From: Clostridia bacterium | Lineage (GTDB): Bacteria; Bacillota; Clostridia; Oscillospirales; CAG-272 | Assembly: GCA_017453205.1 (NCBI GenBank) | Contig: JAFTKO010000017.1 | Span: forward strand, 1 to 51,099 | DNA: 51,099 bases | Direction of reading: 5' to 3' | Shown here: positions 1 through 51,099 of the stretch, piece by piece | How positions within the stretch are numbered: position 1 is the first letter of the stretch | Layout of the letters: every line of letters starts with the position of its first letter | The notes under the pieces: generated by a model | What the model was told of the DNA's origin: nothing | The model's input: only the letters and a program-made list of their open reading frames with translations | The model's database searches: none | Position numbers and translations under genes: made by a program

Positions 1-408
1 GTTGCCGCTTTGGGGATCCTCCAAGCAGAAGATCTCGCCCTTGCACTCTCCAAACAGGTTCATTTGGAACAAATGCTTAACGCCCTCCTCGGTGAGGGTA
101 TCGTTTTCATCGGTGAAGGCGCGGAGCTTGATGTTGCGCACGATCCAATGCTCGCCTGTCAGTGTCAACAGTGCTTTCTCTCGGTAATCGGGCATATAGA
201 CCACGGGGAGGTCGTCCCACACGCAATAGTGTCTTTCCGCTCCCTCTCGGTCGATCGCCGTGATCTCCAAATACGGCTCGGAAAGCCCCTGTGCGTCCTC
301 GACACGGGAAGAGGCGCTTGCCACTTCGGAAAAACTTTTGGTAAATAGGGCATTGCTTACCGTTAAAACCTCATTTTCCAATGTATAACGGGTGTTGCTT
401 TGATTCAT
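1..408 (-). CDS. Partial carbohydrate-active enzyme (N-terminus), alpha-galactosidase-like
   Basis: The reading frame is open from an ATG at 408 to the window edge, giving 136 residues with no stop. An AAAGGAG ribosome binding site lies about 11 bases upstream of the ATG. There is no signal peptide, so the product is probably cytoplasmic. The opening pattern (a short polar leader, then TLENEVLTVSNALFTKSF) resembles the N-terminal beta-sandwich of GH36-type alpha-galactosidases, which begin with a similar 'measured from the substrate' segment, but no catalytic residues lie inside the window and the family call is weak. It starts 59 bases downstream of the araC-type gene on the same strand and may be co-transcribed with it. 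It could equally be another glycoside hydrolase with a similar N-terminal sandwich. Confidence 0.6.
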   Translation of the reverse strand, partial: MNQSNTRYTLENEVLTVSNALFTKSFSEVASASSRVEDAQGLSEPYLEITAIDREGAERHYCVWDDLPVVYMPDYREKALLTLTGEHWIVRNIKLRAFTDENDTLTEEGVKHLFQMNLFGECKGEIFCLEDPQSGN

Positions 409-467
409 GATATCGGTACTCCTTTATTTTGCGGCGTTTTGCCTTTATTTTTTTTAATTTTATGCGT

Positions 468-1370
468 TTACTCCATGCCGTCATCGACATCGGTACGTGT
501 CCGATAGTCGGCGGGTGTCATTCCCGTTTCTTTGCGAAAGCAGGTATTAAAATAATTGTAATTTTGAAATCCGCAGTCGACGCTGATTTGATGTAGGCTT
601 TTGTCGGTATGCTTGAGCTGGAATTTTGCTTGCTGCAGACGTGTTTCCATCATCTTTGTAACATAGGTTACGCCAAACTCACGGATAAAGATGCGTGATG
701 CCTGACGGCTCGAGACTTTCATGGCATCCGCAAAATCCTTTAGCTTTAGGCGCTCCATATAATGATATCTTAACAGGCGGTCGATCTGTTCACGCCAAAA
801 AAAGCTGTGTTTGAGCTCCTCAGAGGGGAAAATATGTGCGCTTTTTTTCTCCGAAAGACGCAAAAACTCGGTCAGCAAAATGGTGCACAGGGCTTGCAAA
901 TAATTAAAAAATCCGTATTTTTTATTTAAAATTTCCTTTGTCAGAAGCTCCCATGAGGGGAGGTTTTGAAGATTTTCATCTTTCAACAGGCGAATACCGT
1001 TCAGCATTTCAAGCATGGCGGTATATGCCTTTTTTTGTTGCGCAGAGGCACTTTCGGGGGGCGTTTTCACAGAAAATCGAAAGCTGTATTGTACCAAATC
1101 TTCACCAACGGTATTCGCGGGTTGATAGTGGTTTTCGCCGGGGTGTAGGAGGATCCAATCCCCTGCGGAGATCTCCAAATCGGTGTCGTTGATCACTTGT
1201 ATTCCATGTCCCGCGCTGACATAGCGAAGCTCGTAGCATTTGCCGTGATTGTGGGGAACCGAAATACATTCCGTGCCGCAAACGCGGATATTTTCATTAA
1301 TAAAAAAGTAAAGCTTGAGGTTTCCCATTTGCACGGGAATCTCAAGAGAAAAAATTGACGATAAAGACAT
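468..1370 (-). CDS. AraC family transcriptional regulator
   Basis: This 300-residue cytoplasmic regulator has an N-terminal cupin-like sensor region (residues about 20-140, with the phrase HPGENHYQP typical of AraC sensor domains). Its C-terminal pair of helix-turn-helix motifs covers about residues 200-295, ending in the family signature FNTCFRKETGMTPADYR. The ATG at 1370 was chosen because AGGAGG lies 5 bases upstream (1376-1381); the frame extends further upstream to 1508 but that part crosses the promoter region. On the minus strand a TTGATT/TATAAT pair with a 17-base spacer around 1425-1460 is a good promoter. The gene is divergent from the sialidase-type gene at 1631, which it probably controls in response to a sugar. 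Confidence 0.9.
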   Translation of the reverse strand: MSLSSIFSLEIPVQMGNLKLYFFINENIRVCGTECISVPHNHGKCYELRYVSAGHGIQVINDTDLEISAGDWILLHPGENHYQPANTVGEDLVQYSFRFSVKTPPESASAQQKKAYTAMLEMLNGIRLLKDENLQNLPSWELLTKEILNKKYGFFNYLQALCTILLTEFLRLSEKKSAHIFPSEELKHSFFWREQIDRLLRYHYMERLKLKDFADAMKVSSRQASRIFIREFGVTYVTKMMETRLQQAKFQLKHTDKSLHQISVDCGFQNYNYFNTCFRKETGMTPADYRTRTDVDDGME

Positions 1371-1514
1371 GGATACCTCCTTTGTTTCATTCGGAACATT
1401 CTTGTTTGGCGGTTCGTTATATAGATTATATAATTTTTTTTTTGAAAAATCAACCCCTTTTTTTGCAAAAATCAAAAATAGGACATCTTTTTCAAAACAA
1501 GGCGTCATATTTCA

Positions 1515-1543
1515 TTTACTTTTTTTGCTCTTTGTGATACAAT
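1515..1543 (+). promoter_or_regulatory. Sigma-A-type promoter of the sialidase-fold gene
   Basis: TTTACT (1515-1520) and TACAAT (1538-1543) are separated by exactly 17 bases, about 85 bases before the ATG at 1631. The neighbouring minus-strand promoter for the AraC gene lies in the same divergent region. Confidence 0.6.
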
Positions 1544-1630
1544 GTAGTCAATACAGGAGTTTTGAATGCTTTTGTACAAAAACATCTGTCAAAAATTGGT
1601 TAAATTAACCAAACCCCAAAAGGAGGGTCT

Positions 1631-2731
1631 ATGAAACAGGGAATTGTATACAGAGAAACCGAAGGTTGGTTCCGTTATCAAGGCTGGCCGAGTGTATGCG
1701 CCGATGAATACGGTGTTTTGTATGCGGTGGCATCCGCCAAGCGTCTCGGTCATGTTTGTCCGTGCGGGAAAAATGTGATGTATGTCAGCCGCGACGGCGG
1801 TGAGAGTTGGTCCTCTCCGGTCATTGTCAACGATACTTATCTTGACGATCGCGACGCGGGCATCGTTTCACTGGGAGAGGGTAAGCTGTTGCTTTCTTGG
1901 TTTAACCTTCCCCGTGAGTTTTACAAGAGAATGGAAGAAAACATCCTCGATCGTCAGATTCTGCCCCAAGCCAAGGAGTTGGCGCGCGGTGTGATGGAGA
2001 GTTGGTGGAATTTACCCGACAGCGCGGTCCCGACGGGCTCATTTGTGCGCCTGTCAAGAGATGCCGGCAAGACATGGGAGGCTGCATGCAAGGTTCCCAC
2101 ATCGGCTCCGCACGGTCCGATCCGTTTGCACAACGGAAAGCTGTTGTATCTTGGAAAGCTGAATGTCGACCATACCACGGAGGCGACACCGATCGCCGCG
2201 TGTGAAAGCACCGATGACGGCAAAACATGGCAGCTGCTGTCCGAGGTGGCGATCCCCGATGGGTTGAACGCCCACAACTTCCATGAACCCCATGCGGTGG
2301 AGCTGCCCGACGGCAAGATTTTGGGGGCGATACGTGCACAGGGTGCCGAGGTCAACGAAAGGGAAAACGGCTTTACGATCTATTTCACGGTCTCCGAGGA
2401 CGGCGGACGGACATGGAGTATGCCGCAAGCCACCGGTATCTGCGGTTCGCCTCCCCATTTGATGGTGCATTCCTCGGGAGCGGTCATCTTGACTTACGGT
2501 CGTCGCAGGGCACCGTTCGGTCAGCGGGCGAGGATCAGCCATGACAACGGCAAAACATGGAGCGAGGAGATCGTGCTCAACGACCAAGGTGTTGACGGTG
2601 ACCTCGGATATCCCGCCACGGCGGAGCTCCCCGACGGTTCGCTGATCACTGTTTATTATCAAAAGGTCCCGGGTGACCGTAACTGTTCGATCCTCTATAC
2701 CAAATGGAAGCTTTCCGAAATTCAATCATGA
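1631..2731 (+). CDS. BNR/Asp-box sialidase-fold protein, cytoplasmic
   Basis: This 366-residue protein has no signal peptide. It carries at least five Asp-box motifs of the S-x-D-x-G-x-T/S-W type (SRDGGESW, SRDAGKTW, STDDGKTW, SEDGGRTW, SHDNGKTW) spread over the chain, as expected for a six-bladed propeller of the sialidase clan. The phrase HEPHAVELPDGKIL lies in the middle blades. Known relatives are exo-alpha-sialidases and other BNR-repeat glycosidases; the substrate cannot be fixed from motifs alone, but a downstream N-acetylneuraminate lyase-like gene supports sialic acid. An AGGAGG ribosome binding site lies just before the ATG. Its stop overlaps a possible ATG of the next gene (ATGA at 2728), suggesting translational coupling. 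Confidence 0.85.
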   Translation: MKQGIVYRETEGWFRYQGWPSVCADEYGVLYAVASAKRLGHVCPCGKNVMYVSRDGGESWSSPVIVNDTYLDDRDAGIVSLGEGKLLLSWFNLPREFYKRMEENILDRQILPQAKELARGVMESWWNLPDSAVPTGSFVRLSRDAGKTWEAACKVPTSAPHGPIRLHNGKLLYLGKLNVDHTTEATPIAACESTDDGKTWQLLSEVAIPDGLNAHNFHEPHAVELPDGKILGAIRAQGAEVNERENGFTIYFTVSEDGGRTWSMPQATGICGSPPHLMVHSSGAVILTYGRRRAPFGQRARISHDNGKTWSEEIVLNDQGVDGDLGYPATAELPDGSLITVYYQKVPGDRNCSILYTKWKLSEIQS

Positions 2732-2745
2732 AAGGGAAAACAAGA

Positions 2746-4512
2746 ATGAAAAGAAAAACAAAACAAATTTTCCGTTATGTCAGTTTTTTATTGGTGTTGC
2801 TGATGCTGTTCGCCTCCTGCGGTAACGATCAAGGCAAAGAAACGGGAAGCACCGAAGGCGGAACCACCGCCGAAACGATCGATGACGGTGTGATGCCGTC
2901 GGTATTCCCCTATGCACTTTCCGAGTTTCAGCTTGTGCGTCCCGACAATGCTTCTTCCACGGTCACGGACGCGGCAATACAACTGAACCGCACGATCAAA
3001 GAGTACCTCGGAAAATCACTGCGCATCAAAACCGATTTTGAGGCAGACGATGAGATTGCGTGCGAGATTATTATTGGCGATACCACGCGTGTACAGTCAC
3101 AGGAGGTCCTTGCAACTTTGGAGGCAGGCGATTATACCATTCAATCGGTAAAGACTGCCGACGGTGTCAAAATTGTGATTTGCGGATACAGCGATACGCT
3201 GACCGAAAAAGCAATTGCCGAATTTGAAGCGTTGCTCCAAGCCAACGCGGTAGAGGAGAGCGGTCAGATCAAGAGCTTTGCGCTCAAGACCAATCTTTAT
3301 GATCTGTATTCCGATTTTACGCTCAATATCGGTGATCCCATTTTGGTAGCCGAGGGTGGCACCTATGCGGAGCTGGGTTGGGGTCCGTATCAATTCCCCA
3401 AGCTCTACTACACGACCTCGGGCTCGATCTTATGTGAATGGCACATGAGCAATGACCAAATTCACGGCGGTGTGACCTTTGAGGGCGCGAGCCGTGCGGT
3501 GTCGGATGACGGCGGCTTGACTTGGCGCGAGGCGACCTCCTCCGATAAGATCAGCTACACCCGCAGTGAGATGAGCAACGGCAATTATTTTGTCGGCTTT
3601 TCGGGGCAGGGAACACACGTGGCGGAGTACATAAGCAAGTACAGTGCGATATACACGCAGTCTGGCGTCAGCGTGTATTACGCAAAAACGCTCAAGGAGC
3701 TGGACAAAACCGTGTATGCGCGGGTATATAACCCCTCCACAGGAGCGGTGACCGCCTTTGAGTGTACCATCAACTGGCCCTATGCACCGATCTCGGTCTA
3801 TTCCGGCAATGTGGTATACCCGATTTCCAGCACCATGTCCATCAGCAACGGGCTCGGGGATCTTGCCACCGATGACGCTTTGTATTTCTGTACCTACACA
3901 CACGGCTTCGATTTGGAGACCGGAGAGGCAACCAAGTACGACAAATATTACAGCATCTATGTGTTCAAATCAACCGACAATGCCCATACATGGGATTGTA
4001 TTTCACGGGTCGCGGTGACCGAGGAGGTGTTCAACGCTTCCAAAAATTATAAGGGGTCCTTTGAAGGCTTTTGTGAGCCGATGATGTCACAAATGCCGGA
4101 TGGATCGATCGTCATGCTGATGCGCACAGGCGGCAATCAACCCAGTTATTTGGTTCGTTCTACCGACGGTTGCCAAACATGGAGCGATCCTGTGATCTTT
4201 GATGACGTCGGCGTTCTTCCGCAAATCATCACGCTGGAGTGCGGTGTTTCACTTGCAAGCTACGGGCGCGACGGCATGTACATGCGCGCAACAAGCGACC
4301 ACTCGGGATTGGAGTGGGAGGATTCTATTCAGATTCCGCTGAGTAAGTTTGGCAGTGATCCCAAATCCTGCTATTATACCTACTTCCTCGCGTTGGACGA
4401 TCACACCGTGCTTTGGGTGTACAGTGATTTTTATTACAAGACAAACAAGACGGCGGATGCCACCAAGTGTGTGATGGCGCGGATCATAACTGTGGAGCCG
4501 AAAACCGAGTAG
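2746..4512 (+). CDS. Sialidase-fold lipoprotein with N-terminal GH20b-like domain
   Basis: This is a surface lipoprotein: the signal peptide ends in a lipobox (LFASC, Cys25 counted from 2746). A low-complexity Gly/Thr/Glu linker follows, then an alpha/beta domain at about residues 50-180 resembling the non-catalytic domain found before GH20 and related enzymes (ending VKIVICGYSDTL). The rest is a sialidase-type propeller with Asp boxes SDDGGLTW, STDNAHTW and STDGCQTW and the phrase LMRTGGNQPSYLVRSTD. I chose 2746 because it gives an ideal 25-residue lipoprotein signal with AAAGGG upstream; an in-frame ATG at 2728 overlaps the previous stop and is the alternative. The propeller is closely related to those at 4564 and 9816. 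Probably it trims host glycans at the cell surface. Confidence 0.85.
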   Translation: MKRKTKQIFRYVSFLLVLLMLFASCGNDQGKETGSTEGGTTAETIDDGVMPSVFPYALSEFQLVRPDNASSTVTDAAIQLNRTIKEYLGKSLRIKTDFEADDEIACEIIIGDTTRVQSQEVLATLEAGDYTIQSVKTADGVKIVICGYSDTLTEKAIAEFEALLQANAVEESGQIKSFALKTNLYDLYSDFTLNIGDPILVAEGGTYAELGWGPYQFPKLYYTTSGSILCEWHMSNDQIHGGVTFEGASRAVSDDGGLTWREATSSDKISYTRSEMSNGNYFVGFSGQGTHVAEYISKYSAIYTQSGVSVYYAKTLKELDKTVYARVYNPSTGAVTAFECTINWPYAPISVYSGNVVYPISSTMSISNGLGDLATDDALYFCTYTHGFDLETGEATKYDKYYSIYVFKSTDNAHTWDCISRVAVTEEVFNASKNYKGSFEGFCEPMMSQMPDGSIVMLMRTGGNQPSYLVRSTDGCQTWSDPVIFDDVGVLPQIITLECGVSLASYGRDGMYMRATSDHSGLEWEDSIQIPLSKFGSDPKSCYYTYFLALDDHTVLWVYSDFYYKTNKTADATKCVMARIITVEPKTE

Positions 4513-4563
4513 CAACACAATGTCCATCAAACCGAAAGGTCTTTTATAAAAAGGAGAAGCAGT

Positions 4564-5757
4564 ATGGAAAAAAAGAAATTTCATTTGGAGCTTGGCGAAC
4601 CCGTAGCGGTGGCGCAGGGCGAGAACAGTGGCTGGGGACCTTACCAATTCCCAAAAATGTTCCGCACCAAAAGCGGAGCGATCTACTGTAACTGGCTCAT
4701 GGGAGCCGATACGGTGGAGGGGGGCGGAAGGATCCAAGGCGCCCCCAACGCAGTGTCGGACGATGACGGCAAGACATGGCGTGCGGTTACCCCCGAGGAT
4801 ACGGTGGCTTACGACGCGATGATGCCCAACGGCAAGGCTTTTGCATACTTCAATGCCAAAAGCGCGCACACCTTTGATTATGACCTCGGCAAGTACAATA
4901 AGGCTTGTGACGGGATACAAAACACGGGTGTTTATTTTGCCGACGACATCAAGGAGCTTGACCGCAGTATCAGCGCCACCGAGTACGATCCCGCGACGGG
5001 CGAGAAACAGAGCTTTCCCGTAACGCTCAATTGGCCCTATATGCCGGTGTCGTATTACCGCCGCAGTACGGGGGATCTTGTTTACCCTCCCTGTCAAGTC
5101 ATGGCAATCAGCAACTACGTCGGGCTGTTGAAGCTTGATGACGGATTGTATTTTTGCACCTACACGCGCGGCTTTGATTCCAAAACGGGAGAAGTCACAA
5201 AGTACAGCAAGTATTTCAGCGTGTATGTGTTTCGCACCACCGATTGCGCCCGCACGTGGGACTACGTTTCACAGGTGTCGATCGATGACGAGACCTTTAT
5301 AGACAACGGCGGCTTTGAGGGCTTTTGCGAGTCGAAGATGGAAAAAATGCCGGACGGCTCGGTGGTCATGCTGATGCGCACGGGCGGCAATCACCCAAGT
5401 TACTTGGTTCGCTCCACCGACAATTGCAGGACATGGAGCAAACCGGTTCTGTTTGACAGCATCGGCGTATTCCCGCAAATCTTGGCATTGGATTGCGGTG
5501 TAACGATTGCCGCCTATGGGCGACCCGAAATGCACCTCCGCGCCACATCGGATCCCGCGGGGCTTGATTGGGAGGCACCCATCCGCATGGAGCTCAGCCC
5601 GGGCGAGGGCTGTCAGTCCTGCTACTACACGTATCTCTTGCCGTTGGACGGCAACACCGCACTGATGGTCTACAGCGATTTCCATTTTCCCAACGAAAAC
5701 GGGGAACCCAAAAAGTCGATCGTCGTGCGCACGATCAAGGCTGTGATCGATGATTGA
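4564..5757 (+). CDS. Sialidase-fold protein without signal peptide
   Basis: This 397-residue protein is almost only the propeller domain shared with the lipoprotein encoded just upstream. It begins at LGEPVAVAQGENSGWGPYQF and lacks any signal or membrane segment, so it should be cytoplasmic. Asp boxes are SDDDGKTW, TTDCARTW and STDNCRTW, and the conserved RTGGNHPSYLVRSTD and CYYTYLLPLDGNT blocks are present. AAAAAGGAG sits about 10 bases before the ATG. The gap to the upstream gene is 51 bases, consistent with one operon. An extracellular/cytoplasmic pair of paralogues suggests that the cell imports small oligosaccharides and finishes hydrolysis inside. Exact glycosidic specificity is not visible. 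Confidence 0.85.
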   Translation: MEKKKFHLELGEPVAVAQGENSGWGPYQFPKMFRTKSGAIYCNWLMGADTVEGGGRIQGAPNAVSDDDGKTWRAVTPEDTVAYDAMMPNGKAFAYFNAKSAHTFDYDLGKYNKACDGIQNTGVYFADDIKELDRSISATEYDPATGEKQSFPVTLNWPYMPVSYYRRSTGDLVYPPCQVMAISNYVGLLKLDDGLYFCTYTRGFDSKTGEVTKYSKYFSVYVFRTTDCARTWDYVSQVSIDDETFIDNGGFEGFCESKMEKMPDGSVVMLMRTGGNHPSYLVRSTDNCRTWSKPVLFDSIGVFPQILALDCGVTIAAYGRPEMHLRATSDPAGLDWEAPIRMELSPGEGCQSCYYTYLLPLDGNTALMVYSDFHFPNENGEPKKSIVVRTIKAVIDD

Positions 5758-5823
5758 TCGCCGCCGCACATTCTTATCGGAATCATTAGATTCAAAATAA
5801 AAAACAAAAAGGAGAGAAAGAAG

Positions 5824-7257
5824 ATGAAAAAACAACTTCTCTCGGGATTGCTTTGCCTTTTGCTGTTGTTGAGCCTTATGCTCAGCGCGTGCAATAATGA
5901 CAAAGGCAAGACCGAACAAACCACCGAGGGCGGCGAGAACGAAACGGCTGCTGCGGGAGATCCGCTGGTAGAAATGCTCCCCGCCAACATCGATATGGAG
6001 GGACGCTCCATAAAGATTGCCACCGCGTACATCGACCAACACGGCTTTGGGCTGGAGGATTACTCGGGCGATCCCATCGAGGACGCATGCTACGAGCGTA
6101 ACATGTACATCGAGGAACGCTTCGATGTCATTTTGGAGTATGCCGAGGGTGACGGTTATTCGCTGTTGCAGACCGCGCACCTGTCGCAAAGCCCCGAGTA
6201 TGACTTTGTTTACCCCAACCCCTTCAACCTTGGTACCATGATGACACAAGGGATGCTGACCGACATGAATTCCTTAAAGTATCTCAACCTGGATCAAGAG
6301 TGGTGGAACCAAAGCCAAGTGACCGGTTGGAATTGCAACGGACATTTGTACGTTGCGGCAGGTGACTCGACCATTACGGGTCAAGCATTTTCCGGCGTGG
6401 TTTACAACATTGGCGAGTATTCCAGATTCGGTTTTGAAGAGAATCTTTACCAAACCGTATACGATGGCAAATGGACAATGGAAATGTTGCAAACCATGGT
6501 AAAACAGGGCTCCATCGATGTGGATGGCAGTGACGAAGGCGACTTTTACGGGCTGTGCTACTGGGATAATATCACCTACACGTTTATGTACGGTATGGGA
6601 CAAAACATTTTGGCTCAAAACGCGGACGGCAAATTCGAGCTGGCGTTTGAGACGAGTAAGCTGACCGACATCGCAACCGCGCTTTCCAATTTGCTGTATG
6701 AACCAAACTCGATGATCGTGCACAGCAACACAGGTAATGCGGGACTGCCCGACTCGGCAATGTATACCACCTTTGCTGATGGAAAGGGCTTGTTTATGAC
6801 CTTTGACATCGGTTCTCAATGGGGCTTGCTTCGTGATATCGAGTTTGACATTGGATATTTGCCGCTCCCCAAGCTGGATGAAGCTCAAAAGGATTACTAC
6901 TCCATTTGCTCCGCAGGCTGTATCGGTATTCCTTATTTTGTAAAGGACGCCGATCAAGCAAGCATCATTTTGGAGGCGATCACCATTTGCTCTTACCAAG
7001 ATTTGAAGCCCGAGTTCTTTAACAGCATTCTGATGGGCAGACTTTCCGAGAACCAAGAGGACTACGACATGCTGGAGTACCTGCACGCCACCAAATTCTA
7101 CGATGTGGGATGGCCCTTGGACACTACCCAAGTGGCATCCAATATGATGTACAACGTGGTTATCTCCATTGGCTCGACCTCAGCGGTTACCACTTACATG
7201 AAAGGTAACTACAACGCGCTCCAAGCAATCGTTACAGCGGCAAACGAGATTCAGTAA
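5824..7257 (+). CDS. Extracellular solute-binding lipoprotein (ABC sugar-type)
   Basis: This 477-residue protein has a signal peptide ending in the lipobox LSAC (Cys23), then a Glu/Thr-rich linker and a two-lobed solute-binding domain. Typical family features are the early ERNMYIEERFDV segment and the late block FDIGYLPLPKLDEAQKDYYS (family pattern GxxPLPKxD). It would capture an oligosaccharide or similar ligand at the surface for an ABC importer. No permease or ATPase gene lies in this window, so the partner must be elsewhere. It is distantly similar to the binding protein at 40968. A GGAG ribosome binding site precedes the ATG, and the 66-base gap from the sialidase gene suggests co-transcription. 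Confidence 0.88.
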   Translation: MKKQLLSGLLCLLLLLSLMLSACNNDKGKTEQTTEGGENETAAAGDPLVEMLPANIDMEGRSIKIATAYIDQHGFGLEDYSGDPIEDACYERNMYIEERFDVILEYAEGDGYSLLQTAHLSQSPEYDFVYPNPFNLGTMMTQGMLTDMNSLKYLNLDQEWWNQSQVTGWNCNGHLYVAAGDSTITGQAFSGVVYNIGEYSRFGFEENLYQTVYDGKWTMEMLQTMVKQGSIDVDGSDEGDFYGLCYWDNITYTFMYGMGQNILAQNADGKFELAFETSKLTDIATALSNLLYEPNSMIVHSNTGNAGLPDSAMYTTFADGKGLFMTFDIGSQWGLLRDIEFDIGYLPLPKLDEAQKDYYSICSAGCIGIPYFVKDADQASIILEAITICSYQDLKPEFFNSILMGRLSENQEDYDMLEYLHATKFYDVGWPLDTTQVASNMMYNVVISIGSTSAVTTYMKGNYNALQAIVTAANEIQ

Positions 7258-7896
7258 AATACTGTTGTTGCAAAGTAGCTTTGCAATAGGGACTCCCTCA
7301 GTCGCTTCGCGACAGCTCCCTCGAGAGGGAGCCTAAGGTTACATTTGCTCCAACAAAAAAGTATGCTTGTTTTGGTACAGTTACTTTTGAGCCTCCCTTT
7401 TAGAGGAAAGGCGCAAGTGCCACAGTCGCCAGGGCGACTTTACGGGAACTTGTTTATTTAAAATCTTGCTATCCTGCCAACGGGAAGTTACGTTAGCCTC
7501 CCTCTTGAGGGAGGTGGCGAGCAACGCGAGACGGAGGGAGTTAAATAACAAAAACTTCCCTAAGGCAGTAGCCTTAACCAACTACGATCTTTCAATAAAA
7601 GGAAGATATACGGCTTGGCAACAAGCTGCGGGGATGCGGCGGCAAGTCGGGCAAGCTTGTCCCGCGTTCCCCAACCCTCGGACAACATGGATATGACACA
7701 ACAAACGCTGTTTTGATTTTTCCCAATCGGTTCCGCGATTTGTATGGAATATAAGATTTTCAAATGAATTGACGGCAAGCCGTCTGCATGCTCATTGTAT
7801 GAGCATGCACCCATTGGGCAAGATCGAGGATGGCAAAAACGCGCTCTTTTTCTGATCATTTCTGTAACAAAATTTATTTTTAAGGAGAAAAAGACA
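7258..7896. repeat. Gene-free interval with dispersed hairpin repeats
   Basis: This 639-base interval has no credible gene. It holds a dispersed palindromic unit starting near 7293 (CTCCCTCAGTCGCTTCGCGA core followed by an AGAGGGAGCC partner). A second unit at 7421-7491 recurs at 37438-37504, and a degenerate copy of the first lies around 7498-7545. Near the end are two perfect hairpins side by side: 7771-7784 (GACGGCAAGCCGTC) and 7786-7808 (ten-base arms, three-base loop). The final bases hold the ribosome binding site of the next gene. Confidence 0.75.
7786..7808. repeat. Perfect 10-bp inverted repeat
   Basis: The arms GCATGCTCAT and ATGAGCATGC flank the loop TGT. It directly follows another perfect hairpin (7771-7784) and lies about 90 bases before the GLUG-protein start codon, so it could be an operator or an mRNA leader hairpin. 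No T-run follows, so it is not a standard terminator. Confidence 0.6.
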
Positions 7897-9798
7897 ATGA
7901 AAAAATTCTTAGCGGTATTTCTTGCCGCATGTATGATGCTTTCACTGTTGGTTGTGCCCACGATCGCAGACGAAAGTGCCACAGGAACAACCGATACCAC
8001 CGTAGGGTATTCTGATGACAGAGTTGTAAAAGCTGAGGCAAGTGTTTTGGCAGCTGCTACCGATCTCAACACCTGTACCGATACAACGGCGTCCCCCTCG
8101 GGCAACTATAAGATTACAGATGAAGCGGGTCTTACCAATTTGGCTGCTTGGGTAAATGCAGGAAAAGACTTTTCCGGTATCACGGTTTATTTGACCGCAG
8201 ATATCGGTACAGCAGAGGACACTATTACCGACGGTCTGTGTATCGGTAAAGCAGGGGCTACCCCTTTTAAAGGAACCTTTGACGGACAGGGACACACCAT
8301 TGACTATTGGACATGGACAAATGCTTCCAATGGTGGTGTAGGTTTGTTTGGATTCCTGTATGGCGGCAGTGTTAAAAATTTGAAAATGGGTTCAAACTGT
8401 ACGGTAAGCATTAAAACAGCCGGAAACGGTTCTGCCTCTGTGGTAGGTTATACTGCCAGTACCAGTGCAACTATTGAGAATGTATACTCCGCGGCTACAA
8501 TTACAAGTGATGCTGCAGCTACCGGCGGTATTGTTGGAAGAAAACAATCGTCAGCAAAAACCACAATCCAATATTGTACTTTTGCAGGAGCCTTAACGAC
8601 GAGTAAAATTTATGTGGGTGGCATTATCGGTGACGCCAATAATACAACCGATGTTTTGTATTGCCAAAATGAAGGCAGCGTAACTGCAACTGCCGTGAGC
8701 GTAGAGAATATAGGCGGTATTGTAGGAGGCGCCACAAGTACAGTCATTATTGAAAATTGTAAGAATGAAGGTGCTGTTACTGCAACTGCAGACAATGCAC
8801 AAAAAATCGGTGGAATTGTCGGAGCCGTCACACATGCAGGATCTATTTCAAATTGCGAAAATACAGGTACGGTTAGCGGTTATAAGTATGTGAGCGGTAT
8901 TCTCGGACAGTACAATTACAAAGCTTCGGAAGCCTCTCCTTATCAGATTACCGATTGTGTCAATCGCGGTACAATTACAGGTACAAACGACGTGGGCGGT
9001 ATAGTAGGATTGATCGCCGCTGCATATTTAACGATTTCCGATTGTACCAACTACGGCTCTGTTAGTACCAATGCTCATTATGCCGGTGGTATTGCGGGAC
9101 GTTGTTACGGGACGTATCCTACCATAGATAATTGTGTCAACTACGGTACCATTGATGCGGGTACGGGTACCGCAGGCGGTATTTTGACGTATGCGTATAC
9201 AACCGCTACTATCGGTGCGTATACAGTAAAGGTTACAAATTGTACCAACTACGGTACAATGTCGGGTAAAGCAACCGGCATTGTCTTTACCGGGGATGCT
9301 GACGAAACCAATACCGTTACCCTTGTTGACACCGGCTCTGCCGACTACTCCACCACCGCATGGCTCCTTGGCTATCAAGTCAGCGACAAGTATACCAACG
9401 ATGAGGGCGTAGAGGTACAGGACATCCGCGTGGTCGGTATCATCGATTCTCTCGAGTACAGCGCGGTCGGCTTTGAGATCGTTTTCAAGGATGCTGACGG
9501 CAACGAGATCAGCGCAAATAAGATCGATCAAGATTGTGAGTATGTTTACAAGCAGTTGAGCGGTATCGACGAGAATGATACCACCATCGATTATGACGCG
9601 GATGAAATTCGTGACGGCGGTTACCTCTTTGCAATCGTGATCAAGGGCATCCCCACCTCCGTGGGAGATTTGACCTTTGATGTCAACACCTACGCAAAGG
9701 ATGTGGACACCACCGCAAAGACCTACGGCGAGGACGGTACCGCTACGCATACCGTCGGCACCACGCCCGCAGGCGATATGGAAGTAAAAAAAAACTGA
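7897..9798 (+). CDS. Secreted GLUG-repeat protein, probably extended by frameshift into the sialidase domain
   Basis: The zero-frame product has 633 residues with a clear signal peptide. Many GLUG-type repeats of about 25-40 residues follow (recurring GGIVG/GGIIG with NCxNxGxV), forming a predicted right-handed beta-helix used in adhesion. The C-terminal 170 residues form a separate domain with the pattern DIRVVGIIDSLEYSAVGFEI, shared with the protein at 37704. The ATG at 7897 follows TAAGGAG at good distance; the upstream frame extension is not coding-like. The frame ends at TGA (9796-9798) right after nine A residues and the heptamer A AAA AAC. The -1 frame then runs directly into the sialidase domain at 9816, so the natural product may be a 1,043-residue fusion. 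Codon usage differs between the AT-richer repeat region and the C-terminal part. Confidence 0.85.
   Translation: MKKFLAVFLAACMMLSLLVVPTIADESATGTTDTTVGYSDDRVVKAEASVLAAATDLNTCTDTTASPSGNYKITDEAGLTNLAAWVNAGKDFSGITVYLTADIGTAEDTITDGLCIGKAGATPFKGTFDGQGHTIDYWTWTNASNGGVGLFGFLYGGSVKNLKMGSNCTVSIKTAGNGSASVVGYTASTSATIENVYSAATITSDAAATGGIVGRKQSSAKTTIQYCTFAGALTTSKIYVGGIIGDANNTTDVLYCQNEGSVTATAVSVENIGGIVGGATSTVIIENCKNEGAVTATADNAQKIGGIVGAVTHAGSISNCENTGTVSGYKYVSGILGQYNYKASEASPYQITDCVNRGTITGTNDVGGIVGLIAAAYLTISDCTNYGSVSTNAHYAGGIAGRCYGTYPTIDNCVNYGTIDAGTGTAGGILTYAYTTATIGAYTVKVTNCTNYGTMSGKATGIVFTGDADETNTVTLVDTGSADYSTTAWLLGYQVSDKYTNDEGVEVQDIRVVGIIDSLEYSAVGFEIVFKDADGNEISANKIDQDCEYVYKQLSGIDENDTTIDYDADEIRDGGYLFAIVIKGIPTSVGDLTFDVNTYAKDVDTTAKTYGEDGTATHTVGTTPAGDMEVKKN
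9786..9798 (+). promoter_or_regulatory. Candidate -1 slippery site at an A9 run
   Basis: Nine A residues (9786-9794) are followed by C and then TGA. In the zero frame they read AAA AAA AAC TGA, matching the X XXY YYZ heptamer A AAA AAC (9789-9795). A -1 slip, or one extra A from polymerase slippage, continues as CTG AAT GAG AAC into the sialidase-fold frame with no stop. It may instead be a simple indel mutation or an assembly error in the homopolymer. Confidence 0.55.
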
Positions 9799-9815
9799 AT
9801 GAGAACTACAAGCTG

Positions 9816-11027
9816 GTGCTCGGCGACCCTTACGTGGTAGTAGAGGGCAGTGGCTCTTGGAGCGAGCTTGGTTGGGGACCTTACCAATTCTCCAAGGCTT
9901 GTTATACCACCAACGGTGATATCTACGTGCAATGGCACATGAGCAATGACCAAGCCGACCCCGATTTGGCAACCACCTTGGCGGGGCAGAGCAAAGCTGT
10001 CTCCGAGGACGGCGGCAAGACCTGGCGCGCGGTAACCTCCGAGGATATCCCCGTCTCCGATGTGACTCTAAGTGACGGAAGTTACTTTGCTTACTTTAAC
10101 GGCGGCGGGAATGCCTCCTACGATTGGCTGTCGGATTACACCGACGATGTGCAAAAGCCAAAAGCCGACCGTAGCAATATCGACCTCTATTTTGCCGAGG
10201 ATATTGAGGATTTTGACACCAAGGTCACCTTTAACAAGGTCGATCCCGAAACGGGTGTCAAAACAACGGTCAATGCTACATTCAATTGGCCCTACATGCC
10301 CATGTCTACGGCAGGAACGCTTGTGCACTCGCTCCGTCAGTGGATCTCGCTTGGCAATTACCACAGCCTCATCGAAAAGGACGGCGTTTTGTATCTCTGC
10401 TTCTACTGCTACGGCTTTGATTCCTCGGCTTCTTCCCGTGAGACTGCCGTAACCAAGTACAGCGAGTATTACAGCACCTACGTGTTCAAGTCCACCGATG
10501 ACGGCGCGACTTGGGATTACCTCTCGCAAATTTCGGTCACGGAGGATATCTTTGAGGTGTCTACTTCCTATTCGGGCTCCTTTGAGGGCTTTGGTGAACC
10601 GATGTTCGAGGTTATGCCCGATGGCTCGGTTGTCATGCTGATGCGTACCGGCGCCAACCAGCCCAGCTACATCGTTCGTTCTACCGACAACTGCAAAACC
10701 TGGAGTACCCCCGTCATCTTTGACGATGTTGGCGTGCTTCCCCAAATCTTGACCTTAGGTTGCGGCGTAACGCTGGCAAGCTACGGCAGACCCGGACTTT
10801 TCCTGCGTTCGACAGGCGACGTTCAAGGTCTTGTTTGGGAGGAGGCGACCGAGATCACGCTGACAGGCGGCGTCTCCACTCCCTCTTGCTATTACACTTA
10901 TCTGCTGGCCCTTGACGATACAACCGCACTCTTTTTCTACACCGACTGTAACTATCCAAACGCAGACGGGGAGGGGAAAAAGACGGTTCTTGCCCGTACC
11001 GTTACCGTGGTCCCGGCGGATGAGTAA
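9816..11027 (+). CDS. Sialidase-fold domain, probably translated only as frameshift extension
   Basis: The 403-residue frame shares the full propeller with the proteins at 2746 and 4564: ELGWGPYQF near the start, Asp boxes SEDGGKTW, STDDGATW and STDNCKTW, LMRTGANQPSYIVRSTD, and CYYTYLLALDDTT near the end. Its first usable start is a GTG at 9816 with no ribosome binding site. Homology already begins upstream of that codon, in residues encoded from about 9795 (the NENYKLVLGDP segment), and there is no signal peptide of its own. These facts argue that the domain is reached from the upstream GLUG frame by a -1 shift at the A9 run and is secreted as part of that fusion. The alternative is a broken gene whose second half is no longer translated. 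Confidence 0.75.
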   Translation: MLGDPYVVVEGSGSWSELGWGPYQFSKACYTTNGDIYVQWHMSNDQADPDLATTLAGQSKAVSEDGGKTWRAVTSEDIPVSDVTLSDGSYFAYFNGGGNASYDWLSDYTDDVQKPKADRSNIDLYFAEDIEDFDTKVTFNKVDPETGVKTTVNATFNWPYMPMSTAGTLVHSLRQWISLGNYHSLIEKDGVLYLCFYCYGFDSSASSRETAVTKYSEYYSTYVFKSTDDGATWDYLSQISVTEDIFEVSTSYSGSFEGFGEPMFEVMPDGSVVMLMRTGANQPSYIVRSTDNCKTWSTPVIFDDVGVLPQILTLGCGVTLASYGRPGLFLRSTGDVQGLVWEEATEITLTGGVSTPSCYYTYLLALDDTTALFFYTDCNYPNADGEGKKTVLARTVTVVPADE

Positions 11028-11600
11028 TGCAGGGTTATTCGGTTAAGAAATTAAGTCTCTCCTAAACATACGATCAAAAAAAGTATGCTTGTTATGGCAA
11101 GGTCACTTTTAGCCTCCCTCAAGAGGGAGGTGGCAAAGGCGTAAGCCTTTGACGGAAGGAGTTAATAAAGGAAAACTCCCTCAGTCGCTTCGCGACAGCT
11201 CCCCCAAGGAGGAGCCTAAGATTACCTACGCTCAAAAAAGTATACTTGTTATGGCAGAGTAACTTCGAGCCTCCCTCAAGAGGGAGGTGGCAAAGGCGTA
11301 GCCTTTGACGGAAGGAGTTAATAAAGGAAAACTCCCTCAGTCGCTTCGCGACAGCTCCCCCAAGGAGGAGCCTAAGATTACCTACGCTCAAAAAAGTATA
11401 CTTGTTATGGCAGAGTAACTTCGAGCCTCCCTCTCGAGGGAGGTGGCAAAGGCGTAAGCCTTTGACGGAAGGAGTTTTTCCAAAAGCAGCTTTTCGCCTC
11501 CATCTTAGAGGAAAGCCGCAAGGAGAGAGAAGCTTAATTGAATGAGATTGATTCATAAGCGATCCCTTTTAAAATTTGAAAATTGAAAGGATTTTTTGAC
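11028..11600. repeat. Array of ~157-bp tandem repeats built from palindromes
   Basis: Units begin at 11111, 11268 and 11424, giving periods of 157 and 156 bases; the last copy is cut off near 11480. Each unit carries CTCAAGAGGGAG or CTCTCGAGGGAG palindromes, a GGCAAAGGCGTA(A)GCCTTTG hairpin and the CTCCCTCAGTCGCTTCGCGA core also seen at 7293. The minus-strand open frame of 145 codons across it repeats with the array and is not a gene. It looks like expansion of a dispersed intergenic repeat rather than CRISPR. Confidence 0.85.
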
Positions 11601-11747
11601 ATGAAAAAAGTTTATCAATTGCCCAAGATGAGCATTTGCCTCTTGGACGACGAGGATATTTTAACCACAAGTACCCTGTCGCTGTTCGCCGATCTCAACG
11701 GCGATCCCGTTGCGGGCAAAGGCGACTCGGTCACTTGGAAATCGTAA
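11601..11747 (+). CDS. Short peptide with EDILT motif (48 aa), function unknown
   Basis: A 48-residue frame starts at ATG 11601, 11 bases after GAAAGG (11585-11590). The centre, PKMSICLLDDEDILTTS, matches the pattern P-x3-I-x-L-x2-x-E-D-I-L-T-x-S of the 54-residue peptide at 39104. There is no signal peptide or membrane helix; it is acidic in the middle. It lies 74 bases before the GLUG protein at 11822. I have seen comparable short acidic peptides noted as hypothetical proteins in gut Clostridia, but I know of no function for them. Conservation between two distant loci argues that it is translated. Confidence 0.6.
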   Translation: MKKVYQLPKMSICLLDDEDILTTSTLSLFADLNGDPVAGKGDSVTWKS

Positions 11748-11821
11748 CCCCCAAAAAAGCTGCTATTGGGCATAAGGTGCCTTAGCAAATAAAAAAATTT
11801 TCCAAAAAGGAGAAAAAGATC

Positions 11822-13216
11822 ATGAAAAAACTGTTAGTAGCTCTTCTCACCCTCTCTCTCGTTTTGGCGCTTGCGGTTCCCGCATTTGCCGAAGAAACCA
11901 ATGTGGTAGGCTATTCCGCCGACCGTATCGAAAAGATCACCGATTGGTCCGAAATTCCCGACATCATAAAATATGATGACTACATGGTAAACCCCGAAGC
12001 ATACAAGGTTTTGGATGCCGACGGCTTGATGAAGCTCAGTAACATCGTAAACACCGGTGACCCGTTGGAGGGCGTTACCATCTATCTTGCCTATGACATT
12101 AACATGGAGGGCAAGGAGTTTGTTTCCATCGGTAAGACCGGTAGCTTGGCCTTTAAGGGAACCCTTGACGGACAGGGACATGTCATCGACAACCTCAAAA
12201 CCATGCCTTTTGGAGATTCAGGCGTGATTGTTGCAGGCTTGATCGGTCAAGGTACGGGTGCAACCGTGAAAAATGTGATCCTCGGCAGCGGCTGTGAAAT
12301 TACCAGTACCGTTGATGCGGACTCGAGAATCGGTGGTATCATCGGCAACAGCAACGGCTGTACCGTTGACAACTGCTACGTACTTGCAACCGTAAACGGC
12401 AGCCGCTACACCGGCGGTGTGGTCGGATTTATCAATACCACTACCGAGGATGTGATCCAAAACTGCACCTTTGCAGGCTCCACCAGCGATAACACTCGCG
12501 GCTCCGGCGGTATCGTGGGAACCGTTGCACAAGCAAATACCAAGGTTCTCAATTGCCGCAATACCGGTACCGTTAACTCCGCAACCACCGCAAGCGCTTA
12601 CAATACCTGTGCGGGCGGTATCGTGGGACGTTGCTGGGCCGCAGGTCTGACCATTGACGGCTGTATCAACAACGGTACGATCACTGCCGCAACCTACGGC
12701 GGCGGTATCCTCGGCGGCTTGCAGCTTGCAAATGCAACCGTTACCAACTGCATCAACTACGGTACCGTTACCGGTGAGGGAACCGACAACGGGATTGTGG
12801 GTATGGTACAGGACACCTTTAGCGCAGGTATTTCCGAATGTGTGGACAAAGCAGGTCAAGATGATGCAACTTTGAGCACCGTTCCCACTGTAACCCCCGA
12901 CTACCCCACGCAGGAAGAGATTGATGCCGCACACAACAATAACAACACCCAAGGCGGCGATGAGGGTGGCAATGAGCAAGGTGGTAACGAACAGGGCGGC
13001 AATGAGCAAGGCGGCAACGAGCAAGGTGGAAACGAGCAAGGCGGCAGCAAGGATACCGAGCCCGTAACCGAGGCTCCTACCTCCGCTACCACCACCGAGG
13101 CACCTGCCGATACCGATGAAGAGAGCGGATGCGCATCCTCCGTATTCGGTGGCTTGGCAATGATCGTGATGACCGCAGGTGCGGCTCTCACGCTTTGCAA
13201 AAAGAAAAAAGACTAA
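11822..13216 (+). CDS. Cell-surface GLUG-repeat protein with C-terminal anchor
   Basis: This 464-residue protein has a signal peptide (cleavage near FAEET) and the opening VVGYSADRIEKI, shared with the GLUG protein at 7897 (TVGYSDDRVVKA). A beta-helix of GLUG repeats (GGIIGN, GGVVGF, GGIVGT, GGIVGR, GGGILGG) spans about residues 90-330. A disordered linker of five-residue GGNEQ repeats (about 375-400) and a Thr/Glu/Pro stretch follow. The end is a sorting-type tail: the Ser-Gly-Cys motif ESGCAS, a hydrophobic helix, then KKKKD. No LPXTG motif is present. Probably it is exposed on the wall and binds mucin or a glycan. GGAG precedes the ATG. Confidence 0.85.
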   Translation: MKKLLVALLTLSLVLALAVPAFAEETNVVGYSADRIEKITDWSEIPDIIKYDDYMVNPEAYKVLDADGLMKLSNIVNTGDPLEGVTIYLAYDINMEGKEFVSIGKTGSLAFKGTLDGQGHVIDNLKTMPFGDSGVIVAGLIGQGTGATVKNVILGSGCEITSTVDADSRIGGIIGNSNGCTVDNCYVLATVNGSRYTGGVVGFINTTTEDVIQNCTFAGSTSDNTRGSGGIVGTVAQANTKVLNCRNTGTVNSATTASAYNTCAGGIVGRCWAAGLTIDGCINNGTITAATYGGGILGGLQLANATVTNCINYGTVTGEGTDNGIVGMVQDTFSAGISECVDKAGQDDATLSTVPTVTPDYPTQEEIDAAHNNNNTQGGDEGGNEQGGNEQGGNEQGGNEQGGNEQGGSKDTEPVTEAPTSATTTEAPADTDEESGCASSVFGGLAMIVMTAGAALTLCKKKKD

Positions 13217-13235
13217 TTGCCTTTTTACCCAAAAA

Positions 13236-13262
13236 GGGAGCCCATTCGGGCTCCCTTCAAAG
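13236..13262 (+). terminator. Hairpin after the GLUG gene
   Basis: GGGAGCCC and GGGCTCCC pair around the loop ATTC (13236-13255). The downstream sequence has only a short T tract, so termination may be partial and allow read-through to the lyase gene at 13304. Confidence 0.6.
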
Positions 13263-13303
13263 AAAACTTTTACGCATTATTTACCAAAGGATTGGACTGA
13301 ATT

Positions 13304-14179
13304 ATGAAATTTGAAGGAGTTATGCCGGCGCTCATTACACCGGTAACCAAAGAAGGCAAGCTGAACAAAACCGTACTGAAACAGCTGATTGAGGATCTGA
13401 TCGCACAGGGCGCCGACGGCTTTTATATCGGCGGTGCAACCGGTGAGGGCGTTGTTCTCGATGCCGAGCTCCACAAGGAGCTGACACATGAGTCGCTTGC
13501 CATTGTCAACGGTCGCGTACCCTGTATCATTCACGTTGCAAGAATGAACTACCATGAGATGATCGACTTGGCACAGTACGCCGAAAAGGCAGGGGCGGCG
13601 GCGATCTCTGCCATTCCTCCGCTCTTTTACAAGTACGGTGACGACGGCATTTATGACTACTACAAGGGCTTGGCGGATAGCGTTAAGATCCCCGTGGTCA
13701 TCTACAACAATCCCAACACGGGCGTTACCTTTACCACGCCCCTGTTGGAGCGGTTATTCAAGATCGAAAATCTGACGGCAATCAAGTGGACCAACTACGA
13801 TTATTCGTCGGTCCTGCAGCTCAAGGACCGTGTAAAGGACGCCAACATCATCAACGGTCCCGATGAAATGCTGGTCTTGGGACTTGCGGCGGGCTGTGAC
13901 GCTTGCATCGGTACCACCTATAATTTCCAATTGCCGCTGATCAAAAAAATCTACAATGCTTACCGCACAGGAGATATTGCGCTTGCAAGAGAATTGCAGA
14001 CAAAGGTCAGCAAGATCGTAAACGTGATGATTCCGTGGAACGTCATTATGGCTACCAAGCTGATCCTCTCCAAGCAAGGCTATGATGTCAACTACCCGCT
14101 CTATCCCATGCAAAGCTATACCGGGGAGCAGGAGGATCAGCTTATGGCGCAACTGATCGAGGCGGGACTGGAGCTGTAA
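13304..14179 (+). CDS. nanA: N-acetylneuraminate lyase-like class I aldolase (DHDPS/NAL family)
   Basis: This 291-residue cytoplasmic TIM-barrel enzyme belongs to the dihydrodipicolinate synthase/neuraminate lyase family. Visible are the pyruvate-binding GGATGEG loop (residues 43-49), the catalytic tyrosine in IYNNPNTGV (Tyr134) and the Schiff-base lysine in AIKW (Lys161), close to the spacing in E. coli NanA (Tyr137, Lys165). The later GTTYN segment corresponds to GSTYN of NanA. It would split sialic acid to N-acetylmannosamine and pyruvate. Sialidase-fold neighbours upstream support NAL over DapA. nanE and nanK are not in the window. The ATG follows GAAGGAG only a few bases downstream of an in-frame alternative; 13304 fits best. 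Confidence 0.8.
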   Translation: MKFEGVMPALITPVTKEGKLNKTVLKQLIEDLIAQGADGFYIGGATGEGVVLDAELHKELTHESLAIVNGRVPCIIHVARMNYHEMIDLAQYAEKAGAAAISAIPPLFYKYGDDGIYDYYKGLADSVKIPVVIYNNPNTGVTFTTPLLERLFKIENLTAIKWTNYDYSSVLQLKDRVKDANIINGPDEMLVLGLAAGCDACIGTTYNFQLPLIKKIYNAYRTGDIALARELQTKVSKIVNVMIPWNVIMATKLILSKQGYDVNYPLYPMQSYTGEQEDQLMAQLIEAGLEL

Positions 14180-14192
14180 CGCAGACGCAAAG

Positions 14193-14738
14193 ATGGAACC
14201 CAAGGTTATTGTTGGTCAAATCATTGGCATTGTACTGACACTGCTTTGCATGATCTCGCCGCAGTTTAAACGAAAGTGGCAGATGGCAACCATGGCGATT
14301 GTGTCAAACGCACTCTCGGGGCTGAATTTTCTCCTGTTGGATCAAGTCAGCGCCTGCGGTGTGTCGTTGGTTGCTATCATACAAGCAACGCTTGCAATCC
14401 GACATACCCAAAAGGACACCTCACCCTCTAAGATAGAGATCTCGATTTTCGGTGTTCTTTACGTCTTGGGGGGACTATTGCCTTACCTCGTTTCGGGAAC
14501 ACTGTCCGAGTTTCGTCCCTTGGACGTGATGCCCATCGTAGGAGCGTTACTGTTTTTGGGCTATTTGGCACAAAAAGAGGAACAGCGTATGCGCTTGTTC
14601 TCGTTGGCAAACATTTTGGTTTATCTGGTCTACAACGCGCTCATCCTAAGCACACAGTTCTTTGCACAGCTTGTCGGACTGATCTCGGTAGTGATCGCTC
14701 TGATTCGCTATCGAAAAAAGAAAGACACCTCTGCTTGA
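14193..14738 (+). CDS. YgjV-family integral membrane protein
   Basis: This 181-residue hydrophobic protein has about six predicted membrane segments. It starts GQIIGIVLTLLCMISPQ, typical of the YgjV (inner membrane protein) family whose biochemical role is not established. It starts 13 bases after the lyase stop codon, suggesting one transcript and perhaps a link to sialic acid use, but no transporter signature is visible. A rho-independent terminator follows at once, so this ends the glycan locus. Confidence 0.75.
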   Translation: MEPKVIVGQIIGIVLTLLCMISPQFKRKWQMATMAIVSNALSGLNFLLLDQVSACGVSLVAIIQATLAIRHTQKDTSPSKIEISIFGVLYVLGGLLPYLVSGTLSEFRPLDVMPIVGALLFLGYLAQKEEQRMRLFSLANILVYLVYNALILSTQFFAQLVGLISVVIALIRYRKKKDTSA

Positions 14739-14746
14739 AACAAAGG

Positions 14747-14790
14747 GACCGTTTCAATTGCGCTTTTGCGCTTTTGAGACGGTCTTTTTT
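14747..14790 (+). terminator. Rho-independent terminator
   Basis: The arms GACCGTTTCAA and TTGAGACGGTC enclose a loop that itself contains GCGC pairs; six T residues follow (14785-14790). It closes the sialic-acid transcript ahead of the pyr promoter. Confidence 0.9.
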
Positions 14791-14843
14791 GCGCATTCAA
14801 AAATAATATTTTCGCATTCTGTCGTAAAATTTGTTTTGACCTC

Positions 14844-14872
14844 TTGACAAACGGGGCGTTGTGTGCTATAAT
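14844..14872 (+). promoter_or_regulatory. Promoter of the pyrimidine operon
   Basis: A perfect consensus sigma-A promoter: TTGACA (14844-14849), 17-base spacer, TATAAT (14867-14872). It lies about 160 bases before pyrR, leaving room for the attenuator leader. Confidence 0.95.
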
Positions 14873-14900
14873 ATCCGTAGTCAAAAGAAAAGTCTTTAAG

Positions 14901-15007
14901 CCGATACAGAGAGATCGGGAAGATTTTGCATAGCGAGACCTGTACCCGCGCGGGTGGAGGTGCATACTTGTGTGTGGAATCTTGCCCGAGGTGGCAAGAT
15001 TTTTTTA
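14901..15007 (+). promoter_or_regulatory. PyrR-dependent attenuator leader
   Basis: The leader contains a hairpin CCGAT-ACAGAGAG-ATCGG (14901-14918) whose loop has the conserved CAGAGAG bound by PyrR in Bacillota. Downstream is an intrinsic terminator with arms ATCTTGCC (14979-14986) and GGCAAGAT (14993-15000) and a run of six T. By analogy with Bacillus, UMP- or UTP-loaded PyrR stabilises the upstream hairpin and favours termination. Confidence 0.85.
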
Positions 15008-15030
15008 TTACCCATAAGGGGGATTTTGCG

Positions 15031-15570
15031 ATGAAGCAAAAGGCGCAGATCATGGATGCTACGGCGCTTTCGCGTGCCATGGCGCGGATCACACATGAGA
15101 TCATCGAGCGTAACCAAGGCGTTGGAAACATCTGTCTGTTGGGGGTCAAACGCCGAGGGATCCCGCTGGCGGCAATGCTGGCGGAGAACATCAAGCGCTT
15201 TGAGGGTGTGGAGGTTCCGCTTGGACACCTTGACATCACCAAGCACCGCGATGATTTGACCGAACAGGAAAAAAGCGGTATGGCGGCGGAATGTCACATT
15301 CCATGCGATATCCGCGAGCGGACTGTGATCATTGTGGATGACGTGATGTACACGGGACGCACGGCGCGTGCGGCGCTCGAAGCGGTATTTGCCTTTGCAA
15401 GACCGCAAGCCGTTCAGCTTGCCGTTTTGGTGGACAGAGGGCACAGGGAGCTGCCGTTCCGCCCCGACTATGTCGGAAAGAATGTTCCCACAGCGCGCAG
15501 TGAGGAGGTCTCCGTCCGCTTGGAGGAGATTGATGGGGAGACCGGTGTTTACATCTGCGACGCGGATTAA
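15031..15570 (+). CDS. pyrR: PyrR, pyr operon attenuation protein / uracil phosphoribosyltransferase
   Basis: This 179-residue protein has the PRPP-binding loop VIIVDDVMYTGRTA at residues 99-112 and the basic stretch GVKRRGIP (38-45) typical of PyrR. It binds the pyr leader RNA to cause termination when uridine nucleotides are plentiful, and usually has minor uracil phosphoribosyltransferase activity. The ATG at 15031, after AAGGGGG, was chosen because it leaves the terminator at 14979-15007 outside the coding region; an earlier start would run through it. First gene of the operon. Confidence 0.95.
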   Translation: MKQKAQIMDATALSRAMARITHEIIERNQGVGNICLLGVKRRGIPLAAMLAENIKRFEGVEVPLGHLDITKHRDDLTEQEKSGMAAECHIPCDIRERTVIIVDDVMYTGRTARAALEAVFAFARPQAVQLAVLVDRGHRELPFRPDYVGKNVPTARSEEVSVRLEEIDGETGVYICDAD

Positions 15571-15592
15571 TATGGAAAGGAAGGAAATAAAC

Positions 15593-16804
15593 ATGGAGCA
15601 ACAAAAGCTCACAATGATGAATAAAGCCGAGGTACAGTCTTTTGCAAAGGCTTTTTTGGCAACCCATTCCATGCTTTCCCATTCTTTGGAGCAATATGCG
15701 ATACTTCCCGGTTTTTGCGATGTGCATGTGCATTTTCGTGAGCCGGGATTTTCTTATAAGGAGACCATCGCCACGGGCTCGCGTGCGGCGGCAAGAGGGG
15801 GGTACACGGCGGTTTGCACCATGCCAAACCTCAAGCCGGTGCCCGACAGCATTCCGCACCTTGCCGAACAGCTTGACATCATCAAGCGTGACGCGGTCAT
15901 CGGCGTTTACCCCTATGCTTCCATTACGGTGGGGCAGATCGGGGAGACACTTTCCGACATGGAGGGAATGGCAAAGGATTGCATCGCTTTCTCGGATGAC
16001 GGGCGCGGCGTGCAGAGCGATGGCATGATGCGTGCGGCAATGCAAAAAGCCAAGGCGCTTGGCAAAATGATTGTGGCGCACTGCGAGGTCAACGACCTGT
16101 TGCACGGCGGCTACATTCATGACGGTGCCTATGCGAGGGTACACGGTCACAAGGGCATTTGCTCCGAGAGTGAGTATCTGCAAATCGAACGTGACCTTGG
16201 TCTTGCAAAAGAGACGGGATGTGCCTATCATGTCTGCCATATTTCGGCAAAAGAGAGCGTGGAGGCGATCCGACGAGCCAAAGCAGACGGAGTGAATGTA
16301 ACCTGTGAGACCGCGCCACACTACCTTGTGATGGACGACGGCGACCTGCAAGAGGACGGACGCTTTAAAATGAACCCGCCTCTGCGCAGTGCCGCGGACA
16401 GGGAAGCCTTGGTTGAGGGGATTCGGGACGGCACCATCGACATGATCGCCACCGACCACGCGCCGCACTCCGCCGAGGAAAAATCCCGCGGGCTTGCGGG
16501 CAGTGCATTCGGTATTGTGGGATTGGAAACCGCATTTCCATTAATGTACACCAAGCTGGTGAAAACGGGCGTGATCACGATGGACCGTTTGCTGGATCTT
16601 TTGGTCTACAATCCGAGAAAACGCTTCGGCATTCCGTTGAAGAACAGCTTCTCGGTATGGGATCTTGATGCCGAATTTTTTGTGGATCCCAACGAGTTTT
16701 TGACCAAAGGACGCGCAACGCCGCTGACGGGCATGAAGCTGTGCGGCAGAAATCTCTTGACCGTCTGTGACGGCAAGGTCGTATATCAAACGCAAACAAT
16801 TTAA
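15593..16804 (+). CDS. pyrC: Dihydroorotase
   Basis: This 403-residue class I dihydroorotase of the amidohydrolase superfamily has the metal-binding DVHVHFREPG motif (residues 43-52) and the later TDHAPHS motif (287-293). A lysine/His metal-site region and CHIS lie between. It cyclises carbamoyl aspartate to dihydroorotate. The ATG at 15593 follows AAGGAAGG; an in-frame ATG at 15572 directly after the pyrR stop is possible. The gap to pyrR is 22 bases. Confidence 0.95.
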   Translation: MEQQKLTMMNKAEVQSFAKAFLATHSMLSHSLEQYAILPGFCDVHVHFREPGFSYKETIATGSRAAARGGYTAVCTMPNLKPVPDSIPHLAEQLDIIKRDAVIGVYPYASITVGQIGETLSDMEGMAKDCIAFSDDGRGVQSDGMMRAAMQKAKALGKMIVAHCEVNDLLHGGYIHDGAYARVHGHKGICSESEYLQIERDLGLAKETGCAYHVCHISAKESVEAIRRAKADGVNVTCETAPHYLVMDDGDLQEDGRFKMNPPLRSAADREALVEGIRDGTIDMIATDHAPHSAEEKSRGLAGSAFGIVGLETAFPLMYTKLVKTGVITMDRLLDLLVYNPRKRFGIPLKNSFSVWDLDAEFFVDPNEFLTKGRATPLTGMKLCGRNLLTVCDGKVVYQTQTI

Positions 16805-16831
16805 CCTATATAAATTCGGAGGAAAAGGAAA

Positions 16832-19800
16832 ATGGCTAAAAGAAAAGATCTGAAAAAAATTCTGATCATCGGTTCGGGACCGATCGTCATCGGTCAGGCG
16901 GCGGAGTTTGACTACGCAGGCACGCAAGCTTGCTTGGCACTCAAGGAAGAGGGCTATGAGGTGGTGCTTGTCAACTCCAACCCCGCAACCATCATGACCG
17001 ATACCACCATTGCGGATAAGGTCTACATGGAACCCTTGACACTGGAATATATCGCAAAGATTTTGCGTTATGAGCGTCCCGATGCGATCGTTCCCGGTAT
17101 CGGCGGACAGACCGGCTTGAATCTGGCAATGCAGTTGGAAAAGAAGGGCATTCTCAAGGAGTGCCATGTCGAACTGCTCGGAACTAGCAGTGAGAGCATC
17201 GAGCGCGCCGAGGACCGCGAGCTCTTTAAGGAGCTCTGCCAGTCGATCGGTGAGCCGACCATCCCCTCCGAGATCACCTACAGTCTCGAAGAAGCAAAAG
17301 CGGCGGCAGATCGCATCGGCTATCCTGTGGTGCTCCGTCCTGCCTTTACGCTTGGCGGTACGGGCGGCGGTTTTGCCAACGACGAGGAGGAGCTGATCGA
17401 GATCGGTATGAACGCGTTCAAGCTTTCTCCCGTACACCAGGTTCTGATCGAGAAGAGTGTCAAGGGCTACAAGGAGATCGAATTTGAGGTCATGCGTGAC
17501 TCCAACGACCATGCCATCACCATTTGCGGCATGGAAAATGTTGACCCTGTGGGTGTTCACACGGGTGACTCCATCGTTGTTGCGCCGATCCTTTCGCTGA
17601 ACGACCACGATCTCAAAATGCTCAACGACAGTGCCATCAAGATCATTCGTGAGCTAAAGATCGAAGGAGGTTGTAACGTCCAGTTTGCGCTCAACCCCGA
17701 GTCGAGTGAATACTTCCTCATCGAGGTCAACCCCCGTGTTTCGCGTTCCTCCGCACTGGCATCCAAGGCGAGCGGATACCCGATCGCCCGCGTGACTGCA
17801 AAGATCGCGGTCGGTATGGCACTCGAGGATATTCCCGTTGCGGGCGGTACTGCGGCGATGGAGCCGAGTCTCGACTATATCGTTGCAAAATTCCCGCGCT
17901 TCCCGTTCGATAAATTCACCTCCGCGCCCAACACACTCGGTACGCAGATGAAGGCGACGGGCGAGGTCATGGGCATCGGTTCGACACTGGATGAGTGCTT
18001 CCTCAAATCGGTACGCTCGCTCGAGACCGGCGTTTGCCACTTCCATCACCCCAAGTTCGACGGTATGACCGACGAGCAGATCTTTGATTATATTGCAGAG
18101 TCGAAGGATGACAATATTTACGCCGTGACCGAGTTGATCCGCCGCGGACGCAGCATTGAAGAGCTCCACAAGGCAACGATGATCACCGATATCTTCCTGG
18201 AAAGCATCCAAAGAATTGTGGACATGGAACAGCTGCTGAAAGAGAAGAGCGGAGACGAAAAGACATTGCGCGCCGCCAAGACCATGGGCTTCTCGGATAA
18301 GTTCATCGCAAAGCTGTGGGGCACCGATGAGATCCATGTTTTTGAGATGCGTAAGGCACTTGACATTAAGCCGATCTTCAAGATGGTCGATACGCTCCAC
18401 ACGGGCAAATATATCGCTTATCTCTATTCCTCTTACACGGGCGAGAATGCTTCGCGCTTGACCGACAAGAAAAAGATCATTGTGCTCGGTGCGGGTCCCA
18501 TCCGTATCGGACAGGGCGTGGAATTTGACTACTCCACGGTGCACGCGGTGCAGACCATCAAAAAAGCGGGCTACGAGGCGATCATCATTAACAACAATCC
18601 GGAGACCGTTTCTACCGACTACACCACTGCGGACAAGCTTTATTTCGAGCCGCTGACTCCCGAGGATGTCATGAACATCGTGGCATTTGAACAGCCCGAG
18701 GGTGTCATTGCGTCTTTGGGCGGTCAGACCGCCATCAACCTCGCCGAACCGTTAATGAAGCGCGGTGTCAAGATCATCGGTACTGACTGCGAAGCCATTG
18801 ACAGAGCCGAGAACCGCGACCTGTTTGAAAAGATTCTTGAACAACTCCACATTCCTCAGCCCGAGGGACAGGCGGTGACCAAGATTGAGGACGGCGTTGC
18901 CGCGGCGGCTCGCATCGGTTATCCCGTTCTCGTCAGACCCAGCTTCGTTTTGGGCGGCAGAGCGATGCAGATCGTTGCCAACGAGCAACAGCTCCGACAC
19001 TATCTCAAGACCGCTGTTGAGATCGACGAGGACAAGCCCGTGCTTGTTGACAAATATATCATCGGTAAAGAGGTCGAGGTAGACGCCATTTGCGACGGAC
19101 ATGATGTATTTGTGCCGGGGATTATGGAACTGGTGGAACGTACCGGTATCCACTCGGGCGACTCGATCAGTGTCTATCCTACTTTCAGTATTTCCGACAA
19201 GGTCAAGGGCATTATTCTGCAATATGCAAAGAAATTGGGACTTGGCATTGGTATTGTCGGACTTTACAACATTCAGTTTATCGTAGACAAGGACGAAAAT
19301 GTCTTTATCATTGAGGTCAACCCGCGTTCCTCGCGTACTGTGCCGTTCCTTTCCAAGGCAACAGGCTACAGCTTGGCGGATATCGCTACTGAGGTTATCA
19401 TGGGCAAGAGCCTCAAGGAGCAAGGGATTTTCGATATCTATCCTTCTGAGAAAAAGCGTTGGTATGTCAAGGTTCCTGTGTTCTCCTTTAACAAGATCAG
19501 AGGTCTCGATGCTTACCTTTCTCCCGAGATGAAGTCCACGGGTGAGGCGATCGGCTATGATGACAAGCTCAACCGTGCGCTTTACAAGGCACTGCAAGCA
19601 TCGGGTATGCACCTGCAAAACTACGGCACTGTGTTTGCTACCATTGCGGACAAGGATAAGGATGAGGCATTGCCCCTCATTCGCCGTTTCTACAATCTCG
19701 GCTTTAACATTGAGGCGACTGCGGGAACCGCAAGCTTCTTGAAAGAGAACGGTATCCGTACACATGTGCTCAAAAAGATCGAGGAGGACAATGAGGAAAT

Positions 19801-20005
19801 TTGGGATGCGATCCGTCAAGGTCACATCGCATACGTCATAAACACCAGCGATCCCGGTGACATCGGAACCGCTAACGACGGCTTTAAGATCCGTAAATAT
19901 GCGATCGAAAGCAATGTAACCATGTTCACTTCACTCGATACCGTTCGTGTGCTCCTTGATGTTTTGGAAGAGACCACACTCTGCATTTCCACCATCGACG
20001 CTTAA
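16832..20005 (+). CDS. carB: Carbamoyl phosphate synthase large subunit
   Basis: This 1,057-residue protein has two tandem ATP-grasp halves, each starting with a Rossmann-like segment (IIGSGPIVIGQAAEFDYAG near residue 11 and VLGAGPIRIGQGVEFDYST near residue 550). A C-terminal allosteric MGS-type domain spans about residues 930-1057. It makes carbamoyl phosphate from bicarbonate, ATP and ammonia supplied by the glutaminase subunit. Length matches the family (about 1,070). Unusually, carA is not next to it and is not in the window. GGAGG precedes the ATG. Confidence 0.97.
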   Translation: MAKRKDLKKILIIGSGPIVIGQAAEFDYAGTQACLALKEEGYEVVLVNSNPATIMTDTTIADKVYMEPLTLEYIAKILRYERPDAIVPGIGGQTGLNLAMQLEKKGILKECHVELLGTSSESIERAEDRELFKELCQSIGEPTIPSEITYSLEEAKAAADRIGYPVVLRPAFTLGGTGGGFANDEEELIEIGMNAFKLSPVHQVLIEKSVKGYKEIEFEVMRDSNDHAITICGMENVDPVGVHTGDSIVVAPILSLNDHDLKMLNDSAIKIIRELKIEGGCNVQFALNPESSEYFLIEVNPRVSRSSALASKASGYPIARVTAKIAVGMALEDIPVAGGTAAMEPSLDYIVAKFPRFPFDKFTSAPNTLGTQMKATGEVMGIGSTLDECFLKSVRSLETGVCHFHHPKFDGMTDEQIFDYIAESKDDNIYAVTELIRRGRSIEELHKATMITDIFLESIQRIVDMEQLLKEKSGDEKTLRAAKTMGFSDKFIAKLWGTDEIHVFEMRKALDIKPIFKMVDTLHTGKYIAYLYSSYTGENASRLTDKKKIIVLGAGPIRIGQGVEFDYSTVHAVQTIKKAGYEAIIINNNPETVSTDYTTADKLYFEPLTPEDVMNIVAFEQPEGVIASLGGQTAINLAEPLMKRGVKIIGTDCEAIDRAENRDLFEKILEQLHIPQPEGQAVTKIEDGVAAAARIGYPVLVRPSFVLGGRAMQIVANEQQLRHYLKTAVEIDEDKPVLVDKYIIGKEVEVDAICDGHDVFVPGIMELVERTGIHSGDSISVYPTFSISDKVKGIILQYAKKLGLGIGIVGLYNIQFIVDKDENVFIIEVNPRSSRTVPFLSKATGYSLADIATEVIMGKSLKEQGIFDIYPSEKKRWYVKVPVFSFNKIRGLDAYLSPEMKSTGEAIGYDDKLNRALYKALQASGMHLQNYGTVFATIADKDKDEALPLIRRFYNLGFNIEATAGTASFLKENGIRTHVLKKIEEDNEEIWDAIRQGHIAYVINTSDPGDIGTANDGFKIRKYAIESNVTMFTSLDTVRVLLDVLEETTLCISTIDA

Positions 20006-20017
20006 GAGGGTGGGAAA

Positions 20018-20755
20018 ATGAAACAGGGAATTTTTACAATCAAAGAAAATATCGCGCTCACGGCTACCGTGTATCGCATGGTGCTGACGGGCGACACCTC
20101 GGATATTACACGCTCGGGGCAATTTGTCAACCTATTGCTTGACGGCTTTTATCTGCGCAGACCGATCTCGGTCTGCGACAGAGCAGAGGGACTTCTCACA
20201 CTTGTTTATAAGGTAGTGGGCAAGGGAACCGAAAAAATGAGCAAAATGACGGCGGGCGAGGCCTTGGATATCCTTACGGGACTTGGGAACGGCTATGACC
20301 TTTCGGTCTCGGGCGACAAGCCTCTGCTTCTCGGTGGCGGCGTGGGGGTTCCTCCCATGTATCTGCTTGCCAAGGATCTGATCGCTGAGGGAAAACAGGT
20401 TTCGGTCATTCTCGGATTTAACACTAAGGACGAAATTTTTTACGAGGATGAGTTCCGTGCCTTGGGCGCGGATGTTACGGTTGCGACCGCCGACGGCTCC
20501 TACGGTGTCAAAGGATTTGTGACCGACGCTATGAAAAATATCGATTACACCTACTTTTATACCTGCGGTCCCGAGCCGATGCTCAAAGCCGTATGGAACA
20601 CTTCAAGCACGAGCGGACAGTTCAGCTTTGAGGAGCGGATGGGATGTGGTTTTGGTGCTTGCATGGGGTGCTCCTGCAAGACGCTGACCGGTAACAAACG
20701 CATTTGTAAGGAAGGACCCGTGATGAGAAAGGAGGAGATCTTATGGCAGAAATGA
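20018..20755 (+). CDS. pyrK: Dihydroorotate dehydrogenase electron transfer subunit PyrK
   Basis: This 245-residue protein passes electrons from the type 1B dihydroorotate dehydrogenase to NAD+. It has an FAD-binding barrel (RRPISVCD near residue 48), an NAD-binding region (GGGVGVPPMYLL, TCGPEPML) and a C-terminal [2Fe-2S] site: Cys210, Cys215, Cys218 and Cys230 (CX4CX2CX11C), with one extra Cys220. It starts 12 bases after carB and overlaps pyrD by 13 bases, typical of a stoichiometric pair. Confidence 0.95.
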   Translation: MKQGIFTIKENIALTATVYRMVLTGDTSDITRSGQFVNLLLDGFYLRRPISVCDRAEGLLTLVYKVVGKGTEKMSKMTAGEALDILTGLGNGYDLSVSGDKPLLLGGGVGVPPMYLLAKDLIAEGKQVSVILGFNTKDEIFYEDEFRALGADVTVATADGSYGVKGFVTDAMKNIDYTYFYTCGPEPMLKAVWNTSSTSGQFSFEERMGCGFGACMGCSCKTLTGNKRICKEGPVMRKEEILWQK

Positions 20756-21654
20756 AAGTGAACCTGTGTGGGATCGAGTTGGATAACCCGATCATTCCCG
20801 CCAGTGGTACGTTTGGCTACGGCTATGAGTTTGCCGAGCTGTACGACATCAATTGCCTTGGAACCTTCTCCTTCAAGGGGACAACATTGGAGCCCCGTTT
20901 CGGCAATCCCACGCCCCGCATTGCCGAGTGTCCGATGGGCATGATCAACGCGGTGGGACTGCAAAATCCCGGTGTCGAAAAGGTTATTTCCGAGGAGCTG
21001 CCCAAACTTGCCAAGTGTTTCCATAAGCCCGTGATGGCCAACGTGAGCGGATTTTCGGTTTCGGATTACGCCAAGACCTGTGAAATGTTGGATGCTTGCG
21101 AGCAAGTCGGGTGGCTGGAGGTCAATGTCAGTTGTCCCAACGTGCACGGTGGCGGCATGAGCTTTGGTACCTCGCCCGAGGCGGCGGCAGAAGTGACCGC
21201 GGCGGTCAAAAAGGTGACCAAAAAGCCCGTGCTCATCAAGCTGTCTCCCAATGTCACCGACATTGTCAGCATTGCCAAGGCATGCGAGGCGGCGGGCGCG
21301 GACGGCATCAGTCTGATCAACACTCTGCTTGGTATGCGCATCGATTTGCGTACCAAAAAGCCCGTCATCGCCAACAAAATGGGCGGTTTTTCGGGGGCGG
21401 CAATCTTCCCCGTGGCGGTGCGCATGGTCTATCAAGTCGCGCACGCGGTCAAAGTGCCCGTGGTGGGCATGGGCGGCGTTTCGAGCGCCGAGGATGTCAT
21501 CGAGCTGATGCTCGCGGGAGCCACGGCAGTCGAGGTTGGAGCCGCAAATTTGGTCAATCCGTTTGCTTCGCGCGACATTGTAAACGATTTGCCCCGTGTA
21601 ATGGATAAATACGGAATTAAAAATTTAAAAGATATTATCGGAGGAGTACAGTAA
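20743..21654 (+). CDS. pyrD: Dihydroorotate dehydrogenase, catalytic subunit type 1B
   Basis: This 303-residue FMN-binding TIM barrel starts [18 protein letters not shown]. The FMN-site lysine is in FSFKGTT (Lys45) and the catalytic cysteine in NVSCPN (Cys131), the residue that defines class 1 enzymes. The overlap with pyrK, and the presence of pyrK, mark it as the NAD-dependent 1B form. GGAG lies within the end of pyrK ahead of the ATG. Its stop codon shares one base with the pyrF start (TAATG). Confidence 0.96.
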
Positions 21655-22352
21655 TGGGAAAAGACGTCATTATCGCCTGTGACTTTGACAGCGCGGAAAA
21701 AACATTTGCATTTTTGGATAAGTTTACCGGCAGAAAGCCTTTCGTCAAGATCGGCATGGAGCTTTACTATGCCGAGGGCCCGTCGATCGTCCGTGAGATC
21801 AAAAAGCGCGGACACAAAATCTTTCTTGATCTCAAGCTGCACGATATTCCCAACACGGTCAAAAAGTCGATGGCGGTGCTTTCACGCCTTGACGTGGATA
21901 TGACCAACCTGCATGCAGCAGGCACTGTTCGTATGATGGAGGGCGCGATCGAAGGATTGACCCGTCCAGACGGTACCCGCCCGCTACTGATTGCGGTCAC
22001 ACAGTTGACCTCCACTGACCAGGAAAGCATGGAAAAGGATCTGCTCATCAAAGAGCCTATCGCCGATGTTGTGATGCACTACGCGCATAACGCGAAGCTT
22101 GCGGGATTGGACGGCGTGGTTTGCTCACCGCTCGAAGCGGGTAAGGTTCATGAGACCTGCGGCGAAAAATTCCTCACCGTTACCCCCGGTGTGCGTTTTG
22201 CCGATGGTGACATCGGTGACCAAAAGCGTGTGATGACACCTGCCGAGGCCAAGAAAATCGGTTCCGACTATATCGTGGTCGGCAGACCGATTACTGCCGC
22301 CGAGGATCCTGTTGCTGCATATGAGAGATGCGTGCGTGAATTTGTTGATTAA
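21654..22352 (+). CDS. pyrF: Orotidine 5'-phosphate decarboxylase
   Basis: This 232-residue TIM barrel has the catalytic motif [10 protein letters not shown] at residues 59-68, which carries the Asp-Lys-x-x-Asp tetrad residues, and a phosphate-binding VVGRPIT segment near the end. It converts OMP to UMP. Start and pyrD stop overlap by one base. GGAGG lies 10 bases upstream. Confidence 0.96.
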
Positions 22353-22394
22353 GGCGTACAACATTCTTGAGCAAAAACTGAATAGGAGAGCTTT

Positions 22395-22751
22395 ATGGAT
22401 ATTCAGAAATATAAAATAATGATTACTGAAACTGTAGTGACTCCCATGCTTGACTTTATGGACGAAGAAGGCGATTGCGAGTATACCAAAAAAGATGTTC
22501 ATAAATGTGAAGAACTTCTTTTGCAATATTTGGATTTGCTTGGGGGTATTACCGCTCCTACAGACGAAGAAATCCTAAAGTATGTTAAAAAATTAGTTCT
22601 TGCCCTCAATAAATTGAATGATAAAACTGAGTATTCTTTAATTGAAACCGATGCACGCGAGAGTATTTGGGAGATTATTCAAAATAGTGCAATTGAATGT
22701 GGATTGCAAAATGCTTCTGAAGATATTACAGAAGAATGGCGAGAGTGGTAA
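22395..22751 (+). CDS. Hypothetical 118-aa protein inserted in the pyr operon
   Basis: I do not recognise this protein. It is 118 residues, acidic and predicted mostly helical, with no signal peptide, membrane segment or known motif. AGGAG lies 9 bases before the ATG. Base composition is clearly AT-richer than the flanking pyrF and pyrE, and the gene breaks an otherwise tightly packed operon, both hinting at recent insertion. Small acidic helical proteins like this include immunity-type proteins, but no partner toxin is present and I do not assign that role. Confidence 0.75.
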   Translation: MDIQKYKIMITETVVTPMLDFMDEEGDCEYTKKDVHKCEELLLQYLDLLGGITAPTDEEILKYVKKLVLALNKLNDKTEYSLIETDARESIWEIIQNSAIECGLQNASEDITEEWREW

Positions 22752-22803
22752 ACACTCAATTTGCGGTCAATTATGGTATAACAATAAAAGGAGATATAGA
22801 GAC

Positions 22804-23460
22804 ATGGAAACTTACAAAAGAGAATTTATACAGTTTTTGGAGAATGCGGGCGTGTTGAAGTTCGGTGACTTTACCGCAAAGAGCGGCAGAAAGATCCCTT
22901 ACTTTATCAACGCGGGCGAGATCAAGACGGGAGACCAGATCTCCAAGCTTGGCGAGTTTTACGCAAAGGCGTACTTTGAAAAGGTGGGCAACCGCAAAAC
23001 CGTTTTGTACGGTCCCGCATACAAGGGCATTCCGATTGCCGTTTCCGTATCGGTTGCGCTTGCAAAAAACGGCTTGGATGTTCCTTTCTTCTTCAACCGT
23101 AAGGAGGCAAAGGACCATGGCGAGGGCGGTATTTTCGTTGGATATCTACCCAAAGCGGGCGAGGAGATCGTCATTGTGGAGGACGTGATTACTGCCGGCA
23201 CCGCGATCCGTGAGAGCATGGCAAATCTGCAAGGCCTTGAGGGTACCAAGATCGCCGCTACCTTTGTAATGGTTGACCGTAAGGAAAAAGGACAGGGTGA
23301 AAAATCCGCAATGGCGGAGATTGAAGAGCAGTTCGGCTTCCCGGTCTACTCGGTAGTTGACGTTTATGACATCATCGAGTATCTGGAAGAGGATGAAAAG
23401 AACGCCGAAAACGTTGCACGTATTAAAAATTATTTGGCAATCAACGGAGCAAAGGCTTAA
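22804..23460 (+). CDS. pyrE: Orotate phosphoribosyltransferase
   Basis: This 218-residue enzyme couples orotate with PRPP to give OMP. The PRPP loop EIVIVEDVITAGTA is at residues 121-134, and the substrate loop Arg/Lys-rich region NRKEAKDHGEGG is at 98-109. I chose ATG 22804 (after AAAGGAG) over an upstream in-frame start at 22642 because the latter lies inside the previous gene and adds a non-homologous stretch. The 52-base gap reflects the inserted gene upstream. Confidence 0.95.
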   Translation: METYKREFIQFLENAGVLKFGDFTAKSGRKIPYFINAGEIKTGDQISKLGEFYAKAYFEKVGNRKTVLYGPAYKGIPIAVSVSVALAKNGLDVPFFFNRKEAKDHGEGGIFVGYLPKAGEEIVIVEDVITAGTAIRESMANLQGLEGTKIAATFVMVDRKEKGQGEKSAMAEIEEQFGFPVYSVVDVYDIIEYLEEDEKNAENVARIKNYLAINGAKA

Positions 23461-23499
23461 CCGACCGCGAGCCACATTCGCATTTGATGGGAGATTATC

Positions 23500-24618
23500 A
23501 TGAGAAGTCTGATCGATATCGTAGATTTTTCGGTGGAGGAGCTTTATGGCTTGATGGACACCGCAAGTGACATCATCGCACACCCCGAACGTTACGCCGA
23601 CGCTTGCCGCGGCAAAAAGATCGCTACGCTCTTTTTCGAGCCCTCCACCAGAACGCGTTTGAGCTTTGAGGCGGCAATGCTGGAGTTGGGCGGCAGTGTG
23701 ATCGGGTTCTCCGAGGCAAATTCCTCCTCGGCGGCAAAGGGCGAGAGCGTTGCCGATACGGCAAAGGTCATCAGTTGTTATGCCGATATCATTGCCATGC
23801 GTCATCCGCGTGACGGTGCACCCTTTGTGGCGGCACAAAATGCGAGTATTCCCGTCATCAACGCGGGGGACGGCGGACATTGTCACCCCACGCAAACGCT
23901 TGCCGATCTGTTCACCATCTACCGCGAAAAGGGGAGACTGAACGATCTGACCGTCGGCTTTTGCGGAGACCTCAAATATGGGCGCACGGTGCACTCACTG
24001 ATTGCGGCATTGGCTCGTTATACCGGGATCCGCTTGGTACTGATCTCCCCCAAGGAGCTGAAGCTGCCCGAAAATATCAAAACCGAGGTCATTGCCAAGC
24101 ACGGCATGGAGTACGTCGAAACATCCGATCTTGAAGGCGCGATGCCTGCATTGGATATTCTTTACATGACACGTATACAGGGCGAACGTTTTGCTGACAA
24201 GGATGAGTTTTTACGTTTGCGTGACACTTATATTCTGACGCCCGAAAAGCTGGTAACCGCAAAGCAGGAGCTTGCCATTCTGCATCCTCTGCCGCGCGTC
24301 AATGAGATCAGTGTCAAGGTAGACGACGATCCCCGCGCGTGCTACTTCAAACAGGTCAGCAACGGAAAGTATATGCGCATGGCGCTGATACTAAAGCTGT
24401 TGGACGAGGCAAAAAGAAATCCGACAAGAGTACCTCTGATATGTGAGGACGGTGCAAAGATCATCCGCAACCGTATGCGTTGCAGTAATTCCCGTTGTAT
24501 CAGCATGGTGGAGCAGGAGCTTGATCAAGTGTTTAAGCTGACCGAGCCCGAAAAACGCATTTGCCGTTGCATCTATTGCGAGACCAAGGAGACCGCGACG
24601 GAAGAAGATCTGAAATAA
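23500..24618 (+). CDS. pyrB: Aspartate carbamoyltransferase with C-terminal PyrI-type zinc domain
   Basis: This 372-residue protein has the carbamoyl-phosphate loop FFEPSTRTR (residues 45-53), [10 protein letters not shown] and HPLPRVNEI, all typical of the catalytic chain, which normally ends near residue 310. The extra 60 residues carry Cys328, Cys333, Cys357 and Cys360 in the spacing CX4CX23CX2C, the same as the zinc site of the E. coli regulatory chain PyrI. The nucleotide-binding part of PyrI is missing. So the chain has a built-in zinc ribbon that may mediate assembly without classical CTP regulation. Last gene of the operon. Confidence 0.95.
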
Positions 24619-24978
24619 AAAAATAAACACCCTGCCAAAATGGGCGCGTCTGAAAACACAGTTTTCGTGTGCGCCCATGATGAATTGCTTTTTCGCAAGC
24701 GAAAAGGCATAAATTGGCTTATGCCGTGAATGGAACTTCGTTCATGAATTTCGCCCTGCGGCGCATGACGAAAAGCAATTCAAATTATGGAGACGGCGAA
24801 GCCGACGAGAAATCATGAAGCCAACGGCTTCAATTCATTACTAACGGGAAGAATACCTCCAAAAAGTAACACAAAAGCACTTATGACATACGCTTTCTAT
24901 CGTATTTCATAGGTGCTTTTGGCTTTCATTCAAAACTGCGTTATCGGGCATTAACTAATCGGTAGGGTGTTTACGCGT
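24619..24978. repeat. Hairpin-rich structured intergenic element
   Basis: This 360-base interval has no gene but an unusual density of stem-loops. The largest is bounded by GAATTGCTTTTTCG (from 24683) and CGAAAAGCAATTC (near 24770-24782), enclosing smaller hairpins such as GCATAA-TTATGC type and GCCCTGCGGCGC. Downstream are GAAGCC-AACGGCTTC and a long stem AAAAGCACTTATGA / TCATAGGTGCTTTT around 24881-24920. It resembles a mobile or dispersed palindromic element placed between convergent genes pyrB and holA; it may also terminate both. Confidence 0.6.
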
Positions 24979-26010
24979 TTATAGGGTGCAGATCAATCTT
25001 TCCAATGCGGTATAGCCTTGCGGGGAAAGCTTGAGCGACGTGTCGGCGGCGGTGCAAGCCTCCAACGCGCGGTGTAAACGCTTTTCCGAGGTGTTTCGCA
25101 AGCTCTTTTGATAAAGCGATACTTTAAATTCATGGAGCTTGAGCACCGAGGCGATCTCGGCGGCAGGAGTGCCGTCGGAGACCATGGCACGGACCGAGAT
25201 CATGTCGCAGATCACGCGTGTGACATCACCGAGGATCATCAAGGGCTCTACACGGCGAAAACGGTAGTCGGCAAGGATCGCAAGCGCCGCATCCTGCTTG
25301 CCCTCCATAATGGCGTTGGTAAAGGCGAAGGCGTCATATTCCTCGGCGGGAGTGCAGACCAAACGCATATTTGCGTCTGTTGCTTCGGTCAGCCCGTGTG
25401 AAAGGGTATAGTAGGAGAGCTTATCGATCTCATTGGCGAGAATGTACATGCTGTGTCCGCAATAATCCGGCATGGCAGTGCAAAACTCGGGTGAGGCTTG
25501 TACGCCGTTGTGCGCAAAGTGCTTTTGAATCCACGCGGCGAGCTTGGCGGTGGTGCAACGCTCAAATTGAACGGGCGTGAGGTGTTCTCCGAGTTTACTC
25601 AGTACCGCAGAGGGGCGTTTTGGCAGATACCCCGCGTCAAGGCAATCGGCGGCAACGCTGATGATGAGGACATTATAGTCGTAATTCGGCAGTTGCGCCA
25701 ACACGTCACAAAGCGCATCGAGCTCGTTAGGGCGCATGGTGTTAAAATTCAGACCGTTGACGGTGATCAGCTTTCTGTCTGCCATCATCGGCATAGGCAT
25801 CAGCGCGTCCAGTAGCTTGTCGGGTGTAAAGTCTACCGCGTCCAAGTGCATTTCGTTAAAGAACGCAAAGGTTGGATCGGGACAGAGCGTGTCTCTTGCA
25901 TGGCGTATCGCAAAGGTCTTGAGGTAGTCCTCGTCTCCAAAAAAGAGATAGCCCGCGCGGGGCGAGGCTTTGATCTCCTTGCGATAATCCGCTTCTTTGA
26001 TCAAGTTCAC
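24979..26010 (-). CDS. holA: DNA polymerase III delta subunit
   Basis: This 343-residue protein begins with MNLIKEADYRKEIK and the family's opening YLFFGDEDYLKTFAIRHARD. The middle follows the family pattern (VLIISVAADC, then LAAWIQKHF, then LANEIDKLSYY). As part of the clamp loader it opens the beta sliding clamp. Length is normal (about 340). The ATG at 26010 is followed by a typical N-terminus. It is convergent with pyrB and divergent from rplS. Confidence 0.9.
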   Translation of the reverse strand: MNLIKEADYRKEIKASPRAGYLFFGDEDYLKTFAIRHARDTLCPDPTFAFFNEMHLDAVDFTPDKLLDALMPMPMMADRKLITVNGLNFNTMRPNELDALCDVLAQLPNYDYNVLIISVAADCLDAGYLPKRPSAVLSKLGEHLTPVQFERCTTAKLAAWIQKHFAHNGVQASPEFCTAMPDYCGHSMYILANEIDKLSYYTLSHGLTEATDANMRLVCTPAEEYDAFAFTNAIMEGKQDAALAILADYRFRRVEPLMILGDVTRVICDMISVRAMVSDGTPAAEIASVLKLHEFKVSLYQKSLRNTSEKRLHRALEACTAADTSLKLSPQGYTALERLICTL

Positions 26011-26166
26011 GTGCCGTTCCTCCTCAGCTTGTTTTTCTTTCCTCTATTATAACATCTTTTTTCACTTTTTGCCATCAAAAAAGACAATTTTTTTAAAATT
26101 GTGCATTGTTCACAAAGGATTTTGGAATGGGTGAAAAAAATTTTTACGTAAAATTTTAAAAAAGAC

Positions 26167-26195
26167 TTGCAAAAAAGGGAAAAGTATGGTATAAT
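26167..26195 (+). promoter_or_regulatory. Promoter of rplS
   Basis: TTGCAA (26167-26172) and TATAAT (26190-26195) are 17 bases apart, about 90 bases before the rplS start codon. Confidence 0.85.
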
Positions 26196-26199
26196 ACCC

Positions 26200-26275
26200 G
26201 TGTTGCGCGTGTGCGCAGAAATTTTAGGGTGGTCCGCTGCTATGCTCGCATGAACACCCGGTATATTAGGAGGAC
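26200..26275 (+). promoter_or_regulatory. Structured leader of rplS (L19 leader-like)
   Basis: The 5' UTR contains a TGCGC-GTGT-GCGCA hairpin and a GGGTG...CACCC stem just before AGGAGG. Its position and two-stem form match the autoregulatory L19 leaders of Bacillota, where L19 protein or its fold controls translation; I cannot confirm the family match without a covariance search. Confidence 0.5.
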
Positions 26276-26281
26276 TCAAAA

Positions 26282-26623
26282 ATGAATATGCTTGAGGCTT
26301 TTACAAACGAGCAATTGAAAGCGGAGCTGCCCGTTGTCCGCATCGGTGACACCGTTCGTATTCACAACCGAATCAAAGAGGGTAACAGAGAGAGAATCCA
26401 AATGTTTGAGGGAACCGTTATCGCTAAGCACGGCGGCGGTATTTCCGAGACCTTTACCGTAAGACGCATTTCCTACGGTGTAGGTGTGGAAAAGACTTTC
26501 CCGATCCATTCTCCTAACGTGGTTAAGGTAGACATCGTTCGCGTCGGTAAGGTAAGACGTGCAAAGCTGTACTATCTGCGTGACAGAGTCGGTAAGGCTT
26601 CCAAGGTCAAGGAGCAGATCTGA
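26282..26623 (+). CDS. rplS: 50S ribosomal protein L19
   Basis: This 113-residue basic protein contains the L19 signature [18 protein letters not shown] and the start [23 protein letters not shown]19 sits at the 30S-50S interface. Length is normal. AGGAGG lies 7 bases before the ATG. It is a single-gene unit with its own promoter and terminator. Confidence 0.98.
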
Positions 26624-26637
26624 TTTTGCCGAAAAAA

Positions 26638-26673
26638 GAAAAGCGCTTGTCGTGTGACGGGCGCTTTTCTTGT
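26638..26673 (+). terminator. Terminator after rplS
   Basis: GAAAAGCGC and GCGCTTTTC arms enclose TTGTCGTGTGACGG; the T tract overlaps the descending arm. Confidence 0.8.
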
Positions 26674-26786
26674 TGTACTTATATTTATGAAAAATATGCT
26701 TATATTCGCCCCGATGACCTTTGCATATTTTTGTTGTTTCCCGCATACAATGAACCACGAATGAAAGACAGAAAGGCGGTTTGGGT

Positions 26787-28088
26787 ATGAAAAAAGCGGG
26801 ATGGAGATGTGGCTTGGCGGCGTTGGCGGGCGCGGTTTGTTTATCGGCAGGGGGGATAATCTGTGCGGCAGAGACTGAGGAGATCCCTGTGGTTTCCTAT
26901 GGTTTGCATGTGCTCTCCGCGGCAACCGACATGGCGGTGTCGGCCCCCGTAGGGAATGAGGTGGTTTTCTCAGCGGAGGCTTTTGCACGTGCGCTCAATC
27001 TTTCCAAGGTGGACTATATCACTGTCAAGTCACTACCCGAAACAACGGCGGGAGAATTGCTGCTCGGTTCTACGCGTGTGGCGGCAGGACAGACGGTCTC
27101 CGCGCAAAATCTTGCTTACATGACCTTTTGTGCCGCAAGTGACGATTTGACACAGGCGTCCTTTACCTTTACAGCAAACGGTGGGGCGACGCCGATGATC
27201 TGTAATATTTACCTCTTGGACGAAACCAATTATACCCCCACGGTCAGCATAGCATCGGAGCTATCGCTCAATGTGTCCACACACAAGGGATTTTCGGCAT
27301 ACGGAACGCTTTCCGCATATGATCCGGACGGAGACGGGCTGATCTTTGAGATCGTTTCTTATCCGCAAAACGGTTCTTTGCAATTGACCGACAGTACCGC
27401 GGGAAGTTATGTTTATACCCCGAGCGGGAATTACACGGGCACCGACAGCTTTTCCTACGTCGCGCGCGATAAATACGGCAATTACAGCGCGGCGGCAACC
27501 GTCAATCTCAAGGTGACGGTTGCGGGGACTTCGATCACCTATGCCGATATGGAGGGTTCGGAGGCATATAATGCCGCCTTGACCATGACCGAAACAGGTG
27601 TGATGAGCGGGACGCAAGTAGGCAATCAGTATTATTTTTATCCCCAAGAGACCGTGAGTCGCGCGGAGTTTTTGGTAATGGCAATGAATGCGGCGGGGAT
27701 TACCGCGGTACCCGCGTGTGAGGCAACCGTGTTTGCCGATGATGCCGATATTCCCGCTTCAATGAAAGGCTATGTTGCCGCCGCCTATGAAATGAACTAC
27801 ATCAGCGGCTCATTGGTGGAGGGAAAGCTTTGCTTTTTGCCGAATGAGGAGATCACACGGGCACAGGCGGCTGTGATGCTTTCCAATATTGTAGGTCTTT
27901 GCGATGTTGCCGTAACGCCCACCTTTGCGGATCATTCCGAGATCCCCGTTTGGGCAAGCGAAGCGATTTATTCTCTCAATGCCGCGGGGATCATGAACAG
28001 CCAAGCGGGCTATATTTCACCTGTTGCCAAAATCACACGTGCGCAGACCGCGCAAATGCTGGCGGCGGCAATGGCGTATGTGGAGTAA
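26787..28088 (+). CDS. Secreted SLH-domain surface protein with cadherin-like domain
   Basis: This 433-residue protein has a signal peptide ending near IICAAE. A domain at about residues 65-150 (FSAEAFARALNLS) is followed by a cadherin/VCBS-type Ig-like domain (about 165-240) with the acidic calcium motif DPDGDGLIFEI and the typical GTDSFSYVARD. At least two, probably three, S-layer homology repeats lie at about 250-433, with motifs SRAEFLVMAMNAAGI, TRAQAAVMLSNI and TRAQTAQMLAAAM. SLH repeats bind pyruvylated secondary wall polymers, anchoring it to the wall. ATG 26787 was chosen over a TTG six bases upstream. Confidence 0.85.
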   Translation: MKKAGWRCGLAALAGAVCLSAGGIICAAETEEIPVVSYGLHVLSAATDMAVSAPVGNEVVFSAEAFARALNLSKVDYITVKSLPETTAGELLLGSTRVAAGQTVSAQNLAYMTFCAASDDLTQASFTFTANGGATPMICNIYLLDETNYTPTVSIASELSLNVSTHKGFSAYGTLSAYDPDGDGLIFEIVSYPQNGSLQLTDSTAGSYVYTPSGNYTGTDSFSYVARDKYGNYSAAATVNLKVTVAGTSITYADMEGSEAYNAALTMTETGVMSGTQVGNQYYFYPQETVSRAEFLVMAMNAAGITAVPACEATVFADDADIPASMKGYVAAAYEMNYISGSLVEGKLCFLPNEEITRAQAAVMLSNIVGLCDVAVTPTFADHSEIPVWASEAIYSLNAAGIMNSQAGYISPVAKITRAQTAQMLAAAMAYVE

Positions 28089-28114
28089 ATGAAAGTTTGC
28101 GCGTTTTTCAAAAT

Positions 28115-28147
28115 AAAAAAGACTGCATTCATCGTGCAGTCTTTTTT
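28115..28147 (+). terminator. Rho-independent terminator
   Basis: AAAAAAGACTGCA and TGCAGTCTTTTTT arms around TTCATCG; a strong terminator of the SLH-protein transcript. Confidence 0.92.
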
Positions 28148-28193
28148 ATTTTCTCAAAAAACACAAATAACAAAATAAAACCATAAAAATATG

Positions 28194-28222
28194 TTGACAA
28201 ATGTGGTTGCTCGTGGTAAAAT
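28194..28222 (+). promoter_or_regulatory. Promoter of the phosphoesterase-DeoR-MFS operon
   Basis: TTGACA (28194-28199) and TAAAAT (28217-28222) with a 17-base spacer, 40 bases before the start codon. It lacks the 21-bp direct repeats seen at four other promoters in this window. Confidence 0.8.
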
Positions 28223-28262
28223 AAGGATGTGATAGCAAAGAAAATGTTAGGAGGGACTTTTT

Positions 28263-29282
28263 ATGTCAAAAGAGCAATCCGAAAATATTCCGTCGATCCT
28301 TGATTTGAACCGCGACGTGGAGCCGTTTGTGATCCAAGGCTCCGCTACGCGAACCAAATTTTTTAAAAGTAAGTTCGATGACCGTTTTGCTCCGCTTCAA
28401 TTTGTGCATTTCTCGGATATTCATGCAGTTCCCGAGCTGTGGGACCGCATGGTGGAGTATGTCAACCATTACAGCGATTATATTTCCTTTGCCCTCCATA
28501 CGGGCGACTATTGCGGTGCTTCACAGGCGCAGTATGTCGATTTTTACGCCGAGGGTACACCGTGCCTTCGCCCCATTCTCAATTGTGTCGGTAATCACGA
28601 TACCGTGATACGTGAGGAGGGTATCTATTACAAGCAGTCCAAAGAGAGCGCATACCGTTTGCTCTTCAATCATACCGATGGGTGGGATGTGAACTTTTTG
28701 GAGTGTGAGAGCTCCATGACTTATTACAAGGATTTTCCCGAGTCAAATCTCCGTTTGATCGTTCTTGATCAATACTATGACATCGAGCTTCAGACCGAAT
28801 GGCTGACAGAACGCCTTGACGATGCGCGTCAAAAGAAGCTGTGTGTGATTACCGCGATGCATGAGCCGACCGATTTTATCAATGATACTTATCAAGTGAC
28901 CTTTCATTCGATCAACGATTATGAGGGACTCAGCGGCAGACCGCGCCATCAAGCTTTTGAGGAACCGATTGCCGATTTTATTGCAAAAGGAGGCGCCTTC
29001 ATTTGTAATTTGGTGGGGCATGAGCATCACGACCTGTTTGGCTTGACCGACGCGGGAGTGTTGAATGTCGCGGTTCCGTCGGCAACCAACTGGGCGGGGT
29101 GGTGCGATGGCAAGCGTGTCAGAGGTACACGTACCTACGATTGCTTCAATGTGGTCAGCGTGGATGCCAATCTCGGGCTCCTTAAGCTTGTCCGCGTGGG
29201 TGACAACGCCGATCATTATTTGCGCATCAAGCGCGTGCTGTGCTACGATTATGTCAACAAAAAAGTGATTTTTAACGGCTGA
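28263..29282 (+). CDS. Calcineurin-like metallophosphoesterase
   Basis: This 339-residue cytoplasmic protein has a complete metal site: FSDIH (Asp52, His54), HTGDY (Asp82), GNHD (Asn111, His112), a later AMHEP histidine, and GHEHHD. It should hydrolyse a phosphomono- or diester; substrate unknown. It is larger than the two 235-residue paralogues at 33545 and 45922 and belongs to a different branch. It opens a three-gene operon with a DeoR regulator and an MFS transporter, so its substrate is probably what that transporter imports. GGAGGG precedes the ATG. Confidence 0.85.
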   Translation: MSKEQSENIPSILDLNRDVEPFVIQGSATRTKFFKSKFDDRFAPLQFVHFSDIHAVPELWDRMVEYVNHYSDYISFALHTGDYCGASQAQYVDFYAEGTPCLRPILNCVGNHDTVIREEGIYYKQSKESAYRLLFNHTDGWDVNFLECESSMTYYKDFPESNLRLIVLDQYYDIELQTEWLTERLDDARQKKLCVITAMHEPTDFINDTYQVTFHSINDYEGLSGRPRHQAFEEPIADFIAKGGAFICNLVGHEHHDLFGLTDAGVLNVAVPSATNWAGWCDGKRVRGTRTYDCFNVVSVDANLGLLKLVRVGDNADHYLRIKRVLCYDYVNKKVIFNG

Positions 29283-29298
29283 GAAAAGAGGATGAAGA

Positions 29299-30120
29299 AT
29301 GTTATCAGACCAAAGACAGTACGAAATGACCGAATGGATTTTGCGAGAGGGAAAGGCTTATATTTCCGAAATGGCGGAGCATTTTGCGGTCAGTGCCGAG
29401 ACGGTACGGCGAGATTTGAACGTCATTTGCGCTGACGGAAGGATCAAAAAGGTTCACGGCGGTGCCGTTGCGGTTCGACCCTTGATGCGCGATGACAGCT
29501 ATGAGGTGCGTTTGGAAAAGCGCGTCAGAGAAAAGCGGGAGATCGGCAAACGCGCCGCACGGTTGATCGAGGACAACGATGTCATTGCGTTGGATTCGGG
29601 GACGACTGCCGAGGCATTGGCACGCGAGATCTATCATGTAAAAAATCTTTGTGTGGTCACCGCGTCGATTTCCGTGGCAAGCATTTTGTCGCAAAAAATA
29701 CAGCGTGGGGATTTTGAGGGCAAGGTCATCCTTTTGGGTGGAACCGTTGATCCGGAAACGCATATCCTTCGCGGTGGGCAGACAATATCCATGATGAAGC
29801 GTTACTTTATCGACAAGGCATTTCTCGGTGCCACCTCGGTTTCTCCCGCGGGTATCATGATGTGGAACGAGGATGACGGTCTCTTTACCGCCACGATTTT
29901 GTCACAGGCGAGAAGCGCGTATCTGTTGGCGGAAAGCGAAAAACTGGGTGAGCGAAGCTTTTATTTGGTCGCGCCTCTTGACGCGGCTGAGCTCTTGATC
30001 ACCGATAATGTGTATCCTATTTCTGCTGATATGCAGACGGCAATCGATGCCGCGGGGCTTGTGGCCGATATCGTCACCATCAACGGCATTGTGAAAAAGG
30101 ATGGTGACACGCTATCATGA
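29299..30120 (+). CDS. DeoR family transcriptional regulator
   Basis: This 273-residue protein has an N-terminal winged helix (residues 1-57) with the DeoR signature SAETVRRDLNVICADGRIKKVHGGAV. A sugar-phosphate binding domain follows, with SGTTAEALAREI and a later GATSVSPAGIMMWNEDD segment. DeoR proteins sense phosphorylated sugars or polyols. It starts 16 bases after the phosphoesterase and overlaps the MFS gene (ATGA), so it probably autoregulates this operon. Confidence 0.92.
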   Translation: MLSDQRQYEMTEWILREGKAYISEMAEHFAVSAETVRRDLNVICADGRIKKVHGGAVAVRPLMRDDSYEVRLEKRVREKREIGKRAARLIEDNDVIALDSGTTAEALAREIYHVKNLCVVTASISVASILSQKIQRGDFEGKVILLGGTVDPETHILRGGQTISMMKRYFIDKAFLGATSVSPAGIMMWNEDDGLFTATILSQARSAYLLAESEKLGERSFYLVAPLDAAELLITDNVYPISADMQTAIDAAGLVADIVTINGIVKKDGDTLS

Positions 30121-31337
30121 AGACCATCGTAAAAGATACGCGGAATGCCATCCGCATCGGTGTAACCTGTTTTTTGGCGTATCTGTCCTGTTATTTGGGA
30201 AAAAATTTGCTCAGTGCTATGATGCCGCAGCTTTTGGAGAGCGGTGTGTTTGACGACATTTCGCTGGGCAGAATGGCAAGCGTGTTTATGCTGACCTACG
30301 GCGCGGGACAGTTGATCAATGGTGTGATCGGAAATCGGATTCGGGGCAGATATATGATCGCTGTGGGCTTGCTGTTCCCGGGGATACTGATGTTTGTTTT
30401 TCCGCACTGTACAGCGGCGACAGGGGTGATCCTTTGGGGTGTGTGCGGATTTTTCAGCTCCATGCTGTGGGGGCCGATCTCACGCATGATCGGTGAGAAT
30501 ACCAAGCCCGCCGCGGGAGAGATTTTGATGACGCTGATGACCGTGGCGTCCTCGCTCGGTTCTCTTGGGACACAGGCATTGGCTGTGGTGGGCGGGATTA
30601 CGGGGAAGTATATCATCGCGTTTTACATCAGCGGAAGCCTTTTGTGCCTCATTTCGCTGTCGCTCTTTTTATATATGTTGCATTTGGAACGGATCGGCGT
30701 TGTGCAAAGCAACTGTCGAAAAGAGAATAAACACGAAACAAACGGCAGTCGCGGTCTTGCTTTTATGAGTTGGGGCTTTGTGTTTATGCTGATCTTGACT
30801 ATGCTCAACGGTGTGGTTCGCAACGCAGTTTCCTTTTGGATTCCTACTTTTTTTGTGCAGTATCTCGGCTTTTCCACCGAGTTGGCGGCGGGTGTGATGA
30901 TGATCCTGCCGTTTGTCAACATTGCGGGGCCCTTTTTCGCTCTTTGGCTGATGCGAGTGACAAAGCGCGACGAGATACAGGTTTGCCTGTGGTTATTTCT
31001 GTTGTCGGTGCCTTTGTTCGCGGTGCTGTTTTGGTGTCGCGGAGCGTTTTCTTTTTTGTCGGTGGCGGCGCTTTTTTTGGCGTCTGCCGCTATGATGGGC
31101 GTGTGCAACCTGGTGTTCAGCGTTTACGTGCTACGATACCGTGACACGGGGAAGCTTTCGGGCATTTCCGGATTTTTTGATTTTTCATCGTATATCTCGG
31201 CATCTGCCGGAAGCCTGCTGTTTACCGAGCTGATGGCGGGGAATAATTGGAACGGATTGATCTTCGGTTGGGTTCTGATCGGTTTTTTGGGAGCACTTTT
31301 TGCGTTTTTTTCTTCCAAGAGCAACCGAAAAATTTGA
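30117..31337 (+). CDS. MFS transporter, organophosphate-antiporter-like
   Basis: This 406-residue protein has about 12 membrane segments and a charged mid-loop (residues about 190-215) typical of the major facilitator superfamily. The N-terminal half (SCYLGKNLLSAMMPQLLES, then YGAGQLINGVIGNRIRGR) resembles GlpT/UhpT-type organophosphate antiporters, where a similar Y-R/K-K segment precedes the DRxNPR-type loop, but key arginines were not verified. Coupling to a DeoR regulator and a phosphoesterase suggests import of a sugar or polyol phosphate ester. Confidence 0.8.
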   Translation: MKTIVKDTRNAIRIGVTCFLAYLSCYLGKNLLSAMMPQLLESGVFDDISLGRMASVFMLTYGAGQLINGVIGNRIRGRYMIAVGLLFPGILMFVFPHCTAATGVILWGVCGFFSSMLWGPISRMIGENTKPAAGEILMTLMTVASSLGSLGTQALAVVGGITGKYIIAFYISGSLLCLISLSLFLYMLHLERIGVVQSNCRKENKHETNGSRGLAFMSWGFVFMLILTMLNGVVRNAVSFWIPTFFVQYLGFSTELAAGVMMILPFVNIAGPFFALWLMRVTKRDEIQVCLWLFLLSVPLFAVLFWCRGAFSFLSVAALFLASAAMMGVCNLVFSVYVLRYRDTGKLSGISGFFDFSSYISASAGSLLFTELMAGNNWNGLIFGWVLIGFLGALFAFFSSKSNRKI

Positions 31338-31342
31338 TAAAC

Positions 31343-31380
31343 AAAAAGGTCGTTGCAGGTTTGGTGCAACGACCTTTTTT
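31343..31380. terminator. Bidirectional terminator
   Basis: A fifteen-base arm AAAAAGGTCGTTGCA pairs with TGCAACGACCTTTTT across a seven-base loop between the convergent MFS and SGNH genes, with A and T runs on both sides. Confidence 0.92.
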
Positions 31381-31388
31381 GGGTTGTC

Positions 31389-32375
31389 TTATTTCAAATA
31401 TTTGCTCATTGCCTTGATTACGTTTTGCGCGTACAGGCAAAAGCCGAGATCATTGGGGTGAAGATATTCGTCTCTGAAATATTCGGGAAAGGGAGGAACG
31501 AGGGAAAGACCGTCGATGTGAATCATTCCATGATCTTTTGCCGCGTCGATCACGATCTGCCTTGCCTCGGCAAAGCTACCGATCGGCTTTGGATTTTGTT
31601 TGAGGTCGGCTCTCCAAATGGGAGATATGACAAAAAAGTGCTTTGCTGTGTTTTGATGAAGCGCTTTGACCGCACTGAGAAAGGCGGTGGCGTTTTGTTT
31701 CATATCGTCAAGCGTTTGGTAGTGATTGTAGTCATTGGTGCCAAAGGAGACGACCACGGTGTCGGGCGCATAATCAATTTGATCCACGGTTCTCGGATCA
31801 AAGCGTCCGCCGCCCACACCGAGATTGAGACTTTCGGCGTTGAAAAACTCGGCGACCAAGTGTGCGTAGCAAAAGCTGTGTACCACCGAGCTGCAGCCCT
31901 GTGTGATGGAATCTCCGTAAAACACCATTTTGGAATCGTATTTATGGGGCATCACGTCGGCGCCGTCATCCAATTCAATATATTTGATTACTGCGGGATC
32001 GTTCCCTCGGGGAAAGTAGACGGTCACACGGCATTCGTCAAGCGGGTCGCCAAGCGGATCGTCAAGCTCAATCGTGGCAGGCTCGTTCTTTTTTCTGTAC
32101 TCTTTCATGTTCAGCGTCGCGCGGAGCACACCGTTGATAAAAATGTCGTAGCTTGTGCCGTTGGAGACGGCAAACCTCATGGCCTTGGAGTTTGTGTGAA
32201 AATCGAGGGCGATACCCGAGGAATATCCTGCGCGTTCGCCGAGATCGGGATGCATTTCTTTCCAAGCCGCAATTTGCTTGTCGGTACATCTTTGATAGTG
32301 TACGCCGTCCTCCTCTTCGGTCACAAAAAGCGCGCCGAAAGAGATTGCCTTGATCTGTTCAAAAGAAAGTTGCAT
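31389..32375 (-). CDS. SGNH/GDSL hydrolase with N-terminal beta-domain
   Basis: This 328-residue cytoplasmic protein has an N-terminal beta-sandwich (about 1-145, resembling the SsfX3-type domain) followed by an SGNH hydrolase. Motifs are GDSITQG (Ser156), GVGGG (Gly189), GTND (Asn214) and LHPND (His306), so the catalytic set is complete. It is probably an esterase, for example removing O-acetyl groups from sugars such as sialic acid or xylan fragments. No signal peptide. AAAGGA lies before the start at 32375. Confidence 0.87.
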   Translation of the reverse strand: MQLSFEQIKAISFGALFVTEEEDGVHYQRCTDKQIAAWKEMHPDLGERAGYSSGIALDFHTNSKAMRFAVSNGTSYDIFINGVLRATLNMKEYRKKNEPATIELDDPLGDPLDECRVTVYFPRGNDPAVIKYIELDDGADVMPHKYDSKMVFYGDSITQGCSSVVHSFCYAHLVAEFFNAESLNLGVGGGRFDPRTVDQIDYAPDTVVVSFGTNDYNHYQTLDDMKQNATAFLSAVKALHQNTAKHFFVISPIWRADLKQNPKPIGSFAEARQIVIDAAKDHGMIHIDGLSLVPPFPEYFRDEYLHPNDLGFCLYAQNVIKAMSKYLK

Positions 32376-32533
32376 TTGTCACATTCCTTTTTATGGTTTT
32401 ATTATTGAATGTATTATAACAGAAAAAAGCCCTGTTGTCAAGGCTTTGGAGCTTTGTCATGGGTAACTTTTGGAAAAAACAGCGGTCAAAAAATTGAGCG
32501 TTTGTGTATAAAATGGTTCTTTTGACCTAAACG

Positions 32534-32598
32534 TGTAAAAAAAGTTTCATTTTAAGTAAAAATTGTTTCTTGAAATCTGTCTCGCATTGCTGTATAAT
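32534..32598 (+). promoter_or_regulatory. Promoter with 21-bp tandem WGTAAA operator (site 1)
   Basis: TGTAAA (32534-32539, GTAAA at 32535) and AGTAAA (32555-32560) are exactly 21 bases apart. The second ends 9 bases before TTGAAA (32570-32575), which is 17 bases from TATAAT (32593-32598). The element TTTTA precedes the second repeat as in the other three sites. This site is the most diverged of the four. Confidence 0.7.
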
Positions 32599-32649
32599 AT
32601 AGTACATGTGAGCGAAATTTTTTGATTTGGGAAAGGATCAATGTAGCCA

Positions 32650-33504
32650 ATGAGCATCAACAGTATTTTTATGCGCTTTCCGGGCGGACTTTCCAAAGCC
32701 TTGACGCTGAGCTATGATGATGGTGTGGAGGAGGATGTGCGCCTAATCGAGATTATGAAACAGAATGGCTTGTGCGGAACCTTCAATCTGAACTCCGGCA
32801 GATTGATGACCGCTGAGGAGTACAACAAAACGCCGCGTGATTATGGAAAGCGTTTGGCGCTCAAGCAGGCGGCGGAGCTGTACGGCGTTGACGGCATAGA
32901 GCCCGCGCTCCACACATATTCTCATACACATCTCAACACACTCCCGCCCGCACAGGTGGCATATGAAGTTATGAAGGATCGCGAGCAGTTGGAAACGTTG
33001 TTTGGAAGAGTGATTCGTGGAATGGCGTATCCTTACGGTACCTATTCAGATGAGACGGTAGAGGTGTTGCGTAATTGCGGGATCTTGTATAGTCGCACCG
33101 TGATCTATACCGAGGATTTTAAAATTCCCACCGATTGGTTGCGGTTGCCCGCGACTTGCCATCACAAAAACGCGCACTTGCCCGAGTTGACGCAAAAATT
33201 TATTGAAAAGGTGCACAAGACGAACGAGCAACCGTGGCTGTTCTATCTTTGGGGACACGCGTATGAGTTTGAAAGGGATCATAACTGGGAGGTGATCGAG
33301 CGTTTTGCCGAGCAGATTGGCGGCAGAGAAGATATTTGGTATGCCACCAATGGCGGGATCTTCGAGTATATCGAGGCTTTTCAACACTTAATCTTTACCG
33401 CAGATATGATGCGCGTGCAAAACCCCACGGCAAAGGAGCTTTGGTTCTTTTTGCGTGGGCAGCTCTACAAGATCGCCGCAGGCGAGACGCTGAAATTGGA
33501 TTAA
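32650..33504 (+). CDS. Polysaccharide deacetylase (NodB-type), cytoplasmic
   Basis: This 284-residue protein has the CE4 motifs SYDDG (Asp23, Asp24) and HTYSH (His88, His92) as metal ligands, and the later AYPYGTYSDETV motif. It has no signal peptide, so a small imported sugar rather than wall polymer is the likely substrate; some relatives have no confirmed deacetylase activity. Promoter with tandem 21-bp repeats lies 52-116 bases upstream. A ribosome binding site (GGAAAGGA) is at 32631-32638. Confidence 0.85.
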   Translation: MSINSIFMRFPGGLSKALTLSYDDGVEEDVRLIEIMKQNGLCGTFNLNSGRLMTAEEYNKTPRDYGKRLALKQAAELYGVDGIEPALHTYSHTHLNTLPPAQVAYEVMKDREQLETLFGRVIRGMAYPYGTYSDETVEVLRNCGILYSRTVIYTEDFKIPTDWLRLPATCHHKNAHLPELTQKFIEKVHKTNEQPWLFYLWGHAYEFERDHNWEVIERFAEQIGGREDIWYATNGGIFEYIEAFQHLIFTADMMRVQNPTAKELWFFLRGQLYKIAAGETLKLD

Positions 33505-33542
33505 AAAAGTTGGCTCGCATTTTTTGTGAGCCAACTTTTTTT
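33503..33542. terminator. Bidirectional terminator
   Basis: AAAAAAGTTGGCTC and GAGCCAACTTTTTT arms around GCATTTTTTGT, between the convergent deacetylase and phosphoesterase-like genes. Confidence 0.9.
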
Positions 33543-33544
33543 AA

Positions 33545-34252
33545 TTAAATTTCAATAATTCTAAAATAGTCACTCTCATTTTCACACATAGAGGGGACGG
33601 AGAGATAGCGGATGCCGTCAATCACATTGTCCGCACCCTTTGGGTAATATCCTTGCAATACCAAGCGAATGCGGCCCGATTCACGAATGATCTTTTGTAC
33701 CTCCGCGAAGTTTTGCAGTGTGAATTTTGCGGGGACATTGCAGTCCAAATTTTGACAGATCAACAAAACAGCGTTTTTGGTCATTCTTAACTGCTTTTTC
33801 AGATATTCGATTTGTTGAGACGGGAGGTAAAACTCGGTTTGCTTGCGCGCCGTGTCGGTACCGTATTGCAGATCTGTGCGGTGATTTCCATTCAGTAAAA
33901 GAAACCACGAGTGATCGGTAAACACCGAGTAGGGTGTGGGGTACAGCTCCTCGCGTTCAAGGAGCTCGGCAGCTGTCACGGTGAGGTGATCTTGCGGACC
34001 GGGAACAAGGTAGAACGGGATCTCGTAGCCGCGGATCAGCTCCATTGCTTCATGGATACACTCCAGTACCTCCGGGCGTTTTTGAGAGGTCTGATCCACC
34101 AGGTTTCCCATGCAAAAGCAGAGATCGACGTTCTGTTTTTGAAACGCGATCATTGTTTCTTTCAGCTTTTTCAGCGATGGGAGTGTTTTATGTGTCTGCC
34201 CAATCGGTTTTTGTTTGCAGTAGCGAAGATCTGTAAAAATTCCGATTTTCAT
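33545..34252 (-). CDS. Metallophosphoesterase-fold protein with degenerate active site
   Basis: This 235-residue protein aligns almost without gaps with the 235-residue phosphoesterase at 45922. Metal-site residues are replaced in turn: DAH to DLR (His10 to Arg), MGDL to MGNL (Asp50 to Asn), GNHD to GPQD (Asn to Pro and His to Gln), LLHEN to ICQN (His to Cys), and GHYHKGAD to GYYPKGAD (both His lost). Only the first Asp of the set survives. The fold core (GIRYL, VLQG, KGAD) is preserved, so it is under selection as a protein but cannot bind two metals. It lies 9 bases downstream of an AraC gene on the same strand, so it may be a ligand-sensing partner. A recent pseudogene without stop codons is the alternative. 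Confidence 0.85.
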   Translation of the reverse strand: MKIGIFTDLRYCKQKPIGQTHKTLPSLKKLKETMIAFQKQNVDLCFCMGNLVDQTSQKRPEVLECIHEAMELIRGYEIPFYLVPGPQDHLTVTAAELLEREELYPTPYSVFTDHSWFLLLNGNHRTDLQYGTDTARKQTEFYLPSQQIEYLKKQLRMTKNAVLLICQNLDCNVPAKFTLQNFAEVQKIIRESGRIRLVLQGYYPKGADNVIDGIRYLSVPSMCENESDYFRIIEI

Positions 34253-34261
34253 AATATCCTC

Positions 34262-35104
34262 TCATGTCAGTTTTTTGCGAAATTCCGCAGGCGTACATTG
34301 GTAGTATTTTTTGAAAACCTCGGTGAAATATGTGGGGGAGGAAAAGCCGAGCATGTTGGAGATCTCGGATACATTGAGATCTCGCGTGCCTAAAAACTGA
34401 ATGGCCTTGTTGATGCGGATCTTGGTGAGATATTCGGAAAAATTGTGTCCGGTCAGATCCTTGAACATACGGCTGAAATAAGATTTGTTAAATCCGAGCA
34501 GATCGCTGACCGTTTGTAGGGAAATATTTTGGTTATAGTGGTCATCAAGGTAGTCAAACAACAGCTTCAGTTTTTCAAATTTGGATTCGTCGATGTCGGT
34601 TTCGGGCGAGTTCAACTGATGCTCGCGGTACATGACTCCCAAAATCTTTAAAATGTTGGCTTTTACAAACATTTCATAGTAGGGCTCGGATTTTTTGTAT
34701 TCCGAAAGGATCTCGCTGACGTAGTCGTAAATAATGTGCGATTGAAACAGCGAAATATGCGTGTCCGACATTTTGAGCAATGCCCATGCTGCGGGCATGG
34801 TGCGGAGTAGCTTGCGCGATTCAAAATCGTCAAGCCGAAAATAAACGATGTCTATGGCACCCTCGGGCGGGAGAAACTCGGTGCTGTGCTCGATATGCGC
34901 ATTGACAAACAGACAGTCCCCCTCACTCATGGGGAACTGCTTATGCTCGGCATGATAGATACAAGAACCCTTGCTGCAAATGACCAGCTCGACCTGTGGG
35001 TGAATGTGCGGGGTGGTCGGCTTGTGAAAGTAGGTTGCCTCCACATGTTGGATATTGACGGGCAGATTTTTTACGTTTGGGTTGCGTACGGAGAAAAAGG
35101 ACAT
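34262..35104 (-). CDS. AraC family transcriptional regulator
   Basis: This 280-residue regulator has an N-terminal cupin (PHIHPQVELVICSKGS, then VNAHIEHSTEF) and a C-terminal AraC HTH pair, with SLQTVSDLLGFNKSYFSRMF and the signature FSSPTYFTEVFKKYYQCTPA. Its own promoter on the minus strand (TTGACA/TATAAT, 17-base spacer, at 35154-35182) was identified. It is transcribed with the degenerate phosphoesterase and divergently from the GH2 gene, whose promoter carries tandem 21-bp repeats, making it the best local candidate to bind them. Confidence 0.92.
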   Translation of the reverse strand: MSFFSVRNPNVKNLPVNIQHVEATYFHKPTTPHIHPQVELVICSKGSCIYHAEHKQFPMSEGDCLFVNAHIEHSTEFLPPEGAIDIVYFRLDDFESRKLLRTMPAAWALLKMSDTHISLFQSHIIYDYVSEILSEYKKSEPYYEMFVKANILKILGVMYREHQLNSPETDIDESKFEKLKLLFDYLDDHYNQNISLQTVSDLLGFNKSYFSRMFKDLTGHNFSEYLTKIRINKAIQFLGTRDLNVSEISNMLGFSSPTYFTEVFKKYYQCTPAEFRKKLT

Positions 35105-35153
35105 GTCGCACCTCTGTGATTGAAATAAAGTAAAACAAAAAAACTATGTTAAT

Positions 35154-35182
35154 ATTATAACCTCAAAATCATTGTTTGTCAA
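35154..35182 (-). promoter_or_regulatory. Promoter of the araC-phosphoesterase-like operon
   Basis: On the minus strand TTGACA (35182-35177) and TATAAT (35159-35154) are separated by 17 bases, about 50 bases before the AraC start at 35104. Confidence 0.85.
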
Positions 35183-35296
35183 TAACTATATTAATTTTTT
35201 TGCTTTTTTCTTGAAAAATAAATCATAAAATATAAAAATACTTACATTTTATTTTATTTCTGTTTTTTATAAATATTTTTTAATATAATCAAAAAA

Positions 35297-35361
35297 AGTA
35301 AAAAAAACTTGATTTTATGTAAATATATATAATTGAATCGGAAAATCCGAGATGATATCAT
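35297..35361 (+). promoter_or_regulatory. Promoter with 21-bp tandem WGTAAA operator (site 2)
   Basis: AGTAAA (35297-) and TGTAAATA (35318-35325) are 21 bases apart, with CTTGATTTTA between them. TTGAAT (35333-35338) then follows 15 bases after the second W, and TATCAT (35356-35361) comes 17 bases later. Confidence 0.75.
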
Positions 35362-35442
35362 ATATTTGTGATGGGTTTGGCGGGAGATTTTGACACTTTT
35401 CTCAATGTATCGAAAACATCTGTTTTTTATCGAAAAAATACA

Positions 35443-35471
35443 TTGACATTACAATATTTCTGTGATACAAT
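35443..35471 (+). promoter_or_regulatory. Second promoter of the GH2 gene
   Basis: TTGACA (35443-35448), 17-base spacer, TACAAT (35466-35471), about 75 bases before the start codon; closer to the gene than the operator-bearing promoter. Confidence 0.8.
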
Positions 35472-35548
35472 GAACGTGCAATATCCAAAAAACTTGTTAG
35501 TAAGAGAAAAAATACCTATATATAGGGAAATTAAAGGAGGACTTTTAA

Positions 35549-37261
35549 ATGTACAGACCCGAATATCCGCGCCCGCAAATGGTGCGCACCGATTGGATCA
35601 ACCTCAACGGGACTTGGGAATACCGCGCTGACCGTGCAGGCTCCGGTACCGACCGCAAATTCTTTTTGCCCGAAACCGCATTTGACGAACGCATCGAGGT
35701 GCCGTTTTGCCGCGAGAGTGTGCTCTCCGGTATTGGAGATACCGATTTTTGCGAAACGGTTTGGTATCGCAAAACCCTTTCTTTGCCCCAAGCTTGGGAT
35801 GGAAAGCGCGTGCTTCTCCATATCGGCGCTTGCGATTTTCGCACCACGCTTTGGGTAGACGGCAAGGAGATCGGTACGCACGTGGGCGGATTTGTATCTT
35901 TTTCCTTTGATCTCACCGACCATCTGACCAACCGCCAGCCCGTCATCGTTTTGCGCGTACAGGACGATGTGCGCTCCAAAAAACAAGCCGGCGGAAAGCA
36001 AAGTCACAGCTACTATTCCAAGGGCTGTTCCTATACCCGCACTACAGGCATTTGGCAGACCGTTTGGCTCGAGGCGGTGGAGCAGACCTACATTAAAAAT
36101 ACCAAATACTATCCCGACATTGATGCGGGAACATTGACCGTCCTTGCCAACGCCGAGAACGCAGACGGTATGATGCTGACGGCAAAAGCCTTTTATGAGG
36201 GCAGGGAAGTGGCAAACACCTCCGCTTCGGTGCACGGCAAGCAAGCCATGCTGACGTTGGCTTTGAGTGAACTGCACCTGTGGGAGGTTGGCAACGGCAG
36301 ATTGTACGATCTCGAATTGACGCTTGGAAACGATTGTGTCAAGAGCTATTTCGGTATGCGCAGCATCGGTTGGAAGGATGGCATTTTTACACTGAACGGC
36401 AAGGTCGTGTTCCAAAGATTGGTGTTGGATCAAGGCTTTTATCCCGATGGTATTTGGACTGCGCCGTCCGAGCAAGCCCTCATTGATGATATCATGCGCT
36501 CCATGGCGATGGGCTTTAACGGCGCGCGTCTGCATCAAAAGGTGTTCGAGCCGCTCTTCCTGTATCATTGCGATCGCCTCGGCTATCTTGTATGGGGCGA
36601 GGAAGGAAACTGGGGATTGGACATTAACAGTGTGGAGTGTTGGCGGACCTTTCTTCCCGAGTGGCAGGAGGTGTTGGAGCGCGATTTCAACCATCCCGCC
36701 ATCATCGGTTGGTGTCCGCTCAATGAGACACAGCAAAACCAAGATCCCGCATTTGTCAAATTCCTTGCCGATATGACGCGTTCGGTCGATCCCACGCGCC
36801 TGTACATCGAGGCTTCGGGCTGGCGCCATATTCCGGGGCTTGCAGACATGGTGGATGTACACGACTACTGCCAGGATCCCGCCGCGTTTGCCGCCAAGTA
36901 TGAGCCGCTCAAAAATGAGGAGACCATTGCACTTAATCTGCCCAAGAGCTGGAAATATCAAGAGACTTGTGTCCCCACATTTGTCAGCGAGTATGGCGGC
37001 ATCCATTGGAATGCCGATGACACTGCGGGGGACTCGTGGGGATACGGCTCCACGCCGACAAGCCCCGAGGAGTTCATCAGCCGTTTCAAGGGATTGACCG
37101 AGGCGATCCTGTTCCATCCCAAAATGAGCGGACTTTGCTACACACAGCTTACCGACGTTGAACAGGAGCAAAACGGACTTTACACCTATGACCGCCGCGC
37201 AAAATTCGATCCCGCAATCTTCCACGCAATTCTGACTCAAAAGGCGGCAGTGGAAGAGTGA
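35549..37261 (+). CDS. Glycoside hydrolase family 2 enzyme
   Basis: This 570-residue cytoplasmic enzyme has the GH2 layout: a sugar-binding jelly roll (about 1-175, starting MVRTDWINLNGTWEYR), an Ig-like domain (about 180-275), then a TIM barrel. The acid/base Glu393 (PLNETQ) and the nucleophile Glu481 (VSEYGG) are present. Specificity (beta-galactosidase, glucuronidase or mannosidase) is not fixed by these motifs; its short length points to a reduced GH2. GGAGG lies before the ATG. Two promoters precede it, one with the tandem repeats. Confidence 0.88.
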   Translation: MYRPEYPRPQMVRTDWINLNGTWEYRADRAGSGTDRKFFLPETAFDERIEVPFCRESVLSGIGDTDFCETVWYRKTLSLPQAWDGKRVLLHIGACDFRTTLWVDGKEIGTHVGGFVSFSFDLTDHLTNRQPVIVLRVQDDVRSKKQAGGKQSHSYYSKGCSYTRTTGIWQTVWLEAVEQTYIKNTKYYPDIDAGTLTVLANAENADGMMLTAKAFYEGREVANTSASVHGKQAMLTLALSELHLWEVGNGRLYDLELTLGNDCVKSYFGMRSIGWKDGIFTLNGKVVFQRLVLDQGFYPDGIWTAPSEQALIDDIMRSMAMGFNGARLHQKVFEPLFLYHCDRLGYLVWGEEGNWGLDINSVECWRTFLPEWQEVLERDFNHPAIIGWCPLNETQQNQDPAFVKFLADMTRSVDPTRLYIEASGWRHIPGLADMVDVHDYCQDPAAFAAKYEPLKNEETIALNLPKSWKYQETCVPTFVSEYGGIHWNADDTAGDSWGYGSTPTSPEEFISRFKGLTEAILFHPKMSGLCYTQLTDVEQEQNGLYTYDRRAKFDPAIFHAILTQKAAVEE

Positions 37262-37291
37262 GATTTTTTACAACTTTATATTGATTTTTTC

Positions 37292-37324
37292 AAAAGGAAC
37301 CGTGAACATCGCGGTTCCTTTTTT
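37292..37324 (+). terminator. Terminator after GH2 gene
   Basis: AAAAGGAACCG and CGGTTCCTTTT arms around TGAACATCG, followed by further T residues. Confidence 0.9.
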
Positions 37325-37577
37325 CTGTCAATGTTTTGTAACCCTCGTAGAGGAGGTTTACGAAGCGCCGTGGAGTTTGTAGAGCATGAGCGATGAAAGC
37401 AAAACCGACCGAGCTACGCGAGGGGAGGGGCAAGCATCACAGTCGCCAAGGCGACTTTACAGGATCACGTTTAAAATTTTACTATCTTGCCAACGGAAAG
37501 TTACTACCAAAAATTGTTTATATCCGCCAAAAATCCCGTGTCGATTTTTGCTATAATTGCTAAAGACGCAACAAATG

Positions 37578-37642
37578 AGTAAATAAACCTTGATTTTAAG
37601 TAAATATTTGGGATTGAAAAGTGCAAAATGAAATTATATAAT
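37578..37642 (+). promoter_or_regulatory. Promoter with 21-bp tandem WGTAAA operator (site 3)
   Basis: AGTAAATA occurs at 37578-37585 and again at 37599-37606, identical and exactly 21 bases apart, separated by AACCTTGATTTTA. TTGAAA (37614-37619) and TATAAT (37637-37642) with a 17-base spacer follow at the same distances as in sites 1, 2 and 4. Confidence 0.85.
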
Positions 37643-37703
37643 AAAAGGGCAAGGATCGGATCCACCCTTGAAAAAAATAAATATAATAAGGGGATTTTTA
37701 ATT

Positions 37704-39089
37704 ATGAAAAAAAGCGTACTCAAAATTACGGCGCTTTTCATGAGCTTGCTCATGCTGGTTGGCATGGCAATTATTCCTGTTGGTGCCGAAGATACGACGG
37801 ATACCGCAGTAAATGGTTTGGCGTTAATAGAAAGTTACGGTTTGGAATATGCAGAAACATGGCAAAAGGGCAATGCTGATGCAGGGTACACGCCTGTATC
37901 TGCTGCTACACTGGTTGACGGTTCTGCTAACGGAATGAGCAATTATCTTGTTATCAAATTTGGAACGTCCGATAACTATCCTGTTTTTCAGTTGCCTGCC
38001 TCGGTAACAGCTACAGGATTGACAGATTATACGATTGAAATTGATGTGATTACAACCGAAGGTCAAGCCACTCAAGGTCAGTATCTTTATTTTGCAAAGA
38101 ATGGAAATACAAAAGTTGGATTTTTATATAAGACGGGAAGCTATACTGATGATACGGCAAGAGGTATTATTTCACAAGTTGGTAATAAGCTTAGCTTGAG
38201 TGAAAATTTAATTTTTGGACAGACCCCTTTGGCAAACAGTTCTACTGCTGTGGGTGGGTACCACAGCTTTAAAATTACAGTTTCGTCGGTAACTGATGGT
38301 GCATCTGCCGTAAATGTATCCATTGACGGTGTTGATGTGAGTAGGTACATTACTGCAAGCGCGGCTTTAACATCTTATCTTGGATTTAGTGGTTGGGGTT
38401 TCACCGGTAACTCGACTATCGGCTTTGATAATATTAAAGTAACCGACAATTCTAATGGTACTAATAATGTTGTATATGAAGAAGATTTTGAATCAACAGT
38501 GGTTTCCTATGATGATATTTCTGCTTACAGAAGTGAAAGTGGTTTTGTAGCGCCTACGATTTCTTTGGAAACTGTCAATTCCAGAGGGGGAGGTTATACA
38601 TATACAGGTAGCCCCCAAATCTTCGCCGGCTGGTACACCGACGCGGCTTGCACCACGCCTCTCGCAACCGATGTGACCACGGGTGCGGCATACGCAAAAT
38701 TTGTTCCTGCAGATGTGCTTACCGTACAGGGACAAATTACCGACGGTACGACCTCTGCTAATGCAACCACCGATCTGCGTTTGGTCTCCACGGTAGATTG
38801 CCTTGATTATCAGTATGCGGGCTTCCGTTTGGTTTACAATGAAGCAACGGGCTACAGCGACAATATTACCACCGTTTACAAGACGATTACAGGTGCGGAT
38901 AACACCTATGTACCCACCGTGTTCTCTTCGGCTTCCGAGTATTTTGTACTTTACAACATTACCTCGGTGCCTACCACGGCTACCATTGCCGTTAACGCTT
39001 ACTGGGTGACTGCCGACGGTACCACCGTAAACGGGGAAGCAGTTGCCATCAGCATTGCCGATGCCATTGCGGCAATCGCACAATCATAA
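37704..39089 (+). CDS. Secreted protein with ConA-like domain and C-terminal repeat-family domain
   Basis: This 461-residue protein has a signal peptide ending near IPVGAED. Residues about 25-270 form a concanavalin A-like sandwich, homologous to that of the protein at 39483 (LRVKFG/YP, VGF, FSGWGF, IGFDNI blocks). The C-terminal region (from about 320) carries FAGWYTDAACTTP, then DLRLVSTVDCLDYQYAGFRL, the same domain as at the end of the GLUG protein at 7897. Codon usage shifts from AT-rich to GC-richer near base 38610, suggesting domain shuffling. There is no anchor. ATG 37704 follows AAGGGG; a TTG at 37668 is less likely. Function: probable glycan binding. Confidence 0.8.
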   Translation: MKKSVLKITALFMSLLMLVGMAIIPVGAEDTTDTAVNGLALIESYGLEYAETWQKGNADAGYTPVSAATLVDGSANGMSNYLVIKFGTSDNYPVFQLPASVTATGLTDYTIEIDVITTEGQATQGQYLYFAKNGNTKVGFLYKTGSYTDDTARGIISQVGNKLSLSENLIFGQTPLANSSTAVGGYHSFKITVSSVTDGASAVNVSIDGVDVSRYITASAALTSYLGFSGWGFTGNSTIGFDNIKVTDNSNGTNNVVYEEDFESTVVSYDDISAYRSESGFVAPTISLETVNSRGGGYTYTGSPQIFAGWYTDAACTTPLATDVTTGAAYAKFVPADVLTVQGQITDGTTSANATTDLRLVSTVDCLDYQYAGFRLVYNEATGYSDNITTVYKTITGADNTYVPTVFSSASEYFVLYNITSVPTTATIAVNAYWVTADGTTVNGEAVAISIADAIAAIAQS

Positions 39090-39103
39090 AGGAGGGGAAG
39101 ATC

Positions 39104-39268
39104 ATGTTGAACAAACAGAACCTTTATCAAAATCCCAGCGTTCAAATCGTTCTTTTTGAGAACGAGGATATTCTCACCTTGAGCAACGGCGGGGATGGAT
39201 CGGGTAATTCCAAAGCCTTTAGCGACATCTTCAATTTGACAAACGATGATGTGGTTATTGTTGATTAA
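39104..39268 (+). CDS. Short peptide with EDILT motif (54 aa), function unknown
   Basis: A 54-residue frame with AAAGGAGGGG upstream of the ATG, 14 bases after the secreted protein stop. The motif PSVQIVLFENEDILTLS matches the peptide at 11601. It ends in acidic hydrophobic NDDVVIVD. A strong hairpin (39286-39315) without a T run follows. It is probably co-transcribed with the secreted protein. No function can be assigned. Confidence 0.7.
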   Translation: MLNKQNLYQNPSVQIVLFENEDILTLSNGGDGSGNSKAFSDIFNLTNDDVVIVD

Positions 39269-39285
39269 ATATTGACACAATCGCC

Positions 39286-39315
39286 GTAAGGCTCGCCGGT
39301 TTTCGGCGGGCCTTA
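39286..39315 (+). terminator. Imperfect hairpin after the short peptide gene
   Basis: GTAAGGCTCGCC pairs with GGCGGGCCTTAC across GGTTTTC. No clear T run follows, so it may only slow transcription or stabilise RNA. Confidence 0.5.
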
Positions 39316-39358
39316 CCGTCGTGGTTTACGGGCATACAACTTGCACAAAAAACAAAAA

Positions 39359-39423
39359 TGTAAAGATATCTTGATTATATGTAAAGATATTGAGTTGAAA
39401 ATCTTCCGCAACTATTGTATAAT
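39359..39423 (+). promoter_or_regulatory. Promoter with 21-bp tandem WGTAAA operator (site 4)
   Basis: ATGTAAAGATAT occurs at 39358-39369 and 39379-39390, identical over 12 bases and exactly 21 bases apart. TTGAAA (39395-39400) and TATAAT (39418-39423) follow with a 17-base spacer. This is the best-preserved copy of the shared operator architecture. Confidence 0.85.
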
Positions 39424-39482
39424 AAAATCAGCAAGGGCACATGAACCTTTGTGAATAAAAAACAAAAAGGAGAAGAAAACCC

Positions 39483-40871
39483 ATGAAAACACACGCAATC
39501 AAACTTTTGTCCCTGTTGTTGACCCTTTTGATGTTGCTTTCCGTGTCCGTTGTTGCTATCCAAGCAACGGAGCAAGACAGCGGCACAACAGATGAAGGCA
39601 CGACTGATGATGGTGCGACAACACCCGACAATCATACCCTTACCGGCAATGCGCTCCTCAAGGCTTACGGTATTGTATGCAACAGCAAGGACAACGATGA
39701 CGGTACCAACGGCGACGTTGCTGAAGCAAAGATCACCGGTGCTGACGGAAATGCCTATTTGGAACTCAAATTCGGAGATTCTGCAAGCTATCCCAAAATC
39801 TTTCTTGACGCGACCAACGAAACTGCCGATGCAGGTAATCAGCTGTACAACTACACGGTAAGCATCGATTTTATCGTGGTTGATAACAGCACCAACAAGC
39901 TGATCAACTTCTTCTACGCAAACAACGGCTCTAAGGATGGCACCGTCGGTTTCCGTACCGGTCCGTACACAGAGGACAAAAACTGGGGAATTGTTCAGCT
40001 TGAAAATATGGCATTGCAAACCGCTACCGACAAGATGTATTTCGGAGAGGGTATCTTCTCGGCAAGCAAGACCGAAAAAGGTACTGTACATACATTTGAG
40101 GTCACTGTCAATGCCGAAAAGCTCGGTGCAGTCCCCACCATTTCCGTAACGGTAGACGGTGTTAATGTTGGTGTTACCAATACAGCGGCTTTGGCAACCT
40201 CCCGTATCGGTTTTTCGGGCTACAAGGGCTCTGTGATAGGTATCGATAATATCTGTCTCAAGGACAACACCACCGATACCGTTGTAACCAACATCACCTT
40301 TGAGGATCACTCCTACGGCGATACTCTGCAATCCATCGACGATGACAACCACGGCTTTGCTTGTGTTTGCGGTGTTGCCGTAACCGAGGCACACGCTTAT
40401 GACGCGGGCGTGGAGATCGATGACGAGACCTCCTGCACCACCAAAAAATCCATGAAGTACACCTGCTCCATTTGCCAACATGAAAAGGTTGTTGCCAATC
40501 AACACACCCCCGGCGAGCTTGAAACCGTAAACGATACCTGTACCGAGGACGGTTACACCTCCATCAAGTGCACCGTTTGTAATGAAGAGCTCCAACATAC
40601 CGTGATCGAGAATGACGGACATGATTACGGCCTTTGGGAAAAGACCGACAACGGCAAAAAGCGTACCTGTACCGTTTGCGGTGCCGTAGAAGAGGATGTT
40701 GAGAAGACAGAGGCACCCGAAACCGAGGCTACGCCTGCGGAAAGCCAGACGCAAGCACCCGCTGCCACCGAGGAAAAGAAAGGGTGCGGCGCTGTTGTGG
40801 CAACACCTGCCATCACTGCACTCCTTGTTGGCGGTGCGCTGTTGTTTGCCAAAAAGAAAAAAGAGGATTGA
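39483..40871 (+). CDS. Secreted ConA-like surface protein with cysteine repeats and C-terminal anchor
   Basis: This 462-residue protein has a signal peptide and an N-terminal sandwich domain paralogous to 37704 (LELKFGDSASYPKIFL, RIGFSGYKGSVIGIDNI, NITFEDHSYGDTLQS). From about residue 300 four cysteine-pair modules (CVCG, CSICQ, CTVCN, CTVCG) with HDYG/HAYD spacers resemble repeated zinc-ribbon-like modules common in Clostridia surface proteins. A Thr/Ala/Glu linker, KKGCGAVVAT, a hydrophobic helix and KKKKED finish the chain; no LPXTG. It heads an operon of five genes to 45850 under the site 4 promoter. GGAG precedes the ATG. Confidence 0.85.
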   Translation: MKTHAIKLLSLLLTLLMLLSVSVVAIQATEQDSGTTDEGTTDDGATTPDNHTLTGNALLKAYGIVCNSKDNDDGTNGDVAEAKITGADGNAYLELKFGDSASYPKIFLDATNETADAGNQLYNYTVSIDFIVVDNSTNKLINFFYANNGSKDGTVGFRTGPYTEDKNWGIVQLENMALQTATDKMYFGEGIFSASKTEKGTVHTFEVTVNAEKLGAVPTISVTVDGVNVGVTNTAALATSRIGFSGYKGSVIGIDNICLKDNTTDTVVTNITFEDHSYGDTLQSIDDDNHGFACVCGVAVTEAHAYDAGVEIDDETSCTTKKSMKYTCSICQHEKVVANQHTPGELETVNDTCTEDGYTSIKCTVCNEELQHTVIENDGHDYGLWEKTDNGKKRTCTVCGAVEEDVEKTEAPETEATPAESQTQAPAATEEKKGCGAVVATPAITALLVGGALLFAKKKKED

Positions 40872-40967
40872 TCCCATTCCTCGATGAATGAAAGCTTTCG
40901 AGGAGGACTTTGATAGATGTCGCTGTCCTCCTCGATTTTATCCCAAACATCAAAAAAGGAGATTATC

Positions 40968-42467
40968 ATGAAAAACATATTTGCAAAAATAATATTGCTT
41001 TTGTTGGCGCTCTCCATGCTTTTCGGCTTTGCCGCGTGCAAGAAAGACGATGGAAAAAAGACGCCTACCGATACCCAACCCCCGGAGGAAGAGACCGATC
41101 CCTATCAAAAGGACTCGATCCCCGATAATATCAACTACGGGGAAGAAGAAGTGGTGATCCTGTATGATGAACTGCGTCCCGAAGAGTTTGATCCCGAAGG
41201 CGCTTCCTTTGTGGAAGAGGCGGTCATGTCGAGAAACACCAAGGTCGAGCAGCGTCTCAATGTGACACTTAACTTTACCCCCACCACCGGCGGTTACATC
41301 AATACCGGACTTTCTCCCTTTAAGGCAACCGTGGAAAACGATGTTGTGGGCGGTCTCAATACCTTTGATATTTGCGCAGACTACGGTATGACCATCGGTA
41401 GCTGTGCTGTAAGCGGTCTTTGTGTGAATTTGACCGATTACGATATTATCGATTTCGACGCGCCTTGGTGGGCGTCCGACTTGAGCACCAGTGCCACCAT
41501 CAACAACAAGCTGTATTTTGGTGTCGGTGATATTTCCACCAGCTATCTTTCCAACATGTACTGCATGTTCTTCAATGAGGACTTGGTGAATGACCTCACG
41601 CTTCAAAGTCCGTATGATATGGTGGAAATGGACAACTGGAAGTGGGAGTTCTTTATGCAATATTGCAATGAGATCTATGCCGACCTGGATAATGTGGAGG
41701 GGAAAAGCGTTGGCGACCGCTACGGTCTTACCATGACACATGTCACCGGTGAATCTGTTTTTTACAGCGGCGGATGTCAAATGTTGGAGCTGGACACAGA
41801 CGGAAATTTGATCCTTTCCGAGACGATGAGTAACAGCCGCGCTTCCAATTTCTACTCCTTGACCACCTCTTTCTTCAACGATAGCAACAATGTATATGTA
41901 AACGAAAAAGACGATGATAATGATGGCGTTGTCAACTGGAAAGATAATTTCTTGGACGGAAACAGTGTATTTACCATCTCGCAGCTCAGCTTTGCAAAAG
42001 CAATTATTGACTCGGGCAGCGGTATGAAGTTTGGTGTTCTTCCGCTTCCCAAATACGACGATAACCAAAACTATCGCTCGGCTTGTTGGGTGGGACGTAC
42101 CCTGTATTTCATTTCCTCCGGTTCACCCGTCGCCGAGATGGCGGCAACCACCTTCGAGTGCTTGGCATCCGAGGGCTATCGCCAGGTAACCCCCGTCCTG
42201 TACGAGGATACCTACAAGCTTCGTTACTCCAAGGACGAGACCAGCGGTCAGATGATCGACCTCATCCGTGCCTCCATCGTGTTCGACCTTGCTCAGGTCT
42301 ACACCTATTCCTTTGAGGATCAGATTCCCACCAGAATGACGCGTGCGCTGACATTTGGTACCATTTCCGGCTATGCAACCGAGATGCAGAATATTTCCAC
42401 CGCAATGGCAACCTACAAGAGCGGTATGCAGCAGGTGGTACAGACGATCTACAATTCCTATCAGTGA
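40968..42467 (+). CDS. Extracellular solute-binding lipoprotein
   Basis: This 499-residue protein has a lipobox (GFAAC, Cys24) and the family layout seen at 5824, with FGVLPLPKYDDNQNYRS late in the chain (equivalent to IGYLPLPKLDE). An acidic segment DDDNDGVVNWKD (about residues 328-339) looks like an EF-hand or dockerin-type calcium loop inserted in one lobe. It would deliver a ligand to an ABC importer, but no permease lies nearby. ATG 40968 follows AAAGGAG; an earlier in-frame ATG at 40917 is not preceded by a site. The 96-base gap upstream suggests operon membership. Confidence 0.85.
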   Translation: MKNIFAKIILLLLALSMLFGFAACKKDDGKKTPTDTQPPEEETDPYQKDSIPDNINYGEEEVVILYDELRPEEFDPEGASFVEEAVMSRNTKVEQRLNVTLNFTPTTGGYINTGLSPFKATVENDVVGGLNTFDICADYGMTIGSCAVSGLCVNLTDYDIIDFDAPWWASDLSTSATINNKLYFGVGDISTSYLSNMYCMFFNEDLVNDLTLQSPYDMVEMDNWKWEFFMQYCNEIYADLDNVEGKSVGDRYGLTMTHVTGESVFYSGGCQMLELDTDGNLILSETMSNSRASNFYSLTTSFFNDSNNVYVNEKDDDNDGVVNWKDNFLDGNSVFTISQLSFAKAIIDSGSGMKFGVLPLPKYDDNQNYRSACWVGRTLYFISSGSPVAEMAATTFECLASEGYRQVTPVLYEDTYKLRYSKDETSGQMIDLIRASIVFDLAQVYTYSFEDQIPTRMTRALTFGTISGYATEMQNISTAMATYKSGMQQVVQTIYNSYQ

Positions 42468-42489
42468 TCTCCGATTGAGGATAACAACC

Positions 42490-44283
42490 ATGAAAAAAAC
42501 TTTTCAAGTTTTTGTTTTGTTTCTTGCCGTCGTAGCTGTTTTGACCTCCTGTTTTACGGCTTGCGGCGATAAGGATACCCCCGCCGATGACACAGGCACG
42601 GCGGGGTCTGTGGAGAAAAATGATGACCTTTTGACGCTGATTGAAGGCGGCAATGCAAAATGCACCATTGTGTTCCCGTTTTCCGGTGACCAAAACGCAT
42701 CCTCCGCGGCGTTTGCTCTCAAAAAAACACTAAAACAATTGTACGGCATTGATATTCCGACTGCCGACGATTATGACAACGATACGGCAGTTTCCACCGA
42801 TGACGTGGAGATTTTGGTGGGGACCGTCAAGCGTACCGAGGCGGAAGAGGCTTGTGCGCGCTTGGACGCGGACACCGACTGGCTGGTACATGTAAACGGA
42901 AATAAGCTGGTGATCGTTGCCGCCTCCGCTGAGGGTTACGAGCGCGCACTGGCGTATTTGCAAGCGAATTGCTTAAAGGAAGGGGGAACCGACTTGGCAC
43001 TTTCACGTACACTGTCCGCGGGCAGATTGCTCGCCCAAAATGTACTGTTGCAAAATGTGGTACAATCTTATACCATCGTGTTTGCCGAGGGGGCAACCGA
43101 GCGTGTAAAGACCGCAGCACAAACACTGAAAACCGCGCTTGCACCGTATGGCGACGGCAAAGAGATGACCGTGACCTCCGATGCAACGGCTGCGACCGCC
43201 TACGAGATCCTTGTGGGTGAGACTAACCGTCAGGAATCGAAAACCGGTGTGGAACTGTTCTACTATGATTATTTGATCCGCAAGGAGGGCAATAAAATCG
43301 CCATAAACGCGGGCGGTAGCTTTGCCGTGCAAAACGCGGTGGAGCAATTGGTAAGCCTTTTGGTCCGAGAGGATTTGGAGGACCAGTACATCTACCGTTT
43401 TGATACCTCGCTGTTCAACCCGTTGGCATATGATCAAAGCACGTTTGTACCTGCTTGGCAGGGCAGTATCACGGTTCCCACATGGATGACAAACTTTGAC
43501 GAAAAGCTGTACGCCATCACCAATCCCTCGGGACGTCCGATGTGCGTGGCACACAGAGGTGATGTCATCAACTATCCCGAGGACTCTTTGGAGAGCTTTC
43601 TTTCCGCGGCGTTGCTCGGTGCCGATGTTATTGAGATGGATTTGCAGCTGACCAAGGATAACATCATGGTGCTCTGTCATGACACCACTTTGACCAAAAC
43701 GACCAATGTGGCGTCTCTCAAGGGTAAAAATGGGTTGCCCGACTCGGAAAACATTGTTGACTGGACCTATGCCGAGCTGCAACAGCTTTCACTGTTGGAT
43801 GTGAATGGGAATGTCACTCAATACAAACTGCCAAGCTACTATGAGATCTTGCTGACCTTGCGCGGCAGATGCTTCCTTGCGATCGACCAAAAGGTAAGCA
43901 CCTATCACGCGGAGGATGTGCTTGAAATGGCTACCGAGACCGACGCGGTGGAGCTTTCGTTCTACTCGATGTTTCTTTCCGCGTCCTCGGGACCTGCGCA
44001 AAGCAATTCCTATCAGACAATCATCGATTACAGCAAGGCGCATCCCGAAATGACGCGGCTTTCCGGCTATGCGGCAAAGATGGAGTCCTATATGAAGCTG
44101 AGCGGACACCGGATCCGTTCCCGCGGATGGCTCGGCGGCAAAGCTACTACCGATCCCTCCGGCGAAAATCACGAGATCTATCAGAGCAAATATGAGGGAG
44201 GATTAAGGTTGATCTACACCAATAATATCCCTCTGATGTCAACCTTTATTGCAAAATACCAACCCGACTTAACACAATCATAA
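42490..44283 (+). CDS. Lipoprotein glycerophosphodiester phosphodiesterase
   Basis: This 597-residue protein has a lipobox (LTSC, Cys21). Two alpha/beta domains of the GH20b-like type follow (about 45-165 and 190-295, each ending in a hydrophobic strand such as NKLVIVAASA or NKIAINAGGS). The GDPD barrel spans about 345-597, with His355-Arg356 (VAHRGD), Glu382 and Asp384 (VIEMDL) and His397 (LCHDTT). The catalytic set is complete, so it should release glycerol 3-phosphate from glycerophosphodiesters outside the cell. Start chosen at 42490 to give the lipoprotein signal. It follows the solute-binding gene by 22 bases. Confidence 0.9.
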   Translation: MKKTFQVFVLFLAVVAVLTSCFTACGDKDTPADDTGTAGSVEKNDDLLTLIEGGNAKCTIVFPFSGDQNASSAAFALKKTLKQLYGIDIPTADDYDNDTAVSTDDVEILVGTVKRTEAEEACARLDADTDWLVHVNGNKLVIVAASAEGYERALAYLQANCLKEGGTDLALSRTLSAGRLLAQNVLLQNVVQSYTIVFAEGATERVKTAAQTLKTALAPYGDGKEMTVTSDATAATAYEILVGETNRQESKTGVELFYYDYLIRKEGNKIAINAGGSFAVQNAVEQLVSLLVREDLEDQYIYRFDTSLFNPLAYDQSTFVPAWQGSITVPTWMTNFDEKLYAITNPSGRPMCVAHRGDVINYPEDSLESFLSAALLGADVIEMDLQLTKDNIMVLCHDTTLTKTTNVASLKGKNGLPDSENIVDWTYAELQQLSLLDVNGNVTQYKLPSYYEILLTLRGRCFLAIDQKVSTYHAEDVLEMATETDAVELSFYSMFLSASSGPAQSNSYQTIIDYSKAHPEMTRLSGYAAKMESYMKLSGHRIRSRGWLGGKATTDPSGENHEIYQSKYEGGLRLIYTNNIPLMSTFIAKYQPDLTQS

Positions 44284-44299
44284 AGAAACCGGAATAATT

Positions 44300-45139
44300 A
44301 TGGAAAATTTTAATTTACAAGAACTTGCTAAAAAACAAATCATTATCTGTGCACACCGCGGTGTCTGGGGCGGAAACATTCCCTGTAATACCGCAACCTC
44401 CTATGACATTGCAATCAGCCATGGTGCTGATATGATTGAGCTGGACGTGACTGCCAGCGTCGACGGGGAGCTGTTTGTGTTCCACCCGGGACAGGAGGCA
44501 AGACAGCTGAATCTTAGGGATACGGACATTCGCAAGATGCCTGCCGAGGAGGTAAAAAAGCTGCGTTACGCCAACCTTGACGGCAATGCCACCGTCGAAC
44601 CCATCTACCTTTTGGATGATATGTTCGAGCACCTCAAGGGCAAATGCTACATCAATGTCGATAAATTCGGCGACAATCCCGCAAAGATCATCGAAAAGAT
44701 CAAGGCGCATAACATTGCCGAGCAGATCGTGGTAAAATCTGACGTCAAACCCGAAATTTTGGACATTGTGGAGGAATATGCCCCCGATCTGCAGTATCTC
44801 GGTATCATCTCCAAAGCTCCCGAGTCACACGAAATGCTGATGAAACGCAAGCTGAATTACGTGGGACTGGAAGTGGTATTTGCCGACGATGATTCTCCGC
44901 TGGTTTCCGAGGAGTTCCGTAATAAGCTCCACGCCGACGGCAAGCTTTTGTGGGGCAACGGGATCCTGTTCAACTACAAACGCAAGCTGGCGGGGGTTCA
45001 CTCCGATGATACGGCACTGCGGGGTGATCCCGACCTTGGTTGGGGCTACTTTGCGAAAAACGGCTTTGATATCATTCAAACCGACTGGCCTTTGGCGCTG
45101 TCGCTGTATTTGGAAAAGACGGGTCAGCGCTACCGTTGA
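44300..45139 (+). CDS. Cytoplasmic glycerophosphodiester phosphodiesterase
   Basis: This 279-residue barrel has His19-Arg20 (CAHRGV), Glu47 and Asp49 (MIELDV) and His62 (FVFHPG). Like the lipoprotein upstream it is a GDPD, but has no signal, so it acts inside. It starts 16 bases after the lipoprotein gene. The lower basic motif FHPG instead of CHD suggests a different subfamily and substrate from the lipoprotein. The pair fits external and internal steps of a phosphodiester pathway. Confidence 0.9.
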   Translation: MENFNLQELAKKQIIICAHRGVWGGNIPCNTATSYDIAISHGADMIELDVTASVDGELFVFHPGQEARQLNLRDTDIRKMPAEEVKKLRYANLDGNATVEPIYLLDDMFEHLKGKCYINVDKFGDNPAKIIEKIKAHNIAEQIVVKSDVKPEILDIVEEYAPDLQYLGIISKAPESHEMLMKRKLNYVGLEVVFADDDSPLVSEEFRNKLHADGKLLWGNGILFNYKRKLAGVHSDDTALRGDPDLGWGYFAKNGFDIIQTDWPLALSLYLEKTGQRYR

Positions 45140-45151
45140 TTTGTTGACGGT

Positions 45152-45850
45152 ATGAAGAATTTTTCTGTGTCAATTGCTTCCTACAACATCAAGCACGGTG
45201 CCGATGTCGGCTTCGACATGGCACCGTTTGCCCAAAATATTCTTGATCAGAGCATTGATGTCGTGGGTGTTCAAGAGGTTGACAAAAACGCTTCACGTTC
45301 TCAAAAAATCGATACGATGCGGTTGCTTTCCCTGCACACGGGATACCCCAATTACCGCTTTTTCAAGACGATCCCGCTCGGTGACGAGGGAGAGTACGGA
45401 CTTGGTATTTTGAGCAAATATCCGATTTTGGAGAGTGAGCTGATCCCATTGGACTCTGCGGGAGCAAAAGAACAAAGAGTATTGGGACGGGCTTTGATAG
45501 ACGTCGATGGCATTCATATCAATTTCTTTGTCACACATCTTTCCCATGATTCGGATACGACCAGAGCACGGCAGTTTGATCAGATTGCGGCAATTTTGAA
45601 AAGCTACGGCGATTTTGTTCTTACGGGCGATTTTAATACCTCGAATTTTGACGAATATGCCGTGATCGAATATGCAGGAGCGGTCAACAATGCAAGCCAC
45701 AGTGTTGCAACTTTTCCAAAAACAAACGCATCGATCGATAACATCGTTTACTCTGCGGAGACGTGGGAGTTTTCCGCCCCTCGAATTTTGACCGCAAGCC
45801 ACTCCGACCATTATATGCTTTACGCAACGGGAAACTTTTTGAAAAGGTAA
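45152..45850 (+). CDS. Endonuclease/exonuclease/phosphatase (EEP) family phosphodiesterase
   Basis: This 232-residue protein has the full EEP metal site: SYNIKHG (Asn), QEVDK (Glu), THLSHD (His), TGDFN, SIDNI and SHSDH. Relatives include sphingomyelinases, inositol-phosphate phosphatases and nucleases. It has no signal peptide. It starts 12 bases after the second GDPD, and so may act on a glycerophospho-inositol or similar phosphate ester in the same pathway. It is the last gene before a strong bidirectional terminator. Confidence 0.88.
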   Translation: MKNFSVSIASYNIKHGADVGFDMAPFAQNILDQSIDVVGVQEVDKNASRSQKIDTMRLLSLHTGYPNYRFFKTIPLGDEGEYGLGILSKYPILESELIPLDSAGAKEQRVLGRALIDVDGIHINFFVTHLSHDSDTTRARQFDQIAAILKSYGDFVLTGDFNTSNFDEYAVIEYAGAVNNASHSVATFPKTNASIDNIVYSAETWEFSAPRILTASHSDHYMLYATGNFLKR

Positions 45851-45871
45851 AACCTCAATATGAATTTGTAA

Positions 45872-45917
45872 AAACAGGAAACGACCGTTGCCAATGTGCG
45901 ACGGTCGTTTCCTGTTT
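45872..45917. terminator. Strong bidirectional terminator
   Basis: Seventeen-base arms AAACAGGAAACGACCGT and ACGGTCGTTTCCTGTTT enclose TGCCAATGTGCG, between convergent EEP and phosphoesterase genes. Confidence 0.9.
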
Positions 45918-45921
45918 GGGC

Positions 45922-46629
45922 TTAAACATCAAGTATGAGATAGTGATTGTCCTCCCCCTCGCACATGGCGGGAAGGGTAAGGTAGCGGATGCCGTTGATC
46001 AGTCTGTCGGCACCCTTGTGGTAATGTCCTTGCAAGACCAGTGATACTTTTCCGCTGTTTTCAATGATACTGCGCGCATCCGCGGCGTTTTTTACCACAT
46101 GATTGATCTGCACCGCGTCATCAAGATTTTCGTGGAGCAGAACGATACAGGGTTTGGTTGCCGCAGCAAGGGTGTATTTGAGAAATGTCAGCTGTTCCGG
46201 CGGGAGGTTGGAGTCTTTCCATTCCACGCCCGCTACATCAAAGCGACGGTAGTCCTCGCGGTAATTGGCGTCCAAAAAGACCAACAAATGTGACGCGGTG
46301 TTGAGGACATACGGCGGGGTGTGACACTCCGTGCGTGTCGAAAACTCCTCGGCGCTGAAAGCGGCATAGTCGTGGTTCCCCGGGAGGATGTAATAGGGAA
46401 TGCCGTAGGAACGGATCACCTCCATGACCTCGGTCAGACATTGCACAGGTTCTTCGAGAGTTTCGCCTTTGTCTATCAAGTCACCCATGCAGATAACGAG
46501 CTCGACCTGTGCATCGGAAAACGCGTTCATTGCCTCTTTGATCTTTGAAAGCGAAAGCGACGGGCGGCGTGTGCGGCAAAGCACCTCGGCTTTACAGTAA
46601 TGTGCATCCGCAAATATTCCAAGCTTCAT
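45922..46629 (-). CDS. Calcineurin-like metallophosphoesterase (active-site intact)
   Basis: This 235-residue cytoplasmic protein has FADAHY (Asp8, His10), CMGDL (Asp50), PGNHD (Asn85, His86), LLHEN and GHYHKGAD, a complete metal-binding set. It is the intact paralogue of the degenerate protein at 33545; the two align over the whole length. ATG 46629 was chosen because GGAGG lies upstream on the minus strand; the frame extends to 46695 but lacks a site. A minus-strand promoter (TTTACA-17-TATAAT near 46720-46750) sits between it and the AraC gene at 46822. It probably cleaves a phosphoester in the same pathway as the neighbouring GDPD and EEP enzymes. Confidence 0.88.
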   Translation of the reverse strand: MKLGIFADAHYCKAEVLCRTRRPSLSLSKIKEAMNAFSDAQVELVICMGDLIDKGETLEEPVQCLTEVMEVIRSYGIPYYILPGNHDYAAFSAEEFSTRTECHTPPYVLNTASHLLVFLDANYREDYRRFDVAGVEWKDSNLPPEQLTFLKYTLAAATKPCIVLLHENLDDAVQINHVVKNAADARSIIENSGKVSLVLQGHYHKGADRLINGIRYLTLPAMCEGEDNHYLILDV

Positions 46630-46821
46630 AATCGTTTCCTCCAAACGGCGCATATGCACACGTTTGAGTGGCGTGTGCTGTTGATATTGAAACATGATTT
46701 GTTTTTTATAATTATATCATGTTCTGCTCGAAATGTAAATGCTTTATTTGGTCCAAAATTTGGATTTTTTTGTCTTGGCTTTTTGCACGCTTTTTTAAGA
46801 ACCTCAAAAGGAGAAGATTCC

Positions 46822-47670
46822 ATGTATAAGCTCCAATACCGAACGAACAATACCACCATTTGTTTCCCCGAAAAGACAGACGGAACGCCGCCTTTGGTGT
46901 TTGAGGTGGGGTACAGCACTCCGCCGCACGGATATACACCAAAGGCGCTCCGCCGTGACGTGTTTGTGATCCACTATGTGATCAGCGGTCGGGGCAGATA
47001 TTACGGTGAACGGGTAGAGGGGCCTTGCATGTTCTTGGAAACGCCGGATCGTCCCCATGTTTACAGTGTGGACGACGATGATGGGGCTCCGCAATGGGAG
47101 CAGTATTGGATCATGTTTGGAAAGGAGGGAATGGCAGAGCGCTTGTCCGAAGCGGGTTTTTCCATGCATCCCGCATCTTTTCCGTGCCCCTATATCCATC
47201 ATGTGCGGCGCATTTTTCGGGACCTGCAAACACCTGCCAATTATATCAATCAAGACGATCATTTTTATATGATGGCGGGGCTGTTTCAATTGCTGTCACT
47301 CAATGCTGCAAGCACGGGGCAGACCGATGAACGGCATTATACACCGTATGTCCGAACAATTTGCGATTATATTCATGAGCACTATGCCACGGTTTCCTGT
47401 GAGGCGGAGCTTGCCGAGTTGGTCCATCTCTCCAAGCGATATATGCACAAGCTTTTCAAACGCGAGTTGGGAACCTCTCCCATTCGATATCTGAGCGATT
47501 ATCGCATTCATTGCGCCAAAAATTTGTTGACCGATCAGGGACTTTCGATACAAGCCGTGTCCGAAGCAGTAGGCTTTTCTGATCCCGCTTATTTTTGCCG
47601 CGTCTTTCAAAAAAACTGCAATGGGCTTTCACCGTCGGAGTACCGAAAAAAATCCTTGCTTCGGGAATAG
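46822..47670 (+). CDS. AraC family transcriptional regulator
   Basis: This 282-residue protein has an N-terminal cupin (DVFVIHYVISGRGRYYGERVE, then MFLETPDRPHVYS) and the C-terminal HTH signature FSDPAYFCRVFQKNCNGLSPSEYR. Start 46822 has GGAG upstream; the longer frame from 46600 crosses the divergent promoter region. It is divergent from the intact phosphoesterase, echoing the araC-phosphoesterase pair at 33545-35104. Confidence 0.92.
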   Translation: MYKLQYRTNNTTICFPEKTDGTPPLVFEVGYSTPPHGYTPKALRRDVFVIHYVISGRGRYYGERVEGPCMFLETPDRPHVYSVDDDDGAPQWEQYWIMFGKEGMAERLSEAGFSMHPASFPCPYIHHVRRIFRDLQTPANYINQDDHFYMMAGLFQLLSLNAASTGQTDERHYTPYVRTICDYIHEHYATVSCEAELAELVHLSKRYMHKLFKRELGTSPIRYLSDYRIHCAKNLLTDQGLSIQAVSEAVGFSDPAYFCRVFQKNCNGLSPSEYRKKSLLRE

Positions 47671-47685
47671 TGAGCTCTTGCAAAA

Positions 47686-47725
47686 AATATGGGGTGCCTC
47701 CGAGCTATCGGCACCCTATATTTTT
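47686..47725 (+). terminator. Terminator after the AraC gene
   Basis: GGGGTGCC and GGCACCC arms, extended by ATAT pairs, around TCCGAGCTATC, followed by five T residues. Confidence 0.85.
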
Positions 47726-47796
47726 ATTGCGGACAAAGCACACGCTACGGTGACAAAGTTATAATTTTTTATGTGCACTTTTTTTGTCAAAAACAC

Positions 47797-47825
47797 TTGA
47801 TATTCTACAATATTTGTGGTATAAT
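47797..47825 (+). promoter_or_regulatory. Promoter of the zinc-ribbon gene
   Basis: TTGATA (47797-47802), 17-base spacer, TATAAT (47820-47825); the resulting leader is about 250 bases. Confidence 0.8.
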
Positions 47826-47893
47826 AAATAAGCCAAACAAATTTCATAATGCAATTCATAGGGATATTTTTCTTTTTTGAGAAAAGGAGAATT

Positions 47894-48053
47894 ATACCTT
47901 TTTTCGTTGTGCACAATAGTTGTGTGAATTTGGTAAAAGCGCAAATTCCATCAACTGTTGTGTAAGGTATCCTTATCAATTGCTTGAAATTTGTTTGGCG
48001 ACAATTGGAGTTTGCGTTTTTCGGTGCGCTAACTCTGGTTGGCGCGCCTTTTT
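47894..48053 (+). promoter_or_regulatory. Structured leader with attenuator-like terminator
   Basis: Three stacked stems pair ATACCTT with AAGGTAT (47894-47900/47964-47970), ACAATAGTTG with CAACTGTTGT (47913-47922/47952-47961, one wobble pair), and GAATTTG with CAAATTC (47926-47932/47942-47948). Then GGTGCGCTAAC pairs with GTTGGCGCGCC (48023-48033/48038-48048) and five T residues follow: an intrinsic terminator 30 bases before the start codon at 48083. This resembles a transcription-attenuation leader, but I do not recognise a known riboswitch class. Confidence 0.6.
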
Positions 48054-48082
48054 ATTTTCATTATCTATTTATGGAGGTTCTT

Positions 48083-49042
48083 ATGTTTTGCAAGTATTGT
48101 GGTCAAGAAGTAGAAGAAAACAGTCGGTTTTGCTCTGGGTGCGGAAAAGTACTCACCGAATTAGAAGAGCAAGAAACGACAATTACAGATGAAATATCAA
48201 ACGAAGAAAAAACGAATGCAACCACCAATGTGAGTGAATCATTTTTCAAATTATCGCGTACATATTACTGTTCAAATTGTGGTACAAATATTGGAAAAAG
48301 TAAAACTTGCCCTAAATGCCATCATAAGAAAAGCAATGTAGTGAATAACTTTTGTAAATTTTGCGGTGCAGCGGTTGAAGATGAGAAATGTTCAAATTCA
48401 AATGTATTATTAAAAGCACCTCTTATCGAGAAATTATTGAGGATAGTTAGCATATTCTTAATATGGTTTTCGCTTATAGGGGTATTAATACATATAGTAT
48501 CGGGGGGCATTATTTCCGCTGTTATCCTACTTTCAATAGCTGTTTTTTTAAGTCTTTTTGTTGTATCAGATAAACAAATATATAAACTTAAAGGATTGCT
48601 TACAAAAAAGAATATCAAGCAAATATGGATTTGTATTGTATATATTCTTGTTATAATTGCGATAATCTTGGGAATAAATCTTTCCGCTTTAGCAGATAAT
48701 AGTTTATCCAGAGATGATTTAGCGGCTTATGAGTTAATATCAGAAGTTTCTTATGATTTCAAAAATCCCAGTAGTGTTAGAATTGTTTCGGGGTCGGTTT
48801 GCTATGACGAAGATGAAGGCGAATATTCTGGGTGGTTTGCATTATCTGCAACAAACGGATACGGGGCAAGAACTGTCGGTTATTATTTTGTAGGATATTT
48901 AGATGGAGATATATTTGCCTTGGATTTAGAAGAAAACGCCTCATCTACTTCCATTAGATATGCAAAAATAAGAGATGAGCTCGATGTTGACAAAATCAAT
49001 AAAGCGTTAGACAAAAAATGGGGAACCTCATATAACGACTAA
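48083..49042 (+). CDS. Zinc-ribbon membrane protein
   Basis: This 319-residue protein starts with a double zinc ribbon (CKYCG then CSGCG). A second pair follows (CSNCG and CPKCH), then a third ribbon near residue 100 (CKFCG) lacking a clear second pair. Two hydrophobic blocks (about 125-190 and 200-225) form roughly three to four membrane helices, followed by an outside or inside C-terminal domain of about 90 residues. Such zinc-ribbon membrane proteins are common in Firmicutes, without a defined function. GGAGG precedes the ATG at 48083. Base composition is distinctly AT-rich, suggesting acquisition. Confidence 0.8.
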   Translation: MFCKYCGQEVEENSRFCSGCGKVLTELEEQETTITDEISNEEKTNATTNVSESFFKLSRTYYCSNCGTNIGKSKTCPKCHHKKSNVVNNFCKFCGAAVEDEKCSNSNVLLKAPLIEKLLRIVSIFLIWFSLIGVLIHIVSGGIISAVILLSIAVFLSLFVVSDKQIYKLKGLLTKKNIKQIWICIVYILVIIAIILGINLSALADNSLSRDDLAAYELISEVSYDFKNPSSVRIVSGSVCYDEDEGEYSGWFALSATNGYGARTVGYYFVGYLDGDIFALDLEENASSTSIRYAKIRDELDVDKINKALDKKWGTSYND

Positions 49043-49472
49043 TTATTATTACATAGAAAGGCGAGCTTTTCACGACTCGCCTTTCTCTATGTAAAGAAAA
49101 AAGCGTAAGCTTTACCTTTTTATCGGTTCAACTTACGCTGATATTGGTGCGAATGGCGATACAGAACTTTTTGAAAAACCCAGTAATATCAATGGTTTTG
49201 AGACTTTCGGACAACAAATTTTCTTGCTTTTAACTTCATAAAACCCTATATATTCAAGGCGATTGTTGAAAAACGGTCGCCTTTTTCTATACCCAAAAGA
49301 CCCTATCAAAAAATGTATTGATTAGGGTGGAAAAACCGCCGTTTGTTCCTCTGTAACCTTCTTTCCGTGATGGGCGTGGATGTTTTCCTTTGCGAAGGAT
49401 AACGGAGGGATACAGACGGCGAAAACACCGAAAAACAACACTTTCAAATTTCATAGGAAGGAGGTATCAGGT
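49043..49472. other. Gene-free interval with terminators
   Basis: A terminator for the zinc-ribbon gene lies at 49051-49092 (AAAGGCGAG/CTCGCCTTT with extended arms). A GCGTAAG...CTTACGC inverted repeat follows at about 49105-49140. A second terminator at 49255-49287 (AAGGCGA/TCGCCTT with T run) is next, then a leader with AGGAAGGAGG before the gene at 49473. No credible gene is seen. This marks the boundary between host-type and conjugative-element sequence. Confidence 0.7.
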
Positions 49473-50417
49473 ATGGCAGTTTTCAGAGTTGAGCGAAACA
49501 CGGGCTACACCGTTATGAGCAACCACCACTTACGCAATAAGGCTTTGACCTTGAAAGCGAAGGGGCTGCTATCACAAATGCTGTCCCTGCCCGAAGGATG
49601 GGACTATACCCTGGCGGGGCTGTCCCACATAAACCGGGAAAGTATCGACGCAATCCGTACTGCGATATGGGAGCTTGAAAAAGCGGGATATATCGTCAGG
49701 CGGCAAGGGCGAGACGAAAAAGGAAAAATGACAGCAATCGAATATATCATCTACGAGCAGCCGCAGCCATCCAGTGATACAGAACCGGGATTGGATTATC
49801 CGATGTTGGAAAATCCAACACCGGGTAAACCGATATTGGAAAATCCGATATCGGATAAACCGACGTCGGAAAATCCAACGCAAATAAATAAAGATATATC
49901 AAAGACTGATGGATCAAGTAAAGATAAATCAAAAAAAGATTTATCAATTACTGAACCATCAAATCCTATCCAATCAAATCCCCATACCCCCGAGGGCAGC
50001 GGTGAGCACTCACGCTCACGGATAGGAACGGATGGGATGGGAGCGAGAGAAACATACCGTGAGATCGTTTTGGAGAATATCAACTATGACATTCTCATTC
50101 AGGACCCGAAGATGGACCGTGAACAGCTTGACGAGATCGCAGAGCTAATCGTGGATACCGTCTGCTCGGCAAGAAAGACGATCCGCATAGCCGGAGACGA
50201 TTTTCCGACGGAGGTGGTAAAATCCCGTTTCCTAAAGCTGGACAGCTCCCACGTTCAGTATGTAATGGATTGCATGAGGGACAACACTACCTATGTCCGC
50301 AATATCAAGAAATATCTCCTGGCGGCGCTGTATAATGCGCCCTCCACCATCAACAGCTATTATTCCTCCCTGGTGCAGCACGATATGTACGGGGACGGAC
50401 GAAGGGGGCGTGAGTAA
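49473..50417 (+). CDS. DUF6017 / replication-initiator-like protein of conjugative element
   Basis: This 314-residue protein has an N-terminal winged-helix-like segment (MSNHHLRNKALTLKAKGLLS, about residues 10-100) found in ICE-encoded initiator and replisome-organiser-like proteins. A low-complexity Pro/Lys/Asn/Asp region with ENP and PI repeats (about 115-205) follows, and then a C-terminal DUF6017-type domain (about 215-314). AGGAAGGAGG before ATG 49473 is strong; the frame extends upstream to 49380. It is typical of Clostridia integrative conjugative elements. Confidence 0.85.
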   Translation: MAVFRVERNTGYTVMSNHHLRNKALTLKAKGLLSQMLSLPEGWDYTLAGLSHINRESIDAIRTAIWELEKAGYIVRRQGRDEKGKMTAIEYIIYEQPQPSSDTEPGLDYPMLENPTPGKPILENPISDKPTSENPTQINKDISKTDGSSKDKSKKDLSITEPSNPIQSNPHTPEGSGEHSRSRIGTDGMGARETYREIVLENINYDILIQDPKMDREQLDEIAELIVDTVCSARKTIRIAGDDFPTEVVKSRFLKLDSSHVQYVMDCMRDNTTYVRNIKKYLLAALYNAPSTINSYYSSLVQHDMYGDGRRGRE

Positions 50418-50906
50418 ATGCAGGAAGAAGTAACCGGCAAGGCAGTAGCTATTATCATCGACGGCGCCAAGATCAGCGAGCACACCCTTGAAAAAGCCAT
50501 CAAAGCCTTTTTGGACGCGCAGAAGAACAAAGGTGCAAAGATACATCGAGGCAAGCAAAGCCTCAAACAGCTTGTGGGTCAGAACGCGGGGCTGGCAAAT
50601 ATCGAGATCACCGACAAGAATATCAAGGCGTTTACGGCGGTCGCGAAAAAGTATCACGTGGATTTCGCCCTGAAGAAAGATACCACGGCCGAAAAGCCGC
50701 GGTATATGGTGTTCTTCAAAAGCCGGGACGCAGACGCGATCACGGCAGCCTTCCAGGAGTTCGCGGTAAAGAAAATGACCCGTGAGGAAAAGCCGACCAT
50801 CCGGGAGCGTCTGGCAAAGGCGAAGGAAAAGGCGGCGCAGAGGGCGGAACAAAGAACCATTGACCGGGAGAAAGTCAAGGTTAAAGATCGGAGTGTGCAG
50901 CTATGA
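50418..50906 (+). CDS. PcfB family (DUF3801) conjugative element protein
   Basis: This 162-residue basic protein has the DUF3801 core (KAVAIIIDGAKISEHTLEKA, then GAKIHRGKQSLKQLVGQ) and a charged coiled-coil tail. PcfB is linked to relaxase and coupling-protein recruitment in Gram-positive conjugation. It starts one base after the previous stop and overlaps the next start by ATGA (50903), the normal gene order in these elements. Confidence 0.9.
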   Translation: MQEEVTGKAVAIIIDGAKISEHTLEKAIKAFLDAQKNKGAKIHRGKQSLKQLVGQNAGLANIEITDKNIKAFTAVAKKYHVDFALKKDTTAEKPRYMVFFKSRDADAITAAFQEFAVKKMTREEKPTIRERLAKAKEKAAQRAEQRTIDREKVKVKDRSVQL

Positions 50907-51070
50907 ACGTAAAAAAACTGATCCTAACCAACCTCCCGTATGTGCTGTTCGTGTATCCCTTCGACAAGGTATCCCAGGCCGGCAGAATGTCAAGCAAGTG
51001 CAACACCAAAAAACACTTCAAAGGGAGAAAGCCAGCCCAAGCATTTTTTAGGTCTCAAATTAATAGATAA
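50903..51070 (+). pseudogene. Truncated VirD4/TraG-type coupling protein
   Basis: The first residues MNVKKLILTNLPYVLFVYPF match the membrane-embedded N-terminus of ICE coupling proteins (VirD4/TraG, normally about 600 residues). After about 30 codons, near base 50985-50995, homology stops and the frame ends at 51070 after 55 codons. The ATGA overlap with pcfB is kept, so the gene was in place before the element was cut. This implies a deleted or degraded conjugative element. Confidence 0.75.
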
Positions 51071-51099
51071 AACAATATTTTGCAAAGATTCATTATCCA

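Follow-up and report, generated by a model that had tools for sequence, protein, structure and literature searches.

Four promoters in a clostridial contig, analysed here as one stretch of 51,099 nucleotides (the window), share an upstream element made of two WGTAAA direct repeats 21 bp apart. From its layout and genomic setting, this element is probably the operator of a single AraC-family activator, for which the product of the gene at 34262–35104 is the likeliest candidate. All four copies lie on the forward strand. Site 1 (32534–32560; TGTAAA at 32534, AGTAAA at 32555) precedes a polysaccharide deacetylase gene; site 2 (35297–35323; AGTAAA at 35297, TGTAAA at 35318) lies between araC and a GH2 gene; site 3 (37578–37604; AGTAAA at 37578 and 37599) is upstream of genes for a secreted protein and a small peptide; and site 4 (39359–39385; TGTAAAGATAT at 39359 and 39380) is upstream of a five-gene operon. 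WGTAAAnA is intact in all eight repeat copies, and the second W stands 15 bp before the −35 box at each site (−35 starts at 32570, 35333, 37614 and 39395), so that the proximal half-site adjoins the box in every case. The −35/−10 spacer is uniformly 17 bp. Promoters 1 (32570–32598), 3 (37614–37642) and 4 (39395–39423) read TTGAAA-17-TATAAT and are near consensus, while promoter 2, the distal promoter of the GH2 gene (35333–35361), reads TTGAAT-17-TATCAT. The repeats, their spacing, the step to the −35 box and the spacer thus lie at all four sites where the original prediction had placed them. Its further claim that CTTGATTTTA lies between the repeats of sites 2–4 fails at site 4, which has CTTGATTATA instead, the rest of that layout being correct. 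The A-like box WGTAAA occurs in both half-sites; no copy of the distal TTGATTTTA/CTTGATTTTA stands in register within the proximal one. No Rfam family was detected at gathering scores between 32300 and 39700.

The genes downstream, likewise on the forward strand, form a local cluster. Target 1 is the polysaccharide deacetylase (32650–33504; PF01522, 2.6e-17) and target 2 a GH2 glycosidase resembling beta-glucuronidases and galactosidases (35549–37261; PF02837 and PF02836, with all NCBIfam matches below their cut-offs). Target 3 (37704–39089) encodes a protein without a known domain, probably secreted, judging by eye from a signal-like start, and is followed by a gene for a 54-aa peptide for which no family was found (39104–39268). 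The operon of site 4 begins with another probably secreted protein, which has an LPXTG-anchor-like, sub-threshold end (39483–40871), and continues with a solute-binding-protein-like product (40917–42467, or possibly from 41016; PF13416, 24.0 bits against a cut-off of 27), a GDPD-domain protein (42355–44283, probably starting near 42490; PF03009, 1.8e-21), a GDPD with DUF4996 (44300–45139) and an enzyme of the endonuclease/exonuclease/phosphatase family (45152–45850; PF03372, 2.6e-17).

Within the sequence searched, the element is private to this one cluster. The pattern GTAAA-N16-GTAAA-N9-TTGA has four perfect matches in the 2,288,399 bases available of the organism's own genome (73% complete), and these are the four sites; the reversed control pattern has none. 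The genome-wide search proposed with the original prediction confines the perfect pattern to the four promoters of the bases searched, and the random occurrence in intergenic DNA that would have spoken against the prediction was not found there. With one mismatch allowed, two extra matches appear, against two for the control. The core TTGATTTTAWGTAAANAT, at up to two mismatches, is found at the four sites and at one other place; the latter, on contig C25, was rejected, being an opposite-strand match in a different gene's leader at a stringency (two mismatches) where the control itself has two matches. Leave-one-out profiles of 42 bp built from any three sites recover the fourth, and a score that high is reached at only 4 of 965,044 positions (the window plus 45 stretches of the own genome, both strands), again the four sites, and by none of the 470 other promoter calls. 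Across 395 genomes of the family, the pattern occurs once each in 10 other genomes, which looks like chance (the reversed control hits 16); the 20 further congeners among those genomes have no match. Within the window, at three mismatches, 12 matches stand against a shuffle mean of 5.4, a modest excess reached by 2 of 100 shuffles.

No orthologue of the AraC-family protein encoded at 34262–35104 (hereafter P0001) was found at E ≤ 1e-30 in 34 congeners, so that a footprint by descent was unavailable and the neighbourhoods of AraC genes in general were used instead. In 394 other genomes of the family, two relatives were detected at E ≤ 1e-40 (29 and 33% identity; no more than six candidates were scored in each genome). 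A contig-collection search, from which own-genome records may be excluded, gave no relatives of P0001 or of the solute-binding protein, and P0005 had none at E ≤ 1e-15 in the 34 congeners. The own-genome AraC matches were covered by 33 stretches and the window, three matches on contig C37 being left out as equal-scoring counterparts of those on C29; two of four further genomes matched contributed 25 (G028) and 28 (G382) stretches. Three stretches in which no AraC gene was called (L063, L104 and L127) were kept in the promoter counts, as was the one of the 24 control stretches that has AraC-like matches (L154 of G028), which gave no repeat. Overlapping promoter calls were merged in all sets, and the repeat threshold, chosen with the own genome, was applied unchanged to the two congeners. 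Promoters needed at least 45 bases of intergenic sequence upstream for the repeat counts, 60 for the lag profile and 43 for the pairwise comparison of elements.

The 21-bp layout goes with AraC genes and not with promoters in general. Direct repeats of this spacing adjoin the −35 box in 34 of 263 AraC-adjacent promoters pooled from the three genomes (shuffles of this set: mean 2.53, maximum 7 in 200) and in 0 of 126 control promoters (Fisher p 1e-6). The genomes agree individually, with 16/113 in the own genome and 8/64 and 10/86 in the congeners, against 0/62, 0/38 and 0/26 in their controls; without the regions of the four sites, 13 of 105 own-genome promoters still carry the repeat. It is found before 19 of 74 genes divergent from araC, 4 of 82 araC genes themselves and 11 of 107 other neighbours. 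Identity at lag 21, computed without five promoters of the four target regions, is raised all along −17 to −1 (z 1.2 to 4.0), while lags 20 and 22 rise only in patches; over the same interval, z in the control promoters is at most 2.0. Site 2 itself scores 8/12 at lag 21 and falls below the threshold, as does, with the same score, the element of the second AraC gene of the window (AraC2, at 46822). Unanchored counts are less clean; since 21 bp was the commonest spacing in the controls too (7, versus 13 in the AraC set), they did not serve as the main test. The preference for divergent genes and the absence from controls support the earlier reading of the layout as that of class II AraC activators.

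P0001 (reverse strand) has a C-terminal double helix-turn-helix (HTH_18, PF12833, 6.6e-21; HTH_AraC, PF00165, 8.7e-19, in two stretches) and an N-terminal cupin-type ligand/dimer domain (AraC_binding, PF02311, 1.1e-9). Its promoter (35154–35182, reverse strand; TTGACA-17-TATAAT) has all 12 consensus bases and no WGTAAA repeat before it. A dead-looking phosphoesterase adjoins the gene. It is conceivable, if rather unlikely, that the four sites are bound by another AraC-family protein, either AraC2 or one encoded elsewhere: the own genome, at 73% completeness, has 39 AraC proteins (three probably assembly duplicates), and AraC2 lies just past the operon of site 4. However, the element at the divergent promoter of AraC2, upstream of 45922, is a different one: it resembles those of the two nearest relatives of AraC2 in the set (L079 and L109; 21 and 23 of 42 positions), and its score on the four-site profile is −9.6, where the four sites, by the same formula, reach 43.4 to 49.9. 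Moreover, the four-site word was found near none of the other AraC genes in the stretches retrieved, and it is P0001 whose gene lies inside the cluster, divergent from site 2. As AraC2 has an element of its own, P0001 is the best candidate; the preference for it that had been voiced over AraC2 is thus supported, short of proof.

Pairs of AraC proteins with close DNA-binding domains also bear out the AraC reading of the layout. In 8 of 11 such pairs, the elements at the −35 register tend to be similar, and three pairs have little in common (11, 16 and 17 of 42). Four of the 11 involve AraC2 or its relatives and are non-independent; all identities are inflated by taking the best promoter pair for each gene pair; and in two of the four measurable pairs the sequences beyond the element, farther upstream, match each other about as well as the elements do. 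Among 55 other AraC proteins, likeness of the DNA-binding domain to that of P0001 correlates weakly with likeness of their element to the four-site one (rho 0.30, p 0.027); the corresponding rho for AraC2 is 0.05.

We propose that a dimer of P0001 would occupy the two half-sites, which face the same side of the helix at a distance of two turns, and that its proximal subunit, adjoining the −35 box, could touch RNA polymerase. With ligand, presumably released from the substrate of the cluster, transcription of this carbohydrate- and phosphodiester-processing cluster would rise. An AraC-family protein acting mainly as a repressor appears improbable. It would suit promoters 1, 3 and 4, which are near consensus unaided, and a −35 match that is only slightly weaker in repeat-bearing promoters (mean 4.32 of 6, against 4.53 in other AraC-neighbour promoters and 4.75 in controls). 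The proximal half-site, however, lies beside the promoter and not over it, which is the register of known activators such as MtlR (PMC4514859) and would favour activation over repression at the four promoters.

An upstream A-tract element that RNA polymerase recognizes directly, without a regulator of its own, would likewise be AT-rich, phased by two turns and next to the −35 box. This explanation is very improbable, since the complete pattern is confined to four places in the genome sequence searched, none of the 126 control promoters has 21-bp repeats at the −35 box and the repeat words vary from locus to locus. Likeness among the four promoters peaks at −42 to −1 before the −35 box (26–32 of 42 identical), with 1–8 of 17 identical in the spacers and 7–11 of 32 downstream of the −10 box, except for sites 3 and 4 (17 of 32). 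That the four are recent copies of one promoter can practically be dismissed because the likeness mostly ends at the −35 box: the first genes of targets 3 and 4 are indeed paralogues (32% over 244 aa), and sites 3 and 4 share those 17 downstream bases, but outside the element and the hexamers most pairs are near chance, and targets 1 and 2 are unrelated genes.

At araI1/araI2 of E. coli, the spacing is 21 bp, the half-site 17 bp and the −35 box is overlapped. The two proximal half-sites described here resemble that arrangement, in which, according to PMC4760080, the stronger half-site is distal and polymerase is recruited through binding at araI2. An AraC layout of 21 bp is already in print for rhamnose regulators of Bacillales, Bacteroides and Enterococcus, which differ in serving rhamnose genes (PMC3870299), and for the Bacteroides HTCS with an AraC-type DNA-binding domain. 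For the latter, PMC3878776 predicts direct repeats about 21 bp apart on average, interpreted there as sites where dimers contact a single face of the helix at a two-turn interval. They have many paralogues per genome, as do the AraC proteins of the present genus (31 to 61 AraC HTH matches per genome among the matches listed, five genomes). HTCS are, however, hybrid two-component systems with a periplasmic sensor, whereas P0001 is of the one-component type and carries an AraC_binding/cupin-type domain. The activator MtlR at PmtlE of Pseudomonas fluorescens also has two direct-repeat blocks upstream of the −35 box, of 15 bp each (−72 to −58 and −50 to −36), in a site of at least 37 bp directly upstream of it; in that account (PMC4514859), the promoter is a mannitol promoter and the coordinates give a spacing of 22 bp. 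XylS at Pm recognizes a pair of 15-bp direct repeats in which A and B boxes are both present (TGCA and GGTA; PMC5481539), while in the present element clear repetition is limited to the A-like box. According to a paper on a clostridial AraC-type regulator, it was not possible to identify a consensus site for the family (PMC3572039); at the loci studied here, it is the layout that recurs, with words that vary. An AraC-annotated factor of Clostridium thermocellum, with a DAP-seq motif lacking a repeat, was set aside because it is said in PMC8457756 to have no discernible DNA-binding domain. Since the same layout occurs with other words beside other AraC genes, the presumed four-promoter switch adds a further member to an established type.

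Because the register is fixed, candidate sites can be located without further data than the sequence and assigned to the regulator next to them, which would allow large-scale tests of the AraC recognition code. Somewhat short of an even chance, we tentatively suggest both that the 42 bp preceding the −35 box of the divergent gene may directly reveal the operators of many AraC regulators of the genus, whereby regulator–site pairs could be collected in large numbers to solve a recognition code, and that the GH2 region may be a two-input gate with TATCGAAAA as a second AraC-type word. The GH2 gene has two promoters with different repeats: WGTAAA at 21 bp in the distal one and, in the proximal region (35408–35471, forward strand), TATCGAAAA at 35408 and 35428, 20 bp apart, before TTGACA-17-TACAAT at 35443.

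Four promoters on the forward strand carry, at 32534, 35297, 37578 and 39359 (sites 1 to 4), two copies of WGTAAAnA spaced 21 bp apart, the second of which begins 15 bp ahead of a TTGAAA or TTGAAT −35 box followed by a 17-bp spacer, and direct reading of the sequence bears out the original prediction in all these respects. The additional sequence said to lie between the repeats of sites 2 to 4 is found at sites 2 and 3 but not at site 4, which has CTTGATTATA. The pattern also survived a genome-wide search: in 2,288,399 bases of the same genome (73% complete), GTAAA-N16-GTAAA-N9-TTGA had four perfect matches, namely the four sites, and its reversed control had none. When one mismatch was tolerated, two more matches appeared, as against two for the control, while a shorter core lacking the promoter, with up to two mismatches, was found at the four sites and at one place elsewhere (control, two). 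Among 395 genomes of the family, 10 others held a single match each as compared with 16 for the reversed control, and the pattern was absent from all 20 other congeners in that draw.

The 42 bases preceding the −35 box (−42 to −1, hereafter the element) are identical at 26 to 32 positions between any two sites. This likeness falls to 13 to 20 of 42 in the upstream stretch, 1 to 8 of 17 in the spacer and 7 to 17 of 32 downstream, the highest value being that of sites 3 and 4. That the four promoters are copies of a single one is difficult to reconcile with a likeness that is high in the element and low in the spacer. A profile built from three sites recovered the remaining one, and of 965,044 positions scanned (the window and 45 stretches of its own genome, both strands) only four scored as high, which were the four sites; beyond these, none of 470 promoter calls reached their score. 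Because recovery is exclusive and likeness is concentrated in the element, these 42 bases look as if held by selection, in the manner of an operator.

Layouts with 21-bp direct repeats and private words are already in print, both in rhamnose regulators of the AraC family (PMC3870299) and in the case of 16 HTCS regulators of Bacteroides (PMC3878776), and that of MtlR (PMC4514859) is close to the one described here; the four-site layout is a further example. In the part of the literature searched, no title was recognisable as one in which AraC operators are read at a fixed register.

An HTH_18 search of the genome gave 40 matches in 39 proteins, three of which are probably assembly duplicates; three AraC matches of equal score occupy mirrored positions on contigs C29 and C37, suggesting that one stretch is duplicated in the assembly. 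Stretches around AraC genes were compared with 12 control stretches in this genome, and likewise in two congeners, G028 and G382, with their own 12 controls; codon usage was the basis for calling genes, and a match to the hexamers that for sigma-A-like promoters. The 12 bases beginning 20 to 9 ahead of the −35 box were set against the 12 bases lying 13 to 33 upstream, at least 9 identities counting as a repeat. At a spacing of 21, repeats occurred at 16 of 113 AraC-neighbour promoters in the own genome (other spacings: mean 1.65, maximum 4; controls 0/62), and still at 13/105 once the regions of the four sites were removed; G028 gave 8/64 (mean 0.80, maximum 4; controls 0/38) and G382 10/86 (mean 1.65, maximum 4; controls 0/26). 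The pooled count, 34/263, compares with an average of 2.53 and at most 7 in 200 shuffles, with 10 for the runner-up spacing of 20, and with 0/126 controls (shuffle mean 0.79; Fisher p 1e-6), among which we kept stretch L154, which contains AraC-like matches and gave no repeat. Site 2, with 8/12, lies below the threshold and outside the 34. These figures support the predicted class II AraC reading of the layout. Against it stands an unanchored count of intergenic repeats, in which 21 was also the peak spacing in the own-genome controls (7 versus 13), so that the layout is not entirely restricted to AraC neighbourhoods.

In 231 AraC-neighbour promoters, sites 1 to 4 left out, identity at lag 21 was raised base by base throughout −17 to −1, a span as long as a single AraC half-site. 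The rise at lags 20 and 22 was confined to patches, and 119 control promoters showed hardly any. Matches fell on genes divergent from araC in 19/74 cases, on araC itself in 4/82 and on other neighbours in 11/107, a preference that would be expected of local activators of neighbouring genes.

Gene calling gave 96 AraC genes, and for 57 of them a promoter was called at a divergent partner gene. Pairs whose DNA-binding domains score at least 200 (11 pairs, several with members in common and hence not 11 independent tests) share on average 21 to 23 of 42 element bases in fixed register, as against 14.5 for the 1,189 pairs below 120. At least 24 bases are shared by 3/11 close pairs versus 13/1,555 pairs scoring below 160, and at least 20 by 8/11, the remaining three being little alike (11, 16 and 17). 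Between members of the close pairs, identity is 0.52 across the element, 0.40 for the spacer and 0.23 downstream. Further upstream, where four pairs could be measured, it is 0.38, and two of these four match there about as well as they do in the element; distant pairs chosen the same way reach 0.35 in the element. The clear cases are L055/L128 (31 bases, GTTACA words), L119/L081 (29 bases, GTCGAAAA) and L117/L077 (27 bases). Two related AraC genes, L110 (G028) and L139 (G382), face divergent promoters with 20-bp repeats of TCGCAA-like words, hinting at a possible 20-bp subclass.

Two AraC-family proteins were compared as candidate regulators of the four sites. The one at 46822 has its own element, unlike WGTAAA, ahead of a divergent phosphoesterase gene; this resembles the elements of L079 (21 of 42) and L109 (23 of 42), not that of L053 (17). 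The other (34262–35104, reverse strand) is encoded within the cluster, in divergent orientation to site 2. Among 55 other AraC proteins, resemblance of the DNA-binding domain to that of this protein is weakly correlated (rho 0.30, p 0.027) with resemblance of the element to the four sites, compared with a rho of 0.05 for its competitor. The protein at 34262 is therefore, as predicted, the better candidate. It had no relatives at E ≤ 1e-30 in 34 congeners, and only two at E ≤ 1e-40 (29 and 33% identity) in 394 other family genomes with at most six candidates scored in each; relatives being so few and distant, its pairing with the element cannot be confirmed by descent.

The predicted targets are a polysaccharide deacetylase (site 1), a GH2 enzyme (site 2), a probably secreted protein (37704–39089) with a 54-aa peptide gene (site 3), and an operon from 39483 encoding a probably secreted paralogue of that protein (32%), a solute-binding-like protein (below the Pfam cut-off), two GDPDs and an EEP enzyme. 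The ligand might be freed from a phosphodiester-bearing glycan or glycolipid. A search of 34 congeners at E ≤ 1e-15 turned up no relative of the operon's first secreted protein (39483–40871), which makes at least that part of the cluster accessory; in its own genome this protein was matched by its paralogue alone. The peptide gene (39104–39268, forward strand) lies downstream of the secreted-protein gene of site 3 and encodes an acidic product with no family in Pfam or NCBIfam.

Adjoining the araC gene of the cluster is a metallophosphoesterase-like gene (33545–34252, reverse strand), 39% identical to the intact copy (45922–46695) divergent from the araC at 46822. The metal-binding motifs GDLID, GNHD and GHYH of the intact copy are replaced by GNLVD, GPQD and GYYP. 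No metallophosphatase model of Pfam matched the altered protein at E ≤ 1, and NCBIfam gave a single phosphodiesterase match, far under its cut-off; a one-sequence search at E ≤ 1e-3 found no further relative among the predicted genes of the window and of the AraC stretches from the three genomes. Since the altered gene begins nine bases downstream of araC, it is probably co-transcribed with it, and its product, an apparent pseudoenzyme, could sense a phosphorylated ligand. A second, proximal GH2 promoter (35408–35471, forward strand; TTGACA-17-TACAAT) carries TATCGAAAA twice, 20 bp apart, the second copy 15 bp ahead of the −35 box. No other place in the genome sequence (73% complete) has this word so arranged at up to three mismatches, and the repeat suggests a second AraC-type input at GH2.
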